Shown piece by piece: positions 1-64,000 of a stretch of DNA of 64,000 bases. The stretch lies in the NCBI RefSeq assembly GCF_001421505.1, contig NZ_LMKL01000001.1, positions 62,001-126,000 of the forward strand, read 5' to 3'. The stretch is from Sphingomonas sp. Leaf17 (GTDB lineage Bacteria > Pseudomonadota > Alphaproteobacteria > Sphingomonadales > Sphingomonadaceae). The first letter of the stretch is position 1. Each line of letters starts with the position of its first letter. The translations under genes and the position numbers were made by a program. Under the pieces are notes generated by a model. The model saw only the letters and a program-made list of their open reading frames with translations. It had not been told where the DNA came from and ran no database searches.

Positions 1-432
1 AAGTTCGCCGGCGCTGAAGCCCCCGCCGACGCGCCTTGGTACGACGCCGGCTGGCTGCCGGTCGTCGCCCGCAACGTGACCGCGATCCTGATCGCGCTGA
101 TGGTGCTGCTGCTGGGTGTCCGGCCGATGGCCAAGGCGCTGATGAAGAAGCGCGAGGATGCGACGGCGGGTACCGATGGCGGCCCCGCGACCGGCGAAGG
201 CGGCGGCGAGATGGTCGAGGTGATGGAGACGGGCGACGACGGCGTCGCGCGGCCCGTCATGCGCGCGCTCGCCCCCGGTGGTCGTGGATCGTCGGGCGGA
301 TCCGCCCCGATCAGCATGGACCAGCTGGAACAGACGCGCGGTTACGACGAGCGGATCGGCGCGGTCCGCGGCTTCACCCGCGACAACCCCACGCGTGCGG
401 CACTGGCCGTGCGCGACATGATCAAGGCCTGA
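1..432 (+). CDS. fliF: Flagellar M-ring protein FliF, 3' end (partial)
   Basis: The reading frame is open from base 1, so only the last 143 residues of FliF are present. FliF forms the MS ring in the inner membrane, the base on which the C ring and export gate assemble. The visible part has a C-terminal transmembrane helix (about residues 26-40, TAILIALMVLLLGV) and then the typical basic stretch with KALMKKRED and a charged cytoplasmic tail, which in the family docks onto FliG. fliG starts 6 bases after the stop, so the two are almost certainly co-transcribed. Identity rests on the tail plus the unbroken fli gene order that follows. Confidence 0.9.
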   Translation, partial: KFAGAEAPADAPWYDAGWLPVVARNVTAILIALMVLLLGVRPMAKALMKKREDATAGTDGGPATGEGGGEMVEVMETGDDGVARPVMRALAPGGRGSSGGSAPISMDQLEQTRGYDERIGAVRGFTRDNPTRAALAVRDMIKA

Positions 433-438
433 TCCCCG

Positions 439-1452
439 ATGGCCGAGGCCGATCACAACCGTAGCTATACCGGCGTCGAGCGCGCGGCCGTCCTGATGAT
501 GCTGGTCGGCGAGGAAGAAGCCGCCGCGATCCTGCAGAAACTGGAGCCGGAGGAAGTGCGCCTGCTGGGCAAGGCGATGTTCGCGGTCGCCGACGTCAGC
601 GAGGACGAGGTGGAACGCGTGCTCGACGATTTCGTCGACAAGGCGCGCGAACGCACCACCATCGGCTTCGAGCCGCGCATGCAGATCGAGGCGGTGATGC
701 AGCGCGCGCTGGGCCAGGAAAAGGCCGACAGCATCCTGGCGCGCATCACGCCCGCAGAGGCGGCGTGCGAGATCGACCTGCTCGACTGGCTCGACGCAAG
801 CGAGATCGCCGCGCTGATCGAGAAGGAACACCCGCAGATCGCCGCCGTGCTGATCGCCAATCTGGATCCGTCGATCGGTGGCCAGGTGCTGGAAATGCTG
901 CCCGACACGGTGCAGCCCGACATTCTTCACCGCATCGCCAAGCTGGGGCCGATCACGCCCGAGGCGGTCGACACGCTGAAGACCATGCTCGCCAACCGCA
1001 CCGGCGGCGCGTCGAAGAAATCGGGCGTCACGCTGGGCGGCACGCGCGAGGCGGCCAAGATCCTGTCGGGCGCGCGCAAGACGGTCGAACAGCGGGTCAT
1101 GCCCAAGCTGTTCAAGATCGACAAGGAAGTCGCCAAGGCGATCGAGGAGGCGTTGTTCGTCTTCGACAACCTGCTGGAGATGGACGACAAGAATCTGGGG
1201 GCGCTGATCCGCAACGTCGACGGCGACATCCTGGTCCGCGCGCTGAAGGGCGTCGACGAGACGATGCGCAACCGCTTCCTCGGCTGCATGTCGGCGCGCG
1301 CCGCCGACGGCATCCGCGACGAAATCGAAAGCCGTGGCCCGATGAAGCTCAGCGAAGTGCTGGAGGCGCAGAAGATGATGATCCAGATCGCGCGCAATCT
1401 GGCCAAGGACGGCACGATCATGATGGGTGGGGGTGAAGACGACTATGTTTGA
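439..1452 (+). CDS. fliG: Flagellar motor switch protein FliG
   Basis: FliG is the C-ring component that touches the stator and converts ion flow into torque; it sits between FliF and FliM. The 337-residue length is normal for the family. The N-terminal part (AAVLMMLVGEEEAAAILQKLEPEEV) is the FliF-binding domain, the middle carries the EKEHPQ motif (EKEHPQIAAVLIANL), which in this family binds FliM, and the C-terminal domain has the charged helix that meets the stator (around DNLLEMDDKNLGALIRNVD). It starts with ATG 6 bases after fliF and its stop overlaps the start of fliH, consistent with one operon. Confidence 0.96.
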   Translation: MAEADHNRSYTGVERAAVLMMLVGEEEAAAILQKLEPEEVRLLGKAMFAVADVSEDEVERVLDDFVDKARERTTIGFEPRMQIEAVMQRALGQEKADSILARITPAEAACEIDLLDWLDASEIAALIEKEHPQIAAVLIANLDPSIGGQVLEMLPDTVQPDILHRIAKLGPITPEAVDTLKTMLANRTGGASKKSGVTLGGTREAAKILSGARKTVEQRVMPKLFKIDKEVAKAIEEALFVFDNLLEMDDKNLGALIRNVDGDILVRALKGVDETMRNRFLGCMSARAADGIRDEIESRGPMKLSEVLEAQKMMIQIARNLAKDGTIMMGGGEDDYV

Positions 1453-2221
1453 TGTCCGGGGGGGCACGGCGGATGTCCAGGGGGCCGGGTTCGCGGCGGG
1501 GTTCGCATCCCGCCACGACACGACCGCCAACGTGCTGGCGGCCGCGTTTGCACCGGCCGGCGGCTTTTCGGCGGTCGACATGCGCGGCACGCACAGGGCC
1601 GCCGCCCATGTCGATCCGACGACGTTCGCGGCGCAGGGTGGCCCGCGCCACTTCAGCCCGGCCGATCCCACGACCAACCCGACCGAGGGATGGGACCTGA
1701 TGGACCCGGACAGCGCGCACGACGCGTCGTTCGTCAACCCGCTGGAGGCCGCGCACAGCGCCGGCTATGCCGAGGGTCTTGCCGCCGCCGCCGCTGCACA
1801 GGCAGACGTCGCCGAACGCGATCGCGCGCTGCTGACCGGACTTGCCGCCGCGATCGGATCGGGCGACCGGATCGACCGCGAACAGGTCGCGCAACGCCTG
1901 CGCCAGACGGTGCTGTTCCTCGTGACAAAGCTGGTCGGCGAAGTCGGCATCGCGCCGGACCTGATGGCCGCGCGGATCGCCGCCGCCTCCGACTTGCTGG
2001 CCGAGGCCGGCGAACCGGCGCTGCTGCGCGTCAACCCGGACGATGTCCACCTGCTGGACGGCCACCTGCCGAACAGCGTGTTCGCCGCCGGCGACGCGAC
2101 CATCGCGCGTGGCACCTTCGTCATGGAAAGCGCATCGACCATCATTGAGGACGGCCCCGAACTCTGGCTGGAACAACTGGCCCGGGCGATCGACCGCGTA
2201 CCGGTGCCGCCGCTGTGCTGA
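1445..2221 (+). CDS. fliH: Flagellar assembly protein FliH
   Basis: FliH dimerises and regulates the export ATPase FliI at the cytoplasmic face of the export gate. The N-terminal half is low complexity (Ala/Gly/Asp/Thr rich), as usual for FliH; the C-terminal part (about residues 125-258) is the conserved FliH/SctL-like domain, with a helical segment and then the beta-rich tail ending near DGPELWLEQLARAI. ATG at 1445 is chosen over ATG 1427 because a GGGTGG-type purine run lies just upstream and the overlap with fliG falls to 8 bases. The call depends largely on position between fliG and fliI, since FliH sequences diverge strongly. Confidence 0.85.
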   Translation: MFDVRGGTADVQGAGFAAGFASRHDTTANVLAAAFAPAGGFSAVDMRGTHRAAAHVDPTTFAAQGGPRHFSPADPTTNPTEGWDLMDPDSAHDASFVNPLEAAHSAGYAEGLAAAAAAQADVAERDRALLTGLAAAIGSGDRIDREQVAQRLRQTVLFLVTKLVGEVGIAPDLMAARIAAASDLLAEAGEPALLRVNPDDVHLLDGHLPNSVFAAGDATIARGTFVMESASTIIEDGPELWLEQLARAIDRVPVPPLC

Positions 2222-3546
2222 ACCGCTTCACCGCCGATTACCTCAAAACGCTTGGCATCGCCGATTTCACCCCCGCGCCGCAGGTATCGGGTCGGCTGTC
2301 GTCGTTCGACGGCCTGCTGATGGAGGCGGTCGGCCTCACTTTGCCGGTCGGCACCGTCTGCCAGGTCGGCGGCCTGCACGATGCCAGGGTCGAGGCGGAG
2401 GTCATCGGCTTTCGCAACGGCCGCACGCTGCTGATGAACCTTGGCGGACCCGCCGCCCTTCTGCCCCGCGCCCCCGTCCGGCCGGTCGGCCCTCCGGGTG
2501 AGGCGGAGGTCGGCGCGGCCCTGCTTGGCCGCGTGGTGGATGGTGCGGGCAAGCCGATCGACGGGCTTGGCCCCATTCGCGGTGCCGGGCGCTGGCCGCT
2601 CGCCGGCAAGCTGCAATCCCCGCTCGACCGGGGCCGCGTGCTGGAGCCGATGGACGTCGGCGTCCGCGCGATCAACGGCCTGCTGACCGTCGGTCAGGGC
2701 CAGCGCGTCGGCATCATGGCCGGGTCGGGCGTCGGCAAGTCGGTACTGCTGGGCATGATCGTCCGCGCCGCCGCCGCCGATGTCGTCGTCATCGGCCTGA
2801 TCGGCGAGCGCAGTCGCGAAGTCGCCGACTTCCTGGAAACCAAGATCGCCGGCGCGGCGCGGGCGCGGTCGGTGGTCGTCGCGGTGCCGGCCAATCACTC
2901 GCCGGTCCTGCGTATCCGCGGCGCCCTGCGCGCCACCGCCATCGCCGAGGCGTTCCGCGCGGAGGGCAAGAAAGTCCTGCTCATCATGGACAGCCTGACC
3001 CGCGTCGCCCATGCCGGTCGCGAAATCGGTCTGGCGCTGGGCGAGCCGGCATCGGCGCGCGGCTATCCGCCGTCGGCCATCGCGATGCTGCCCAACCTGA
3101 TCGAACGCGCCGGGGCGGACGCGAAGGGTAGCGGTTCGATCACCGCGATCTACACCGTGCTGGCGGACGGCGACGACGGCAACGATCCGGTCGTCGATTC
3201 CGCCCGCTCGATCCTCGACGGGCATATCGTGCTCAGCCGCGCGCTAGCCGAACACGGCGTCTATCCCGCGATCGACATCGGCCCGTCGGTCAGCCGGGTC
3301 ATGACCGATATCGTCGACAAGCCGCATCAGAAAGCCGCGCGGCAGTTGCGCCGGCATCTGGCGACCTATGAGGAAAATCGCGATCTCGTGCTGATGGGCG
3401 CCTATCGCCCCGGCACCGATCCGGCGATCGACGCCGCCATCGCCAGCCACCCGGCGATCATGGAATATATCCGCCAGGATTATGACGAGATCATCCCGAT
3501 GGCCGACGCGGTCGCGGAGCTGACCGGCGTGTTCGGCGAGTTCTGA
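2215..3546 (+). CDS. fliI: Flagellum-specific ATPase FliI
   Basis: FliI is the hexameric ATPase that feeds substrates to the flagellar type III export gate. At 443 residues it has the family length. The Walker A motif GSGVGKS ends near K175, followed by GLIGERSREV and the Walker B stretch KVLLIMDSLTRVAHAGREI, then the conserved PPSAIAMLPNLIERAG and GSITAIYTVLADGDD segments of F1-beta-like ATPases. It starts at GTG 2215, overlapping the fliH stop by 7 bases, so translation is probably coupled to fliH. Confidence 0.97.
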   Translation: MLNRFTADYLKTLGIADFTPAPQVSGRLSSFDGLLMEAVGLTLPVGTVCQVGGLHDARVEAEVIGFRNGRTLLMNLGGPAALLPRAPVRPVGPPGEAEVGAALLGRVVDGAGKPIDGLGPIRGAGRWPLAGKLQSPLDRGRVLEPMDVGVRAINGLLTVGQGQRVGIMAGSGVGKSVLLGMIVRAAAADVVVIGLIGERSREVADFLETKIAGAARARSVVVAVPANHSPVLRIRGALRATAIAEAFRAEGKKVLLIMDSLTRVAHAGREIGLALGEPASARGYPPSAIAMLPNLIERAGADAKGSGSITAIYTVLADGDDGNDPVVDSARSILDGHIVLSRALAEHGVYPAIDIGPSVSRVMTDIVDKPHQKAARQLRRHLATYEENRDLVLMGAYRPGTDPAIDAAIASHPAIMEYIRQDYDEIIPMADAVAELTGVFGEF

Positions 3547-3547
3547 A

Positions 3548-3973
3548 ATGGCCGCCGACCGCGCCAAGACGCTCGCACGACTGCACCGGGTCCGCACGCT
3601 GCAACTGAACCTGAAGCTGGCCGACGAGGCGACCGCGCGCGACCGGTTCAGCCGGGAATCCGCGCTGACGACCCGCATTGCCGAACTGGCGGATGCGGTG
3701 TCGCCGGTCCCGTCGCTGGCGGCCGGCTTCTCGCTTGGCGCACAGGCGCATTACCGCGAGCGCCTGCATCACTCCGCCGCCGCCGCCGGCAGCCGGATGC
3801 GCACCGCGCAATATCAGGCGGATCAGGCCAGCGAGGCGACCAAGGCGGCCAAGCGCGACCAGAGCGCGGTCGAAAAGCTGATGGCCCGCGCCGATAAGGA
3901 AGCGGTGCTGAAGGAAATCCGCGCGATGGAAGACGCGCCGGCCTTCCGCCGAAATCGGCACGATCCTTGCTGA
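3548..3973 (+). CDS. fliJ: Probable FliJ-type export chaperone/stalk protein
   Basis: A 141-residue, Ala/Arg/Gln-rich, almost wholly helical protein one base after fliI. It has no membrane segment or signal peptide and long stretches of predicted coiled coil (LHRVRTLQLNLKLADEAT and QADQASEATKAAKRDQSA). FliJ family members are short coiled-coil proteins that fit into the centre of the FliI hexamer like a rotor stalk. Sequence alone would not identify it; the call comes from size, coiled-coil character and the fliI-fliJ-fliK order. Confidence 0.7.
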   Translation: MAADRAKTLARLHRVRTLQLNLKLADEATARDRFSRESALTTRIAELADAVSPVPSLAAGFSLGAQAHYRERLHHSAAAAGSRMRTAQYQADQASEATKAAKRDQSAVEKLMARADKEAVLKEIRAMEDAPAFRRNRHDPC

Positions 3974-4012
3974 CCTAACGGCAAGCCGATGCGCAAAGGG
4001 GGATTTTGCCGC

Positions 4013-5173
4013 GTGATTGCACCACCAACCATCGACCGCGCCAACGCCGGCGCATCGCCCGTGCGGGTCGATGCGGGCGTCGGTCGCGGCGGCCCGCGCC
4101 AGTTCGCGCAGACGCTGGCCGGTTTTCTCGACCAGGCCGACGACGCGGCGATGCCCGCCACCACTCCGCCACCGGTTGCCGGGCGGCAAGACGAAGCCAG
4201 TGACGGCAAACCGCTGCCGGACGAGACCGAGCCGGTGACGGCCGACCCCGCCTTTGCCTGGGTGACGATGGCACCGTCGGTCGTTCCGCTCCGCCCGGTC
4301 GCATTCGCCGCACCCGTCGCAAGCGCCGCCGGTGGCGTGCTGCCGCCGCCCGCCGTCGATCCGGCCGCAACCATCGGCGCGGTGCCAGCCGATCCGCGAC
4401 CCGCCGGTCTTTCAGCGATCCCACCTGAGGCGACGGCATCCCTGCTCGCGGCGGTCGACCTGTCGGCCGTTCCGCCATCCGCCGGACAACCGACCAGCCC
4501 GACGACGCCGGGCATTATCCGCGACTCCGCCGGGGCGGTGCCCGATGCGCCGCTGCCGGTTGTTTCCCGTGAAGGTCCAGTGCCTGAACCCATCGTCGCC
4601 AGCGCAACCCCTGCCCCCGCCGGACAGGTGTTCGCCGCCGCGATCAAGGCCGCCCGCGATGACGATCGCCCGAACGCCACGTCGCGTGACCCGGCCGCCC
4701 CCCTTGCCGCGCCGGGGGCCGGCCCCACGGCCGAGATACGGACCGTGACCGCCACCAGCGATGCGCAGCAGGCTCCGCTCGACATGCGACGACAGGACTG
4801 GCCGCAGGGGATGATCGACCGGATCGAGCAGTTGCGCGACGCCGCCGACGCCGCCGATACGCGCATCCGCCTGATCCCCGATGCGCTGGGCGCGATCGAC
4901 GTCGGCGTCCGCCGCGACGGCGATACGATGCACGTCCATTTCACCGCCGATCAGCCCGCGACCGCCGCGCTGCTGGCCGATGCACGCCCGCAACTGGTCA
5001 CGCTGGCGCAGTCGCGCGGGCTGACGCTCGGGCAGAGCGCGGTCGATACCGGTGCCGGCCAGTCGCATACGCCATCGCAGCAGCAGCAGGCAGCTCCGCC
5101 GCGCGCGCCCGTTTCCGTCGCCCGCCCGTCCGCCGCACCGGCGACCGGCACCGACGACCTCCGTTTAGCCTGA
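4013..5173 (+). CDS. fliK: Flagellar hook-length control protein FliK
   Basis: FliK is secreted during hook assembly and acts as a molecular ruler that tells FlhB to switch substrates. The first ~250 residues are the Pro/Ala/Thr-rich, poorly conserved ruler region. The C-terminal hook-length domain lies around residues 260-345 (MIDRIEQLRDAAD, then IRLIPDALGAIDVGVRRDGD and VHFTADQPATAALLADARPQL), the conserved beta-alpha unit of FliK. A Gln-rich tail follows. GTG 4013 is preferred over ATG 3989 because an AGGGGGA Shine-Dalgarno run sits 9 bases upstream of it and nothing similar precedes the ATG. Confidence 0.85.
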   Translation: MIAPPTIDRANAGASPVRVDAGVGRGGPRQFAQTLAGFLDQADDAAMPATTPPPVAGRQDEASDGKPLPDETEPVTADPAFAWVTMAPSVVPLRPVAFAAPVASAAGGVLPPPAVDPAATIGAVPADPRPAGLSAIPPEATASLLAAVDLSAVPPSAGQPTSPTTPGIIRDSAGAVPDAPLPVVSREGPVPEPIVASATPAPAGQVFAAAIKAARDDDRPNATSRDPAAPLAAPGAGPTAEIRTVTATSDAQQAPLDMRRQDWPQGMIDRIEQLRDAADAADTRIRLIPDALGAIDVGVRRDGDTMHVHFTADQPATAALLADARPQLVTLAQSRGLTLGQSAVDTGAGQSHTPSQQQQAAPPRAPVSVARPSAAPATGTDDLRLA

Positions 5174-5192
5174 ACCCGAAGGAACCCTGACC

Positions 5193-5840
5193 ATGGCCGA
5201 CAAGAAGGAAGACCCCGCCGCCCCGAAGAAAAAGGGGAAGATGGGCAAGATCATCGTGATGGCCGTCGGGCTGGTCGTGCTGATCGGCGGCGGCGTGGGC
5301 GGCGGTATCTATGCGGCCAGTTCCGGCATGATCGGCGGCGGCAAGCATGAGACGGCCGAAGACGAGAACAAGCCGAAGCTCGTCCCGAAAAGCGAGCAGA
5401 AGCATCCCGGCGACGAAGCCGAGGGCGAAGGCGGCGGGCACGGCGGCGGCGAGGCCGAAGGCGAATCGGCAGCGGTCGAAAACCACGGCAAGCCCACGCC
5501 CGAGGGTGAAGGCGGCGACGCCTATGCCTCGAATTATTACGCGATGGAAAAAGAGTTCACATCCAACCTCGCGGACTCGGTCCACTTCGTCCAGGTCGGC
5601 GTCGCGGTGTCGACGCCTTATGACAATAAGGTCATAGAAAACCTGAAAACCAATGACATAGCGGTCCGTTCGGCGGTCTTGATGACCCTATCGGACACGT
5701 CGGAGGAGCAGGTTTTCACCAACGACGGCAAGGAACAGCTGCAACGCCGACTGGTCGCGGCGATCAACAAAACCCTCAAGCAAAAGGAAGGGTTCGGCGG
5801 GGTCAGTAACGTTTACTTTACCAGTTTCGTCGTTCAGTGA
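5193..5840 (+). CDS. fliL: Flagellar basal body-associated protein FliL
   Basis: FliL is a single-pass inner-membrane protein around the stator units. The 215-residue product has a short basic cytoplasmic N-terminus (KKEDPAAPKKKGKMGK), one membrane helix (about residues 18-36, IIVMAVGLVVLIGGG), a long Gly/Glu/His-rich periplasmic linker, and the conserved C-terminal domain from about residue 110 (YYAMEKEFTSNLADSVHFVQ through RSAVLMTLSDTS). The acidic, low-complexity linker is longer than in enteric FliL. A good AAGGAA ribosome-binding site precedes the ATG. Confidence 0.92.
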   Translation: MADKKEDPAAPKKKGKMGKIIVMAVGLVVLIGGGVGGGIYAASSGMIGGGKHETAEDENKPKLVPKSEQKHPGDEAEGEGGGHGGGEAEGESAAVENHGKPTPEGEGGDAYASNYYAMEKEFTSNLADSVHFVQVGVAVSTPYDNKVIENLKTNDIAVRSAVLMTLSDTSEEQVFTNDGKEQLQRRLVAAINKTLKQKEGFGGVSNVYFTSFVVQ

Positions 5841-5844
5841 CGCC

Positions 5845-6798
5845 ATGGTTAACGGCCCATCAACCACGACAGCGTCCGACCGGCGCGAGCGTACCCGGCC
5901 CCCGGCCGCCCATCAGGGCGTGCTGGGTCCGGCCAAGCTCAATCCGTTCGGCGACCTGCACACGCTGCAGCACCTGTCGGTGCGGCTGGCGCGGTCGCTG
6001 CGCGGGGTGTTCGAGCCGCTGCTGCATCAGGAGGTGCGCTGCTGGGCCGAACCGCTGATCGTCCAGCGCTTCGCCGATTACCGCGCCGAGCGTCCCGACG
6101 GCCTGACTGCGTGGCTGCCGCTGGCGATGGATCCGCCGAGCGGCGTCGCGCTGTGCGTCGTCGATGGCCGGTTCGTGCTGGAACTGCTCGATCTGTTCTT
6201 TGGCGGATCGGGCGGCACCCCGGCCGAGCTGCCCCCTGAGTTCTCGCCCGCGTCCGAGGCGATGGTCCACCGGCTGGGCAAGATGATCGCCGTGCCGCTG
6301 CGCGCGGTCTGGGAGCCGCTGGCGCGGATCGAATTCGTCCCCGGCCATGTCGAATCAAACCCGGCGATGCTGTCCGACATCGACGGCGACGATGCGATGA
6401 TAGTCACTCGCTTCGGCATTGCCGCCGGCAGCGCGCGTCCCGTGTTCATCGACCTGGTCTATCCGGTCACCGCGCTGAAGCCGCACAGCGTCTCGCTGAC
6501 GGCCAAGGTGCTGGGCAAGTCGGCCGAACCGGATCCGACCTGGCGTACCGGCCTGACCCGCGCGGCGATGGGCGTGCGCTTTCCGGTGCGATCGGTGCTG
6601 GCCGAACCGATGGTCAAGCTGTCGCTGCTGATCGACCTGAAGCCCGGCGACGTCATCCCGATCCAGTTCGGCGCGGAGGTGCCGGTCATGGTCGGCGGCC
6701 TGCGGCTCGGCACCGGCACGGTCGGCGTCTCTAACGGTCAGGCGGCCGTACAGCTTACCCACATCATGCGTATCGACGACGAGGGATTTTCATCATGA
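5845..6798 (+). CDS. fliM: Flagellar motor switch protein FliM (divergent)
   Basis: FliM links FliG to FliN in the C ring and normally binds phospho-CheY through its extreme N-terminus. The 317-residue product has the CheC-like middle domain (ELLDLFFGGSGGTP, corresponding to the FFGG motif of FliM) and a C-terminal SpoA/FliN-like domain from about residue 235 (VRSVLAEPMVKLSLLIDLKPGDVIPI). Its first 30 residues (MVNGPSTTTASDRRERTRPP...) show no LSQxEIDALL CheY-binding motif. The gene overlaps fliN by 4 bases (ATGA), so expression is coupled. Confidence 0.88.
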   Translation: MVNGPSTTTASDRRERTRPPAAHQGVLGPAKLNPFGDLHTLQHLSVRLARSLRGVFEPLLHQEVRCWAEPLIVQRFADYRAERPDGLTAWLPLAMDPPSGVALCVVDGRFVLELLDLFFGGSGGTPAELPPEFSPASEAMVHRLGKMIAVPLRAVWEPLARIEFVPGHVESNPAMLSDIDGDDAMIVTRFGIAAGSARPVFIDLVYPVTALKPHSVSLTAKVLGKSAEPDPTWRTGLTRAAMGVRFPVRSVLAEPMVKLSLLIDLKPGDVIPIQFGAEVPVMVGGLRLGTGTVGVSNGQAAVQLTHIMRIDDEGFSS

Positions 6799-7085
6799 CC
6801 GACATGACCGGCGGGTTTCCGGTCGACTCCGCGGTGGCCGCCAATTTCCGGCTGCTCCAGGACGTCGACGTCAAGCTGACCGTGGAGATCGGCTCGACCA
6901 ACCTGTCCCTGCGCGAACTGCTGGCGCTGGGTGAATCCAGCGTGATCGAACTCGATCGTCAGGCCAACGAGCTTCTCGACGTGTTCGTCAACGGCACGCT
7001 GATCGGGCGTGGCGAGGTCGTGACGGTCGGCGAACGCTTCGGCGTGCGGATGACCGAGATCCTCAACCCCGACAAGCGCGGCTGA
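6795..7085 (+). CDS. fliN: Flagellar motor switch protein FliN
   Basis: FliN forms the bottom of the C ring and helps recruit the FliH-FliI export complex. The 96-residue protein is essentially one SpoA domain: [20 protein letters not shown], then [20 protein letters not shown] and [14 protein letters not shown], ending [12 protein letters not shown]. All hallmark residues of the family are in place. Its ATG overlaps the fliM stop, as expected for proteins made in a fixed ratio. Confidence 0.96.
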
Positions 7086-7091
7086 CCGTCC

Positions 7092-7346
7092 ATGCTCTGG
7101 TCCTATATCCTGAAGCTCGTCATCCTCCTGCCGCTGGTCTGCGGCCTGATGATCGGCTGCCTTTATCTGTGGCGCAAGCTGGAGACGCGGATGCCCGGCA
7201 AGTCGACCGCGCGGCTGGTGACGATCAAGGAAACGATGATGATCTCGCCCGGCCTGCGCCTGGCGGTGATCGACTTCGAGGGCCGCCGGCTGCTCGTCTC
7301 GGTGGGGCGCGGCGGCGTGACCCTGGTCGACAAGGTGGACGCGTGA
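7092..7346 (+). CDS. fliO: Flagellar biosynthetic protein FliO
   Basis: FliO is a small membrane protein that helps FliP assemble into the export gate. The 84-residue product has one N-terminal membrane helix ([20 protein letters not shown]) followed by a small cytoplasmic beta-rich domain ([20 protein letters not shown] ... [18 protein letters not shown]). It is short for FliO but has the right topology and place between fliN and fliP. Its TGA is shared with the GTG start of fliP (GTGA overlap). Confidence 0.8.
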
Positions 7347-8206
7347 CCATCACCGTATCACGGCATGGCACCGGGCCTGCGCTGATCCGCGGTGCGCGGT
7401 CCAGACCACGGCGCAGCGCCGCGACGATCCTGTGGATCGGCCTTGCCATCCTGCTGGCGATGCTGATCGCGATGCCGGCCTTCGCACAAGGCGCGCCGGC
7501 CGCCGCGCCCGGTGCCGGCGACGCGGTCGACCGCGCGCTGGGCCAGCTTGGCGGCGGCGCCAATGGCGGCTCCGGCTCGCTGAGCCTGTCGCTGCAGGTG
7601 CTCATCATCATGGGCCTGCTGACGATCCTGCCCGGCCTGCTGTTGATGATGACCAGCTTCACCCGGATCATCATCGTCCTGTCGATCCTGCGGCAGGCGA
7701 TGGGCCTGCAACAGACCCCGCCGAACCAGGTGCTGATCGGCCTGTCGCTGTTCCTCAGCTTCTTCATCATGGCCCCGACGATCAACCAGATCAACGCGAC
7801 CGCGATCCAGCCCTATGCGGCGGGTCAGCTGGCCGGCACCGACATGATAAAGGCGGCGGGCGTCCCCCTGCACGCCTTCATGGTCAAGCAGACCCGTGTG
7901 AAGGACGTGACGATGTTCGCCGAACTGGCGAAGTCCGGCCCCTATGCCTCGGCCAACGACATTCCCTTTTCGGTCCTGCTGCCGGCGTTCATCACCAGCG
8001 AGCTGAAGACCGCGTTCCAGATCGGCTTCCTCGTCTTCCTGCCGTTCATCGTCATCGACCTCGTCGTCGCCACCGTGCTGATGGCGCTGGGCATGATGAT
8101 GCTGTCGCCGACGATCATCTCGCTGCCGTTCAAGCTGCTGCTGTTCGTGCTGGTCGACGGATGGGCGCTGACGATGGGCAGCCTCGCCAACAGTTTTTCA
8201 GGGTAA
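7343..8206 (+). CDS. fliP: Flagellar biosynthetic protein FliP
   Basis: FliP forms the pentameric core of the export gate in the inner membrane. The frame from GTG 7343 gives 287 residues with a long signal peptide (hydrophobic core [20 protein letters not shown], cleavage near AFAQ), then conserved FliP segments: [56 protein letters not shown] and the C-terminal [15 protein letters not shown]. The open frame extends further upstream inside fliO, but the GTGA coupling and the signal peptide fix this start. Confidence 0.95.
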
Positions 8207-8212
8207 GCGACG

Positions 8213-8482
8213 ATGGACGCACAATATTTCCTGTCGGTCGCGAACCAGACGATGTGGGTGCTGGCACTCGCAACCGCGCCGATCCTGATCCCGGTGCTCG
8301 TCTCCGGCCTCATCATCGGCATGGTGCAGGCCGCCACCTCGATCAACGAACAGACGCTGTCGTTCGTCCCCAAGCTGATCGTCGTCGCGGTCTCGATCGT
8401 GATCTTCGGCAGCCTGATTTTGGGCCTGCTCAGCGACTTCACGATCGGCATCTTCGACCGCATCCCGGATCTGGTCCGCTAA
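8213..8482 (+). CDS. fliQ: Flagellar biosynthetic protein FliQ
   Basis: FliQ is the small two-helix subunit that wraps the FliP-FliR export gate. The 89-residue product has two membrane helices (about 17-40 and 53-76) separated by the conserved loop QAATSINEQTLSFVPKL, which is nearly invariant in FliQ/SctS. It lies 6 bases downstream of fliP and 4 bases upstream of fliR. Confidence 0.96.
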   Translation: MDAQYFLSVANQTMWVLALATAPILIPVLVSGLIIGMVQAATSINEQTLSFVPKLIVVAVSIVIFGSLILGLLSDFTIGIFDRIPDLVR

Positions 8483-8486
8483 GCGC

Positions 8487-9260
8487 ATGCTCGGCTTCGG
8501 CCTCTCGATCGAACCGCAGTTCTGGGCGCTCGTCTTCGTGATGGTGCGCGTCGGCGCGGCCTTCATCACCGCGCCGGTGTTCAGCGCGGTGTCGATCCCG
8601 TTGCAGGTCCGGGTCATCCTGGCCGGGGCGATCGGCGTGCTGGTGCTGGCCGTCCACCCGGTCACGCCACCGGCGCAGATCTTTTCGGTCGCCACCTTCC
8701 TGTCGATCGCCTCCGAAGCCCTGATCGGCCTGGCGATGGGCTTTGTCCTGCAGATCGCCTTTTCCGCGCCGCTGATCGCCAGCGAGCTGATCGGCGGGTC
8801 GATGGGGCTGAGCATGGCGACCAGCGTCGATCCGATCAACGGCCGCCCCTCGCCCGCGCTCGGCCAGTTCTTCTCGCTGATGCTGACCCTGCTGTTCCTG
8901 TCGGTCGACGGGCATCTCGTCCTCGTCGAAATGGTCGTGAAAAGCTATGAAGCGATGCCGCCGGGCGAGGCGTGGCTTGGCGCGGAGCGGCTGAAGAACA
9001 TCGCGTTCTTTGGTGGTTATGCCTTTCTCGCCGGGTTGCTGCTGGCGTTGCCGGTCGGCTTCCTCCTGCTCTGTCTCAACCTCGTGGTCGGCATGATCTC
9101 GCGCTCGGCCCCGTCGCTGAACCTGTTCGCGGTCGGCCTGCCCGCCAGCCTTGCGGTCGGCGTCATTTCCCTCGCCATCGGCTTTCCCGCCATGGGCGAC
9201 TACATGCTCGTCATCATCCGCGAGGCGCTGGCCGCCACGCAGAGCCTGGTGCTCGGCTGA
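8487..9260 (+). CDS. fliR: Flagellar biosynthetic protein FliR
   Basis: FliR completes the export gate with FliP and FliQ. The 257-residue protein has about six hydrophobic helices and the family landmarks FVMVRVGAAFITAPVFS near the N-terminus, SEALIGLAMGFVLQIAF in the middle and LLLCLNLVVGMISRSAPSLN followed by FAVGLP near the end. Its TGA overlaps the ATG of flhB. Confidence 0.95.
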   Translation: MLGFGLSIEPQFWALVFVMVRVGAAFITAPVFSAVSIPLQVRVILAGAIGVLVLAVHPVTPPAQIFSVATFLSIASEALIGLAMGFVLQIAFSAPLIASELIGGSMGLSMATSVDPINGRPSPALGQFFSLMLTLLFLSVDGHLVLVEMVVKSYEAMPPGEAWLGAERLKNIAFFGGYAFLAGLLLALPVGFLLLCLNLVVGMISRSAPSLNLFAVGLPASLAVGVISLAIGFPAMGDYMLVIIREALAATQSLVLG

Positions 9261-10393
9261 TGTCGGACGAGGGCGGCGAACGCACAGAAGCCCCATCAGC
9301 CAAGCGCAAGAAGGACGCCGTCGAAAAGGGCGACGTCCTGAAAAGCGTCGAGCTGGCTACCGCGCTCAGCATGGCGGCGGGCGTGGGCTGGATCGTCATG
9401 GCGGGGCCGTCGCTGGTCAAGGCCTGCCGCGAGGTGATGGCGACCAGTTTCCAGTTCGGTCGCGCCGATATCGAGGATTTCTCGCCCTTCCGCCCGTTGC
9501 TGGAGGCCGGGTGGAAGCTCGCGCCGTCGATCGCGACGCTGTTCGCGGTGTCGATCCTGGCCGCGCTGCTCAGCCGGGCCGCACTCGGCTCGCTCGGCTT
9601 CAACGCCGGGCTGATGGCCCCCAAGGTGTCGCGGATGAACCCGGCCAAGGGGATGTCGAAGATCATCGGCGTCACCGGCTGGATCGAGCTTGGCAAGTCG
9701 CTGATGAAGGTCGTGCTGCTCGGCAGCATCGGCGCGTGGATGCTGTGGAAGACATCGCACAGCACCTTCGGTCTCGGATCGTCCGATCTTGGTCAGGCGG
9801 TCGGCACGCTTGGCGGCACGCTGACCACGATCCTGATCGCGATGGCCGGCGGCCTTGTCGTCATCGCCGGCATCGACGTGCCGATCCAGGCGATCCGCCG
9901 CCTGTCCAAGATGCGGATGACCAAGCAGGAGGTAAAGGACGAGCACAAGGAAAGCGAAGGTTCGCCCGAAGCCAAGGGCCATATCCGCCAGCGCCAGCGC
10001 GAGATCCTGAACGGCGGCGCGCGCAAGGCGGTGGCCGAGGCGCATGTCATCCTGACCAACCCGACCCATTTCGCGGTTGCCCTGCGCTACGATCGCGGGC
10101 GCGACCAGGTGCCCGTCGTGGTCGCCAAGGGGCGCGGTGCCACCGCTCTTGCGATCCGCGAGATCGCCGCCGAGTTCGCGGTCCCGGTGCTGGAGTATCC
10201 GCAGCTAGCGCGTGCCGTCTATTACACCAGCCGCGAGGGGCAGGAGGTCCGCGACGACCTGTATGCCGCGATCGCCACCGTCCTTGCCTTCGTCTTCGGG
10301 CTGAACGCGCGCGCCGGCGGCACCGCACCGATGCCGACCGTCACCGTGCCCGAAACCGCCCGCTACGACGAACATGGGGTGAAACGGCCATGA
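9260..10393 (+). CDS. flhB: Flagellar biosynthetic protein FlhB
   Basis: FlhB is the substrate-specificity switch of flagellar export. The 377-residue protein starts with the characteristic GGERTEAPSAKRKKDA segment, has four hydrophobic segments between about residues 30 and 215, and a cytoplasmic domain containing the autocleavage motif NPTH at about residues 267-270, which in the family cuts between Asn and Pro. The conserved KGRGATALAIREIAAE follows. ATG 9260 overlaps the fliR stop. A 10-codon frame overlaps its stop by 4 bases (separate entry). Confidence 0.96.
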   Translation: MSDEGGERTEAPSAKRKKDAVEKGDVLKSVELATALSMAAGVGWIVMAGPSLVKACREVMATSFQFGRADIEDFSPFRPLLEAGWKLAPSIATLFAVSILAALLSRAALGSLGFNAGLMAPKVSRMNPAKGMSKIIGVTGWIELGKSLMKVVLLGSIGAWMLWKTSHSTFGLGSSDLGQAVGTLGGTLTTILIAMAGGLVVIAGIDVPIQAIRRLSKMRMTKQEVKDEHKESEGSPEAKGHIRQRQREILNGGARKAVAEAHVILTNPTHFAVALRYDRGRDQVPVVVAKGRGATALAIREIAAEFAVPVLEYPQLARAVYYTSREGQEVRDDLYAAIATVLAFVFGLNARAGGTAPMPTVTVPETARYDEHGVKRP

Positions 10394-10422
10394 CCGATCC
10401 GAATAGTGTGAATCCCGCTTAA
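10390..10422 (+). CDS. Possible 10-residue coupled micro-ORF after flhB
   Basis: ATG at 10390 overlaps the flhB stop as ATGA and reads MTDPNSVNPA before TAA. The overlap geometry is the same as at the genuine gene junctions of this operon, so ribosomes finishing flhB could restart here. Nothing in the peptide suggests a function. It may be the remnant start of a lost downstream gene, or chance. Confidence 0.2.
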   Translation: MTDPNSVNPA

Positions 10423-10446
10423 GATTTGCCGCCGCCCGGCCGTTTA
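10420..10446 (+). promoter_or_regulatory. Sigma-28 (FliA)-like promoter upstream of fliD
   Basis: TAAG at 10420-10423, a 15-base spacer, then GCCGTTTA at 10439-10446 matches the flagellar sigma factor pattern TAAA-N15-GCCGATAA in spacing and in most positions. It sits 28 bases before the fliD start, in the only real gap of the cluster, as expected for late filament-cap and chaperone genes. Read from sequence only; no transcript data. Confidence 0.45.
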
Positions 10447-10474
10447 ACCCTGTGATACGCATCGGACACAGCCC

Positions 10475-11962
10475 ATGGCCACCGTTACTTCTACCACGAC
10501 AGCCTCTGCCAGCACCGTCGTCAGCTCGGCCTCGCAGGAGATCCTGAAGTCGCTCGGGACCGGCTCGGGCGTCGACACGACATCGCTGGTCGCCTCGCTC
10601 GTCAAGGCGCAGTTCGCGGCCAAGACCGCGGCGCTGACCGCGCGCAACGACACGTTGTCCAGCCAGATTTCCAGCGTCAGTACCATCAAGAGCGCGATTA
10701 CCGGGTTCTCGAACGCCCTGGACTCCCTGGTCAAGGGCGGCTCGATCGCCAGCCAGCCGACGACCAGCAACGCCGGCATCCTGACCGCCACCGCGCTGTC
10801 GGGTTCCAAGCTGTCGGGCCTGTCGAAGACGATCGCCGTCAACCAGCTGGCCGGCGCACAATCCGCGACGACGCAGGTGGCGATCGCCGACCGGACCGCC
10901 GCGATCGGCACCGGCGAGTTCACGCTGACCACCGGCACCGCCACCTATTCGGCCGACGGCACGGCGATGACCGGCTTTGCCGCTGGCAGCAGCCCTGCCG
11001 TCAAGATCACCATCGATTCCACGAACAACAGCCTCGATGGGCTGATGAAGGCGATCAACCTGGCCAATGCCGGCGTTTCCGCCTCGATCGTCACCGACGC
11101 CGATGGCTCGGCCTATCTGTCGTTGAAGGGCACGTCCGGCGCGGCGCAGGCCTTCACGCTGGCCGCGACCACCGACACCGATGGCACCTTGTCGCGGTTC
11201 AACGTCGGCACCGGCGCGACGGGGACGAAGCTGAGCGGGGTCGCACAGAACGCGAAACTGACGGTCGACGGCGTACCGATCCAGCGAAGCTCAAACACGA
11301 TCAGCGACCTGATCGACGGCGTGAAGCTGTCACTCAACAGCGCGTCGCCCGGCACCGTCGTGACGCTGGGCAGCCAGACGCCAACGGCCGCGCTGCAACA
11401 GGCGGTCAGCGATGTCGTCGCCACCTATAACGAGGTGATGACCGCGATCGCGAAGGAAACCGATCCGATCAACGGCGTCCTGCGATCGGATCCCGCGGCC
11501 AAGGCCCTGCTCCAGTCGATGAAGGGCCTGACGACCAAGGCGCTCTACACCGGGGCCGCCGCCGGCGCGCCGACCACGCTGTCCGAAATCGGCGTCGCCA
11601 CCAATCGTGACGGCACGCTGAAGCTGGATACCACGCGGCTTGGTCAGGCGCTGACCCAGTTTCCATCGGCGGTGGAATCCATGTTCGCCTATTCCAGCCT
11701 GGGCATCAGCGGGCTTTCCGCGGCGATCACGGCGATTTCGACCAACGCCGTCAGCCCGTCGTTCGGGCTGGGCGCCTCCAACACCCGCTATGTCGCGCAG
11801 CAGAGCGACATCGCCTCGGCCCAGGCCAAGCTGGACGACGCCTCGGCCGTCATGTCGACCCGGCTGACCAAGCAGTTCGCCGGATCCAGCGCCCGCGTCA
11901 CGGCCTACAAGGCGACCCAGACCATGCTGACCAACCAGATCGCCCAGTGGAACAAGAACTGA
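10475..11962 (+). CDS. fliD: Flagellar filament capping protein FliD (HAP2)
   Basis: FliD forms the cap at the filament tip under which flagellin polymerises. The 495-residue, Ser/Thr/Ala-rich, cysteine-free product has the N-terminal motif SLGTGSGVDTTSLVASLVKAQ typical of FliD_N, a variable surface-exposed middle, and the C-terminal coiled segment with VSDVVATYNEVMTAIAKETD, then LSEIGVATNRDGTLKLDTTRL and MLTNQIAQWNKN at the end. All are family landmarks. No signal peptide is seen, as expected for a substrate of flagellar export. Confidence 0.94.
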   Translation: MATVTSTTTASASTVVSSASQEILKSLGTGSGVDTTSLVASLVKAQFAAKTAALTARNDTLSSQISSVSTIKSAITGFSNALDSLVKGGSIASQPTTSNAGILTATALSGSKLSGLSKTIAVNQLAGAQSATTQVAIADRTAAIGTGEFTLTTGTATYSADGTAMTGFAAGSSPAVKITIDSTNNSLDGLMKAINLANAGVSASIVTDADGSAYLSLKGTSGAAQAFTLAATTDTDGTLSRFNVGTGATGTKLSGVAQNAKLTVDGVPIQRSSNTISDLIDGVKLSLNSASPGTVVTLGSQTPTAALQQAVSDVVATYNEVMTAIAKETDPINGVLRSDPAAKALLQSMKGLTTKALYTGAAAGAPTTLSEIGVATNRDGTLKLDTTRLGQALTQFPSAVESMFAYSSLGISGLSAAITAISTNAVSPSFGLGASNTRYVAQQSDIASAQAKLDDASAVMSTRLTKQFAGSSARVTAYKATQTMLTNQIAQWNKN

Positions 11963-11964
11963 CG

Positions 11965-12360
11965 ATGTACGCCTCCCCCCTCTCCCGCGATCCGGAAGCG
12001 ATGTACCGGCAGATCGACGTCGTCGGTCGCACCACCAATGCCGATGGCCCGGCGCTGGTCCAGCTGCTGTACGAGGAGCTGGTCCGTGCGCTGCGCGTCG
12101 CGGCCTGGGCCGCCGAACACCGGCAGTTCAAGGCCAAGAGCGAGCGCGTGACCCGCGCCACCGCGATCCTGTTCGCGCTGGAGGCGGGCCTCGATTTCGA
12201 CAAGGGCGGCGACCTGTCGGTCACGCTGTCGCGGCTCTACGCCGGCGCGCGGCGGCAGGTCGTCGACGCCAGCCTCGGCCACGACCCGCAGCCATTCCGC
12301 GACGTGGCCACCAGCATGGAGGAAATTGCCCAGGCCTGGCGCACGATCCGGGCCGGGTAA
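11965..12360 (+). CDS. fliS: Flagellar export chaperone FliS
   Basis: FliS binds newly made flagellin in the cytoplasm and keeps it unfolded for export. The 131-residue helical protein starts MYASPLSRDPEAMYRQIDVV, has ALVQLLYEELVRALRVAAWA in the first helices, where FliS proteins have the conserved LLYEGAL-type motif, and ends with a helix ending EEIAQAWRTIRAG. ATG 11965, 2 bases after the fliD stop, is preferred over GTG 11947 inside fliD. No flagellin gene lies in the window. Confidence 0.88.
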   Translation: MYASPLSRDPEAMYRQIDVVGRTTNADGPALVQLLYEELVRALRVAAWAAEHRQFKAKSERVTRATAILFALEAGLDFDKGGDLSVTLSRLYAGARRQVVDASLGHDPQPFRDVATSMEEIAQAWRTIRAG

Positions 12361-12370
12361 GCGACCGGAC

Positions 12371-12410
12371 CTGCGCCGCTACGCGCTCAGGCGTCCGCCC
12401 AGCGGCGCAG
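12371..12410. terminator. Inverted repeat between convergent fliS and piuC
   Basis: CTGCGCCGCT (12371-12380) and AGCGGCGCAG (12401-12410) form a perfect 10-bp stem with a 20-base loop. It lies where the + strand flagellar operon meets the - strand iron genes; the right arm is inside the last codons of the hydroxylase. There is no clear T-run on either side, so it is only a candidate bidirectional terminator. Confidence 0.4.
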
Positions 12411-13070
12411 CAGATTGTGATACACGCCCGTCAGACGCACCACGGCCGGGTCGCCCTGCCCTGACATAGCCGCGACCGCCTGGACGCCGGAGTCGAGGTC
12501 GAACAGGATGCGGCGCGCGGCGTCGTCGCGCACCATCGACTGGATCCAGAAGAAGCTGGCGACGCGCACACCGCGCGTGACCGGCGTCACCCGGTGCAGG
12601 CTGGATGCCGGGTACAGCACCATATGCCCGGCCGGCAGCTTGACGCTTTGCGGCCCGTACAGATCCTCGACCACCAGTTCACCGCCGTCGTAGCTGTCCG
12701 GGTCGGACAGGAACAGGGTCGCCGACAGGTCGCTGCGCATCCGGAAATCGGTTCCGCGCCTCAACCGGATGGCGTTGTCGACATGCAGGCCGAAATCCTG
12801 CCCGCCGGCGTAGCGGTTGAACAGCGGCGGATAGACCTTGAGCGGCAGCGCGGCAGCCACGAACAACGGGGTCCGCCCCAGCGCATCCAGCACCATGTCG
12901 GCCGCCTCGCGCGCCGCCGGCAGATCCTCCGGCAATTGTTCGTTGCGCTTGGCAAGCGCCGCCTGCGGACCCGAGGTGGCGTTGCCGTCGATCCACCCGG
13001 CCGCGTCGATGATGCCGCGCAGGCGCGCTACGGCCGCCACATCGAGCACGTCGGGAATCGCGATCAGCAT
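12387..13070 (-). CDS. piuC: PKHD-type Fe(II)/2-oxoglutarate hydroxylase (PiuC/YbiX)
   Basis: Members of this family are iron- and 2-oxoglutarate-dependent dioxygenases found next to TonB siderophore receptors and under iron control. The 227-residue protein carries the iron facial triad in LHVDNAI (H and D) and [19 protein letters not shown] (distal His plus the 2-oxoglutarate Arg), with [13 protein letters not shown] between them. A GGAG site precedes the ATG by 8 bases. It lies 49 bases downstream of the TonB receptor on the same strand, so the two probably share one iron-responsive transcript. Its physiological substrate is not known. Confidence 0.93.
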
Positions 13071-13119
13071 GGCGGCATCTCCGTGTCCTCCCCGCCTTCG
13101 GGCAGGGAGGGATAGCAGG

Positions 13120-15522
13120 TCAGAAACTGTAGAACAGGCTCAGCACCGCCTGCCGCCGCTCACCCGGGGTCGCCCAGCCGCCGCTGACCGCACCGGTCGT
13201 GGCGTTGACGTTGTTGCGGATGGTGGTGAAGTATTTCTCGTCCGTCAGGTTCTGCACATTCAGCTGCGCGGTCAGCCCGCCGCCAAAGGTATAGGCCAGA
13301 TAGGCCCGGTGGGTCAGGTAATCGTCCGACCGATACTGCACCGGATTGGCGATATTCGGCGCATTCAGCGCGAAGTCGCCCTGATAGGTCAGGCCATAAC
13401 CGACCTCCAGCCCGAACGGCAGCTTGTAGGTGGTGAACAGGCTGCCCGAATGCTTCGGCGTCTGGATCAGCTGGCTGTCGGCCTGCGGATCCGGGTTGGC
13501 GACGCTGTTGCCGCATCCCGCAAGGCCGGGCCGGGCAAGACAGGTGTTCGACACGCTCTGGCGGATCGTGCCGTCGAGATAGGTGTAATTGGCAAAGATC
13601 GTCCAGTTTTTCGTCACATTGCCCGACGCGCCCAGCGCGACACCGTCGACCCGGCTCTTGCCGTCCAGCACCTGCAAGGTCGGCAGGGCCGGATCATTCG
13701 ACGCGACACGGTAATTCGTGCGTTCGTTGCGGAACAGCGCAGCGGTCAGCTCCAGCCGCCGGCCGAACAGCCCGGCCTTGGCCCCAACCTCGTAATTCTT
13801 CGCGGTTTCCGGGGCCACGTCGCAGAAACTGGCGGTGCCCACGCCACAGCCAAGCCGGACGGTCGACGACGACGGCGTCTTGGCGTTGCCATAGCCGCCA
13901 TACAGGCTGACATTGTCGACCGGCTTGAACACCGCGCCGACGCGGTAGGAGAACAGCCGCTCGTTGCTGCGTTGCGGCGCGGCCGTGGCGTCGGTCAGCG
14001 CGACCGTCCCCGGCGGGACGAACGGCAACGGCAGTGCACGGAAGGTCGCATCGACGCTTTCCCAGCGGACACCGCCGTTCAGCTCGAAGTGCCGCCCCAG
14101 TTCCAGCGTGTCGAACGCATAGACCGCGATGTTGGTGGTGGTCGATTTCGACTGCGCGGTGATCGTATAGTTGGTCGGGCCGGTATAGGTCGTGTTCGGG
14201 CTGGCGAGGCCGATCAGCCCCTGTGCGACCGCCACGCCGCCGGCGGTACGCAGCAGCGACCCGCTCGTGATGGTGTAGTCCTCGACCGCCGCCGACATGC
14301 CGATGTTCAGCACGTTGCGGATACCGCCCTTTTCACCGGTCTGCACGCGCAGGTCGGTCTGGTTGAACAGCAATTGGTTCTCCTGATCGCGGACCAGCCC
14401 GCGCGGGCCGGACGGCAGGTAGTTGCCCGCCGGAACCGCGGTCGGACAGGCCAGACCGACCGTGCTGGCCCCCGTCGCGCCGATCGGCTGCAAACCGGTG
14501 GTCCCAAGGCAGAACGTCCCCTGCGGTGCGCTGGTGACGCTGTACTGGCCGACCCGCTGCCACCGGGTCAGGTTGCGGACGGAAAGGGCGTCAGACACCG
14601 CGTGCCGGAACGTCGCGGTCGCGCGGTCGACGGTCGTCTCCTGCGTATCCAGATTGACGATGCCGAAATAATCGCTGTTGTCGACGCCGGGCAGCGCGCC
14701 GTCGTTCACGCCGCTGCGGAAATAAGGAACGCCGTAGATCGGCGTATTGTCGTCGCGCTGGTGGACATAGGCCAGCGTCAGGCTGGTCGGACCGTCCATG
14801 CCGAGCGTGATCGACGGCGCGATGCCCCAGCGCTCGTATTTCTCGACATTGCGACCCGGCACGTCGTTGTGGTGATAGACACCATTCAACCGCACCGCGA
14901 CCTGATCGCCGACCCGCACGTTGCTGTCGATCGCGCCGCGATAATAATTGTCGGTCCCGACCGATCCTTGCGCGATCGTCAGCGTCTGGTCGGTCGGCTC
15001 CTTGGTGACGAGGTTGATCGTGCCGCCGACGCTGCCCGATCCGTTGAAGACCGAATTCGCGCCGTTGTAGACCTCGATCTGCTGAAGGTTGAACGGGTCG
15101 GTGCGGCTGTACTGCGCGCTGTCGCGCACGCCATCGACGGTGATGTCGTTGTTCGCGCTGTAGCCGCGCAGGTTGATGCTGTCGCCGTAACCGCCGCCGC
15201 CCTCGCCCGCGCCGAAGGTGATGCCCGGGATCGTCTGCAAGGCATCGCGCAGCGTCTGCAGGTTCTGCTTGCGCAACACCTGGTCGCTGATGACGGTGAT
15301 CGTCTGCGGCGTGTCGAGCAGCGCCGACGTCGCCTTGGGGCTTTCCACCTTCGTCGCTGGCAGCGCCTGACCATTCACGACGATGTCGTCGCGGGTGTCG
15401 TTGCGCTTCTGGTCGGCGGTATCGGCGGCGGCAACCGCGACCGGCGTGTCAGCCGCGACGGCTGGTGCGGAGGCGATGAAGCCGACGCAGGACAGCGCCA
15501 GAAACGATACGGACTTCGACAA
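13120..15522 (-). CDS. TonB-dependent siderophore receptor (catecholate type)
   Basis: An 800-residue outer-membrane receptor that should import a ferric siderophore. It has a signal peptide ([17 protein letters not shown]), a plug domain with [20 protein letters not shown], the [20 protein letters not shown] and [16 protein letters not shown] segments of Fiu/FepA-like plugs, and a beta barrel ending in an aromatic residue (SLFYSF). The start is TTG 15522 with GGGG 7 bases upstream; no in-frame ATG is nearby. PiuC lies immediately downstream. The ligand cannot be read from the sequence, though the piuC link favours a catecholate. Confidence 0.92.
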
Positions 15523-15549
15523 TGCAGTTCCCCTTTGCTCTTGGGGACG

Positions 15550-15578
15550 CCGCTATTGAGAGTCGTTCGCATTGTCAA
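15550..15578 (-). promoter_or_regulatory. Promoter with Fur-like box for the TonB receptor
   Basis: On the minus strand a perfect -35 TTGACA (15578-15573) is followed after 17 bases by a weak -10 (TAGCGG). Between them lies a Fur-like imperfect palindrome (plus strand TTGAGAGTCGTTCGCA, 15556-15571, reading TGAGA...TCGCA). A repressor bound here would cover the promoter, which suits iron repression of the receptor and PiuC. Based on pattern alone. Confidence 0.45.
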
Positions 15579-15600
15579 CGCTAATGCGAGTGCATCGCAC

Positions 15601-15894
15601 TTACGCCTGGTGTTTTTGTTCCATCTCCGCACCGATCGCCGTCGCGCGCCCATCCACGGCCTGCGCGAACAGCCAGCTCCGGATCGCGCTGGCGAGATTG
15701 GGTGGCGCGTCGGCGGCGATCCGCAACACGTCGATCTGCGCGACCAGCGCGCTGAGCGGCAGGGCGAGCCGCTGCGCTTCTCCCTCCAGCGCCGCCCAGA
15801 ACACCGGCTCAAGGCTGATCGATGTCTGATGCCCGGCAATGGTGATCGAACGCTTGAGCGGGCCGTAAAACCCGCCCGGCGGGCTTGCGATCAT
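15601..15894 (-). CDS. Ribbon-helix-helix domain protein
   Basis: A 97-residue protein with a compact ribbon-helix-helix-type region ([20 protein letters not shown] followed by two helices through [12 protein letters not shown]). Such small proteins sit next to metabolic genes in many alphaproteobacteria and have no fixed function. Its ATG overlaps the cobT stop by 4 bases (ATGA), so it is co-translated as the last gene of the cobS-cobT unit. It may bind DNA; that is inference from the fold. Confidence 0.75.
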
Positions 15895-17714
15895 TCGGTG
15901 TCGAACAACGCGGCCAGCTGTTCGATCAGCGTTCCGCCCAGTTGCTCGACATCCATGATCGTCACGGCGCGCGCGTAATAGCGCGTGACGTCGTGGCCGA
16001 TGCCGATCGCCGACAGTTCGACCGGCGACTTGGATTCGATCCAGCCGATCACCTGCCGCAGATGCCGTTCCAGATAGCTGCCCGAATTGACGCTGAGCGT
16101 CGAATCGTCGACCGGTGCGCCGTCCGAAATGACCATCAGGATCCGGCGATCCTCCGGCCGCGCCATCAACCGGCTATGCGCCCACAGCAGCGCCTCGCCG
16201 TCGATATTTTCCTTCAGCAACCCCTCGCGCATCATCAGGCCCAGGTTGGTGCGCGCCCGCCGCCACGGCTCGTCCGCCTTTTTGTAGACGATGTGGCGCA
16301 CGTCGTTCAGCCGCCCCGGCTGCGGCGGGCGACCGGCAGCAAGCCACGTCTCGCGGCTCTGCCCGCCCTTCCAGGCGCGGGTCGTGAAGCCGAGGATCTC
16401 AGTCTTGACCCCGCACCGCTCCAGCGTCCGCGCCAGAATATCCGCGCTGATCGCCGCGATCGAGATCGGACGGCCGCGCATCGACCCCGAATTGTCGATC
16501 AGCAGGGTGACGACGGTGTCGCGGAAATCGGTCTCCCGCTCGATCTTGTAGCTGAGCGACTGGGTCGGGTTGACGACGACGCGAGCGAGCCGTGCGGCGT
16601 CCAGCATCCCCTCGTCCTGATCGAAGTCCCACGACCGCGCCTGCTGCGCCATCAGCCGCCGTTGCAGGCGGTTGGCCAGCTTCGACACCGCGCTCTGCAG
16701 ATGCACGAGCTGCTGGTCGAGATAGCCGCGCAGCCGCGCCAGTTCGTCGGCGTCGCACAATTCGGTCGCGGCCACGACCTCGTCAAACCGGGTCGTCCAC
16801 GGCTTATAGTCGAACTGCGACGACGGGTCGAAGCTGGGGCGATTAGGGCGGACGGGCTGCATGCCCTCCTCGCCATCGTCGCCGGGTTCGCCGTCCAGAT
16901 CGTCGGGCGGATCGCCGCCATCCTCGCTCTGCCCCTCCTGATCCTCGGCCTCGCTGGTCTCGCCGCGCGCCTCGACCTCACCCTCGCCCTGACCGCCCTC
17001 GTCCTCGCCGTCGTCGGCGTCGTCATCGGCGTTCGTCTCGTCGGTACCCTCGTCCTCTACGCCGCCCTCATCGGTGGATTCGGGGGTCTGCTCACCCTCG
17101 ATCAGTTCCAGATCGCGCAGCAGTTTGTTGGTCAGCGCCTGAAACGCCCGCTGGTCCTCCAGCGCGATCGACAGCGATCCCAGATCGGCCTTTGCATCGA
17201 TCCAGTCTCGCACCAGCGCCAGACCTGGCGCGGCTACCGCCGGCGGCGCGCGTCCGGTCAGCGCCTCGCGCACCATCAGCCCCAGCGCGGTCGACAGCGG
17301 CACCTCGTCCCGGTTGCGTGCCCGCGTGATCGGGTCGGCACGCAGCCGCGCATCCAGCGCCACGCCCAGATTATCGGCGATCCCCGCATAGCCGCGCGCG
17401 CCCAGCGCCTCGACCCGCGCGCCCTCGACCGCATCGAAGACCGCGCGCGCGACCGCATCGGCCGGCGCGCCGCGGGTGTGCAGCGCGACGTCATGGTGGC
17501 GCAGCCGCAGGGCAAAGCCATCGGCATAGCCGCGGGCTTCAGCGACCTGATCGGCCGGCAGGGTGCGCGACGGCATCGGCACCTTGATGTGCTTGCCCGA
17601 CTGCGCCGGCGCGTCGGCGGTGAAGGCGAGTTCGACCTCGCCCTCGCCCGACAGCGCACGCGCGGTGCCGCCGAGAACGGCCTTGAACCGGTCGATGGGG
17701 GTTTCCTGCGCCAA
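15891..17714 (-). CDS. cobT: Cobaltochelatase CobT subunit / VWA protein
   Basis: CobT is the large partner of the AAA+ protein CobS in the ATP-driven cobaltochelatase that inserts Co2+ into hydrogenobyrinate diamide. The 607-residue protein has an N-terminal CobT domain ([14 protein letters not shown]), a long strongly acidic linker (about residues 205-295, rich in Asp/Glu/Gly), and a C-terminal VWA domain with the MIDAS sequence DNSGS and a later SDGAP. It starts at TTG. No cobN or other cobalamin genes are in the window, so a chelatase role depends on genes elsewhere; MoxR/VWA-type chaperone function is an alternative. Confidence 0.88.
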
Positions 17715-17720
17715 CGGTCG

Positions 17721-18740
17721 TTACGCCTTGCCGACCACGCTCTCGGGCAAATCCTTGCCGAACACACGCTGGTAATATTCGGATACCAGCGCCCGCTCCG
17801 CCTCGTCGCACTTGTTCAGGAACGACAGGCGGAACGCGAACCCGACATCGCCGAAGATCAGCGCATTCTGGGCCCAGGTGATGACGGTGCGCGGACTCAT
17901 CACGGTCGAGATATCGCCATTGACGAAGCCTTTTCGCGTCAGGTCGGCGACGCGAACCATGTTCTCTACCGTTTTCTTGCCCTCGGGCTTGTCATATTCG
18001 CCCGACTTGGCGAGCACGATCTGCGCCTCGACCGCCGCCGGCAGGTAGTTCAGCGTGACGACGATGTTCCAGCGGTCCATCTGGCCCTGGTTGATCTGCT
18101 GCGTGCCGTGATACAGCCCGCTGGTATCGCCAAGGCCGACCGTGTTGGCGGTCGCGAACAGGCGGAACCACGGGTTCGGGCGGATCACCCGGTTCTGGTC
18201 GAGAAGCGTCAGCTTGCCCTCCGTCTCCAGCACGCGCTGGATCACGAACATCACGTCGGGACGGCCGGCGTCATATTCGTCGAACACGAGCGCGGTCGGC
18301 GTCTGCAACGCCCAGGGGAGCAGACCTTCGCGGAACTCGGTGATCTGCTGCCCGTCCTTCAGGACGATGGCGTCGCGACCGACCAGGTCAATGCGGCTGA
18401 TATGCGCGTCGAGGTTGATACGGATACACGGCCATTTCAGGCGCGCCGCCACCTGTTCAATGTGCGTCGACTTGCCGGTGCCATGATAGCCCTGCACCAT
18501 CACCCGGCGGTTGTGCGCGAAGCCCGCCAGCACCGCGATCGTGGTATCCGCGTCGAAGACATAGGCCGGATCGAGGTCGGGGACACGTTCGTCCGCTTCG
18601 GAAAAGGCGGGCACCTCCATATCCGAATCGATGCCGAACAGGTCGCGCACCTTGACCATGCGATCGGGCGCATCGAGGATCGTCGTCTCACGGCCATCTT
18701 CGGAAGACCGGGCAGGCTGGGTATTGGAAATATCGGTCAT
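17721..18740 (-). CDS. cobS: Cobaltochelatase CobS subunit (AAA+ ATPase)
   Basis: CobS is the MoxR-like AAA+ ATPase that drives CobT and CobN. From ATG 18740 the product has 339 residues, with the Walker A motif GYHGTGKST, the Walker B stretch [10 protein letters not shown] and sensor region [20 protein letters not shown], all typical of CobS. A GAGAG ribosome-binding site precedes this ATG; the frame stays open 27 codons further upstream without a better site. cobT begins 6 bases downstream of its stop. Confidence 0.93.
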
Positions 18741-18857
18741 GCCACTCTCATTGCCGTCGCGGATAGGGGCAAGGGACCGGCCCCTGCCGACCGCATAACG
18801 GTCGAGGGAGGAAAACGGCACCTCAGGCTTTCTCAGTGCGAAGCGAAACCGCCGGCG

Positions 18858-19532
18858 TCAACCCGTCACCGCCGTGTCGGCCGCCCGCGCCGCCACGGGA
18901 AACAGCCGGACGAAGCGTTCGGCGAGCGCACGGCTGCCGGTGTAGCGCACACGACTTTCCGCGACGGCGTCGGCGAGCGGACGGCCGTCGAACACCACGG
19001 CCGCAATCGTCGCTGGATCGCCCTCGATCATCAGGTCGACCCGGTCACTATCGTCGCGGCGGATCGCGATGCCGTGGATATCAACCCGCGCGACGAAGCG
19101 ATCGAGCGGCAGGGTAAAGCCGATGACCGCGACGAAGCCGCGCGCAAGCTCGGCGCTGAACGCGCCGCGCAGGGCCAGCATCAGCGAGGCGGCGCTGTAC
19201 GGTCGCCCGGCCTCCAGCGCGACCGCCCCTGCGACCCAGCGGTTCAGCGCGCGCAGGATCGGTTCGATTTCAAGCCCCCACGCCGTCAGTTCATAGACCT
19301 GGACCGGCCGGCGTCCCTCGATCACCCGCCGGCGCACGACACCTGCCGCCTCCAGCCCCTCCAGCCGCTGGGTCAGGACATTCGCGCTCAGGCCGGGTAG
19401 CCCGGCGCGCAGGTCGCTGAAGCGCCGCGCCCCGAACAGCAATTCGCGCACCACCAGCAACGCCCAGCGTTCGCCAAGCCGCTCCAGCGCCTGGGCCGTG
19501 CCGCAGGCGTCATCGTACCAGCGCTTGGCCAT
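18858..19532 (-). CDS. HxlR-family transcriptional regulator with C-terminal extension
   Basis: The N-terminal half (residues 1-100) is a winged-helix HxlR domain: YDDACGTAQALERLGERWAL, ELLFGARRFSDLRAGLPG, SANVLTQRLEGLEAAGVV. The C-terminal ~110 residues are an extra domain like the SCP2-type extension seen in longer HxlR proteins, possibly for ligand sensing. ATG 19532 fits the usual HxlR start; the frame stays open to TTG 19586. It is divergent from the DUF1428 gene across about 220 bases, and is probably its regulator. Confidence 0.85.
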   Translation of the reverse strand: MAKRWYDDACGTAQALERLGERWALLVVRELLFGARRFSDLRAGLPGLSANVLTQRLEGLEAAGVVRRRVIEGRRPVQVYELTAWGLEIEPILRALNRWVAGAVALEAGRPYSAASLMLALRGAFSAELARGFVAVIGFTLPLDRFVARVDIHGIAIRRDDSDRVDLMIEGDPATIAAVVFDGRPLADAVAESRVRYTGSRALAERFVRLFPVAARAADTAVTG

Positions 19533-19750
19533 GCGCGGCGCGATATTCTGTCCCGCTGTGGCTCCGTCAGACCCGATAGGTTGCAATTGTTAACCCTCAT
19601 ATGCACCACCCGCTTATCAGCGGCGGTGCGTGGCGCAATGCCCATGCTGATTTTCATCGACCGGCCCGGCAGGTCGTTCAATCTGGACGCGACCCCCGTT
19701 CCCATGCGACCGACGGCTGCGACACAGGATCATCACGAGGAACGACGATC

Positions 19751-20131
19751 ATGAGCTATATCCAGGGGTTCGTCATACCCGTCCCGACCGCCAACAAGGA
19801 TGCGTATCTGGCGCTGGCATCGAAGGCGGCCCCGGTGTTCGTCGAATATGGCGCGTTGCGCGTGGTCGAGACGTGGGGCGACGCGGTGCCGGAGGGCGAC
19901 GTGACCGATTTCTGGAGCGCGGTGCAGGCGACCGGGGACGAGGCGATCGTCTTTTCGTGGATCGAATGGCCCGACCGCGAAACCTATGTCGCGGCCGAGG
20001 CCAAGATCATGGCCGATCCGCGCATGGCCCCCGACGGCCCCATGCCGTTCGACGGCAAGCGGATGATCTACGCCGGCTTCGCCCCGCTGCTCGACACGAT
20101 GGTGGTGCAGGCGCCCGCCGAGGAGGCGTAA
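19751..20131 (+). CDS. DUF1428 family protein
   Basis: A 126-residue protein of the DUF1428 (YbaA-like) family, a dimeric alpha/beta-barrel fold related to the EthD/ABM superfamily with no defined reaction. Landmarks are MSYIQGFVIPVPTANKDAYL, GALRVVETWGDAVPEGDVTD, FSWIEWPDRETYVAAEAKIM and DGKRMIYAGFAPL. An AGGAA site lies upstream of ATG 19751. It is divergent from the HxlR regulator, a common pairing that suggests direct control. Confidence 0.9.
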   Translation: MSYIQGFVIPVPTANKDAYLALASKAAPVFVEYGALRVVETWGDAVPEGDVTDFWSAVQATGDEAIVFSWIEWPDRETYVAAEAKIMADPRMAPDGPMPFDGKRMIYAGFAPLLDTMVVQAPAEEA

Positions 20132-20150
20132 CCGTTGGTCGGCGGCACGG

Positions 20151-20762
20151 TCACGCGAACGCCTGCGCGCCCTTCAGTTCCTGATAGGCGGCGATCACCC
20201 GCTGCAATGCGCCTTCGTGGCTGCGGTCGCCGCCGTTGCGGTCGGGATGGTAGCGGCGCACGAGTTCGCTGTACCGCTTGCGCAGCGCGGTCCGGTCGAC
20301 GTCGGCACCAAGGCCGAGCACCTTCAGCGCCTTGCGCTCGCCATCCGACAGGGGTTTGCCGTCCGCCCGTCCCGCCGGCGACGCGGCACGCCCGGCGAAC
20401 CGCGCGCTGATCGCGTCGAGCGGATCGGCGAAATCGGCCCATCGCGGCGGCCGGTCGCCCGACTGGCCGGTAAAGGCACGGGTCTCGCGCTCCCACCCCG
20501 CGAACGGGCGCTGGGCGTCGTGAATCTCGTCGGCGGTCATCCCGTCGAAGAAATTATAGCCGGCGTTGAACGCGCGGACATGCTCAAGGCAGAACCAGCG
20601 GAACTGCGGCGGACGATCGCCGCCACCGCTACCCTCCAGCGGCGGCGCACGAAACTCGCCCGCCTCCGCACAGCCCGGAAACATGCAGACGCGCCCCGTC
20701 CCTTCCACCCGGCCGTGAAACCTCGGACCGGGCCGATCCTTCTTTTCCGTCGAACGCGTCAC
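20151..20762 (-). CDS. J-domain (DnaJ-like) protein
   Basis: A 203-residue protein with a C-terminal J domain (about residues 140-203): ALKVLGLGADVDRTALRKRY, SELVRRYHPDRNGGDRS with the essential HPD, and IAAYQELKGAQAFA. The N-terminal part has a small Cys-containing region (VCMFPGCAEAGEFRAP ... WFCLEHVRAFN) that could bind a metal. In alphaproteobacteria this type of gene often lies beside bolA and cobS/cobT. GTG 20762 is chosen because the frame upstream runs antisense through bolA. Confidence 0.88.
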   Translation of the reverse strand: MTRSTEKKDRPGPRFHGRVEGTGRVCMFPGCAEAGEFRAPPLEGSGGGDRPPQFRWFCLEHVRAFNAGYNFFDGMTADEIHDAQRPFAGWERETRAFTGQSGDRPPRWADFADPLDAISARFAGRAASPAGRADGKPLSDGERKALKVLGLGADVDRTALRKRYSELVRRYHPDRNGGDRSHEGALQRVIAAYQELKGAQAFA

Positions 20763-20789
20763 CGGTTCCCCATGAAACAGCAAATCGGC

Positions 20790-20795
20790 TATATA
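20790..20795. promoter_or_regulatory. Shared -10-like TATATA between dnaJ-like gene and bolA
   Basis: The 39-base gap between the divergent starts (20762 minus, 20802 plus) contains TATATA in an otherwise GC-rich stretch. It is symmetrical and could serve as the -10 element in either direction. For bolA it would put the transcript start close to or at the ATG. Confidence 0.3.
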
Positions 20796-20801
20796 GGCGC
20801 G

Positions 20802-21092
20802 ATGGACAGCACCGCCACCGCTCCGCTCGCCGAGTTGATCGCCGCCCGTCTGACGACCGCGCTCAACCCGACGCATCTGGATGTCGTCAACGACAGCCAC
20901 CACCATGCCGGCCATATGGGCGACGACGGCACCGGCGAATCGCACTTTACCGTGATCGTCGAAAGCCCCGCCTTCGCAGGCCAGTCGCGCGTCGCACGGC
21001 AGCGCCGCATCAACCACGCGCTCGCCGACCTGCTCGCGACACGGATCCATGCGCTGGCGATCCGCGCCCGCGCGCCCGGCGAACCGGCATGA
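20802..21092 (+). CDS. bolA: BolA family protein
   Basis: BolA proteins partner with monothiol glutaredoxins in iron-sulfur trafficking and can act as regulators. The 96-residue product has the family core: LTTALNPTHLDVVNDSHHHA (with the conserved His), SHFTVIVESPAFAGQSRVAR, QRRINHALADLL and the C-terminal IHALAIRARAPGE. ATG 20802 is taken because a start 30 bases upstream would place extra residues before the normal BolA N-terminus. Its stop overlaps the GST start (ATGA). Confidence 0.93.
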   Translation: MDSTATAPLAELIAARLTTALNPTHLDVVNDSHHHAGHMGDDGTGESHFTVIVESPAFAGQSRVARQRRINHALADLLATRIHALAIRARAPGEPA

Positions 21093-21796
21093 GCTATCGC
21101 CTGTGGTACTGGCCCGACCTGCAGGGGCGCGGCGAGTTCATCCGCCTGCCGCTGGAGGCGGCCGGCATCGCCTATAACGATTGCGGCCGGATGCGCGGGG
21201 CCGAGGTGATGCTGGAGAACATGGAAAGCCATGGCGGTCGCCAGCCCTTCGCTCCGCCCTATCTAGAACTCGACGGCCTGATCGTCGCGCAGACCGCCAA
21301 TATCCTGATGTATCTGGGCGAGCGGCATGATCTGGCCCCGTCGGGCATGCGCGACCGGTTGTGGCTGCACCAGCTGCAACTGACGATCGCCGATCTGGTG
21401 GCGGAGGTGCACAACGTCCACCATCCGGTCGCGGCGATGGATTACTATGACGCGCAGAAGCCGGAGGCCGCACGCGCGGCGCTGCAGTTCCGCAACGAGC
21501 GCATGCCGAAATATTTCGACCATTTCGAACAGGCGATCGCCAGCAGCAGCGGCGACTGGCTGGTCGATCACCGCTGGACCTATGCCGATTGCTCGCTGTT
21601 CCAGATCGTCGAGGGCCTGCGCTACATGTTCCCGCAACGGATGGCGACGCTGGAACCCGATTATCCGCGGCTGGTCCGCATCCGCGACCAGGTCGCCGAC
21701 CTGCCCGGCATCCGCGCCTATCTGAAAAGCGACCGGCGGATCCCGTTCAATACCGACGGCATCTTCCGCCACTATCCCGAACTCGACGCGGCGTGA
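21089..21796 (+). CDS. Glutathione S-transferase
   Basis: A 235-residue cytosolic GST. The N-terminal thioredoxin-like domain begins LWYWPDLQGRGEFIRLPLEA, with a Tyr/Arg region as in sigma/alpha-type GSTs, and contains the cis-proline and Gln-Thr-Ala region PPYLELDGLIVAQTANILMY; the helical C-domain follows (TYADCSLFQIVEGLRYMF). It is coupled to bolA upstream and to the Nudix gene downstream by 4-base overlaps. Substrate unknown. Confidence 0.88.
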   Translation: MSYRLWYWPDLQGRGEFIRLPLEAAGIAYNDCGRMRGAEVMLENMESHGGRQPFAPPYLELDGLIVAQTANILMYLGERHDLAPSGMRDRLWLHQLQLTIADLVAEVHNVHHPVAAMDYYDAQKPEAARAALQFRNERMPKYFDHFEQAIASSSGDWLVDHRWTYADCSLFQIVEGLRYMFPQRMATLEPDYPRLVRIRDQVADLPGIRAYLKSDRRIPFNTDGIFRHYPELDAA

Positions 21797-22257
21797 CCCT
21801 CGCCGACACCGTCCGGGTGGCGCGGCCCGCCGCGCGCATCCTGCTGGTCGATGCGCAGAACCGGGTGCTGATGTTCCGCTTCACCCCCGATGATCGCCCG
21901 CCATTGTGGTGTACGCCGGGCGGCGCGGTCGATCCCGGCGAAACCTATCCGCAAGCCGCGCGCCGCGAATTGTGGGAGGAGGTCGGCCTGGATGTGGATT
22001 GCGGCCCGGAAGTCGCACGCCGCGTCGTCGACTTCCGCACCTTCGAGGGGACCGAGGTCTGTGCCGACGAACGCTATTTCCGGGTCGATATCGACGCCTG
22101 CGACGTCCGCCCCGGCGGCCTGACCGCGCAGGAACAAGCCCTGCTGGTCGGCCACCGCTGGTTTACGCGGGACGAGATCGCACAGCACGACGAAGCCCTG
22201 TATCCCGCCGATCTCGTCGACCTGCTCGACGCAACGGAGAGCCACCATGCTCGATGA
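21793..22257 (+). CDS. Nudix hydrolase
   Basis: A 154-residue Nudix protein with a complete Nudix box, GAVDPGETYPQAARRELWEE followed by VGL (GX5EX7REUXEEXGU). It hydrolyses a nucleoside diphosphate linked to some X group; the target cannot be told from sequence. GTG 21793 overlaps the GST stop (GTGA). The C-terminus (ALYPADLVDLLDATES) overlaps the pirin start by 11 bases. Confidence 0.9.
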   Translation: MTLADTVRVARPAARILLVDAQNRVLMFRFTPDDRPPLWCTPGGAVDPGETYPQAARRELWEEVGLDVDCGPEVARRVVDFRTFEGTEVCADERYFRVDIDACDVRPGGLTAQEQALLVGHRWFTRDEIAQHDEALYPADLVDLLDATESHHAR

Positions 22258-23146
22258 TTTCATCCTACAGACGATCACCCCGGTTACTCACGATCTGGGC
22301 GGGTTCAAGGTCCACCGGACGCTGCCGAACAAGGCGCGGACGATGGTCGGCCCGTTCCTGTTCTTCGACCAGATGGGACCGGCAACGCTCGCGGTCGGCG
22401 GCGGCATCGACGTGCGCCCGCATCCGCACATCAACCTGTCGACCGTCACCTATCTGTTCGACGGCGCGATCGACCACCGCGATTCGCTGGGCACCGATGC
22501 GCGGATCGAACCGGGCGCGGTGAACCTGATGACCGCAGGGCACGGCATCGTCCATTCCGAACGCTCGCCCGGCGACGAGCGTGCGCATGGCCCCACTTTG
22601 TCCGGCATCCAGACCTGGCTCGCGCTGCCCGACGCGATGGAGGAAATCGACCCTGCGTTCGAGCATGTGACCAAGGCGCAACTGCCGGTCATCGACACGC
22701 CGGGCGCGCGCGCGCGGATCATCATGGGGTCGCTGTGGGGCCAGACCGCGCCGACCACGACCTATGCCGGCACGATCTATGCCGACATCGCGCTGGAGGC
22801 CGGCGCGGCGGTGCCGATCGACGCGGTGGCCGAGGAGCGCGCGATCTATCTGGCGATGGGCGAGGCCACGCTGGAGGGGGTGCCGCTGGAGCCGCAGGTC
22901 CTCTACGTCCTGCGCCCCGGCATCGCCGCCACGCTGCGCTCGGCCACCGGCGGCCGGGCGATGCTGTGCGGCGGCGATGCCTTCGCGACGCCGCGCCACG
23001 TCTGGTGGAACTTCGTCAGCTCGCGCCGTGACCGGATCCAGCAGGCCAAGCGCGACTGGAACGCCGGTGACTTTCCCAAGGTGCCCGGCGACGACCAGGA
23101 ATGGATCCCGATCCCGGAGGTACCGAACACGGTCAGCTATCCCTGA
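22247..23146 (+). CDS. Pirin family protein
   Basis: A 299-residue bicupin of the pirin family, non-haem iron proteins that include quercetin 2,3-dioxygenases. The metal-binding N-domain is visible as HPHINLSTVTYLFDGAIDHR, then AVNLMTAGHGIVHSERSPGD; the C-domain carries GSLWGQTAPTTTYAGTIYAD. A GGAGAG site precedes the ATG. It ends the bolA-GST-Nudix-pirin string, all linked by overlaps, which hints at a shared redox or stress role. Confidence 0.9.
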   Translation: MLDDFILQTITPVTHDLGGFKVHRTLPNKARTMVGPFLFFDQMGPATLAVGGGIDVRPHPHINLSTVTYLFDGAIDHRDSLGTDARIEPGAVNLMTAGHGIVHSERSPGDERAHGPTLSGIQTWLALPDAMEEIDPAFEHVTKAQLPVIDTPGARARIIMGSLWGQTAPTTTYAGTIYADIALEAGAAVPIDAVAEERAIYLAMGEATLEGVPLEPQVLYVLRPGIAATLRSATGGRAMLCGGDAFATPRHVWWNFVSSRRDRIQQAKRDWNAGDFPKVPGDDQEWIPIPEVPNTVSYP

Positions 23147-23245
23147 TCGGCTTGCGGCGCACGGCGGGCGTGGGCATGGTCCGGCAGGCCGGGACGGCAG
23201 CAAGGCATAAGCCCGCGCCGTTCGCCATCGGGAGGGGATCTGACC

Positions 23246-24127
23246 ATGCAGCGTATCGCACTGACCACGGGCGTCGAGCTGGACGTCGCCACCGCCGGCG
23301 ACCCCGCGCACCCGCCGATGATCCTGCTGCACGGCTTTCCGGAGTCGCACCGGACCTGGCGGCACGTCATGCCCGACCTGGCGCGCGACCATTTCGTCAT
23401 CGCGCCCGACCAGCGCGGCTATGCCGGTTCGTCCAAGCCGGAGGGCGTCTCCGCCTACACCCCCGACAAGCCGGTCGCCGACCTGATCGCGCTGGCCGAC
23501 CATTTCGGGCTCGACCGGTTCACGTTGGTCGCCCATGACTGGGGTGGTGCGATCGCATGGATGGCCGCGCTGAAGCATCCTGACCGGATCGCCCGGCTGG
23601 TCATCATCAACGCGCCGCACCCGCTGATCTTCCAGCGCACGCTGTTCGACGATCCGGCCCAGCGCGCCGCCAGCCAGTACATGACTGCCTTCCGCAACCC
23701 GACCCTTGAACGGCATATCGAAACGATCGGCCTCGACGCGTTCTTCGACACCAGCTTTGCCAAACACGCCGATCTGGCCATGCTCGCCGACGACAAGCCC
23801 GACTATCTGGCGGAGTGGAGCCAGCCGGGCGCGATGACGGCGATGCTGAACTGGTACCGGGCCAGCGCGATCATCGTGCCGGCGATGGACGAAACGCCGG
23901 CACGCCCCGACTGGCTGGACGCGCCGTTCCCGCCGCTGGCGATGCCGGTGCTGGTCATCTGGGGCCTGCGCGACGTCGCCCTGCTGCCGAGCCAGCTGGA
24001 CGGTCTGGATACGCTGGTCCCCGACCTGACGATCGCCAGGGTCGACGCCGGGCATTTCGTGCCGTGGGAAAATCCGGATGCGGTCATCGCCGCCATCCGC
24101 GACTGGGAAAGACATCAGCCCGGTTGA
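23246..24127 (+). CDS. Alpha/beta hydrolase, epoxide hydrolase-like
   Basis: A 293-residue alpha/beta-fold hydrolase. The oxyanion motif HGFPESHRTW and the nucleophile elbow VAHDWGGAIAWM, with Asp rather than Ser as nucleophile, are those of epoxide hydrolases and haloalkane dehalogenases. The catalytic His is likely in VDAGHFVPWENPD. No signal peptide is seen. The start has a strong GGGAGGGG site. Upstream is a 99-base gap after pirin, so it may have its own promoter. Confidence 0.87.
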   Translation: MQRIALTTGVELDVATAGDPAHPPMILLHGFPESHRTWRHVMPDLARDHFVIAPDQRGYAGSSKPEGVSAYTPDKPVADLIALADHFGLDRFTLVAHDWGGAIAWMAALKHPDRIARLVIINAPHPLIFQRTLFDDPAQRAASQYMTAFRNPTLERHIETIGLDAFFDTSFAKHADLAMLADDKPDYLAEWSQPGAMTAMLNWYRASAIIVPAMDETPARPDWLDAPFPPLAMPVLVIWGLRDVALLPSQLDGLDTLVPDLTIARVDAGHFVPWENPDAVIAAIRDWERHQPG

Positions 24128-24201
24128 TTGTGATGGCGGCCGGGATCGTTCCGCCACGCTTGGTTGCGCCAGCCCGCGCGCACCAGTAAAGCCCCGGCTC
24201 C

Positions 24202-24879
24202 ATGCCACAGCCGCCACTCATCCCCCCGCTCATCATCGCCGTCCCCAAGGGGCGTATTCTTGTCGAGGCCATGCCTTTGCTGGCGGCGGCCGGTATCCAT
24301 CCGGAAGCGGCGTTCACCGACCCAGACAGCCGGGCCTTGCGGTTCGAAACCGACAACCCGGGCATATCGCTGATCCGGGTGCGCGCGTTCGACGTGGCCA
24401 CCTTCGTCGCGCACGGGGCGGCGCATATGGGCATCGTCGGGTCGGACGTGCTGGCGGAGTTCGCCTATTCCGAGCTGTACGCGCCGGTCGATCTCGGGAT
24501 CGGCCACTGCCGCCTGTCGGTCGCCGAACCGGCCGACATGGCGCAGAAGAACGATTCCCGCGGCTGGAGCCATGTCCGCGTCGCGACGAAGTATCCGCAT
24601 GTGACGGCGCGCTATTTCGGCGATCGGGGCGTGCAGGCGGAGTGCGTGAAGCTGAACGGCGCGATGGAACTGGCCCCCACGCTCGGCCTCGCCCCGCGCA
24701 TCGTCGATCTTGTATCGTCGGGCCGCACCCTGAAGGAAAACGGATTGGTCGAGGTCGCGCACATCATGGACGTCACGTCGCGGCTCGTCGTCAACCGCGC
24801 GGCGATGAAGACGCGCGGCGACGTCGTGCCGCTGGTCGACGCCTTCCGCCGCGCGGTCGGCGAGAGGGTCGCGGCATGA
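24202..24879 (+). CDS. hisG: ATP phosphoribosyltransferase, short form (HisG)
   Basis: HisG makes phosphoribosyl-ATP, the first step of histidine synthesis. At 225 residues it is the short form without the C-terminal regulatory domain; short HisG proteins normally need the HisZ subunit, which is not in this window. Landmarks are [36 protein letters not shown] and the PRPP loop [20 protein letters not shown]. hisD overlaps its stop by 4 bases. Confidence 0.95.
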
Positions 24880-26171
24880 TCCGCCTGTCGACGACCGATG
24901 CGGGCTTTGCCGAGGCGTTCGATGCGCTGGTCAACGACCGGCGCGAATCGGATTCGACCGTCACCCGCGATGTCGCGGCGATCATCGCCCGCGTGCGGGC
25001 CGAGGGCGAGGGCGCGGTCCGCGACCTGACGCTGGCGCTCGACCGGCATGATCTCGATGCGACCGGCTGGCAGGTCGACCTGGCCGACTGCAAGGCGGCG
25101 TTCGAGCGACTTGAACCCGAATTGCGGATCGCGCTGGAACTCGCGGCCACCCGCATCCGCGCCTATCATGAAAAGCAGCTGCCGGTGGACAGCGACTTCA
25201 CCGACGCGGCCGGCGTCCGGCTTGGTGCGCGCTGGCGGCCCGTGGATGCGGCCGGGCTGTATGTGCCCGGCGGCCGGGCGGCCTATCCCTCGTCGCTATT
25301 GATGAACGCCATTCCCGCCAAGGTGGCGGGCGTCGGCCGGATTGCGATGGTCACCCCGACGCCCGACGGCAAGATCAACCATCTGGTCCTGGCCGCCGCG
25401 CATCTGGCCGGCGTCGACGAAATCTGGCGTATCGGTGGCGCGCAGGGCGTCGCCGCGCTGGCCCACGGAGCCGGACGGATCGCCGCCGTCGACGTCATCA
25501 CCGGTCCCGGCAATGCCTGGGTCGCGGAGGCCAAGCGCCAGCTGTACGGCGTGGTCGGCATCGACATGGTCGCCGGCCCTTCCGAAATCGTCGTCCTCGC
25601 CGATGGCCTGAACGATTCCGAATGGACCGCCGCCGACCTGCTGAGCCAGGCCGAACACGACGTCACGACCCAGTCGATCCTGTTCACCGACGACGCCGAC
25701 TTCGCCGACCGGGTCGCCGCCGCCGTGGATCGCCAGATCCCGGAACTGGCCACCGCCAACGTCGCGCGCGTGGCGTGGGACGCGAACGGCGCGATCATCG
25801 TCGTGCGCGATCTGGACGAGGCGATGCCACTGGTCGACCGGCTTGCGCCCGAGCATCTGCAATTGTCGGTCGACGCTCCCCAGACGCTGTTCGACCGGGT
25901 CCGCCATGCCGGATCGGTGTTCCTCGGCCGGCATACGCCCGAGGCGATCGGTGATTATGTCGCCGGTCCCAACCACGTCCTGCCGACCGGCCGGCGCGCG
26001 CGGTTTGCGTCGGGCCTGTCGGTTCTCGACTTCATGAAGCGCACCAGCTTCCTCGGCCTGACCGAGGACAGTCTGCGCGAACTCGGCCCCGCCACCGTCG
26101 CGCTCGCGCGGGCGGAGGGGCTGCCCGCCCATGCCAAATCGGTGGCGCTCCGCCTCCGCCTGAACGATTGA
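24876..26171 (+). CDS. hisD: Histidinol dehydrogenase
   Basis: HisD carries out the last two steps of histidine synthesis, oxidising L-histidinol to histidine with two NAD+. The 431-residue protein shows [40 protein letters not shown], the zinc-ligand region [17 protein letters not shown] and the C-terminal [20 protein letters not shown]. Its ATG overlaps the hisG stop. nusB follows at once. Confidence 0.97.
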
Positions 26172-26179
26172 ACGCTGTC

Positions 26180-26632
26180 ATGACCCGCACTTCCGCCCGC
26201 TCCAAGGCGCGCGCCGCCGCCCGCCTCGCCGCCGTCCAGGCGCTGTACCAGCACGAGATGGAGGGGACGCCGGTCGTTCCCCTGCTGCATGAGTTCCATG
26301 CTCACCGGCTGGGCGCGGTGATCGAGGATGTGGAATATGCCGAGGCGGAGGTCGATTTCTTCGACGACATCGTCAAGGGCGCGACCGCGCGCGCGGGCGA
26401 GATCGACCTGCTGATCGAGGGCAAGCTGGCCAAGGGGTGGACGCTCGCCCGCCTCGACAAGCCGATGAAGGCATTGCTGCGCGCGGGCACCTATGAGTTG
26501 CTCGCGCGCGTCGACGTGCCGGTCGGCGCGGTCATCAGCGAATATGTCGACGTCGCCCACGCCTTTTACGAACGACGCGAGGCGGGGTTCGTCAACGGCC
26601 TGCTCGACGCGATCGGCAAGGATGTGCGCTGA
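26180..26632 (+). CDS. nusB: Transcription antitermination protein NusB
   Basis: NusB with S10 binds boxA RNA for antitermination of rRNA operons. The 150-residue product starts RTSARSKARAAARLAAVQAL, then YQHEM, and ends VPVGAVISEYVDVAHAFYER with GFVNGLLDAIGKDVR, all NusB hallmarks. ATG 26180 is taken over TTG 26168, which lies in the end of hisD. The hisG-hisD-nusB-thiL order points to one transcript. Confidence 0.94.
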   Translation: MTRTSARSKARAAARLAAVQALYQHEMEGTPVVPLLHEFHAHRLGAVIEDVEYAEAEVDFFDDIVKGATARAGEIDLLIEGKLAKGWTLARLDKPMKALLRAGTYELLARVDVPVGAVISEYVDVAHAFYERREAGFVNGLLDAIGKDVR

Positions 26633-26637
26633 CCTGA

Positions 26638-26796
26638 TTCCTCCCCGGCACAGGGAGGGGGACCGCGCTCAGCGGGCGTGGTGGAGGGCGCGTGCCCCAG
26701 GCGGGACGCTCAATAGACCTCTCCAAGCGTCGGACTCGCTGCCCTCCCCCTCCACCATCGCTGCGCGATGGTCCCCCTCCCCGTGCCGGGGAGGAA
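26638..26796. repeat. Palindromic GC-rich intergenic repeat before thiL
   Basis: The left part (26638-26688) and the right part (26742-26796) are near reverse complements: TTCCTCCCCGGCAC...GGTGGAGGG against CCCTCCCCCTCCACC...GCCGGGGAGGAA. The inner stem ATCGCTGCGCGAT in the right arm is itself palindromic. Repeats of this style occur between genes in many alphaproteobacteria. The end of the right arm supplies the GAGGA ribosome-binding site of thiL. Confidence 0.8.
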
Positions 26797-26803
26797 TTGG
26801 CGG

Positions 26804-27709
26804 GTGACCGAAGCCGAGTTTCTGACCGCGTTACGCAGCCTGCCGCTGCACCCCGGCGCACGCGGACTGACCGACGATACCGCCGTCCTCGACGCCGGCC
26901 CGCTGGTCGTCACCACCGACACACTGGTTGAGGGCGTCCATTTCCTCAGCGGCGACCCGCCCGGCGATGTCGCGTGGAAACTGCTGGCGACCAACCTGTC
27001 GGACCTCGCCGCCAAGGGTGCCTCGGTCGAGGGCGTATTGCTCAACTACCCGCTGCGCGACGATGCGTGGGACCGCGCGTTCCTGACCGGTTTCGGCACG
27101 GCGCTGAAGGCGTTGGGCGCGCGGCTGATCGGTGGCGACACGGTGACATTGCCGCCGGGCGCACCGCGCGTCCTGACGCTGACCGCATTCGGCCGCGACG
27201 CCGCCGCCCCGCCCCGGAGCGGCGCGCGGGCGGGCGACGCCTTATGGGTGACGGGGACGATCGGTGACGCCGGCATCGGGCTGGCCATCGCCGGCGGGCA
27301 GACCGGGCCTGAGCGGTTGCGCGACGCCTACCGCCGCCCTTTGCCCCGTCTGGCCACGGGACGCCTGCTGGGGCCTCAGGTGTCGGCGATGATGGACGTG
27401 TCGGACGGGCTGCTGATCGACGCCGCGCGCATGGCGGCGGCAAGCGGGCTGGCGGTGGCGATCGACCTGTCGGCGGTGCCGCTGTCCGATGCCCTGCGCG
27501 ATTTCGCGGGCGAGTCGCGCGACGTCCGGCTGGCGGCGATGACGGCGGGCGACGATTACGAACTGCTGTTCGCGCTGGCCGATGGTGCCATGCCCGCCGC
27601 GCCGGCGACCCGGATCGGGATGTTCGCGGTCGGGTCTGGGTTGAGCCTGCACGATGCGGGTGAGACGATCCCCCTGCCCGGCAGGCTCGGCTATCAACAC
27701 GGCGGTTGA
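26804..27709 (+). CDS. thiL: Thiamine-monophosphate kinase
   Basis: ThiL phosphorylates thiamine phosphate to thiamine diphosphate. From GTG 26804 the product has 301 residues with the PurM/AIR-synthase-like fold: LTDDTAVLDAGPLVVTTDTL, VEGVHFL, LLATNLSDLAAKGA, and the later MMDVSDGLLIDAARMA and AGDDYELLFA motifs that bind Mg-ATP. The frame is open 12 codons upstream into the repeat, but GAGGA 8 bases before the GTG decides the start. Confidence 0.94.
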   Translation: MTEAEFLTALRSLPLHPGARGLTDDTAVLDAGPLVVTTDTLVEGVHFLSGDPPGDVAWKLLATNLSDLAAKGASVEGVLLNYPLRDDAWDRAFLTGFGTALKALGARLIGGDTVTLPPGAPRVLTLTAFGRDAAAPPRSGARAGDALWVTGTIGDAGIGLAIAGGQTGPERLRDAYRRPLPRLATGRLLGPQVSAMMDVSDGLLIDAARMAAASGLAVAIDLSAVPLSDALRDFAGESRDVRLAAMTAGDDYELLFALADGAMPAAPATRIGMFAVGSGLSLHDAGETIPLPGRLGYQHGG

Positions 27710-27856
27710 CCGCCCCCCATCCGTTCGTTTCGGACGTAGTCGAAACGACCGGGATCGGGACACCCTTGCGCATTCCTCCACCCCTGATAGCCTCCCGCTC
27801 CTAACGATGAACGACCCGGACAACCGGGCGTCCGCCAGGAGAGGGAATAGCGACGT

Positions 27857-30010
27857 ATGACCACGGTCTACCTCGCCATGATCTGCGGCCTTGTCGCCGT
27901 GATCTATGGCTTCGTCACCAGCCGTCAGGTGCTGGCCGCATCGCCCGGCAACGCAAAGATGCAGGATATCGCCGCAGCGATCCAGGAGGGGGCGAAGGCC
28001 TATCTGGGCCGGCAATACGTCACCATCGCCATCGTCGGCGCGGTCGTGGCGCTGGTCCTTGCCTTCACGCTGGGCTGGCTGTCGACCGTCGGGTTCCTCA
28101 TCGGCGCGGTGCTGTCGGGCGTGGCGGGCTATGTCGGCATGAACATCTCGGTCCGTGCGAACGTCCGAACGGCGGAAGCCGCGCGAACCTCGTTGCAGGC
28201 CGGGCTGACGATGGCGTTCCGGTCGGGCGCGGTGACGGGGATGCTGGTTGCCGGACTCGGTCTTCTCTCGATCAGCGGCTTCTTCTGGTATCTGGTCGCG
28301 GTCGCGCGCCACGCCCCCAACGACCGGATCATCGTCGAGGCGCTGACCGCGCTGGCATTCGGGGCCTCGCTGATCTCGATCTTCGCGCGGCTGGGCGGCG
28401 GGATCTTTACCAAGGCGGCGGATGTCGGCGCGGATCTGGTCGGCAAGGTCGAGGCGGGCATCCCCGAGGACGACCCCCGCAATCCGGCGGTCATCGCCGA
28501 TAACGTGGGCGACAATGTCGGCGACTGCGCCGGCATGGCCGCCGATCTGTTCGAGACATACGTCGTCACGCTGGGCGTCACGATGATCTCGATCGCGCTG
28601 CTGATTCAGGCGGACGCGGCCGAACTGATGCGGCTGATGACGTTGCCGCTCGCGGTCGGGGGGGTGTGCATCATCACCTCGATCATCGGCACCTACATGG
28701 TCCGGCTTGGGCGCGGTACGATCATGGGCGCGCTGTACAAGGGGTTCTGGACCAGCGCGATCCTGTCGGTCCCGGCGATCTACCTCGCGACCAGCATGGT
28801 GCTGGGCGATATGCATGCGGTGATCGGCGGGGCGGGCTTCCTCGACGCCGGGACCGACGCGCTGACCACTGGGGCGGAGAGCGTGGGCCAGCGGTTCACC
28901 GGCATGGACTTGTTCTGGTCGATGCTCGTCGGCCTGGCGGTCACCGGACTGATCGTCTGGATCACCGAATATTACACCGGCACCAATTACCGCCCGGTCC
29001 GCAGCATCGCCAAGGCATCCGAGACGGGCCACGGCACCAACGTGATTCAAGGGCTGGCGATCAGCCTGGAATCGACCGCGCTGCCCACCCTGGTGATCGT
29101 TGTCGCGGTCATCGTCGCCTATCAACTGGCGGGGATCATCGGCATCGCCTTTGCCGCCACCGCGATGCTGGCGCAGGCGGGGATGGTCGTCGCGCTCGAT
29201 GCCTATGGCCCGGTCACCGACAATGCCGGCGGCATCGCCGAAATGGCCGGCCTGCCCGACGATGTCCGCCAGCGCACCGATGCGCTGGACGCGGTCGGCA
29301 ACACGACCAAGGCCGTGACGAAGGGCTATGCGATCGGCTCGGCCGGGCTGGCGGCACTGGTGCTGTTCGGCGCGTACACCACGGATCTCGCGACCTACTT
29401 CCCCGACCTGACCGTCGATTTCAGCCTGTCCAACCCCTATGTCATCGTCGGCCTGCTGCTCGGTGCGCTGCTGCCCTATCTGTTCGGCGCGTTCGGGATG
29501 ACGGCGGTCGGCCGCGCGGCGGGCGCGGTGGTCGAGGAGGTGCGCGCGCAATTCCGCGACAATCCCGGCATCATGCTGGGCACCAGCCGGCCGAACTACG
29601 CGCGCACCGTCGATCTGGTCACCCGCGCCGCGATCAAGGAAATGATCGTCCCCTCACTGCTGCCGGTGCTGTCGCCGATCGTCCTCTACTACGTCATCAC
29701 CGCGGTCGCCGGACAGGCGCAGGGGTTCGCGGCACTGGGTGCGATGCTGCTCGGCGTGATCGTCTCGGGCCTGTTCGTCGCGATCTCGATGACCAGCGGC
29801 GGCGGCGCTTGGGACAATGCCAAGAAATATATCGAGGACGGCCATCACGGCGGCAAGGGGTCGGAGGCGCACAAGGCGGCGGTGACCGGCGACACCGTCG
29901 GCGACCCGTACAAGGACACCGCCGGCCCGGCGGTCAACCCGATGATAAAGATCACCAACATCGTCGCGCTGCTGCTGCTGGCGGCGCTGGCCGGGGGCGG
30001 TGCAGGCTAG
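27857..30010 (+). CDS. hppA: Membrane proton-translocating pyrophosphatase, K+-independent
   Basis: HppA couples pyrophosphate hydrolysis to proton pumping across the inner membrane. The 717-residue protein has about 16 membrane helices and the substrate motif [19 protein letters not shown]. Near residue 485 it reads GNTTKA: the Lys here, in place of Ala, is the hallmark of the K+-insensitive subfamily. The C-terminal [15 protein letters not shown] and [18 protein letters not shown] complete the active site. A GGAGAGGGAA site precedes the ATG. Confidence 0.97.
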
Positions 30011-30099
30011 GTTTTCGCGCTTGCAATGTTGGAAATGAAGGGGGATGCACAGGGCCATGGTGCCGCGATGGGGATGGCCGTGCCATGGGAGGCAAGGTC

Positions 30100-32052
30100 A
30101 TGACATCACTGTTGTTCGGGGTCGTTGGCACGGCTCTCCTGCTCGCGACCCCGACCGCCGCGCCGGTCGCCGCGTCACCCGGTGAAACGCCCCCCGCCAC
30201 CGACCGCATACCGGTCGAGACATTCGCCACCCTGCCCAATGTGACCGACCCGCAACTGTCGCCCGACGGCACCCGGATTGCCGCCAAGTTCAACGTGAAG
30301 GGCGAGCAGTTGCTGGTCATCAGCCAGTTGTTCGCCGCCGCCGGCGAGATGAAGCCACCGGCCATCGTCCGCACCGGCAAGACAGTGGACGTCAACTGGT
30401 GGCGCTGGGTCGGCAACGACTGGCTGGCGGTCGGCCTGGGGTCGCAGCAGACCGTGTACGGCACGGAGACGTATATCACCCGCACGCTGGGCGTCAGCGC
30501 CGACGGCCGGACGATGAACAAGATCGACTGGGAAAAGTCCGGCCTGCGCGCCGACGATGTGATCTGGCGCGCCCATGACGGCAGCCCGCGCATCCTGCTG
30601 TCCAAGCAGACGGGGATCGACACGATCGACCAGTTCTACCCCGGCGTGTTCGAGGCCAATCTGGCGACCGGCAAGATGAGGCGGATCACGGTCGGCTATG
30701 AAAATGTCTATGACTGGTACGCCGACGCGCAGGGGCGGCTGCGCATGGGCTATCGCCTGGATGACGACACTGGACACAGCACGCTGCTGTACCGTGACGC
30801 GGCGAGCGGTGGGTTCAAGACGATCGCGCGGGCCGGCAAGGGCGGCGACATGGTCATTCCCGCGCTGTTCCGCGCCGACGGCACCGCCCTTGCCACCGAC
30901 GACACCGATGGCCGCGACGCACTGTACGAGGTGTCGTTGCCCGACCTGAAACTGGGCAAGCGGGTCTATGGCCTTGCCGATCACGATATCGACGGCATCG
31001 TCCGCTCGGCGTCGGGTGACGGACTGGACGGCGTCGTCGTCACCGACCGGTATACCCATACCGACTGGCTTGATCCCGCGATGAAGGCGATCCAGGCGAA
31101 GATCGACGCGGCGATCGGATCCAGTCGCCGCGCGCGGATCGTGTCGCGCAGCCAGGATGGCGCGCGCATGCTGATCGAGGTCGGCGCACCGGACCAGGCC
31201 GGGGCACTCTATTACTGGGATACCGCCGAAGGGTCGATGAAGCTGTTCGCGTGGCAGAACCCGGTGCTGAAGGGGCGCCGGCTGTCGCCGGTCACCACCG
31301 TGCAATACACCGCGCGCGACGGCACGCCGATTTCGGCGGTGATGACGTTGCCGCGCGGGCGCGAGGCCAAGGGGTTGCCGCTGATCGTCCTGCCCCATGG
31401 CGGCCCGTTCGCGCGCGATTCGGAAGGCTATGACTGGTGGGTCCAGTATCTGGCCGAAAGCGGCTATGCGGTGATCCAGCCCAACTATCGTGGATCGTCC
31501 GGGTTCGGCCGGGATTTCGCGAAGAAGGGCGAAGGCCAGTGGGGCCTGACCATGCAGGACGACCTGAACGACGCGCTGACCTACATGACGAAGGCGGGGA
31601 TCGCCGACCCCAGGCGCGCCTGCATGATCGGCGCGTCCTATGGCGGCTATGCGGCGATGCGCGCCGCCCAGCGCGATGGCGCGCTGTACCGGTGCGCGGT
31701 GTCGTTTGCAGGCGTGTCGGACCTGGCGGCGATGCGCCGCTACGACAGCCAGTTCCTGTACGGCAAGACGCGCACGGCCTGGCTGAAGAAGCAGGCCCCG
31801 GATTTTCGCAGCGTGTCCCCACGCTTTGGCGCGGCCGGCTTCGCCATGCCGATCCTGCTGGTCCACGGCAAGGAGGACAAGCGCGTTCCGGTCAAGCAAT
31901 CGCGGCTGATGGCGGACGAACTGAAGCAGGCGGGCAAGCCGTACGAGTATCTTGAACAGCCGCTGGCGGATCACCATTTCTCACGCGGGGAAGACCGGCT
32001 GGAGTTCCTGACACGGATGAAGGCGTTTCTGGATCGCCACAATCCGGCGTGA
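30100..32052 (+). CDS. Secreted S9 family prolyl-oligopeptidase-like peptidase
   Basis: A 650-residue serine peptidase of family S9 (acylaminoacyl/dipeptidyl peptidase type) with an N-terminal signal peptide (LLFGVVGTALLLATPTAAPV), then a beta-propeller-like region (LPNVTDPQLSPDGTRIAAKF), and a C-terminal alpha/beta hydrolase domain. Ser is in GASYGGYAA (about residue 513), Asp in LVHGKEDKRVP, His in LADHHFSRGEDR. ATG 30100 is chosen for its GGGAGG site; ATG 30085 is in frame without one. It likely cleaves short peptides in the periplasm. Confidence 0.9.
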   Translation: MTSLLFGVVGTALLLATPTAAPVAASPGETPPATDRIPVETFATLPNVTDPQLSPDGTRIAAKFNVKGEQLLVISQLFAAAGEMKPPAIVRTGKTVDVNWWRWVGNDWLAVGLGSQQTVYGTETYITRTLGVSADGRTMNKIDWEKSGLRADDVIWRAHDGSPRILLSKQTGIDTIDQFYPGVFEANLATGKMRRITVGYENVYDWYADAQGRLRMGYRLDDDTGHSTLLYRDAASGGFKTIARAGKGGDMVIPALFRADGTALATDDTDGRDALYEVSLPDLKLGKRVYGLADHDIDGIVRSASGDGLDGVVVTDRYTHTDWLDPAMKAIQAKIDAAIGSSRRARIVSRSQDGARMLIEVGAPDQAGALYYWDTAEGSMKLFAWQNPVLKGRRLSPVTTVQYTARDGTPISAVMTLPRGREAKGLPLIVLPHGGPFARDSEGYDWWVQYLAESGYAVIQPNYRGSSGFGRDFAKKGEGQWGLTMQDDLNDALTYMTKAGIADPRRACMIGASYGGYAAMRAAQRDGALYRCAVSFAGVSDLAAMRRYDSQFLYGKTRTAWLKKQAPDFRSVSPRFGAAGFAMPILLVHGKEDKRVPVKQSRLMADELKQAGKPYEYLEQPLADHHFSRGEDRLEFLTRMKAFLDRHNPA

Positions 32053-32068
32053 TCGCGTCAGCCTGATC

Positions 32069-32110
32069 GGGCGGCGTGTGAGCGACAACACCGCCCCGGC
32101 TTTCCTTTTC
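32069..32110 (+). terminator. Rho-independent terminator after the S9 peptidase
   Basis: GGGCGG-CG-TGT (32069-32079) pairs with ACA-CCGCCC (32088-32096), a 9-bp stem with a 2-base bulge, followed by CCGGCTTTCCTTTTC. It separates the peptidase from the infA unit. Confidence 0.6.
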
Positions 32111-32176
32111 AACCGTCCCGCGTTAAGGCGGCGCGTTTTTACGACCAGATTGCTGTCTAATTAGGGGCCTTATCGC

Positions 32177-32395
32177 TTGGCGAAAGAAGAACTTCTCGAA
32201 ATGCGCGGACAGGTGGTTGAGCTGTTGCCCAACGCCATGTTCCGTGTCCGCCTGGAAAACGATCACGAGATCCTGGGCCACACCGCCGGCAAGATGCGCA
32301 AGAACCGCATCCGCGTCCTCGTCGGCGACGAAGTGCTGGTGGAACTGACGCCGTATGATCTGACCAAGGGGCGGATCACCTATCGTTTCAAGTAA
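32177..32395 (+). CDS. infA: Translation initiation factor IF-1
   Basis: A 72-residue OB-fold protein: [71 protein letters not shown]. Every part matches IF-1, which occupies the ribosomal A site during initiation. The start codon is TTG, since the sequence reads TTGGCGAAAGAAGAA with no in-frame ATG to give the conserved N-terminus. The start is about 65 bases after the terminator, with AT-rich sequence (GTCTAATTAG) in between. Confidence 0.97.
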
Positions 32396-32497
32396 GGCGT
32401 TTTGACCCGTGCCGGTGCGCGATCGCATCGCGTAACGGCATCAGGGCGCTTCAAGCATGGTTGACGCAGGCGGTGCAGTCCCCGACACGCCGCCCCC

Positions 32498-33106
32498 ATG
32501 CCTGACCTGACCGCCGCCTCGACCCACAGCCCCCTTCCCCGGCTTGTTCTTGCCTCGACCTCGCCACGACGCCTCGCGCTCGTGGAGCGACTGGGGGTGC
32601 AACCGTCGCGCGTGGCCGCCCCCGACATCGACGAAGCCCCGCGTCCACGCGAAATCCCGCGCGACTATGCGCTGCGGATGGCGGTCGAGAAGGCGCATGC
32701 CGTGCCGCGCGGCGAGGGTGAGGTCATCCTGGCCGGCGACACCACCATCGCACTGGGTCTCAGCGTCCTGCCCCCGGCGGAGACGGAGGCCGTGCAGCGC
32801 GACCTGCTCGCCCGCCTGTCCGGGCGGCGGCACCACTGCCTGTCGGCGATCTGCGTCATCGACACCGCCGGCACCGTCCGCACCCGCATCGTCGACACGA
32901 TCGTCGCGTTCAAACCGCTGTCGGCGGCCGAGATCGACGCCTATGTCGCCTGTGGCGAGGGGCTGGGCAAGGCGGGCGGCTATGCCATTCAGGGCCGGGC
33001 GGAGGCGTTCGTCCGGTTCCTGTCGGGCAGCCATTCGGGCGTCATCGGCCTGCCGCTGTTCGAGACGCGCGCGTTGCTGAAGACCGCGGGACTCCCACTT
33101 GGCTGA
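32498..33106 (+). CDS. maf: Maf family nucleotide pyrophosphatase
   Basis: Maf proteins hydrolyse dTTP/UTP or modified nucleotides to monophosphates. The 202-residue product starts with LVLASTSPRRLALVERLGV, the conserved P-loop-like Maf motif, has VILAGDTTIAL with the catalytic Asp, a basic LSGRRHHCLSA segment, and GYAIQGRAEAFVRFLSGSHS near the end. Which Maf subfamily (YhdE or YceF type) it belongs to is not clear. Its stop overlaps the alternative TTG start of the RNase gene. Confidence 0.92.
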   Translation: MPDLTAASTHSPLPRLVLASTSPRRLALVERLGVQPSRVAAPDIDEAPRPREIPRDYALRMAVEKAHAVPRGEGEVILAGDTTIALGLSVLPPAETEAVQRDLLARLSGRRHHCLSAICVIDTAGTVRTRIVDTIVAFKPLSAAEIDAYVACGEGLGKAGGYAIQGRAEAFVRFLSGSHSGVIGLPLFETRALLKTAGLPLG

Positions 33107-33113
33107 GGGGCGA

Positions 33114-34067
33114 TTGGCGGAGTGGCTGTACGAGGACGGGATCGGCGAGGCGCGGGCCGCGCTCGTCGCGGACGGCGCGATCGTCGAGGCGCTGATCGAA
33201 CCGGAGGGCGAGGCGCTGCGTCCCGGCGACGTGGCCCCGGCACGCCTCGTCGAACAGATGCCGGGCCGCCAGGGCCGCGTGACGCTGGTCGACGGGCGTG
33301 GCGATGCCTGGCTGGCGCATATTCCCCCCGGCGTGACGCTGGGCGCAACCCTGATGGTGGCGATCACGCGCGGTGTCATTCCTGAACGGGGTCGTGCCAA
33401 GCTGGCCAAGGCGGTGGCGACCGACGCGCGCCCCGGCCCCGCGCCCGACCTGCTGGCACGGATCACCGCTACCGGCATACCGGTACGGCATTTGCGCCCG
33501 CATGAGGCCGATGCGCTGGAGGCGGCGGGCTGGTCCGAATTGCTCGACGAGGCGGACAGCGGCGAGATCCTGTTCCCGACCGGCGCGTTGCGGATGGCGC
33601 TGACGCCCGCCATGACCCTGTTCGACGTCGACGGCGCACCGCCGCTCGACCGGCTGGCGCTGGATGCCGCGCGGCAGGTGGCGCTGGCGATCCGTCGCCA
33701 CGGGATCGGGGGGTCGATCGGCGTGGATTTCCCCAACCTGACCAACAAGGCCGCGCGGCAGGCGGTGGCGGCGGCGATCGACGCGCATCTGCCGTTGCCG
33801 TTCGAGCGGACGCAGGTGAACGGCTTCGGCTTCCTGCAGATCGTGCGGCCGCGCATGCGGATGGCGATTCCCGAACTGATTCGTACCGATCCGGTGGGAG
33901 CCGCGGCGCGGGCGGCGATGCGCGTGCTGGAGCGTACGCCACCGGGCGGTCCGGCCGCGCACCGCCTGCCGCCGGCAGTCGTTGCGCGAATCGAATCGCA
34001 TCCTGACTGGATCGCGCGACTGTCCGCGCGCATGGGGGCCATACCGATCCTGGAGCCTGACCGATGA
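33114..34067 (+). CDS. Short ribonuclease E/G family protein
   Basis: At 317 residues this is a reduced RNase E/G. The N-terminal S1-like part (LVDGRGDAWLAHIPPGVTLG) is abbreviated and the zinc-link CPxCxG is missing. The catalytic metal site is partly kept: ALTPAMTLFDVDG corresponds to the first catalytic Asp, but the Asn of the usual DVN is Asp, and GGSIGVDFPNL carries the second Asp. TTG 33114 is preferred, with GAGGGG just upstream; TTG 33099 is in frame. Activity on RNA is plausible but not assured. Confidence 0.8.
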   Translation: MAEWLYEDGIGEARAALVADGAIVEALIEPEGEALRPGDVAPARLVEQMPGRQGRVTLVDGRGDAWLAHIPPGVTLGATLMVAITRGVIPERGRAKLAKAVATDARPGPAPDLLARITATGIPVRHLRPHEADALEAAGWSELLDEADSGEILFPTGALRMALTPAMTLFDVDGAPPLDRLALDAARQVALAIRRHGIGGSIGVDFPNLTNKAARQAVAAAIDAHLPLPFERTQVNGFGFLQIVRPRMRMAIPELIRTDPVGAAARAAMRVLERTPPGGPAAHRLPPAVVARIESHPDWIARLSARMGAIPILEPDR

Positions 34068-34246
34068 CCACGACCCGCTGCCCGATGTGCAAGGCGCCCG
34101 CCGTGCCAGAATATCGCCCCTTCTGCTCGCGCGGCTGCCGCGATCGCGACCTTTTGCAGTGGCTGGGCGACGGATATCGCATTCCGGGCCGACCAATTGG
34201 CGATGATGAACCGGACGGGGTAGACAGACCCCAAGACCCTGTTTAA
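34064..34246 (+). CDS. yacG: DNA gyrase inhibitor YacG
   Basis: A 60-residue zinc protein with the four cysteines of YacG in CPMCKAP and FCSRGCRDRDLLQWLGDGYR, and an acidic disordered tail. YacG binds the GyrB subunit and blocks DNA binding. It starts at ATG 34064, overlapping the RNase stop by 4 bases, so infA-maf-RNase-yacG may be read as one unit. Confidence 0.93.
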   Translation: MTTTRCPMCKAPAVPEYRPFCSRGCRDRDLLQWLGDGYRIPGRPIGDDEPDGVDRPQDPV

Positions 34247-34287
34247 AGGCCGCGCTTCCAGACGCGGTTTCGACCAAAACTGGATGT

Positions 34288-34363
34288 GCCCGGATAGCTC
34301 AGTTGGTAGAGCATGCGACTGAAAATCGCAGTGTCGGCGGTTCGACCCCGTCTCCGGGCACCA
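34288..34363 (+). tRNA. tRNA-Phe (anticodon GAA)
   Basis: A complete cloverleaf: acceptor stem GCCCGGA / TCCGGGC, D arm AGCTCAGTTGGTAGAGC, anticodon stem TGCGA / TCGCA with loop CTGAAAA (GAA at 34321-34323), T loop with TTCGACC, discriminator A, and an encoded CCA at 34361-34363. Confidence 0.98.
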
Positions 34364-34434
34364 CTTTCCCGCCCCCCGCGTTGATGCGATGACAGCGACC
34401 CCGATTGGCGGGTTGCGGCTGAGGAAACAGTCCC

Positions 34435-34590
34435 ATGAGCGACGCACTGGCCGACACGACCATCGACACGCCCGAGGGGCCGATGACGTGGGCGGAATGG
34501 AAGAAGAAGAACCCGGTGCAGATCCCGTCGCGCCGGACCAAGGGCAAGAAGCTGCCCAACAAAGTCAAGCTGACGACCGACGAGGTTTGA
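34435..34590 (+). CDS. Small conserved-looking hypothetical protein (51 aa)
   Basis: ATG 34435 with GAGGAAA 8-9 bases upstream gives a 51-residue protein: acidic start, MTWAEWKKKNPVQIPSRRT core, then a Lys-rich KGKKLPNKVKL and acidic end. The codon pattern is that of a real gene, and the good ribosome-binding site supports translation. It follows the tRNA by about 70 bases. It is not recognised; the basic, Trp-containing middle could bind nucleic acid, but that is a guess. Confidence 0.65.
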   Translation: MSDALADTTIDTPEGPMTWAEWKKKNPVQIPSRRTKGKKLPNKVKLTTDEV

Positions 34591-34605
34591 GGGCGCTTCC
34601 CGCAC

Positions 34606-34689
34606 CCGTCATCCCGGCGAATGCCGGGATCCAGCGTTGCAAGGGTCTGCCCCGAGGCTCTTGATTCCGGATCAGGTCCGGGATGACGG
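34606..34689. repeat. Intergenic palindromic repeat (CATCCCGG type)
   Basis: CCGTCATCCCGG (34606-34617) and its reverse complement CCGGGATGACGG (34678-34689) bound an 84-base element, with an inner hairpin CCCGGCGAATGCCGGG. The ends and internal style match common alphaproteobacterial intergenic repeats. It holds no gene. Confidence 0.75.
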
Positions 34690-34715
34690 CTGATTGGTTT
34701 GTCAGCGCACTGTCC

Positions 34716-34823
34716 CGCCGCCTGTTCCCCGGCGAAGGCCGGCGCCCAGTTGGGCAGCCGATCGTACTTCATCACCGCCACTGACCCACCTGGACCCCGG
34801 CCTTCGCCGGGGAACAGGCGGCG
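34716..34823. repeat. Long inverted repeat (CCCCGGCGAAGG family)
   Basis: The arms 34716-34742 and 34797-34823 are near-perfect reverse complements of 27 bases (key core TTCCCCGGCGAAGGCCGG), about 54 bases apart. Each core is itself palindromic. Related copies are at 52359-52386 and 58235-58338. It lies between the 51-residue gene and the convergent glycosyltransferase and may also stop transcription. Confidence 0.8.
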
Positions 34824-34835
34824 TGGTAACGTGAG

Positions 34836-35639
34836 TCAGACGCGAACGGGGCGCAACTCGGTCCGCGCCGCATCATCCGCATCCAGACGGGCCTCGTCGC
34901 CCGATTCGAACAGCGCGGAGCGCACCAGCTTCATCTTGGCGAGGCGATAGACGATCGCGGTCCGCACGCAGCCAAGGCCGTAGATGCAGCTGCGGCGGAA
35001 ATTGATGCTGGAGGCTTCGGCGAAATATTTGGTCGGGCAGGAAATCTCGCCGATGCGGAAATCGAACCACGCGGCCTGCGCCACCATTTCATTGTCGAAC
35101 ACGAAATCGTCCGAACAGGCCAGCAGCGGCAGCCGCTCCAGCACGGTGCGGTTCCACGCGCGATAGCCGGTGTGATATTCGGACAGCTTCTGCCCCATCA
35201 CCAGATTCTGGAACGCGGTCAGCAACCGGTTGAACACGTATTTGTAGCGCGGCATCCCGCCCGCCAGCGCGCCGTTACCCAGGATCCGCGATGCCATCAC
35301 CGCGTCGTAATGACCCGATGCGATCATCCCCGCCATCGCCGTCACCAGATGCGGCGTATACTGGTAATCCGGGTGGAGCATGACAACGATGTCGGCACCG
35401 CGCGCCAGCGCCGCGGCGTAGCACGACTTCTGGTTGCCGCCGTAACCACGGTTACGGTCGTGCGCGACGACGTGGAGGCCAAGCTCGCGCGCGACGGCGA
35501 TGGTCTCGTCCTTGCTGCAATCGTCGGTCAGGATGACGTCGTCGACCAGATCGCGCGGGATTTCCGCCACCGTCTGCCGCAACGTCTTTGCCGCGTTATA
35601 TGCCGGCAGTACGACTGCCACCTTCCGACCACCGATCAT
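34836..35639 (-). CDS. Glycosyltransferase family 2 (polyprenyl-phosphate sugar type)
   Basis: A 267-residue GT-A fold enzyme. KVAVVLPAYNAAKTLRQTV is the nucleotide-sugar binding start, VILTDDCSKDETIAVARELG and NRGYGGNQKSCYAAALARGA follow, VVMLHPDYQYTPHL carries the metal-binding acidic site (HPD in place of DxD), and EYHTGYRAWNRTVLERLP is near the end. This resembles DPM/ArnC-like enzymes that load a sugar on polyprenyl phosphate, but no membrane anchor is seen. ATG 35639 precedes the conserved core by 5 residues. The longer open frame upstream is antisense to the next gene. Confidence 0.88.
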   Translation of the reverse strand: MIGGRKVAVVLPAYNAAKTLRQTVAEIPRDLVDDVILTDDCSKDETIAVARELGLHVVAHDRNRGYGGNQKSCYAAALARGADIVVMLHPDYQYTPHLVTAMAGMIASGHYDAVMASRILGNGALAGGMPRYKYVFNRLLTAFQNLVMGQKLSEYHTGYRAWNRTVLERLPLLACSDDFVFDNEMVAQAAWFDFRIGEISCPTKYFAEASSINFRRSCIYGLGCVRTAIVYRLAKMKLVRSALFESGDEARLDADDAARTELRPVRV

Positions 35640-35806
35640 GTCCGCTACTACCCGAAAAAAAATTAGCCTCAAGCCGACGCCCGTAGCCGTCTTCGCGGCA
35701 TGGCGATACGGCAAGCTTGAACGAACATGGTTACCATTCCAATAAGGTGGCGCTTTCCCCGCATGTGCAATGCTTTGACACCGTCCGTCGTACCGGCGCG
35801 CGCCTG

Positions 35807-37423
35807 ATGACCGTTCCCCTGCCCGAAACCGCCGCCAGCGTGCAGTCGCGCCCGTGGTTCGTATTGCCCGCGCGACCGTCGGGCCGCGCGCTGTGGGCGC
35901 GGGCCGGCCTGTTCGCGGTCTGGCTGATGGTCGTTGCCCTGCTGGTGTCGCAGCATGTGTTCTGGCGGGACGAAGTCCGCGCCTTCTCGCTGGCCTTGCA
36001 GGGCGACAGCCTGATCGCGATGGCCCGCGGCGTGCAGGGCGAGGGGCATCCGGCGCTGTGGTACATCCTGCTGCGGCTGGCGCACATGGTCGTGCCGGTG
36101 CGCGAGGTGTTGCCGGGCGTGGCCGCCGCGATCGGTATCGTCGGAGCCGCGATCCTGACCTTTCGCGCGCCATTTCGGCTATGGTTCGTCGCGATCGTCC
36201 TGTTCGGCGCGTTCGGGCTGTTCGAGTTCGTGGTGATGGCGCGCAATTACGGGATCAGCATGGTGGTGCTGTTCGCGATCGCCCTGGCGTACGACCGGGG
36301 GCGTGATCGCGGTATCCTTCTGGGGCTGCTCCTGCTGGCGCTGTGCAACACCAATGCGCAGGCGATTTTCTTTGCCGGTGGCATCCTGCTGTTCTGGCTG
36401 GTCGAGATCGTGTGCGCGCACGGCCTGCGCCCCAACCGGGCGTGGCGCGAGTGGGCGGTCGCCGCTGCGCTGACGCTGATCGGCGTCGTGCTGTGCGCGG
36501 TGACGGTGTACCCGCCGTTCAACGACGCCGCCGTGTCGCCCCGGTCGGAGGCGTTGAGCGTCGGCCTGATCGTGCAATCGATGCTGTCGGTCGCGGCCCC
36601 GTTCGGCGACCTGATGCCGGACATGCTGAAGTGGATTCCGGGCATCGCCGTGCTGCTGGGCCTGTTGATGATGGGCAGTGTCCTGTCGCTGATCCGCACG
36701 CCGGCGGGCCTGCTGTCGGGCGTCGTGGTGCTGGTCGCGCTGCTGCTGTTCTTCCAGCTGGTCTATCCGGGCAGCTACCGCCATCAGGCGCTGTTTCTGG
36801 TGTTCGTGATGACGATCCACTGGCTGGTCGCGCAGGGCCATGGCGGGCGCTGGCCGGGTGACGGGACCGCGTTCCGGCTGATGGAGGGCATCGGCCAGGG
36901 GGCGTTCGTCGTCCTCCTCGCGCTGCAACTGCTGACCAGCTACGATATCCTTGCCGGCGCGGCACGCGGCGTCCCGTTCGGCCGGGCCGCCGATCTGGCC
37001 GCGCTGATCCACCGTCGCGGGCTGGACGATGCCACCGTCATGGCCGACCCCGACGTGATGGTCGAGGCGCTGCCCTATTACGCCGACAACCCGATCTGGA
37101 TGGTACGCGAGCACAAGTTCGGCCGCGTCGTCCGCTTCACCCGCCATGCCCAGATCCACCTGACCGCCGGCGATCTGCTGCATACCGCGCAAGACCTGCG
37201 GCGGATGCGCGGCAAGCCGGTGGTGATCGTGATCCAGCGTCGCATGAACCCGGATGCCCCCGCCTTCCGCGAACGCGCCGGCTATGTCGGCAGCTACAGC
37301 TCGACGCCCGAACAGGTCCGCGCATTTCTGGACGCGACGACGCGGATCGCGGTGTTACGCCCCGCCCGGACCGACGAGGACTATGCCGTCTATCTGCTGA
37401 AGGACCCCGTAACCGGTTCTTAG
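35807..37423 (+). CDS. Multi-pass membrane protein, probable GT-C glycosyltransferase
   Basis: A 538-residue protein with 10 or more hydrophobic helices and a soluble C-terminal region of about 150 residues. The first outside loop has WRDE (D55-E56), followed by EGHPALWYILLRL (79-91), matching the Asp-Glu and HPPLYY-like signature of GT39/ArnT-type enzymes that take sugars from polyprenyl phosphate. It is divergent from a GT2 gene that could make such a donor. ATG 35807 is chosen; the frame is open 30 codons upstream without a good start. Confidence 0.7.
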   Translation: MTVPLPETAASVQSRPWFVLPARPSGRALWARAGLFAVWLMVVALLVSQHVFWRDEVRAFSLALQGDSLIAMARGVQGEGHPALWYILLRLAHMVVPVREVLPGVAAAIGIVGAAILTFRAPFRLWFVAIVLFGAFGLFEFVVMARNYGISMVVLFAIALAYDRGRDRGILLGLLLLALCNTNAQAIFFAGGILLFWLVEIVCAHGLRPNRAWREWAVAAALTLIGVVLCAVTVYPPFNDAAVSPRSEALSVGLIVQSMLSVAAPFGDLMPDMLKWIPGIAVLLGLLMMGSVLSLIRTPAGLLSGVVVLVALLLFFQLVYPGSYRHQALFLVFVMTIHWLVAQGHGGRWPGDGTAFRLMEGIGQGAFVVLLALQLLTSYDILAGAARGVPFGRAADLAALIHRRGLDDATVMADPDVMVEALPYYADNPIWMVREHKFGRVVRFTRHAQIHLTAGDLLHTAQDLRRMRGKPVVIVIQRRMNPDAPAFRERAGYVGSYSSTPEQVRAFLDATTRIAVLRPARTDEDYAVYLLKDPVTGS

Positions 37424-37477
37424 GAGCCGGAAGCGTAACCGTATCGGCACCGTATCAACGAAGCGAGCCGACGCGCG

Positions 37478-39967
37478 ATGAAGCCCTTGCCCCTGATCGC
37501 TCCCAACCCACCGCGCCTCAGCGACCTTGTCGCCGACCTGCGGCGGGTCGAGGCGTCGGGCGTGTACAGCAACAACGGGCCGGAGGTACGCGCGTTCGAG
37601 CGCGACGTCACCGACCAGCTGTTCGGCGGTTGCGGGGCCAGCCTGGCCGTCGCCAACGCCACGCTGGGGCTGATCGTCGCCATACGCCATGCCGCCGGCC
37701 TGAACCCCGCGCCGGGCAGCTATGCGCTGATGCCCGCGCTGACCTTTGCGGCGACTGCGCAGGCCGCAACCTGGGCAGGGCTGACGCCGCTGATCTGCGA
37801 CATCGACCCCGACGACTGGGCGGCGGCCCCGGCGGAGGAGGAACGGCTGCTGGCGCTGCACGGCAGCCGGATCGGCTGTATCGTGCCCTATGCTACCTTC
37901 GGCAACGCGATCGACCTGGACCGCTATGCCTGGCTGCAACGGCGCTACGCGGTCGGCGTGGTGATCGACGCCGCGTCGTCGCTGGGTACGATCGATGCCG
38001 CCGGCCACGGGTTCGGCGCGGATGCCCCCTTCGCGATCGTCCATTCGCTGCACGCCACCAAGCCGTTCTCCGTGGCCGAGGGCGGGCTGATCCACAGCGG
38101 CGACACACATCTGATCGCGACGCTGCGCGCGATGGGCAATTTCGGATTCGAGTCCGGCCGCAGCGCCACCCTGCCCGGCATCAACGCGAAATTGCCCGAG
38201 GTGCTGGCGGTGGCGGCCCGCGCCAAGCTGCGCGCGATCGGCGGCCTGTGCGACCACCGCGCGACGCTGGAGGCCGCCTATCGTGCGCGGCTGGACGGGT
38301 TCCAGATGCAGTGCGTGGCAGGCATGCGCCGGACGATGCAGTTCATGCCGGTCCTGCTGCCCGCCGACGCCGCGCATCGCCGCGACGCGGTCATCGCCGC
38401 GCTGGCGGCCGAGGGTATCGGCTGCGGTCAGTATTTCAGCCCGCATCTGGGCGAGCAGCCCTGGTTCCACGCGACCGCGACGATCGAGGCGACGCCGGTC
38501 GCCGACGCGGTCGCCGCGCGGATGCTGTCGCTGCCGATCACCGATGCGATGGACGTGGCGGACGTCGCGCGGATCGCCGACACGCTGCGCCGCGCGGTCG
38601 CCACGACGCGGACGGCGGTGGCGGCCCAGCCGCGTAGCCAGACGCCGGCCATCGCCTCGGTCGTGGTCGTCGGCGGTGGTCCGGCCGCCACCGCGATGCT
38701 GACGTCGGCGACCAAGCGCGGGCAACTGGGCGCGCTGGCGGCCAGCGGCCTGGTGATGGTCGAACGGGACGCGGTCGTCGGTGGCGGACGGCTGGGGCGC
38801 TACGCCATCACCTCGGATTCGACCGCGCAAACCTTCCTGACCGCGGTGAAGGACAATCCGTACCCACAACTGGCCGCACTGGCCGATGGTCCCGCCGCGC
38901 GGGTGGTGATGAGCCATGCCGACCAGCTTGGCGTACCACTGGTCGAGGTCGGGCCACTGCTGCGCGCGACCGGCGACCGGCTGGCCGATATCGTCCGCGA
39001 TAACGGCGGCGCGGTGCTGACGGGTCATGAGGCGCTGGGCGCGACGCGGATCGGCGCGGACCTGTGGACGGTGCAGATGAAGCGGCTGTCCGATGGCGCG
39101 ACCTTCGACCAGCCGACCCGGTCGGTCGTCATCGCGACCGGCGGGCATCAGCCGATCGACCGGCTCGCGACGCAGATGGTCGCGGGCGCGAAGCTCGCCG
39201 ATCTCGCCGCCGACCGGCTGATCCAGTCCGATTCGGTGCTGACCGTCGGCGGGTTCGAGATGGTCGCCGACCTGCTGTCGAAACATCGCGCGCCGCGAAT
39301 CGCGGTCGTGGGCGGATCGACCAGCGCGCTGACCACGCTGGCGCTGTTGCTGAAGGGCCGCCCCGCCCTGCCGCTGGGCGCGGGCGCGATCACCCTGCTG
39401 CATCGCCGCCCCTTGCGCCCCTTCTATCATTCGGTGGCGGCGGCGTACGCGGAGGGGTTTACCGATTTCGGCCCCGACGATATCTGCCCCGTATCGGGCT
39501 TCGTCTATCGCCTCGCCGGGTTCCGGCTGGAGGCGCGCGACCTGGTCGTGCGGATGCTCGGCATCGACGGGCGCGCGCCCGATCCGCGCGTGGCCCTGCA
39601 CCGCATCACCGGCGATGACGATCGGCGCGCGCGCGACCGCATCGCCAATGCGGACCTCGTGATCGCGGCCCTTGGCTATCGTCCGTACGCGCTGCCGCTG
39701 GCGATGCCGGACGGCACGCCGATCCCGCTGGCCGCGCAGGACGGGCGGCCGATGGTCGACCGGCATTGCCGCGTGCTGGACGCCAGCGACACCCCCCTGC
39801 CCGGCCTGTACGGCATCGGTCTGGCCGCCGGCTTCGTGCCATGGGGCAATCTTGGCGGCGAGGCGAGTTTTTCGGGGCAGGCCAACGGCCTGTGGCTCTG
39901 GCAGAACGATGTCGGCCAGATGATCGTCGACCAGGTGCTGCGCGACGGTGTACGCGCGGTCGCATGA
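37478..39967 (+). CDS. Fusion: DegT/DnrJ aminotransferase + two-domain flavoprotein
   Basis: An 829-residue protein with two enzymes in one chain. Residues ~1-375 are a DegT/DnrJ/EryC1/StrS-type PLP fold: GVYSNNGPEVRAFERDVTDQ, the aspartate region VVIDAASSLGTIDAAGHGFG, and the PLP Lys in HSLHATKPFSVAEGG (K195). Residues ~395-829 form a flavoprotein: SVVVVGGGPAATAMLTSATK (FAD), VVIATGGHQPIDRL, IAVVGGSTSALTTLALLLKG (second dinucleotide site near 608) and YGIGLAAGFVPWGNLGGEAS. Such domains resemble FAD/NAD(P) monooxygenases or reductases. The stop overlaps the next GT2 start. The likely product is a modified amino sugar or amino compound; the reaction is not known. Confidence 0.82.
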   Translation: MKPLPLIAPNPPRLSDLVADLRRVEASGVYSNNGPEVRAFERDVTDQLFGGCGASLAVANATLGLIVAIRHAAGLNPAPGSYALMPALTFAATAQAATWAGLTPLICDIDPDDWAAAPAEEERLLALHGSRIGCIVPYATFGNAIDLDRYAWLQRRYAVGVVIDAASSLGTIDAAGHGFGADAPFAIVHSLHATKPFSVAEGGLIHSGDTHLIATLRAMGNFGFESGRSATLPGINAKLPEVLAVAARAKLRAIGGLCDHRATLEAAYRARLDGFQMQCVAGMRRTMQFMPVLLPADAAHRRDAVIAALAAEGIGCGQYFSPHLGEQPWFHATATIEATPVADAVAARMLSLPITDAMDVADVARIADTLRRAVATTRTAVAAQPRSQTPAIASVVVVGGGPAATAMLTSATKRGQLGALAASGLVMVERDAVVGGGRLGRYAITSDSTAQTFLTAVKDNPYPQLAALADGPAARVVMSHADQLGVPLVEVGPLLRATGDRLADIVRDNGGAVLTGHEALGATRIGADLWTVQMKRLSDGATFDQPTRSVVIATGGHQPIDRLATQMVAGAKLADLAADRLIQSDSVLTVGGFEMVADLLSKHRAPRIAVVGGSTSALTTLALLLKGRPALPLGAGAITLLHRRPLRPFYHSVAAAYAEGFTDFGPDDICPVSGFVYRLAGFRLEARDLVVRMLGIDGRAPDPRVALHRITGDDDRRARDRIANADLVIAALGYRPYALPLAMPDGTPIPLAAQDGRPMVDRHCRVLDASDTPLPGLYGIGLAAGFVPWGNLGGEASFSGQANGLWLWQNDVGQMIVDQVLRDGVRAVA

Positions 39968-41055
39968 CCGATCCTGTCGCCCCGGACGCCGCCACGACCG
40001 CCGCCCCGACCGTCAGCGTGGTCATGCCCGCCTATAACGGCGCGACGCTGATCGGCGCGACGCTGGCGTCGTTGCAGGCGCAGACCTTCACCGATTTCGA
40101 GGTCATCGTCGTTGACGACCATTCGACCGACGACACGCTGGCGGTCGCGCGCGCATGGCCCGATCCGCGCATCCGCGTCATCCAGACGCCGGCAAATGGT
40201 GGCCCGGTCAAGGCGCGCAATCACGGCGTGGCGCAGGCGCGGGGGCGCTATATCGCCGGGCTGGATCATGACGACCTGTGCCATCCCGACCGGCTGGCGG
40301 CGCAGGTGGCGTGGCTCGATGCCAACCCGGCCTGTCCGCTGGTCGCGACCAACGTCGCCTTCCTGTGCGACGGCGTCGTGTCGCGCTCCAGCTATCCGGT
40401 CACGACCAGCCCGGCCCTGATCGGCTGGCTGCTGCACATCGAAAACCCGCTCGCGTGGTCGACCGTCATGATACGCGGCGACGCGGCTCGCGCGCTGGAT
40501 CCGTTCAGCCGGCACGAGCGGCTCTATGCCGAGGATTTCGACCTCTATCACCGCCTGCTGCCGGTCGGGCCGATCGCCCGCCTCGACGACGTGCTCGTCC
40601 AGTATCGCCAGCACCCCGGCGGCGTGTCGAAACGCTTTGCCGACAGGATGCGGGTCAGCGCGATCATGGTCCTGACCGACGTGCACCGGCCGGCGTTCGG
40701 CGACATGGCGGAGCAGGTTGCCACGCTGTTCGTCGAGCATCTGATGATGGGTAAGCCGGTTGGCGACCGGGCGACGCTGGGCGCGCTGGCGGCGGCGCTG
40801 GCGGCGGCGCAGGCGACCTTTTTCGCCGGACGTGCCTGTACGCCGGCGGATGTGGCGCTGATCGACCGGGAAACCGCCAGACGCTGGGCGCGTATTCAGC
40901 GTACCGCGTTACGCTCGGGGGCGCTCGGGCTGGCGGATGTTGTTAAAATCCCGTTCGGCCGGCGGAAGCAGGGCGGTATCGGTTTCGGCGAACTCGCCGC
41001 GTCGGGACTGGTCGGCGGTGTCCGGCGACTTGGGCGTCGGCTTGGGTTGGCCTAA
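39964..41055 (+). CDS. Glycosyltransferase family 2
   Basis: A 363-residue GT-A enzyme: VSVVMPAYNGATLIGATLAS, FEVIVVDDHSTDDTLAVARA, then NGGPVKARNHGVAQARGRYI and the metal site AGLDHDDLCHPDRLAAQ (DHDD). The C-terminal third is helical without clear membrane segments. ATG 39964 overlaps the stop of the aminotransferase-flavoprotein fusion (ATGA), so the two are made together, and this enzyme probably transfers the product of that pathway or a neighbouring sugar. Confidence 0.9.
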   Translation: MTDPVAPDAATTAAPTVSVVMPAYNGATLIGATLASLQAQTFTDFEVIVVDDHSTDDTLAVARAWPDPRIRVIQTPANGGPVKARNHGVAQARGRYIAGLDHDDLCHPDRLAAQVAWLDANPACPLVATNVAFLCDGVVSRSSYPVTTSPALIGWLLHIENPLAWSTVMIRGDAARALDPFSRHERLYAEDFDLYHRLLPVGPIARLDDVLVQYRQHPGGVSKRFADRMRVSAIMVLTDVHRPAFGDMAEQVATLFVEHLMMGKPVGDRATLGALAAALAAAQATFFAGRACTPADVALIDRETARRWARIQRTALRSGALGLADVVKIPFGRRKQGGIGFGELAASGLVGGVRRLGRRLGLA

Positions 41056-41138
41056 CGACGAACCCGCACAGCTCGCCTTCGATACCTTACCGGTTGCAAG
41101 TCGTTGGCGGCATGATCGTTACACTCCCCCAGACGTAC

Positions 41139-41160
41139 CACCCCGGCAGAGGTCGGGGTG
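41139..41160. terminator. Hairpin between convergent genes
   Basis: CACCCCG (41139-41145) pairs with CGGGGTG (41154-41160) around an 8-base loop, in the gap where the GT2 gene meets the L,D-transpeptidase on the other strand. No T-run follows on either strand, so it is a weak candidate. Confidence 0.35.
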
Positions 41161-41192
41161 ATGCAGGCGTCAGGCGGGTTGCCCCCGGCCCG

Positions 41193-41891
41193 TCAGGCCT
41201 TGGCGGCGAAGATCAGCCGGTCCGGCCCGAGCTTTGCGAACACCGTATCCAGATCGCGCTCGCCGACCGCGAAACAGCCTTGGCTGCGGCCCAGCATCCC
41301 GCGCGTCGCGATCATGTCACGGTTCGCATACCACGCCGAATGGACGACGATCGCCCGGTCCAGCGCGTTGCAGTTCGTGCTGTCGAGGCCGATCAGCCGC
41401 TGCGACCGGCCATGCTTGCCGACATAATAATCGGACGTCAGGAAAGCCCCCTCCGACGAGGCATTGGACCCCTCCCGGTTCGAGAACCGCTGCAGCCAGC
41501 CGGTGTGCGCGGGATCCGACCCGCTGCCATGCGTGACCAGCAACGACGTGCTGCGCCCGCTGGCCAGATCAATCAGATGCAGACGCGGTTCGGAGGACGA
41601 TGCGGCGAAGTCGACAATCGCCATCCGGTCACGGCGGACGCCGTGCGATCCGGCACGGTTCAGCGCGGCCATCGCCTTGCGCATCAATTCCGGCCGGACG
41701 ACGCGCGGCGATGTCGGCGTGGCGGCAACCGACCGGCGCGGCAACGGCGGCTGGCTCATCGGTTGCAGGTCACGGCCGGTCAGCCGGTTGGCGGCGGACA
41801 CCGCGCTTGGCACCGACAAGGCGCCGGCCAGCACCAGACCATTTTTCAACATCGCACGCCGCGAGCGCAGCGAATTATCGTGTTCGATCAT
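41193..41891 (-). CDS. Murein L,D-transpeptidase catalytic-domain protein (YkuD_2 type), exported
   Basis: A 232-residue protein with a Tat-like signal (SLRSRRAMLKNGLVLAGAL, twin Arg). The C-terminal domain belongs to the YkuD_2 family: LVTHGSGSDPAHTGWLQRFS, GAFLTSDYYVGKHGRSQRLI, VVHSAWYANRDMIATRGMLG and the catalytic Cys in RSQGCFAVGE. It should form or edit 3-3 crosslinks or attach proteins in the cell wall. ATG 41891 has GGGG upstream; longer starts at 41918 or 41963 are in frame but lack one. Confidence 0.87.
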   Translation of the reverse strand: MIEHDNSLRSRRAMLKNGLVLAGALSVPSAVSAANRLTGRDLQPMSQPPLPRRSVAATPTSPRVVRPELMRKAMAALNRAGSHGVRRDRMAIVDFAASSSEPRLHLIDLASGRSTSLLVTHGSGSDPAHTGWLQRFSNREGSNASSEGAFLTSDYYVGKHGRSQRLIGLDSTNCNALDRAIVVHSAWYANRDMIATRGMLGRSQGCFAVGERDLDTVFAKLGPDRLIFAAKA

Positions 41892-42126
41892 CGAATACCC
41901 CAGATCCCGCATGCCCATGGATATAGCAAAAATCGTTAGCGTTTTCCGTAAGGGTTGCCACAACTTGCCCCGGACTCAGGCCGGTTCGGCGCGCTTTGAA
42001 TACCAAATCGGGATTTCGCGCACGGCACCAGCGGCCGGGTCGCGCGTTATGGACCGCAAAGAAAGACTGGCACATCGCCAGCCTGAACGCCGAGCAGAAG
42101 CGCCGGCAAGCCATTGGAGACAGGCG

Positions 42127-42726
42127 ATGTTCCGCGCGATGACGGGTTTGGGGATCGGACTTTTCGCCGCGATGGCCGTGGCGATGCCCGCCGCCGCCGA
42201 GGATATCGCCCCGGCCAGCGCCGTCGCCCTGGTCGAATCCGCCGCCATGCTGGAACCCGGCAAGTTCGTCTGGAGCGATCCGGCCACCGCCGAACCCGTC
42301 ACCATCGTCATCAGCCTGCCGCTGCAGCGCGCCTATGTCTATCGCGGCAAGGCGCTGGTTGCGGCGACCACGGTATCGACCGGCATGGACGGCAAGGAAA
42401 CGCCGGTCGGCATCTATCCCATCCTGCAGAAGAATCGCGATCATCGGTCCAACCTGTACAATGACGCGCCGATGCCGTTCATGCAGCGCCTGACCTGGGA
42501 CGGGATCGCCCTGCATGCCGGGCGCAATCCGGGCTTCCCCGACTCCCACGGCTGCATCCGCCTGCCGATCAGCTTTGCGCGCAACCTGTTCGCGATCACC
42601 AATGTCGGCACCACGGTGGTCGTGACCGATGACCTCGTGGCCGACGCCACGCTTGATCCCGCGCTGTTGCAGACCGAGGCCGAGCGCGCGAACATGGCTA
42701 TGCTGGACCTGCCGCCCATCCGCTGA
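42127..42726 (+). CDS. L,D-transpeptidase (YkuD family), exported
   Basis: A 199-residue protein with a signal peptide (GLGIGLFAAMAVAMPAAAED). The YkuD domain covers about residues 55-170: VTIVISLPLQRAYVYRGKAL, VSTGMDGKETPVGIYPIL, and the catalytic DSHGCIRLPISFARNLFAIT with its Cys. It belongs to the classic YkuD/ErfK family, unlike the divergent YkuD_2 gene 235 bases away. GGAG lies 7 bases before the ATG. The intergenic space between the two has no other gene. Confidence 0.92.
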   Translation: MFRAMTGLGIGLFAAMAVAMPAAAEDIAPASAVALVESAAMLEPGKFVWSDPATAEPVTIVISLPLQRAYVYRGKALVAATTVSTGMDGKETPVGIYPILQKNRDHRSNLYNDAPMPFMQRLTWDGIALHAGRNPGFPDSHGCIRLPISFARNLFAITNVGTTVVVTDDLVADATLDPALLQTEAERANMAMLDLPPIR

Positions 42727-42795
42727 ACCGCGTCGTCGGGCGCTTCTTTTGCGGTGCAGCGGAACGCAACCGGCGGTCGATGTGTTCACGAAACG

Positions 42796-43575
42796 ATGTC
42801 AGCCAGCCTTCATGAACCCGCCCGACGCGGCACCGCCCCTCGTTCGCCCACCAGCGCGCCGCCACTACTTGACCCCGGTGCCAGCCTGTTCCTCGACTTT
42901 GACGGGACGCTGGTCGAACTGGCCGAAACCCCGGACGGTGTCGTCGTCGACGCCGAGCTCAACGGTTTGCTGGCCGCCTTGCCGGTCATGCTGGGTGGCC
43001 GCGTCGCTATCGTGACGGGTCGCTCGATCGCCCAGATCGACGCGCTGCTCGGGATGCCCGACCTGCCAGTCGCCGGCAGCCACGGGGCCGAACAGCGTGT
43101 GTCGGCGAGCCACGACACGCCGCAGCGTCCGCCCGCGCTCGATGCGGCCAGCGCCGCGTTCCGGGGCTTCGCCAATCGCGACCCGCATCTGGTGGTCGAG
43201 GACAAGAGCCTTGGCACCGCGCTGCATTATCGCCAGTCGCCCGGTCACGAAGGCGCGGCGCGGGCCTTGGCGGAGGGGTTGGCGGCAAGTCTTGATCTCG
43301 TCGTGCAGCACGGCAAGATGATGGTCGAACTGCGCGCGCCCGGCGACAAGGGCCGCGCGATCGCGGCACTGATGGCCGCCCCTCCGTTTGCCGGCACCGT
43401 GCCGGTTTTCCTTGGCGACGACCTGACCGACGAGGACGGGTTTGTCGCCGTCGCCGCGCTTGGCGGTACCGGCATCCTGGTCGGTCCGCCCCGCGACACC
43501 GCCGCCACCGCGCGCCTCGACGGCGTCGCCGATGTGCGGCGCTGGTTGATGAACAGTCTGGAGCACAGCGCATGA
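42796..43575 (+). CDS. otsB: Trehalose-6-phosphate phosphatase
   Basis: OtsB removes phosphate from trehalose 6-phosphate. The 259-residue protein has the HAD motifs: LFLDFDGTLVELAE (nucleophile Asp), VAIVTGRSIAQIDALL, PGDKGRAIAALMAAPP (Lys) and VFLGDDLTDEDGFVAVA. ATG 42796 is used; GTG 42754 in the same frame adds 14 less likely residues. It overlaps the GH15 gene (ATGA), starting a three-gene trehalose unit. Confidence 0.94.
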   Translation: MSASLHEPARRGTAPRSPTSAPPLLDPGASLFLDFDGTLVELAETPDGVVVDAELNGLLAALPVMLGGRVAIVTGRSIAQIDALLGMPDLPVAGSHGAEQRVSASHDTPQRPPALDAASAAFRGFANRDPHLVVEDKSLGTALHYRQSPGHEGAARALAEGLAASLDLVVQHGKMMVELRAPGDKGRAIAALMAAPPFAGTVPVFLGDDLTDEDGFVAVAALGGTGILVGPPRDTAATARLDGVADVRRWLMNSLEHSA

Positions 43576-45353
43576 CCGCCGACATGAACCTTTGGCCGAT
43601 CGGCAATTGCCAGGTGTCCGCCCTGGTCGATTCGACCGGCCGCTTCGTCTGGGGCTGCGTACCGCGCGTCGATGGCGACCCGGCGTTCTGCGCGCTGCTC
43701 GGCGGCGAAAATAGCGAGACGGGCTATTGGGCGATCGAGCTTGAGGGCGCGACGACCACGACCCAGTCCTATCTGCGTAACACCCCGATCCTCGTCACCC
43801 GGCACGAGGACGCACAGGGCAACGCGGTCGAGGTGACCGATTTCTGCCCGCGCTTCGTGCGCGAGGGGCGGACCTATCGCCCCACCACCTTCATCCGCAT
43901 CGTCAAGCCGGTGGCGGGGTCGCCGCGCATCCGCGTGGCCCTGCGCGTTGCGACCAACTGGGGCACGCCCGCGCCGCAGACGGCGGGGTCGAACCACGTC
44001 CGCTACATCATGCAGGATCAGGTGCTGCGCCTGACCACCGACGCGCCGGTCGGCCGCGTGCAGGAGGGCGATTGGTTCCGCCTCGAACGGCCCCTCCACT
44101 TCTTCCTCGGGCCGGACGAGAGCTTCACCGGCGTCATCGGCGAAGCGACACGGATCATGCTCGACCGCACCATTGCAGAATGGCGCGACTGGGTGCGCGG
44201 CCTTGCCACCCCGCTGGAATGGCAGGACGTGGTCATTCGCGCGGCGATCACGCTGAAGCTGTGCCAGCATGAGGAAACCGGCGCGATCGTCGCGGCGCTG
44301 ACGACCTCGCTGCCCGAACATGAGGGGTCTGAGCGCAACTGGGATTACCGGTATTGCTGGATCCGCGACGCCTATTACACGGTGCAGGCGCTGAACCGGC
44401 TCGGCGCGCTCGACGTGCTGGAGGGGTATCTCGAATATCTGCGCAACATCGTCGACGCGGCCAAGGGCGGGCATATCCAGCCGCTGTACGGCGTCGGCGG
44501 CGAGGCGGTGTTGACCGAACGGATCGAAACCGGCCTGCCTGGCTATCGCGGGATGGGTCCGGTCCGCGTCGGCAACCAGGCCTATGAGCAGATCCAGCAC
44601 GACGCCTATGGCCAGATCGTCCTGTCCAACGCGCAGGCGTTCTTCGACCAGCGGCTGTACCGCATGGCGGGCGAGGAGGATTTCCGGTCGCTGGAAAAGG
44701 TCGGCGAGCTGGCGTGGACCGTCTATGACAAGCCCGACGCGGGCCTGTGGGAGCTGCGCACCAAGGCGCATGTCCACACCTATTCGGCGGCGATGTGCTG
44801 GGCCGCGTGCGACCGGCTCGCCAATGCTGCGGTCGCGCTGAAGCTGGAGGATCGCCGGGCGTTCTGGCAGGACCGCGCCGACACGATGCGTAGCCGGATC
44901 GAGAAGGAAGCGTGGCGCGGCGACACCCACCGCATTTCCGCGACCTTCGGCGGCGACGACCTCGACGCCAGCCTGATCCAGTTGCTCGACCTGCGGTTCC
45001 TGTCGCCTGACGACGTCCGGTTCCGCGGCACGTTGTACGCGGTCGAGGAGGGCCTGCGCCGGGGCAGCCACATGTTGCGCTATGCGACCGAGGACGATTT
45101 CGGCCTGCCGCACACCGCGTTCAACGTGTGTACCTTCTGGCTGATCGAGGCGCTGCACGTCACCGGCCGCGATGCCGATGCCCGCGCGCTGTTTGACGAG
45201 ATGGTCGCGCGCCGGACCCCGGCCGGCCTGCTGTCCGAAGACATCGACCCCGCGACCGGCGAGTTGTGGGGCAATTATCCGCAAACCTATTCACTGGTCG
45301 GGTTGATTAACTGTGCCGTCCTGCTGAGCCGCCCATGGAGCGCCGTGCGATGA
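43572..45353 (+). CDS. Glycoside hydrolase family 15 (glucoamylase/trehalase-like)
   Basis: A 593-residue (alpha/alpha)6-barrel enzyme without a signal peptide, so it acts in the cytoplasm. The family sequence NWDYRYCWIRDAYYTVQALN is present; the general acid Glu is likely in GLWELRTKAHVHTYS and the base Glu in GLLSEDIDPATGELWGNYPQ. It lies between otsB and otsA and overlaps both by 4 bases. Some GH15 enzymes are trehalases, others act on oligo-glucans; the position favours a role in trehalose or glucan turnover, but the substrate cannot be read. Confidence 0.9.
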   Translation: MTADMNLWPIGNCQVSALVDSTGRFVWGCVPRVDGDPAFCALLGGENSETGYWAIELEGATTTTQSYLRNTPILVTRHEDAQGNAVEVTDFCPRFVREGRTYRPTTFIRIVKPVAGSPRIRVALRVATNWGTPAPQTAGSNHVRYIMQDQVLRLTTDAPVGRVQEGDWFRLERPLHFFLGPDESFTGVIGEATRIMLDRTIAEWRDWVRGLATPLEWQDVVIRAAITLKLCQHEETGAIVAALTTSLPEHEGSERNWDYRYCWIRDAYYTVQALNRLGALDVLEGYLEYLRNIVDAAKGGHIQPLYGVGGEAVLTERIETGLPGYRGMGPVRVGNQAYEQIQHDAYGQIVLSNAQAFFDQRLYRMAGEEDFRSLEKVGELAWTVYDKPDAGLWELRTKAHVHTYSAAMCWAACDRLANAAVALKLEDRRAFWQDRADTMRSRIEKEAWRGDTHRISATFGGDDLDASLIQLLDLRFLSPDDVRFRGTLYAVEEGLRRGSHMLRYATEDDFGLPHTAFNVCTFWLIEALHVTGRDADARALFDEMVARRTPAGLLSEDIDPATGELWGNYPQTYSLVGLINCAVLLSRPWSAVR

Positions 45354-46747
45354 GCCGACTGATCGTTGTTTCGAACCGGGTCCAGCCACCCAGCAACGAC
45401 CCCAACGCCAATCAGGGCGGCCTTGCCGTCGCGTTGCTGGCGGCGTTGAAGGAAAAGGGCGGGATCTGGTTCGGCTGGTCGGGCGAGACGACCGAGAAAT
45501 TCACCGGCCACATCAATTTTCAGCAGGGTGGCGGTGTGACCACCGCGACCGTCGACCTGGAGGAACAGGATTTCGACGAATATTACAACGGCTTCGCCAA
45601 CCGGACGCTGTGGCCGCTGTTCCATTACCGCATCGACCTGACCGAGTTCGAGCGTGACTTCAAAGCGGGCTATGTCCGCGTCAACGCGCGCTTCGCCGAC
45701 ACCGTCGCGCCGCTGGTCGAGCCGGACGATATCGTCTGGGTCCACGATTATCACCTCATCCCGCTGGGTGCCGAAATGCGCGCGCGCGGCATGACCAACC
45801 GGATGGGCTTTTTCCTGCACATCCCGTGGCCGCCGATGCGACTGCTGACGTCGTTGCCCAATCACCGCGAACTGGTCGAATCGCTGTTCGCCTATGACGT
45901 GGTCGGGTTCCAGACGCACGACTGGCTCGACAGCTTCCTGTCCTATGTCACGGGAGAGCTTGGCGGCACGCTGGGCGACAATGGCATGGTGACGGTCGGC
46001 GACCGTACCATCCGCGCGATCGCCGCCCCGATCGGCATCGAAACCGCCTCGTTTGAAAAGGCCGCCCAAAGCACCACCGCGCGCCACGCCTGCGAACGCA
46101 TGTGGATGAGCGCTACCGGCCGCAGTCTGATCGTCGGCGTCGACCGGCTCGATTATTCCAAGGGGTTGCCCGAACGGTTTCTGGGCTACGAACGCTTCCT
46201 CGCCAGCCATCCGGAGCGCAGCGGCCTTGTCTACCTGCTGCAGATCGCGCCGCCGAGCCGCGAGAAGGTCGATACCTATCGCGAGATCCGCGCGACGCTG
46301 GATTCGCTGTCGGGCCGCATCAACGGCGAATATGCCGATATGGACTGGGTGCCGATCCGCTATGTGAACAAGGGATATCCGCGCGACATGCTGGCCGGCA
46401 TCTACCGCGCCGCCCGCATCGGACTGGTCACGCCGCTTCGCGACGGGATGAACCTGGTCGCCAAGGAATATGTCGCGGCGCAGGATCCGAACGACCCCGG
46501 CGTGCTGATCCTGTCGAAGTTCGCCGGGGCCGCCGAGCAGCTGACCGACGCGGTGCTGGTCAATCCGTACAGCGCGGAGGAAATGTCCGACGCCATCGCC
46601 ACCGCCCTCGCCATGCCGCGTGAGGAACGCATCCGCCGCTGGGAAAAGCTGATCGACAATGTCCGTCGCGAAGACGTGATGTGGTGGTGCGAACTGTTCA
46701 TCGACGCGCTGAACGCGGTGCCGCAAAGCGCCGAGGCCAGGGCCTAA
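45350..46747 (+). CDS. otsA: Trehalose-6-phosphate synthase
   Basis: OtsA (GT20) joins UDP-glucose and glucose 6-phosphate. The 465-residue protein has RLIVVSNRVQPP at the start, NQGGLAVALLAALKEKGGIW, WVHDYHLIPLGAEMR, the sugar-phosphate site VGVDRLDYSKGLPERFLGYE and the nucleotide-sugar segment TPLRDGMNLVAKEYVAAQ. ATG 45350 shares bases with the GH15 stop. With otsB it completes the osmoprotectant trehalose pathway. Confidence 0.97.
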   Translation: MSRLIVVSNRVQPPSNDPNANQGGLAVALLAALKEKGGIWFGWSGETTEKFTGHINFQQGGGVTTATVDLEEQDFDEYYNGFANRTLWPLFHYRIDLTEFERDFKAGYVRVNARFADTVAPLVEPDDIVWVHDYHLIPLGAEMRARGMTNRMGFFLHIPWPPMRLLTSLPNHRELVESLFAYDVVGFQTHDWLDSFLSYVTGELGGTLGDNGMVTVGDRTIRAIAAPIGIETASFEKAAQSTTARHACERMWMSATGRSLIVGVDRLDYSKGLPERFLGYERFLASHPERSGLVYLLQIAPPSREKVDTYREIRATLDSLSGRINGEYADMDWVPIRYVNKGYPRDMLAGIYRAARIGLVTPLRDGMNLVAKEYVAAQDPNDPGVLILSKFAGAAEQLTDAVLVNPYSAEEMSDAIATALAMPREERIRRWEKLIDNVRREDVMWWCELFIDALNAVPQSAEARA

Positions 46748-46766
46748 CGATCACAGGACCGGCCCG

Positions 46767-47741
46767 ATGCTGGCGCGTATCCTGTCGGTCTTCGAGCCGT
46801 TCATCCTGATGCTGCTCGGCACCGTCGCGCTTGCCAGCCTGTTGCCGGCGCGCGGCGGATTTGCGGATGCGGTGGCGATCATCGCCGACGCCGGCATTGT
46901 CGCACTGTTCTTCCTGCACGGCGCCAGGCTGTCGCGCGACGCAATCGTATCCGGCCTGCGCGCGTGGCGGCTGCATCTGGTGGTGCTGGCGGTGACGTTC
47001 GGGCTGTTCCCGCTGCTCGGGCTGGCGCTGAGCCAGTGGTCGATCCTGTCCCCGCCGATCGCGATGGGCCTGCTGTTCCTGACCCTGCTGCCGTCGACCG
47101 TGCAGTCGTCGATCGCGTTCACCGCCATCGCGCGCGGCAATGTCGCGGCGGCGGTGTGCAGCGCGTCCTTTTCCAACCTGCTCGGCATCGTGGTCACGCC
47201 CGCGCTCGTCGCGCTGCTGATGCACGCGACCGGAGGCGTGTCGCTCGATTCGGTATGGACGATCGTCGGACAGTTGCTGCTGCCGTTCGTCGCAGGCCAT
47301 CTGTTGCGCCCCTGGATCGGGGCGTTCGTCACCCGGCAGAAACGATTGCTGACCGTTGTCGATCGCGGCTCGATCCTGCTGGTCGTCTACTCCGCGTTCG
47401 GCGCGGCGGTGGTCGGCGGGCTGTGGCAGACGCTGTCGCCTTTCGACCTGGCGACGATCGCGCTGCTTTGCTGCGCGCTGCTGGCCGTCATACTGGGCGC
47501 GACGGTGATGCTGGGCCGGGCGATGGCGCTGCCGCGCGCGGACGCCATCGTTCTGCTGTTCTGTGGGTCGAAGAAGAGCCTCGCGTCCGGCGTGCCGATG
47601 GCGGGCGTCCTGTTCCCGGCGGCGCAGGTCGGCGCGATCCTGCTGCCGGTCATGCTGTTCCACCAGATCCAGCTGATCGCCTGCGCGGTTATCGCCCGTC
47701 GCTATGCCGACGCGGCCCCGGTCACCGACCCGCCATCTTGA
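46767..47741 (+). CDS. Bile acid:sodium symporter family (SBF-like) transporter
   Basis: A 324-residue inner-membrane protein with about ten hydrophobic helices. GIVALFFLHGARLSRDAIVS, GLLFLTLLPSTVQSSIAFTA and FCGSKKSLASGVPMAGVLFP are typical of the SBF_like/YfeH branch of the BASS superfamily. It likely moves an organic anion with an ion; the substrate is not known. It starts 19 bases after otsA, so it could be the last gene of that transcript, and ends 22 bases before a LacI-type operator. Confidence 0.88.
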   Translation: MLARILSVFEPFILMLLGTVALASLLPARGGFADAVAIIADAGIVALFFLHGARLSRDAIVSGLRAWRLHLVVLAVTFGLFPLLGLALSQWSILSPPIAMGLLFLTLLPSTVQSSIAFTAIARGNVAAAVCSASFSNLLGIVVTPALVALLMHATGGVSLDSVWTIVGQLLLPFVAGHLLRPWIGAFVTRQKRLLTVVDRGSILLVVYSAFGAAVVGGLWQTLSPFDLATIALLCCALLAVILGATVMLGRAMALPRADAIVLLFCGSKKSLASGVPMAGVLFPAAQVGAILLPVMLFHQIQLIACAVIARRYADAAPVTDPPS

Positions 47742-47763
47742 CATCCCTGGAGGCGCCCGACAC

Positions 47764-47777
47764 TGATAGCGCTAACA
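47764..47777. promoter_or_regulatory. LacI-family operator upstream of xylX
   Basis: TGATAGCGCTAACA is a near-perfect palindrome (6 of 7 paired positions) of the TGNTAGCGCTANCA type bound by LacI-family repressors, including the xylose regulator of Caulobacter. It lies 11 bases before the chosen xylX start, where bound repressor would block initiation. No LacI gene is in the window. Confidence 0.6.
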
Positions 47778-47788
47778 AGAGGATGAGG

Positions 47789-48937
47789 ATGGACATGGCG
47801 GACTTTACGTTCGATCCGGCCGATGCGCTGGGATCCGACTGGGAGCAGGCGACCTTCGTCGGCCGGCTCGATGCGGGCGACGGCCCCACGCCGATCCTGG
47901 TGAAGCACGGTCGCGCGTACGACATGAGCCGGGTCGCACCGACCGTCGCCGACCTGATCGAAAGCGGGTCGTTCGACCCCGCCGCCGGCCGCGATCTGGG
48001 GCCGCTGGCCGATCTTGGCCTTGTCGTCACAGGCGACGGCCCCAGACTGTTGTCGCCCATCGACCTGCAATGCGTGAAGGCGGCGGGTGTCACCTTCGCC
48101 GTCTCCGCGCTGGAACGGGTGATCGAGGAACGCGCGCGCGGCGACGCCGATGCGGCGGCCGGTGTCCGTGCCCGTCTGGAACAGCGGATCGGCGGCAGCA
48201 TCCGCAGCGTCGTCCCCGGTTCGCCCGAGGCCGCCGCGCTGAAGGCGGCGCTGATCGAGGACGACATGTGGTCGCAATATCTGGAGGTCGCGATCGGCCC
48301 GGATGCGGAGGTCTTCACCAAGGCCCCCTGCCTGTCGACCGTCGGCTGGGGCGCGGAGATCGGCATCCGGTCGGATTCGACGTGGAACAACCCGGAACCC
48401 GAAGTCGTCCTGCTGGTCGACAGTCGGGGCAAGATCGTCGGCGCGGCGCTGGGCAACGACGTCAATCTGCGCGATTTCGAGGGGCGGTCGGCGCTGCTGC
48501 TCGGCAAGGCGAAGGACAATAACGCGTCCTGCTCGCTCCACGCGTTCGTGCGGCTTTTCGACGGGCATTTCACGCTGGACGACATCCGCGACGCGGTCGT
48601 CTCGCTCCGTATCGAGGGGCCGGAGGGCTATGCGCTGGAGGGGGCGTCGTCGATGCGCGAGATCAGCCGCGATCCCGAGGCGCTGGTCACACAGACGATG
48701 AGCCAACACCAATATCCCGACGGTTTCGTCCTGTTCACGGGCACGATGTTTGCGCCGACGCAGGACCGCGACGATCCGGGACGCGGCTTCACCCACAAGG
48801 TCGGCGACACGGTGCGGATCGCGACCCCGCGCCTCGGCTATCTCATCAACCGGGTGACGACGTCGGCCGATGCCGCGCCCTGGACCTTCGGGCTGGGCGC
48901 GTTGATGCGCAATCTTGCCGGCCGCGGCCTGCTGTGA
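47789..48937 (+). CDS. xylX: 2-keto-3-deoxy-xylonate dehydratase-like FAH protein (XylX)
   Basis: A 382-residue fumarylacetoacetate-hydrolase-fold protein. LLSPIDLQCVKAAGVTFAVS, ERVIEERARGDADAA, SQYLEVAIGPDAEVFTKAP, WNNPEPEVVLLVDSRGKIVG and NDVNLRDFEGRSALLLGKAK closely resemble, as far as I recall, Caulobacter XylX, which turns 2-keto-3-deoxy-xylonate into 2-ketoglutarate semialdehyde in the Weimberg pathway. Two ATGs, 47789 and 47795, have usable GAGG-type sites. xylB follows directly. Other family members act on L-arabinonate derivatives, so the exact sugar is inferred. Confidence 0.85.
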   Translation: MDMADFTFDPADALGSDWEQATFVGRLDAGDGPTPILVKHGRAYDMSRVAPTVADLIESGSFDPAAGRDLGPLADLGLVVTGDGPRLLSPIDLQCVKAAGVTFAVSALERVIEERARGDADAAAGVRARLEQRIGGSIRSVVPGSPEAAALKAALIEDDMWSQYLEVAIGPDAEVFTKAPCLSTVGWGAEIGIRSDSTWNNPEPEVVLLVDSRGKIVGAALGNDVNLRDFEGRSALLLGKAKDNNASCSLHAFVRLFDGHFTLDDIRDAVVSLRIEGPEGYALEGASSMREISRDPEALVTQTMSQHQYPDGFVLFTGTMFAPTQDRDDPGRGFTHKVGDTVRIATPRLGYLINRVTTSADAAPWTFGLGALMRNLAGRGLL

Positions 48938-48948
48938 ACGGAACGACC

Positions 48949-49749
48949 ATGACCGACATCATCGCGCCAAAGACCGTGCCCGCCGATCAGCGCGCGCGCT
49001 ATCCCAGTCTTGCCGGCAAGCATGTCCTTGTGTCCGGCGGCGGCAGCGGCATCGGCGAGGCGCTGGTGACCGGCTTCGTCGCGCAAGGCGCGCGCGTCTC
49101 GTTCATCGACGTCGCGGTCGAGGCGTCGGAGGCGCTGGTCGAACGGCTGACGCCGGGTGCCGCCCATGCGCCGCGCTTCGCGCGTTGCGACCTGCGCGAC
49201 ATCGACGCGCTTCACGCGACGATCGCCGGGTTCGAGGCGGAGAGCGGCGGTATCGACGTGCTGGTCAACAACGCGGCGAACGACGACCGGCACGAGGTCG
49301 GCACCGTGACGCCGGCCTATTGGGACGACCGGATGGCGGTCAACCTGCGCCACCTGTTCTTTGCCGCACAGGCGGTCGCGCCGTCGATGAAGGCGGCGGG
49401 CGGCGGCGTCATCCTGAACCTGGGGTCGATCAGCTGGCACCTCGCGCTGCCCGACATCGCGCTGTACCAGACCGCCAAGGCCGGGATCGAGGGGATGACC
49501 CGCGCGCTGGCGCGCGATCTGGGCGGTGACAATATCCGCGTGGCGACCGTCGTCCCCGGTGGCATCAAGACTCCGCGTCAGGATGCGTTGTGGCATGACG
49601 ACGCGGAAACGAACCGGATGCTGGCCGCGCAATGCCTGAAGGCACGCGTGTTGCCCGACGACGTTGCCGCGCTGGTCCTGTTCCTGGCGTCGGACGACGC
49701 GCGGATGTGCACCGCGCACGAATATTTCGTGGATGCCGGCTGGCGCTGA
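48949..49749 (+). CDS. xylB: NAD-dependent xylose 1-dehydrogenase-like SDR (XylB)
   Basis: A 266-residue short-chain dehydrogenase. HVLVSGGGSGIGEALVTGF is the cofactor site, NNAANDDRH and LGSISWHLALPDIALYQTAK hold the catalytic Ser, Tyr and Lys, and the C-terminus HEYFVDAGWR matches the sugar dehydrogenase group that includes Caulobacter XylB. Together with XylX it covers two steps of oxidative xylose (or arabinose) use. ATG 48949 is chosen; GTG 48934 overlapping the xylX stop is also possible. Confidence 0.85.
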   Translation: MTDIIAPKTVPADQRARYPSLAGKHVLVSGGGSGIGEALVTGFVAQGARVSFIDVAVEASEALVERLTPGAAHAPRFARCDLRDIDALHATIAGFEAESGGIDVLVNNAANDDRHEVGTVTPAYWDDRMAVNLRHLFFAAQAVAPSMKAAGGGVILNLGSISWHLALPDIALYQTAKAGIEGMTRALARDLGGDNIRVATVVPGGIKTPRQDALWHDDAETNRMLAAQCLKARVLPDDVAALVLFLASDDARMCTAHEYFVDAGWR

Positions 49750-49816
49750 GCCGCCTGCCCCCTTCCATCCCGGCCGCGATGTCGTTAAACCAGTTAAAGA
49801 AAATTGAATAACAATT

Positions 49817-49835
49817 GATCGCGATCGGAATCGCG
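49817..49835. promoter_or_regulatory. Inverted repeat upstream of the GH3 gene
   Basis: GATCGCGATC (49817-49826) is a perfect palindrome, and CGCGAT (49820-49825) pairs with ATCGCG (49830-49835) across four bases. It lies just upstream of the GGGAGGA ribosome-binding site and downstream of an AT-rich, promoter-like stretch (49793-49816), so it could be an operator or an RNA hairpin at the 5' end. Confidence 0.35.
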
Positions 49836-49852
49836 GTTCGGGAGGATCATTC

Positions 49853-52330
49853 ATGAACGTCACGAAACTTCGGGCAGGCCTGCTCGCCACCGCATTGGTC
49901 GCGATGACCCCCGCGTTCGCCCAGACCGCCCCCGCTCCCGCCGCCGATCCGTCCGCCAGTGTCGCGCATCCCGCCCTGTGGCCCGCCGCCAAGAGCCAGG
50001 GTCTGGTCGATGCGAAGACGGAGGCTTTCGTCACCGACCTGATGAAGCGGATGACGCTGGAGGAAAAGATCGGCCAGATGATCCAGGCCGATGTCGGTTC
50101 GATCAAGCCGGAGGAACTGCGCCGCTATCCGCTGGGCAGCATCCTCGTCGGTGGCTCGACCCCGCCGATCGGCGCGCCCGACCGCACCGGGCCGACCGCC
50201 TGGCTGAACACCGCCAACGCGTTCGGCGCGGTCGCCAATGAAAAGCGCAGCGGCCACACCGTGATCCCGCTGATGTTCGGCATCGACGCGGTGCACGGCA
50301 ACAACAATGTTATCGGCGCGACGCTGTTCCCGCACAATATCGGCCTTGGCGCGATGCGCGACCCAGCGTTGATCCGCAAGATCGGCCAAGCGACCGCCGT
50401 CGAGCTGGCCGCGACCGGGTGGGACTGGGCGTTCGGCCCGACCATCGCCGTGCCGCAGGACGACCGCTGGGGCCGCGCCTATGAGGGGTATTCGGAGGAT
50501 CCGTCGATCGTCCGCTCCTATGCCGGCGTGATGATCGAGGGGCTGCAGGGCAAGCCCGGCAGCAGCCGCATCCAGGACGGCCATGTCGCGGCCAGCGCCA
50601 AGCATTTCCTCGGCGACGGTGGCACCAAGGACGGCGTCGACCAGGGCGACGACCAGATCCCCGAAAGCGAGCTGGTCGCGATCCACAACGCCGGTTACCC
50701 CGCCGCCATCAACGCCGGCACGATGACCATCATGGCGTCGTACAACAGCTGGTACGGCCAGAAGATGCACGGCAACAAATCGCTGCTGACCGACGTGCTG
50801 AAGGGCAAGATGGGCTTTGACGGCTTCGTCATCGGCGACTGGAACGGCCACGCGCAGGTCGCGGGCTGCACCAAGGACAATTGCGCGCAGACGTTCAACG
50901 CCGGCCTCGACATGGCGATGGCGCCGGACGGCTGGAAGGGCCTGTTCGACAACACGCTGGCGCAGGTGAAGGCGGGCACGATCCCGATGGCGCGCGTCGA
51001 CGACGCGGTCCGCCGCATCCTGCGCGTGAAGGCCAAGCTGGGCCTGTTCGACCCGGCACGCCCGCTCGCCGGCAAGTTCGACCTGCTCGGCAGCCCCGAT
51101 CACCGCGCGATCGCGCGCGAGGCCGTCGCCAAGAGCCTCGTGCTGCTGAAGAACACCGGCGTCCTGCCGCTGAAGGCCAGCGCCAACATCCTGGTCGCCG
51201 GGTCCGCGGCCGACGACGTCGCCACCCAGTCGGGCGGCTGGACGCTCAGCTGGCAGGGTGACGGCAACACCCCCGACATGTTCCCCGGCGCGACGTCGAT
51301 CTATGCCGGCATCGCAAATGCGGTGAAGGCCGGTGGTGGCACCGCGACACTGAGCGCGGACGGCAGCTTCACGAAGAAGCCCGACGTCGCGGTCGTGGTC
51401 TTCGGCGAGCAGCCTTACGCCGAAATGCGCGGCGACATCCGCACGCTGGAGTTCCAGCCGGGCGACAAGGAAGCACTCGCCATGCTCAAGGGGCTGAAGG
51501 CCAAGGGCGTGCCGGTCGTCTCCGTCTTCCTGTCGGGTCGTCCGCTCTGGGTAAACCCCGAGCTGAACCAGTCGGATGCGTTCGTCGCCGCCTGGCTGCC
51601 GGGCAGCGAGGGCGCGGGCATCGCCGACGTGTTGGTCGGCGATGCGACCGGCAAGCCGCGCCGCGACTTCACCGGTACGCTGTCGTTCAGCTGGCCCAAG
51701 ACCGCCGGCCAGTTCACGCTGAACAAGGGCAAGACCGGTTACGACCCGCTGTTCCCGCTCGGCTACGGCCTGTCCTATGCCAAGGGTGGCACCGTGCCCA
51801 CGCTGGGCGAAGTCTCCGGCGTGGACGCGAGCCTGGCCAACACCAGCCTGTTCTTCTCGCGCGGCAAGGTGCCCGCCCCGTTCGCCTTCGCGACCGACAG
51901 CAAGGTGACGCGCGCGCCGGTCGACAGCGCGACGACGCAGGAGGGCGCGGTCAAGCTAACCTGGCCGGCAGGGGCTGCATCGACCGTCCGCATCGGCGGT
52001 CCGCTGCTGGACCTTGGTCGCGAGACCAACGCCGAGGTGCTGTTGCAGATCACCTACCGCGTCGATACCGCCCCAACGGGCAAGGTCGCCATGGCAATGG
52101 CCGGTCCAGGCGGCGCGACGACGCTCGACGCGACCAGCCTGTTCGCCGGCGACGTCGGCAAATGGAAGACCGTCCGCGTACCGCTGAAGTGCTTCCGCGA
52201 AGCGGGGCTGGACGTGACCAAGGTGAACAGCCCGTTCGCACTGACGGCGAGCGCCCCGTTCACCCTGTCGGTATCGGACCTGCGCCTCGCGACCGATCCC
52301 AGCGGTCAGGTCTGCCCGCCGAAGATGTGA
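49853..52330 (+). CDS. Exported GH3 exo-1,3/1,4-beta-glucanase-like enzyme
   Basis: An 825-residue glycoside hydrolase with a signal peptide (GLLATALVAMTPAFAQ). The GH3 N-domain shows MTLEEKIGQMIQADVGSIKP, FGIDAVHGNNNVIGATLFPH, GPTIAVPQDDRWGRAYEGYS, KHFLGDGGTKDGVDQGDD and the nucleophile Asp in FVIGDWNGHAQVAG. The GH3 C-domain (residues ~410-620) and an extra C-terminal beta domain (~680-825, ending DLRLATDPSGQVCPPKM) follow, as in ExoP-like enzymes. It should release glucose from beta-glucans in the periplasm or outside. It lies after xylX-xylB, suggesting plant-polysaccharide use. Confidence 0.92.
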   Translation: MNVTKLRAGLLATALVAMTPAFAQTAPAPAADPSASVAHPALWPAAKSQGLVDAKTEAFVTDLMKRMTLEEKIGQMIQADVGSIKPEELRRYPLGSILVGGSTPPIGAPDRTGPTAWLNTANAFGAVANEKRSGHTVIPLMFGIDAVHGNNNVIGATLFPHNIGLGAMRDPALIRKIGQATAVELAATGWDWAFGPTIAVPQDDRWGRAYEGYSEDPSIVRSYAGVMIEGLQGKPGSSRIQDGHVAASAKHFLGDGGTKDGVDQGDDQIPESELVAIHNAGYPAAINAGTMTIMASYNSWYGQKMHGNKSLLTDVLKGKMGFDGFVIGDWNGHAQVAGCTKDNCAQTFNAGLDMAMAPDGWKGLFDNTLAQVKAGTIPMARVDDAVRRILRVKAKLGLFDPARPLAGKFDLLGSPDHRAIAREAVAKSLVLLKNTGVLPLKASANILVAGSAADDVATQSGGWTLSWQGDGNTPDMFPGATSIYAGIANAVKAGGGTATLSADGSFTKKPDVAVVVFGEQPYAEMRGDIRTLEFQPGDKEALAMLKGLKAKGVPVVSVFLSGRPLWVNPELNQSDAFVAAWLPGSEGAGIADVLVGDATGKPRRDFTGTLSFSWPKTAGQFTLNKGKTGYDPLFPLGYGLSYAKGGTVPTLGEVSGVDASLANTSLFFSRGKVPAPFAFATDSKVTRAPVDSATTQEGAVKLTWPAGAASTVRIGGPLLDLGRETNAEVLLQITYRVDTAPTGKVAMAMAGPGGATTLDATSLFAGDVGKWKTVRVPLKCFREAGLDVTKVNSPFALTASAPFTLSVSDLRLATDPSGQVCPPKM

Positions 52331-52634
52331 CGGGGTGCGGTCACGTTGACGATCCCTTCTGTTCCCCGGCGAAGTCCGGGGAACAGTTCGGTAAACGTCA
52401 ATAATGGCTCGCCAGACCTGACGCTTTGGAAGGTCCACGCATTGCAAGCTGCCATCCTTTCCCCGCAAAGGCGAGAATCCAGGGTCAAGCAAAGCAACAG
52501 CTTGCAATACTTCTGGTCCTGCCCCTGCGCCTTCGCGGGGGGGAACGCAGGGACTAACGGCGTCAGAGTAGTCCCCGCCGGGCCACCCGTCGCCCCCACC
52601 ATACCATCCGGCACGGCAGGGACGACGCCCATGT
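52331..52634. repeat. Gene-free stretch with palindromic repeats
   Basis: About 300 bases without a credible gene. A perfect 11-bp stem CTGTTCCCCGG / CCGGGGAACAG (52359-52386) belongs to the same family as the repeats at 34.7 and 58.2 kb and may end GH3 transcription. A second pair, ATTGCAAGCTG (52441-52451) and CAGCTTGCAAT (52498-52508), bounds a 68-base element. A third GC-rich segment with CGCCTTCGCGGGGG follows at about 52528-52545. Confidence 0.7.
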
Positions 52635-53237
52635 TCAGCCGGCCAGCTTCGCGGCCGTCTCCGCGATCCGCTTGCCCTGATACCGTGCGCCGTCCAGCTC
52701 GACCGCGCTCGGCATCCGGCTGCCATCGCCATCGGCCAAAGTCGTCGCGCCATAGGGCGAGCCGCCCTTGATCTCGTCCAGCCCCATCTGGCCCTGGAAC
52801 CCGTAGTCCAGCCCGACGATCGTCATGCCGTGATGCAGCAGGTTGGTCAGGATCGAGAACAGCGTCGTTTCCTGCCCGCCATGCTGGCTGGCGGTCGAGG
52901 TAAAGGCACCACCGACCTTGCCGACCAGCGCGCCGCTGAACCACTGCCCGCCGGTCGTGTCCCAGAACGCCGCCATCTGCGATGGCATCCGCCCGAACCG
53001 GGTCGGCGCGCCGACGATGATCGCGTCATACGCCTCCAGCGCCTTCGGCCCCTCGATCTCGGGATGCGCGGTGTCGGTCTTGAACCCGGCCGACTTGACG
53101 ACCTCAGCCGGCGCGGTTTCAGCGACGCGGCGGATATCGACCTCCGCACCGCCGGCACGCGCGCCCTCGGCCACCGCAGCGGCCATCGCCTCGATATGGC
53201 CGTAGGACGAGTAATAAAGCACCAGAACCTTGGTCAT
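52635..53237 (-). CDS. wrbA: NAD(P)H:quinone oxidoreductase WrbA
   Basis: A 200-residue flavodoxin-fold protein that reduces quinones by two electrons. [20 protein letters not shown] is the FMN phosphate loop, [20 protein letters not shown] and [20 protein letters not shown] are WrbA signatures, and [20 protein letters not shown] is near the end. ATG 53237 has AAGGG upstream; the frame continues 8 codons further. It lies 51 bases downstream of the second pirin on the same strand. Confidence 0.95.
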
Positions 53238-53288
53238 CGCATATGCCCTTGATTGGCCCACCGCACGCAGCGGAAGGCAGGAAAATGA

Positions 53289-54014
53289 TTACGCGGCGTC
53301 GACAAGCACGATCTCGGCGTCGTCGGTGGCGGTGATCGTCACCGTCCGCCCGCCCGACAGCGCCGCGCCGTCGCGAGGCTCGAACGCCTGACCGTCGATC
53401 GTGATCCGCCCGACCGCCGGCACCAGATAGGCATGCCGCCCCTCGCCGACGCTGTGCGTCACGCTCTCGCCGGCTTTCAGCGTCGCCCCCATCACCCGCG
53501 CATCGGCGCGGATCGGCAGCGCGTCGCCGTCATCGGCAAAGCCGCTGGCCAGCACCACGAACTGGCCCGACCGTTCGCCCTTCGGGAACGGCTTGGCCCC
53601 CCAGCTGGGCGATCCGCCCTTGCGGCTTGGCTCGATCCAGATCTGGAACAGCGTCGTCTCGACCGGCTCCAGATTATATTCGGCGTGGCGCACACCCGAT
53701 CCGGCGCTCATCACCTGCACGTCGCCAGCGCCGGTCCGCCCGGTGTTTCCCAGCGAGTCCTTATGGGTGATCGCGCCCGACCGGACATAGGTGATGATCT
53801 CCATGTCGCTGTGCGGGTGCGGCGGGAAGCCAGCGTTCGCGGCGATCGCGTCGTCGTTCCACACCCGGATCGCACCCCAGCCCATCCGCGACGGATCGTA
53901 ATAATTGGCGAACGAGAAATGGTGCCGCGCGTCCAGCCAGCCATGATTGGCATGGCCCAGGCTGTCGAAGCTGCGGCGGTCAATTCCGGGTTTTGCAATC
54001 GTATCGGTGGTCAT
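53289..54014 (-). CDS. Pirin family protein (YhhW-like)
   Basis: A 241-residue bicupin: WLDARHHFSFANYYDPSRMG, GWGAIRVWNDD, and the metal ligands in GFPPHPHSDMEIITYV and DVQVMSAGSGVRHAEYN. This subgroup includes YhhW, a quercetin dioxygenase-like protein. It is divergent from a LysR regulator, with about 110 bases between starts, and lies upstream of wrbA. A LysR-controlled pirin-wrbA quinone/flavonoid response unit is a reasonable inference. Confidence 0.92.
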   Translation of the reverse strand: MTTDTIAKPGIDRRSFDSLGHANHGWLDARHHFSFANYYDPSRMGWGAIRVWNDDAIAANAGFPPHPHSDMEIITYVRSGAITHKDSLGNTGRTGAGDVQVMSAGSGVRHAEYNLEPVETTLFQIWIEPSRKGGSPSWGAKPFPKGERSGQFVVLASGFADDGDALPIRADARVMGATLKAGESVTHSVGEGRHAYLVPAVGRITIDGQAFEPRDGAALSGGRTVTITATDDAEIVLVDAA

Positions 54015-54125
54015 CGAAGCCTCCTGTCTGTTGCCGCCAAGATAGGGATTGCCATCACGCCGTAAATGGAAACACTGGAAACCGATCGTTTCCCGATATA
54101 GCCTGCGGTGGACGACGGAGGACCG

Positions 54126-55049
54126 ATGCGACTACCCGATCTCGAAGCCTGGGCAATCTTCGCCGCCGTCGTCGAACATCGCTCGTTCAGCGGTGCCGCC
54201 GACGCGATCGGCCTGTCGAAAGCCACCGTGTCGAAGGCGGTAACCCGGCTGGAGGCGCATCTGGGCCAGTCGCTGTTCCATCGCACCTCGCGCCGGCTCG
54301 CGCTGACCGAGGCCGGTCGCCCGCTCGCCGACCATGCCGCGCGCATCCTGGCCGAGGCGCGCGCGGCGGAGGAAGCCGCGCATGACGCCGCCACCGCGCA
54401 CAGCGGCCGCGTCCGGCTCGCCGCGCCGATGAGCTTCGGCGTCATCCATGTCGCGCCGCTGCTGGCCGCGTTCCTGACGCTACACCCCGGAATCGAGATC
54501 GACCTGCATCTGTCCGATGCGCGCGTGGACATCGTCGCGGAGGGGTTCGATGTCGCGCTCAGGATCGCCGAACTGCCCGACAGCTCGCTGCGCGCACGCC
54601 GGCTGTGCACGGTCGCCGCGTTCATCGTCGCCGCCCCCGCCTATCTCGCGGCCCACGGCATCCCGGGCCACCCGGCGCAACTGGGCGAGCACCGGCTGCT
54701 CGGCTATTCCAACGTCACCGGCCCGTGGCGGTTTCGCGGCCCCGGCGGCGCGGACGTCGCGGTGCGGGCGCAGGGTCCGCTGACCGCCAACAGCGGCGAG
54801 GCGCTGGTGCCCGCGCTGATCGCCGGGCTTGGCATCGCCCGCCTGCCCGACTTCATCGTCAACCCGCATCTGGCATCGGGCGCGCTGGTCGAAATCCTGG
54901 CCGACTGGGCCCCCGCGCCGATCGCGTTGCACCTGATGACACCGCCGAGTCCCTTGCGGCCCGCCCGAGTCGAGGCGCTGATCGCCTTCCTCGCGGACCG
55001 GCTGCGCGACCGGGCAGAGGCCGCCACCCCGCGGATTTCCGCCACTTAA
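54126..55049 (+). CDS. LysR-family transcriptional regulator
   Basis: A 307-residue LysR protein. The N-terminal winged helix reads LEAWAIFAAVVEHRSFSGAA, GLSKATVSKAVTRLEAHLGQ, LFHRTSRRLALTEAG; the substrate-binding domain follows (FGVIHVAPLLAAFLTLHPGI, PALIAGLGIARLPDFIV). GGAGG lies 5 bases before ATG 54126. It is divergent from the pirin gene, its probable target. Its TAA stop forms part of a CtrA box. Confidence 0.93.
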   Translation: MRLPDLEAWAIFAAVVEHRSFSGAADAIGLSKATVSKAVTRLEAHLGQSLFHRTSRRLALTEAGRPLADHAARILAEARAAEEAAHDAATAHSGRVRLAAPMSFGVIHVAPLLAAFLTLHPGIEIDLHLSDARVDIVAEGFDVALRIAELPDSSLRARRLCTVAAFIVAAPAYLAAHGIPGHPAQLGEHRLLGYSNVTGPWRFRGPGGADVAVRAQGPLTANSGEALVPALIAGLGIARLPDFIVNPHLASGALVEILADWAPAPIALHLMTPPSPLRPARVEALIAFLADRLRDRAEAATPRISAT

Positions 55050-55060
55050 CCCCGAATTAA
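55046..55060. promoter_or_regulatory. CtrA box upstream of ctrA
   Basis: TTAACCCCGAATTAA is a perfect match to the full CtrA site TTAA-N7-TTAA. It lies 86 bases before the ctrA start and overlaps the stop codon of the LysR gene. In Caulobacter ctrA is under its own control, so an autoregulatory site is expected here. Confidence 0.75.
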
Positions 55061-55145
55061 CCTTTTGCGTTCAGATATTCCGTAGTTAATGAATCAAGTT
55101 GGGCGCGGGCTATGCCGTCCGTCGGGCCGAACGGGGGAATGCGGG

Positions 55146-55847
55146 ATGCGCGTACTGCTGATCGAAGACGAGCCGACGACGGCCAAGGCCATCGAACTGA
55201 TGCTGACCAGCGAAGGCTTCAACATCTACACGACCGATCTGGGCGAAGAGGGCCTCGATCTGGGCAAGCTGTATGATTACGACATCATCCTGCTCGACCT
55301 GAACCTGCCCGACATGCACGGATACGACGTGTTGAAGAAGCTGCGCGTCGCGCGCGTCTCCACGCCGGTGCTGATCCTGTCGGGTGTCAACGAAATGGAC
55401 TCGAAGGTGCGTTCGTTCGGCTTCGGCGCCGACGATTATGTGACCAAGCCGTTCCACCGCGAGGAACTGGTCGCGCGCATCCAGGCCGTCGTCCGCCGCT
55501 CCAAGGGCCACAGCCAGTCGGTCATCCGCACCGGCAAGCTGGCGGTCAACCTGGACGCCAAGACGGTAGAGGTCGACGGCGCGCGCGTCCACCTGACCGG
55601 CAAGGAGTATGCGATGCTGGAGCTGCTGAGCCTGCGCAAGGCGACGACGCTGACCAAGGAAATGTTTCTCAACCACCTGTATGGCGGGATGGACGAGCCG
55701 GAACTGAAGATCATCGACGTCTTCATCTGCAAGCTGCGCAAGAAGCTCAGCATGGCCTGCGACGGCGAGAATTATATCGAGACGGTCTGGGGCCGCGGCT
55801 ATGTGCTGCGCGATCCCGACGAGGTGCCGGCCGTACAGGTCGCCTGA
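55146..55847 (+). CDS. ctrA: Cell-cycle response regulator CtrA
   Basis: CtrA is the essential two-component master regulator of cell cycle, motility and polarity genes in alphaproteobacteria. The 233-residue protein starts [20 protein letters not shown], has the phospho-acceptor in [20 protein letters not shown] (D51), [20 protein letters not shown], and an OmpR-type winged helix ([48 protein letters not shown]). ATG 55146 gives the family-standard N-terminus. Flagellar genes such as those in this window are classic CtrA targets. Confidence 0.96.
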
Positions 55848-55882
55848 CGTTTCGCTACCGAGGTCCCGGTCACCCGGGCATC

Positions 55883-55920
55883 AGGTCGCGGTGCCGGGGG
55901 GCGCCGCGACCTTTCTCGTT
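55883..55920 (+). terminator. Rho-independent terminator after ctrA
   Basis: AGGTCGCGG (55883-55891) pairs perfectly with CCGCGACCT (55904-55912) around a GC-rich loop, followed by TTCTCGTTT. It lies 36 bases after the ctrA stop. Confidence 0.7.
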
Positions 55921-55929
55921 TGTGGCGCT

Positions 55930-56008
55930 CCGTCATTGCGAGCCCAGCGAAGCAATCCAGTGCGTCCTGCCGCGACCCTGGATTGCTTCGCTGCGCTCGC
56001 AATGACGG
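55930..56008. repeat. 31-base inverted repeat (CGTCATTGCGAG family)
   Basis: The arms 55930-55960 and 55978-56008 are reverse complements with about two mismatches; the outer ends are CCGTCATTGCGAG and CTCGCAATGACGG. The whole could form a very long hairpin. It is a typical proteobacterial intergenic repeat and contains no gene. Confidence 0.85.
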
Positions 56009-56103
56009 AAGAAGGGTTCAAGCGCAGCCCCGCAATCCCCCCACCACCGTTCGTTTCGAGCGACGTCGAGAAACCGCAAAGCCTAGCGCACGTCAGCCAT
56101 AGC

Positions 56104-56532
56104 TTATCGTAAACGCCAGAGCAAAAGGCTCATACCGATCAGGGCGACGATAACGGCAATGCATCCCCACAACGGTATGGGCTTCGAAAAGCGCTCGCCA
56201 TCCGGATCATGCTCCACCCAGAACGCATTTTGATGCGCTTCCACGGAAGCAACCAAAGTCGCCAAATCGGCATCACCTGACACAGGTTCGCCGACAGACC
56301 CCAGATACGACGACAAGAGCCGTTTAAGGTCGTTCGGCCGGGGGGACATCGCTGATGGCTCAATGACCACCAAATCGCCCCGCGCCACGATGTCATACAT
56401 CTCGCCCGCCGGACCGTAAGCTCTGGGATAAACGTTGTCTTGAATATCGACGGCCTCGAGATAGGTCTCGGCTACCTCAATCGACGGAAAAACAAGAAGG
56501 GGTTCATCCGCTTCCACAAACAGCATCGGCAT
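56104..56532 (-). CDS. Hypothetical protein with C-terminal membrane anchor
   Basis: A 142-residue protein of unknown function. The first ~110 residues look soluble and acidic (LLVFPSIEVAETYLEAVDIQ, YDIVARGDLVVIEPSAMS); the end has one membrane helix (LWGCIAVIVALIGMSLLLW) closed by a basic RLR, as in tail-anchored or C-in/N-out proteins. Base composition is visibly less GC-rich than the neighbours, which suggests later acquisition. It is flanked by the ctrA repeat and the amidohydrolase and shares no operon. Confidence 0.6.
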   Translation of the reverse strand: MPMLFVEADEPLLVFPSIEVAETYLEAVDIQDNVYPRAYGPAGEMYDIVARGDLVVIEPSAMSPRPNDLKRLLSSYLGSVGEPVSGDADLATLVASVEAHQNAFWVEHDPDGERFSKPIPLWGCIAVIVALIGMSLLLWRLR

Positions 56533-56579
56533 GATTCAAGCGTGTCAGGATCGGATGATCGCCGCAAGCGAGCTTGCCC

Positions 56580-58358
56580 CTATTTCCTTACCCACGCCTT
56601 CTGCCCGCCGATCCACGTCTCCTCGACCTTCGTCGCGCGCAGGTCGCTGGGTGAGGCCAGCGTCGGATCGCGGTCGACGATGATGAAGTCGGCAAGCTGC
56701 CCCGGGGCCAGCCGCCCGAACTGGTTCTCGGCAAACCCGGCATAGGCACCGCCGGTGGTGAACGCGGCCCAGGCCTGTTCGCGCGTCACGGCTTCCTCCG
56801 GCCGCCAGCCGCCGAACGGCTGACCGGCCGCGTCCATCCGCGTAAAGGCGGCGGCCCAGCCCGCGAACGGGTTGGGATCCTCGACCGGATAGTCCGACCC
56901 GAACGCCAGCGGCACGCCGTTCTTGAGCATCGTCGCCCAGGCATAGGCCCCGGTAAGCCGCACCGGACCCAGCCGCGCCTCGGCCATCGTCCGGTCCGAC
57001 GTGGCATGGGTCGGCTGCATCGACGCGATGGTGCCGTGCTTGGAAAAGCGCGGCAGGTCGGCGGGATCGACGATCTGCGCATGTTCGATCCGCCAGCGCC
57101 GGTCGCCCTTGTAGGTGCCCGACATCTCGTCGATCGCATCCAGCGCCTGTGCGTTCGCCTTGTCGCCGATCGCGTGGACCGCGACCTGATACTTGTCCAT
57201 CGACGCGCGGCTCATCAGGTTGCGGATCACGTCGTCGGACATGAAACCCGCGCCCGACTGGCCCGGCGCATCGCTGTAAGGCGCCTTCAGCCACGCGCCA
57301 CGCGACCCCAGCGCCCCGTCGCTGTACAGCTTCACGCCGACCAGCTTCAGCTTGTCGCCGTACAGCCACGGCGTCGGCCCGGTGCCGCCGATCGTCACCG
57401 TCGTGTCGACACCCGCGCCATAGCTCATGATCCGCACGCGCAGATTGCCCAGATCGCCGATCCGGCGATAGGTCATCCAGTCGTCCAGCGTCGTGCCCAT
57501 GTCAGCGGTGGCGGTGATGCCGTCTTCCAGCAGCATCAGCTGCGCCTTGAGAAACGCGGCGTTGCGGTCCTTGGCCAGCGGTTTCGGCACCGCCGCCTGC
57601 ACCAGGTTCATCGCCGAATCGACGAACACGCCCGACGGCTGCGCGCCAGCCTTCTCGATCCGCCCGCCCGCCGGGGCCACGCTCTTTGCCGTCACGCCGG
57701 CGATCCGCATCGCCTCGCTGTTGGCCCAAGCGGCATGGCCGTCGGCGCGTTGCAGCCAGACCGGCCGGTCCGGGACCGCGCGGTCCAGTTCGGCCGCGGT
57801 CGGGAAGCGCCCCAACCCCCACGCCTCCTGATTCCAGCCGCCGCCCATGATCCATTTCTTGTCCGGGTTCGCCGCCGCATAGGCCGCGATCCGCGCCAGC
57901 GCCTCGTCCAGCGACTTCGCCGCCGACAGGTCGAGTTCCAGCGCGCGGAACCCCAGATCCATGATGTGACCATGCGCATCGACGAAGCCGGGGATCAGCA
58001 CCCGCCCCTTCATGTCCGCCCGCCAGTCCAGTTTGTCCGGCCTTTTGTCCTTTGCGGACAACAGCCTGGTGACCTTGCCATCCAGGCTCATCAGCAGCCC
58101 GGTGAAGCGGACGACCTTCCCGTCCTTGTCCAGCGTGATGCCAGTGACGTTGTCGACCAGCGCATCGGCGAAGGCCGGGGTGGCGAGGAGGGATAGGGCG
58201 ACGAGGGAAGCCGTGATCCGCCAACTCTTTTCAGTTCCCCGGCGAAGGCCGGGGCCTAGGTGGGAACGGGATCGTGACGACAGACGGTCCTTCGTTGGCA
58301 ACGCGGACCCGGTTGGCCCCCGGCCTTCGCCGGGGTGGTAGATGACTGAGGAATCCAC
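56580..58358 (-). CDS. Exported amidohydrolase (YtcJ-like, Amidohydro_3)
   Basis: A metal-dependent hydrolase with the landmarks VLIPGFVDAHGHIMDLGFRA, KKWIMGGGWNQEAWGLGRFP, LVGVKLYSDGALGSRGAWLK, VAVHAIGDKANAQALDAID, WRIEHAQIVDP and VPLAFGSDYPVEDPNPFAG. A hydrophobic signal-peptide core (ITASLVALSLLATPAFA) lies about 47 residues after the nearest usable GTG starts (58358, 58364), and those 47 residues are encoded by a palindromic repeat. No ATG, GTG or TTG lies just before the signal core. The domain is certain; the start is not. Substrate unknown. Confidence 0.8.
   Translation of the reverse strand: MDSSVIYHPGEGRGPTGSALPTKDRLSSRSRSHLGPGLRRGTEKSWRITASLVALSLLATPAFADALVDNVTGITLDKDGKVVRFTGLLMSLDGKVTRLLSAKDKRPDKLDWRADMKGRVLIPGFVDAHGHIMDLGFRALELDLSAAKSLDEALARIAAYAAANPDKKWIMGGGWNQEAWGLGRFPTAAELDRAVPDRPVWLQRADGHAAWANSEAMRIAGVTAKSVAPAGGRIEKAGAQPSGVFVDSAMNLVQAAVPKPLAKDRNAAFLKAQLMLLEDGITATADMGTTLDDWMTYRRIGDLGNLRVRIMSYGAGVDTTVTIGGTGPTPWLYGDKLKLVGVKLYSDGALGSRGAWLKAPYSDAPGQSGAGFMSDDVIRNLMSRASMDKYQVAVHAIGDKANAQALDAIDEMSGTYKGDRRWRIEHAQIVDPADLPRFSKHGTIASMQPTHATSDRTMAEARLGPVRLTGAYAWATMLKNGVPLAFGSDYPVEDPNPFAGWAAAFTRMDAAGQPFGGWRPEEAVTREQAWAAFTTGGAYAGFAENQFGRLAPGQLADFIIVDRDPTLASPSDLRATKVEETWIGGQKAWVRK
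58235..58338. repeat. Palindromic repeat at the amidohydrolase start
   Basis: The left end TTCCCCGGCGAAGGCCGGGG (58235-58254) and the right end CCCCCGGCCTTCGCCGGGG (58317-58335) are reverse complements of the same family as the repeats at 34.7 and 52.4 kb. The element stays open in the reading frame of the amidohydrolase, giving residues like YHPGEGRGPTGSALP before the signal peptide. Confidence 0.8.
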
Positions 58359-58369
58359 ACGCACACCCT

Positions 58370-59236
58370 TCACTTCGGCAACCTCCGCACCAGCGCGCTC
58401 GTATCCTGCCGCGCGCCACCCATCGCCTGCACCTCGGCATAGAAGCCGTCGACCAGCGCCGTCACCGGCAGGTCCGCGCCGATGCGCGCGCCCTCGTCCA
58501 GCGCCAGCCCCAGATCCTTGCGCATCCAGTCCACGGCAAACCCGAAATCGAACTCGTCGCGGGCCATCGTCGGCCAGCGATTGACCATCTGCCAGCTTTG
58601 CGCAGCACCACCCGAAATCGCCTCCAGCACCCGATCCAGGTCGAGGTCGCTCTTCTGCGCGAATCGCAACGCCTCGGCCACGCCCTGCACCACGCCGGCG
58701 ATCGCGATCTGGTTGCACATCTTGGTCTGCTGGCCGGCGCCGGCCGCACCGACATGGACGATGCGCGCGGCATAGGCCTGCATCAGCGGCGTCGCGGCCG
58801 CCATCGCGTCAGCGGACCCGCCGCACATGATGGACAGCGCGCCCTTTTCGGCTCCCGCCTGCCCGCCCGACACCGGCGCGTCGATGACCAGCAGGTCGCG
58901 CGCCGCACCCTCCTCGGCCAGCCGCCGGGCAATGGCCGCCGACACGGTCGTATGGTCCGCGAACAGCGCCCCCGCCCGCATCACCGTGAACGCGCCGTCC
59001 GGCCCCAGCGCCACCGCCGCCAGGTCATCGTCATTGCCGACACAGGTGAACACCGCATCGCATCCCGCCGCTGCCTGTGCCGGGGTATTCGCGACCGCGC
59101 CGCCATATTTGTCCGCCCACGCTGCCGCCTTGGCGCGCGTGCGGTTATAGACGGTGACGTCATGTCCGGCGGCGGCAAGATGCCCCGCCATCGGCGCGCC
59201 CATGACGCCGGTCCCGATGAATGCAAGTTTGGCCAT
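58370..59236 (-). CDS. Beta-hydroxyacid dehydrogenase (HIBADH family)
   Basis: A 288-residue NAD(P)-dependent oxidoreductase of the 3-hydroxyisobutyrate dehydrogenase / tartronate semialdehyde reductase family. [20 protein letters not shown] is the Rossmann start, [20 protein letters not shown] is the substrate-binding signature, and [20 protein letters not shown] carries the catalytic Lys. The exact hydroxyacid is not clear. The amidohydrolase on the same strand starts within 12 bases downstream; threonine ammonia-lyase is divergent. Confidence 0.92.
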
Positions 59237-59295
59237 GGACCCAGCGCATAAGCCGTGTTCCCCCGCCGCGCCAGATGGTCTAGTCCCTCGCCGTC

Positions 59296-60540
59296 ATGGC
59301 AACCCTATCCGCCGAACCGGCCGCAACCCTTCCCGTCACCATCGCCGACGTACAGGCCGCGCACGCGCGCATTCGCGACTCGATCGTGCGGACGCCGACG
59401 CTCATCAGCCGCACCCTGTCGCAGATGACCGGTGCGACCGTGTATCTGAAGTTCGAGAATCTCCAGTTCACCGCCGCCTACAAGGAACGCGGCGCGCTCA
59501 ACACATTGCTGCAACTGTCGGACGAAGCGCGGGCGAAGGGCGTCATCGCCGCGTCGGCCGGCAACCATGCGCAGGGTCTGGCCTATCACGCGCACCGGCT
59601 CGGCGTGCCCGCGACCATCGTCATGCCGCGCAACACTCCGACCGTGAAGGTCACCCAGACCGAGGGCCATCACGCCAAGGTCGTGCTGCACGGCGAAACC
59701 TTCGACGAGGCCTATGCCCATGCCCGCGTGCTGGAGGCGGAGTGCGGCTTCACCTTCGTCCACCCGTTCGACGACGTGCGCGTCATCGCCGGGCAAGGCA
59801 CGACCGCGGTCGAAATGCTGGAGGACGTGCCGGCGATCGACACGCTCATCACCCCGATCGGCGGCGGCGGGCTGATTTCGGGCATGGGCGTCGTTGCGCG
59901 CGCGGCCGACCACCCCATCGAGGTGATCGGGGTCGAGGCCGAGCTGTTCCCGTCGATGTTCAACCGGATCAACGGCACCGACCTGCCGTGCGCCGGCGAT
60001 ACGCTGGCCGAGGGGATCGCGGTCAAGGAACCGGGCGGCATCACCTCGTCCATGGTATCCGAACTGGTCGACGACATCCTGCTGGTGTCCGAACGCAGCC
60101 TGGAGGAAGCGGTCAGCCTGCTGCTCCAGATCGAAAAGACCGTGGTCGAGGGGGCCGGGGCCGCCGGCCTCGCCGCGCTGCTCGCCAACCCCAAGCGGTT
60201 CGAGGGGCGGACCGTGGGCATCGTCCTGTGCGGCGGCAACATCGACACGCGGCTGCTCGCCAACGTCCTGCTGCGCGATCTCGCCCGATCCGGCCGGCTG
60301 GCGCGTTTGCGCATCCGGCTTCAGGATCAGCCGGGCGCGCTCTACAACATCGCCCGCATCTTCGACGAACAGCGCGTCAACATCATCGAAATCTATCACC
60401 AGCGCGTCTTCACGACGCTCCCCGCCAAGGGCCTCATCACCGACATCGAGTGCGAGGCGCGGGATCGCGCCCATCTGGAGCGGCTGGTGCTGGCGATCCG
60501 CGCCGGGGGGTACGAGGTCAGCACGGTCGAACTGGCCTGA
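59296..60540 (+). CDS. Threonine ammonia-lyase with ACT domain
   Basis: A 414-residue PLP enzyme that deaminates threonine to 2-oxobutyrate. The PLP Lys is in [17 protein letters not shown], the phosphate loop in [20 protein letters not shown], and [19 protein letters not shown] is also typical. A C-terminal ACT domain (about 335-414: [20 protein letters not shown]) suggests feedback control by an amino acid. The size fits the 400-residue TdcB/biodegradative or ilvA-single-ACT type rather than the longer E. coli IlvA. It may feed isoleucine synthesis or catabolism. Confidence 0.93.
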
Positions 60541-60698
60541 TCCACCCCGACGGCGGCGGTGCGTCCCGGACCTGGACGACGACCGCCGCCGGGTTAACCC
60601 ATTTTGATGGTAAAGCCGCTTTGCACGCCGGCCCGCACTGTCCATATACGATGTCCGGGTCGGCTGTTCGTCCCCAACAGGATCGAGGACAACCCCCG

Positions 60699-61490
60699 GT
60701 GACCGCGCCCTTTCGTTTCCCGCGCTTCTTCGTCACCAGCCCGTCACCGTGCCCCTATCTGCCGGGTCGCGAGGAGCGCAAGGTCTTCACCGAACTCACC
60801 GGACAGCACGCCATCGAGCTGAACGACGCGCTCGGCCGCATCGGTTTCCGCCGCAGCCAGGGCGTCGCCTATCGCCCGAACTGTTCGGGTTGCACCGCCT
60901 GCGTCTCGGTCCGCGTCGTCACCCATGAATTCGTCCCCAACGCGACGCAGCGCAAGCTGCTGCGGCGTCACGGCGACCTGACCGTCTCCGCCTGCCGCGC
61001 CTGGGCGACCGACGAGCAGTATCAGCTGCTGCGCCGCTACCTCGCGCTGCGTCATCCCGGCGGCGGCATGGCCGGCATGGACGAGGAGGATTATGCCGAC
61101 ATGGTCGAGCATTCCCCCGTCAATTCGATGATACTCGAATACCGCGAACCCTCGATCGGCGGCGCGCGCGGGAAACTGGTCGGGGCCTGCCTGACCGACC
61201 GTCAGGCCGACGGCCTGTCGATGATCTACAGCTTCTTCGCCGCCGAGGGCGACACCCGGCCGGGCCTCGGCAACTTCATCATCATGGACCACATCCTGCG
61301 CGCCCGCGACGCCGGGCTACCCTATGTCTATCTCGGCTATTGGGTAAAAGGATCGGCGCGCATGGCCTACAAGGTGCGGTATCGCCCGATTGAAGTCCTC
61401 GGCCCGACCGGCTGGAAACTGCTGGTCGACGAAAACGCCCCCAGCGCGCCGCCGGCGGTCGCAGGATTGGCGATGCCGCAGCCGGCGTAG
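60699..61490 (+). CDS. bpt: Aspartate/glutamate aminoacyltransferase (Bpt, Ate1-like)
   Basis: Bpt proteins put leucine (or arginine in the related Ate1) from a charged tRNA on proteins with acidic N-termini, marking them for ClpAP through ClpS. The 263-residue product has [40 protein letters not shown] with the Cys cluster, and [20 protein letters not shown] followed by [23 protein letters not shown] 60699 has GAGGA 9 bases upstream; ATG 60651 is in frame without a site. Confidence 0.92.
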
Positions 61491-61514
61491 GCGGCGGTGG
61501 GCCAGGATGGCCTG

Positions 61515-62430
61515 AGAGCCCGACTCATAATTCGAGTTTAGCGATGCGGCGTGTCATGCGCCTGATCGAAGCGATGATGAGCCATGCTTCTGCGGAGGCA
61601 ATGGACGCCTCCCAGTCCTTGGCGAGACGTCGGCAACGGTTGAGCCATGCGATGGTGCGCTCGACGACCCAGCGCCGGGGCAGGACGACGAAGCGGTGGG
61701 CATCGGAACGCCGGACGATCTCGATGACGAGGCGGTCGATATGCGCGATGGCGGTGGCCAGTTTCTGCCCGGCATAGCCGCCATCGGCGAAGCAGCGGCT
61801 CAGGGACGGATAGGCATCGCGACAGCGTTCGATGAGGTCCGGTGCGCCGTCGCGGTCTTGGATGTCAGCGGAGAGCACCAGTCCGTCGAGGAGGTTGCCG
61901 GCCGTGTCGGTCGCAATGTGGCGCTTGCGGCCCTTGATCTTCTTGCCGGCGTCATAGCCGCGCGGCCCACCCGCTTCGGTGGTCTTGACCGACTGGCTGT
62001 CGATGATGCCCGCGGTCGGTTCTGCCTCGCGCCCTTCGGCAACCCGTACTCCGGCCACCAGTACCGCGTTGATCGCATCGAGCAGGCCGCTGTCGCGCAT
62101 CCGGTAGAAATGGTACTGCACGGTGGTGAACGGGGGAAAGTCCCGAGGCAGTTGTGCCCACTGGCATCCCGTCGCGGCAAGGTACTGGATCGCGTTCCAC
62201 AGATCCCGTGCCCGGTGCAGGCGCGGGCGGCCCACCCTGGTCGTGCGGGCCAGCAGCGGCGCGATGATCGCCCATTCCCGGTCGGTGCAGTCGCTTGTGT
62301 AACGCAGCCTTCTTCTGTCATGCTCGCGACGAGCGGTTTCGGTCCAGCCCATGTGCTCTCCAAGGTGTTCGCAAACCCCGGTGAATCACAACTGACTGAA
62401 ATCGCTCAACCTAATTTTCGGTCGGGCTCT
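61515..62430 (-). mobile_element. IS5-family insertion sequence
   Basis: About 916 bases bounded by imperfect inverted repeats: AGAGCCCGACTCATAATT at the left (61515-61532) against AGAGCCCGACCGAAAATT (minus strand from 62430) at the right. One transposase gene fills the element. The flanking bases (TGA or CTG left, TTA or TAG right) do not give a clean target duplication. It lies between bpt and a low-GC stretch. Confidence 0.85.
61525..62352 (-). CDS. IS5 family transposase
   Basis: A 275-residue DDE transposase in one uninterrupted frame. The N-terminal region has CTDREWAIIAPLLARTTRVG and YLAATGCQWAQLPRDFPPFT; the first catalytic Asp is in GIIDSQSVKTTEAGG, the second in CFADGGYAGQKLATA, and the Glu in RRWVVERTIAWLNRCRRLAK, the usual DDE signature. 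HIATDTAGNLLDGLVLSADI is also typical of the IS1031/IS427-like group. It looks intact and may still be active. Confidence 0.93.
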   Translation of the reverse strand: MGWTETARREHDRRRLRYTSDCTDREWAIIAPLLARTTRVGRPRLHRARDLWNAIQYLAATGCQWAQLPRDFPPFTTVQYHFYRMRDSGLLDAINAVLVAGVRVAEGREAEPTAGIIDSQSVKTTEAGGPRGYDAGKKIKGRKRHIATDTAGNLLDGLVLSADIQDRDGAPDLIERCRDAYPSLSRCFADGGYAGQKLATAIAHIDRLVIEIVRRSDAHRFVVLPRRWVVERTIAWLNRCRRLAKDWEASIASAEAWLIIASIRRMTRRIAKLEL

Positions 62431-62588
62431 TAGCACACGACCGTGATTGCTCTTCTGACCGATCAAGACTACAATTTCTAAAAACTTAATGACCAAAGGC
62501 GACTCCTGCCGGCAGTTTTTGAGCGAAAAAGCGGGCCGTCGGTCAGCGACCACTATCGGACGTTCTCTGCACAGCCTATGAAGATCTG

Positions 62589-62864
62589 ATGAGCGACGGC
62601 ACACGTCTAAAAATGGTCCAAGTTGTGCTGCGATGGGCTTGGGACCCTATTCAAATCGCGAGCGCCGACGAAGCGTCCGACGAATACGATATGTATGCTC
62701 CTAGGGTGCTCGAATTGCTTGATCAGGGCGCTCCGAATGAGCGCATTGCCGATTATCTGACGAGTGTCGTTCGAGACCGAATGGAACTTCCCGTCAGACG
62801 AGAGCGGGACGAAGACATTTCCTCGATGCTGCAAGAACTAAGCAAATTGGTTAGAAGCGGCTAA
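62589..62864 (+). CDS. Hypothetical protein (91 aa) in low-GC patch
   Basis: A 91-residue acidic, probably helical protein (VVLRWAWDPIQIASADEASD, YAPRVLELLDQGAPNERIADYL, RDEDISSMLQELSKLVRSG). No signal, membrane helix or known motif is seen. It lies just outside the IS5 element in DNA clearly less GC-rich than the rest, so it is probably foreign. Size and acidity would suit an immunity or antitoxin-like protein, but no toxin gene is visible and this is only a suggestion. Confidence 0.55.
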   Translation: MSDGTRLKMVQVVLRWAWDPIQIASADEASDEYDMYAPRVLELLDQGAPNERIADYLTSVVRDRMELPVRRERDEDISSMLQELSKLVRSG

Positions 62865-62960
62865 CGTCCGCTCTCCTCCATTAGGGCTGATACAGGCTTT
62901 GCGTTCTGGACGATGCCAAAACGTATGCTGGGTCGCGGTAGCGGACATAGTTGCCATAAA

Positions 62961-62984
62961 GTCCGGCAGTCCGGCAGTCCGGCA
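62961..62984. repeat. Three tandem copies of GTCCGGCA
   Basis: The octamer GTCCGGCA is repeated exactly three times head to tail (62961-62968, 62969-62976, 62977-62984). It lies between the 91-residue gene and the end of the transglutaminase-like gene and may be a slippage-prone site. Confidence 0.9.
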
Positions 62985-63013
62985 TCGCGAGCATCCACCC
63001 TACCCGGCCCCCG

Positions 63014-63820
63014 CTATTCCTCCCGCGTCACCACGACATCCACGTCCAGTGCCTCGCCACCGTCGCCCAGCCGCGACCCTGCCACCGGAGCGGCGCCCAT
63101 CGCGTCGAGCGCGACCGCGACGCGGACATAGCCTTCTTCCGGGCACACCCCGGCACACGGGTCGAAACCGATCCAGCCGATGCCGTCGACATAGGCCTCC
63201 GCCCAGCCATGCGGCGTCGGGCGGTGGGTGCCGTCGAACACCGCCGCGCAATAGCCCGAGACATAGCGCGCCGGCACGCCCAGCGACCGCGCAGCCACGA
63301 CGAACATCTGCGCCATGTCGCGCGGCGTGGCGGACCGGCGACCGAACGCTTCGCCTGCGCTGAGGCCAACCAGAGGCCGCCCACGGTCGACTGCGAACCG
63401 GGCGTGCAGCGCGCGATTGATCGCGTGCAGCGCGCTGAGCGGCGTCACCCCGGCGGACAGGTCGCCGGCAAACCTGGCGATCGCTACATCCGCCTCGGTC
63501 GCCGGCGTCGCGCGCAGGAACAGCAGCGGCGGCAGCGTTTCCGGCACGCCGTGCAGCACGCCGTCGGAATGGCTGGTCAGCACTTCGCCGGTGACGGTGA
63601 TCTCGATCCCGTCGAGCGGCCCCTCGGCATACAGCATCGTGATCGCGTTGCCGAAGCCGTCGCGCCCATCGCGCAGGCGCACGTCGCAATCGACGTCGAT
63701 CCGCCACGACGCGACCGTCTGGTCATGGCTGTTTTCCGGCGTCATCCGCATCATCTGAACAAGGCGACCCTGCGGTGCCGAAAAGCGATAGATCGTGTGA
63801 TGCTCGACCGACAGCCGCAT
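63014..63820 (-). CDS. Transglutaminase-like family protein lacking the usual Cys
   Basis: A 268-residue protein of the bacterial transglutaminase-like family, with an N-terminal beta region (VEHHTIYRFSAPQGRLVQMM) and a core domain ending YVDGIGWIGFDPCAG, where PHGWAEAYV gives the His and GFDP the Asp of the triad. Where the family has the catalytic Cys (CxDxAH-like), this protein reads SATPRDMAQMFVVAARSLGV, so the Cys is replaced near residue 166. It overlaps the stop of an alpha-E domain gene (TGATG), a common partner. Confidence 0.85.
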   Translation of the reverse strand: MRLSVEHHTIYRFSAPQGRLVQMMRMTPENSHDQTVASWRIDVDCDVRLRDGRDGFGNAITMLYAEGPLDGIEITVTGEVLTSHSDGVLHGVPETLPPLLFLRATPATEADVAIARFAGDLSAGVTPLSALHAINRALHARFAVDRGRPLVGLSAGEAFGRRSATPRDMAQMFVVAARSLGVPARYVSGYCAAVFDGTHRPTPHGWAEAYVDGIGWIGFDPCAGVCPEEGYVRVAVALDAMGAAPVAGSRLGDGGEALDVDVVVTREE

Positions 63821-64000
63821 CAGTTGAACTTGAACTGACGGCCGATCGCCGCGTGGAGCAGATCGTTCTCGGCAATGAACGCCTGGAGATGTTGATGCAG
63901 GCCGGACACGATGACCGCGCTCGACCGTGTCTTGGCCACGCGGGCGGCACGCACTCGCGCCATCCGGTCCGCCTCGCCGTGCAGGCCGGTCCGCTTGGCC
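63820..64000 (-). CDS. Alpha-E domain protein, C-terminal end (partial)
   Basis: The frame runs in from beyond the right edge and ends at 63820, giving about 59 residues: basic helices (ARVRAARVAKTRSSAVIVSG) and the tail LHQHLQAFIAENDLLHAAIG followed by RQFKFN. The tail pattern and its place directly before a transglutaminase-like gene fit the alpha-E family, small helical proteins usually found with that gene and an ATP-grasp gene. Only the end is seen, so the call leans on context. Confidence 0.6.
   Translation of the reverse strand, partial: AKRTGLHGEADRMARVRAARVAKTRSSAVIVSGLHQHLQAFIAENDLLHAAIGRQFKFN

What the first reader, a model, noticed from the sequence alone, without database searches (positions are those of the whole stretch)
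58215..58364. Repeat insertion at the start of an exported amidohydrolase creates a new N-terminus
No start codon lies near the signal peptide core (ITASLVALSLLATPAFA). The frame stays open through the palindromic repeat to GTG 58358/58364, with AGGG upstream, adding about 47 repeat-encoded residues. This recalls palindromic elements that insert in-frame in genes, or else the gene lost its start.
Basis: partly seen in the sequence, partly recalled or inferred. Interest (0 to 1): 0.55.

Follow-up and report, generated by a model that had tools for sequence, protein, structure and literature searches.

The report
Repeats inserted in-frame within signal peptides
In Sphingomonas-type bacteria, different families of scattered palindromic DNA repeats have repeatedly landed between the start codon and the export signal of the same enzyme gene, always keeping the reading frame in the alleles examined, so the repeat is probably translated as a disposable leader.

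Summary
The exported amidohydrolase (58373-56580, minus) starts at a GTG overlapping the stop of the upstream dehydrogenase gene (GTGA, 58373-58370), with GGAGG 8 nt before it. A 105-nt palindromic repeat (58234-58338), one of about 59 sites in this genome, lies in frame between that GTG and the signal core. The signal peptide becomes 69 residues; 50 of 52 relatives without a repeat have 17-25. No start codon lies after the repeat.

Of 75 distinct dehydrogenase-amidohydrolase junctions, 19 carry a complete palindromic insert between coupled start and core: seven families, at least nine independent insertions, all in frame. In 17 of 19 no start after the insert leaves a normal-length signal peptide, though 13 have a start inside or before it. 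The long form is most probably translated; the start was kept, not lost.

In-frame palindromic inserts (Rickettsia RPEs, REPs inside ORFs) and repeats at overlapping start/stop codons (MIRUs) are known. Repeated capture by one signal-peptide n-region did not appear in my literature listings. gspJ in the same genome looks like a second case. No expression data were available.

The parts
58370..59236 (-). upstream gene, 288 aa, 3-hydroxyisobutyrate / 2-hydroxy-3-oxopropionate dehydrogenase type
   Evidence: Pfam PF03446 and PF14833; NCBIfam TIGR01505 E 2.7e-65, below its curated cut-off; ORF
58382..58386 (-). Shine-Dalgarno-like GGAGG, 8 nt before the GTG
   Evidence: sequence; similar GGAGG/GGAGA stretches at the same place in many junctions listed
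58371..58373 (-). coupled GTG start, overlapping the upstream TGA (GTGA)
   Evidence: 30 of 31 distinct junctions, and 74 of 75 with the pattern-selected set, have an overlapping in-frame ATG/GTG
56580..58373 (-). exported amidohydrolase, 597 aa in the long form
   Evidence: Pfam Amidohydro_3 4-469 of 472, E 1.3e-94; solved relatives 3igh and 3icj; length checked
58234..58338 (.). family A palindromic element, 105 nt: inverted pair of 18-nt palindromes; outer tetranucleotides GTTC (58234 side) and CCAC (58338 side, read inwards)
58237..58254 (+). palindromic arm CCCCGGCGAAGGCCGGGG
   Evidence: (G000:C1:120237-120254)
58318..58335 (-). palindromic arm, inverted copy
   Evidence: (G000:C1:120318-120335)
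58167..58373 (-). predicted 69-residue signal peptide including the element-encoded stretch; cleavage inferred after LATPAFA, before DALVDN
   Evidence: comparison with 50 uninserted leaders of 17-25 residues; the cleavage site is inferred, no predictor was run
58182..58211 (-). hydrophobic core ASLVALSLLA

Best explanation
A mobile palindromic repeat (REP-dimer-like, family A of this genome) inserted a few codons downstream of the translationally coupled start of an exported amidohydrolase. Ribosomes that finish the upstream dehydrogenase re-initiate at the overlapping GTG (58373), translate the element in frame (about 35 residues) and then the old signal core. The long n-region should be tolerated because signal peptidase removes the whole 69-residue leader, so the mature enzyme is unchanged. 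The start cannot move without losing coupling and its SD, so only in-frame, stop-free insertions survive. Shown: the repeat, the frame, the conserved overlapping start, independent in-frame insertions of other repeat families at the same place, and, in this allele, no start after the repeat. Inferred: re-initiation, export, cleavage, near-neutrality of the insert, and how the repeat moved.
For: (1) An in-frame ATG/GTG overlaps the upstream stop in 30 of 31 distinct junctions not selected for it and in 74 of 75 with the pattern-selected set; the exception (L013) has TAG and then its own GTG. (2) 19 of 75 carry a complete palindromic insert, and 19 of 19 are in frame and stop-free; in the pattern-selected set 57 of 57 junctions are in frame. 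The tree and repeat types give at least 9 insertions (2 A and 2 B forced by well-supported branches, plus C, D, E, F, G); with random phase that would be (1/3)^9, about 5e-5. (3) 17 of 19 inserted alleles have no start after the insert that leaves 17 or more residues (the minimum in 50 uninserted alleles), and 6 of 19 have no such start anywhere but the coupled one (insert ends partly set by hand). (4) The inserts are genome-wide repeats: matches in the host genome, both strands counted apart, the insert itself included and some candidate lists capped: A 97, C 74, E 32, F 92, G 70, B 55 in G211 and 20 in G190. (5) The enzyme body is full length, and over the first 690 nt of the mature part dN is 0.16-0.17 against three uninserted relatives, like an uninserted pair (0.18). 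(6) RNA folding gives the SD/start region the same accessibility in inserted and uninserted alleles (0.36 in 19, 0.37 in 56; this allele 0.50).
Against: No expression or proteomic data. 2 of 19 alleles (L048, L165) have a GTG after the insert that would suffice, and 13 of 19 have a start codon inside or before the insert's end that would leave 17 or more residues (in this allele GTG 58364/58358 and TTG 58301, the latter without an evident SD). In the clade with the most inserted alleles, leader substitutions are 5 synonymous to 5 non-synonymous in each of two sets (p = 0.13 each; pooled p = 0.04), so codon-level constraint on the leader is weak at best. Family D was poorly confirmed as a repeat (itself plus two 31-34-nt matches; inverted-repeat score equal to its best shuffle), and the B query found only 1 match in L169's genome. 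L169's own insert and L048's were not used as genome queries.
Confidence: 0.82

Rival explanations
1. The repeat lies in a 5' untranslated stretch and translation restarts inside it or after it (here TTG 58301), making a shorter leader.
For: Di Nocera et al. (PMC3733652, passages and section 15 read) warn that most N-terminal REPs in P. putida, C. koseri and S. maltophilia may not be coding. A start inside or before the insert's end would leave 17 or more residues in 13 of 19 inserted alleles, and one after it in 2 (L048, L165). In L064 an ATG lies inside a family E repeat.
Against: The frame upstream would then be free, yet 19 of 19 inserts are in frame with the coupled start. 6 of 19 have no alternative start that leaves 17 or more residues. 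The coupled start and its SD are kept.
Confidence: 0.12
2. The insertion inactivated the gene; this is a young pseudogene whose frame is open by chance.
For: 62% of element frames (187 of 300, six frames of 50 copies) are open by chance. No expression data.
Against: Full-length conserved body, no stops, dN like uninserted relatives. The same outcome recurs in at least nine independent insertions, which chance would not keep in frame.
Confidence: 0.05
3. The repeat leader is adaptive: the arm read as Arg-rich residues (LRRG, GRR, GRG) supplies the positive n-region, or the hairpin tunes the ratio of the two proteins.
For: 1-4 Lys/Arg lie in the 12 residues before the core in 19 of 19 inserted alleles. 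The element folds strongly (-60.6 kcal/mol over 120 nt). Some inserts are shared by several related genomes. Pooled leader substitutions lean towards synonymous (10 of 20, p = 0.04).
Against: Many repeat types and lengths serve equally, L169 reads the arm in another frame, and neither substitution set is significant alone.
Confidence: 0.15

Closest known systems
Rickettsia palindromic elements (RPE) and other protein-coding palindromes
   Same: About 100-150 nt palindromic repeats read in frame inside working genes; passages of the review PMC2229807 read
   Different: Here one site in one gene family is hit repeatedly by different repeat families, in a leader expected to be removed, next to a coupled start
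REP dimers, CGTC super-family (Di Nocera et al. 2013, PMC3733652; passages and section 15 read)
   Same: Alphaproteobacterial palindrome pairs; REPs between co-directional genes sit close to the 3' end of the upstream ORF; [quoted passage not shown] Inserts of L060, L165, L169 and L102 have CGTC at one end (by eye on the arms printed)
   Different: Family A in this genome mostly has GTTC or CCAC next to its stems rather than CGTC
Mycobacterial interspersed repetitive units (MIRU)
   Same: Repeats that insert at overlapping start/stop codons; one passage read in PMC12548453, the 1997 original only recalled
   Different: A MIRU brings its own small ORF that becomes coupled to the next gene; here the start stays and the repeat becomes part of the downstream protein's leader
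Yersinia YPAL/RU-2 repeat forming part of a signal peptide (YPO1552)
   Same: A repeat supplies part of a predicted signal peptide (PMC2229807 passage)
   Different: One locus is described there; here many independent insertions ahead of an existing core

Membership tests
REP dimer (inverted pair of short palindromes, dispersed) | two short palindromes in inverted orientation, many dispersed copies | tested here: met
   50 paired copies in the stretches fetched round about 59 sites; 48 of 50 are 91-106 nt
CGTC REP super-family | CGTC tetranucleotide at the head | tested here: not met
   1 of 100 heads of family A is CGTC (GTTC 46, CCAC 19); CGTC lies within 6 nt of the head in 8 of 100
REPIN/RAYT system | Y1_Tnp (PF01797) transposase in the genome | tested here: not met
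   0 matches in 12 of 13 insert-bearing genomes tested, this one included; only G265 has it
RPE-type coding palindrome | in-frame insertion in a conserved gene with the protein made | tested here: inconclusive
   in frame: met; protein production not testable here
MIRU-type coupling-site repeat | repeat at an overlapping start/stop that carries its own coupled ORF | tested here: not met
   location met (GTGA); no separate ORF, the repeat is continuous with the downstream gene
Sec signal peptide | positive n-region, hydrophobic core, AxA cleavage site | tested here: inconclusive
   features present by sequence; no predictor or experiment was run

The most novel reading that the evidence does not exclude
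Genes with a coupled (overlapping) start and a cleaved leader are a general safe harbour for palindromic repeats in Sphingomonas. The repeats prefer to land just past a stop codon, the start cannot move, and the leader is discarded, so repeats are repeatedly converted into protein-coding leaders whose Arg-rich arms become the n-region. gspJ in the same genome, with a 105-nt family A copy in frame between its start (overlapping the gspI stop) and the prepilin motif, would be a second such gene.
Probability: 0.45. Interest if true: 0.7.

Novelty: new variant of a known kind. Interest (0 to 1): 0.56.

Why it matters
Repeats near a gene's 5' end are easily suspected to be annotation errors, as the cited REP survey says. 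Here many relatives carry different repeats at the same junction, and keeping the frame every time is a sequence-only test that the repeat is translated. It suggests a route by which selfish repeats become coding sequence without harming a mature protein, and it gives a ready set of natural alleles for asking how long an n-region the export machinery accepts.

Tried and rejected
Starts at GTG 58364/58358: less likely, since the GTG at 58373 has the SD and is conserved. Lost start: rejected. RAYT-driven REPIN: no Y1_Tnp in this genome. mRNA hairpin hiding the start: no difference in predicted accessibility. Codon-level selection on the leader: inconclusive (pooled p = 0.04). Target-site duplications: not resolved, no close empty/occupied pair for this allele.

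Other family A copies: 12 of 50 overlap an ORF of 120 aa or more with high third-position GC. In the mutase case and in one I recognised by eye as dihydroorotate dehydrogenase (no scan), an ATG after the repeat can start the protein. 5 of the 10 ORFs scanned with Pfam had no family. Apart from gspJ these were not taken as cases.

Literature: searches (8-20 papers listed each). None of the listed titles and abstract beginnings described repeated in-frame repeats in signal peptides at coupled starts; the library lacks most subscription journals.

Selection: 80 of the 134 pattern rows were fetched, chosen by the dehydrogenase-end sequence alone; 12 places already held and most GGCG-type rows were left out. 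57 of the 80 had the amidohydrolase and 23 did not. The pattern requires [AG]TGA, so it conditions on the overlap but not on the frame; the 35 adjacent loci (31 distinct) were not so conditioned. 92 rows reduce to 75 distinct. 4 alleles with partial family C remnants (L015, L022, L183, L216) were not counted as inserts. The other 52 have no recognised repeat: 50 with leaders under 75 nt (17-25 residues; they served as the control), and L180 (28 residues) and L004 (35), left out of that control. Families were assigned by eye from arms and translations. Insert ends came for 12 of the 19 alleles (13 were scored there), by analogy for L167, L186, L198, L200, L209 and L218, and by hand for L175.

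Full report
Checking the observation. On the minus strand the amidohydrolase frame runs open through a palindromic repeat, and no ATG, GTG or TTG lies between the repeat and the signal core. The repeat at 58234-58338 has two perfect 18-nt arms (inverted-repeat score 18, maximum 11 in 60 shuffles, maximum 9 in 50 uninserted alleles). The 18-mer occurs 68 times in the 3.2-Mb genome. The fetched surroundings held 50 paired copies, 48 of them 91-106 nt long.

The start. The upstream gene, a 3-hydroxyisobutyrate/2-hydroxy-3-oxopropionate dehydrogenase type, ends in TGA at 58372-58370, and GTG 58373-58371 overlaps it, with GGAGG at 58386-58382. In relatives with the same gene pair an overlapping in-frame ATG/GTG is found in 30 of 31 distinct junctions, which were not selected for it, and in 74 of 75 when the pattern-selected set is added. 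The relatives come from the same genus in the genome collection.

The comparison. Of 52 distinct alleles without a recognised repeat, 50 have leaders of 17-25 residues, and two (L180, L004) have 28 and 35. Four more carry partial remnants of family C (28-33 residues). Nineteen have a complete palindromic insert between the overlapping start and the core. Family A is in the window allele and L048; B in L055, L060, L169; C in ten alleles of one half of the tree; D in L102; E in L165; F in L175; G in L213. The family letters and assignments are mine. All 19 are in frame and stop-free although insert lengths differ; none of the junctions examined is out of frame. Repeat nature was confirmed in the hosts' own genomes for A (window genome), C, E, F, G and for B in G211 and G190. 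It is weak for D (itself plus two short matches). The B query found one match in L169's genome. L169's insert has a clear inverted repeat (score 24); L102's score of 10 only equals its best shuffle, and L055's 12 exceeds its best by one.

Independence. On a tree of 75 mature-domain sequences inserted and uninserted alleles interleave, with at least 16 changes of state by parsimony. Well-supported branches force two origins each for A and B. With one each for C-G this gives at least nine insertions. The bootstrap had not fully settled, and some changes within C may be losses. Random phase would keep nine insertions in frame with probability about 5e-5.

Could another start explain it? In 17 of 19 inserted alleles no start after the insert leaves a leader of 17 or more residues; the exceptions are L048 and L165. 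Against this, 13 of 19 have an ATG, GTG or TTG inside or before the insert's end that would leave 17 or more residues. Six (L169 and five of family C) have no alternative of that length at all. In the window allele the only start within the insert is TTG 58301. If internal starts were used, the frame between the coupled start and the insert would be free, which the 19 of 19 contradict. Among 59 distinct amidohydrolase loci not found adjacent to the dehydrogenase gene, read by eye, L064 has a family E repeat in its leader with an ATG before it and another inside it. L085 shows a family-G-like stretch in the open frame upstream of a usable ATG. This fits a start fixed by coupling being the reason that inserts become coding.

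Condition of the gene. The protein covers 4-469 of 472 positions of Amidohydro_3, and its relatives include solved structures 3igh and 3icj. Over the first 690 nt of the mature part dN against three uninserted relatives is 0.16-0.17, like an uninserted pair (0.18). In nine family C alleles the mature part has pooled pN/pS 0.07 and the leader 0.49 (pairwise pooling, not independent). Counting single changes gives 5 synonymous and 5 non-synonymous in each of two sets, p = 0.13 each, pooled p = 0.04.

Mechanism proposed. Re-initiation at the overlapping GTG, translation of the repeat, export and removal of the whole leader. Coupling at such overlaps is established in general (PMC12548453, passages read). 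Why here: REPs between co-directional genes tend to lie close to the 3' end of the upstream ORF, including in a sphingomonad, S. wittichi as the paper spells it (PMC3733652, section 15 read; that it is a sphingomonad is recalled). At a GTGA overlap that position is already inside the next gene. How family A moves is open: no Y1_Tnp gene was found in 12 of 13 insert-bearing genomes tested, this one included. That agrees with the paper's statement that CGTC REPs lack a dedicated transposase, although family A itself does not carry the CGTC head.

A second case in the same genome. gspJ (T2SSJ and N_methyl) has its ATG/GTG overlapping the gspI stop. A 105-nt family A copy lies in frame in its leader, followed by three 11-residue repeats and the prepilin motif. 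No start codon lies between the repeat and that motif; one TTG lies inside the repeat. Homologues could not be fetched with the remaining caps, so this remains a lead.

What is known. In-frame palindromes (RPE), REPs inside ORFs, a repeat forming part of a Yersinia signal peptide, and repeats at overlapping start/stop codons (MIRU) are all in print. The REP survey cautions that N-terminal cases may be extragenic. The frame test across relatives speaks against that caution for this gene. I therefore file it as a new variant of a known kind.

Noticed in passing
L149:4357-5214 (G000:C7:115500-121500): gspJ: start overlaps the gspI stop (TGATG/GTGA); an in-frame 105-nt family A copy and a triplicated RRSAEHGFTPV-like unit lie before the prepilin motif.
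   Followed up: partly
L151:1050-1650 minus (G000:C8:40300-43300): FecCD permease: read by eye, the short ORF from an ATG overlapping the preceding stop carries a repeat, a stretch resembling the permease's first membrane segment and a second repeat, and ends; the permease continues in another frame, with a later GTG available.
   Followed up: partly
L064 about 2250-2500: An amidohydrolase not linked to the dehydrogenase has a family E repeat in its leader, with ATGs before and inside the repeat.
   Followed up: partly
58166-58180: The signal-peptide cleavage region (TPAFA) shares the same 15-mer as the repeat arm; relatives without repeats also read TPAFA/TPALA, so probably coincidence.
   Followed up: partly
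34724-34815: Another family A copy in the window.
   Followed up: no
55799-56112: Short ORFs reading MRAQRSNPGSRQDALDCFAGLAMTE and VIASPAKQS look like another palindromic repeat family next to the response-regulator gene.
   Followed up: no
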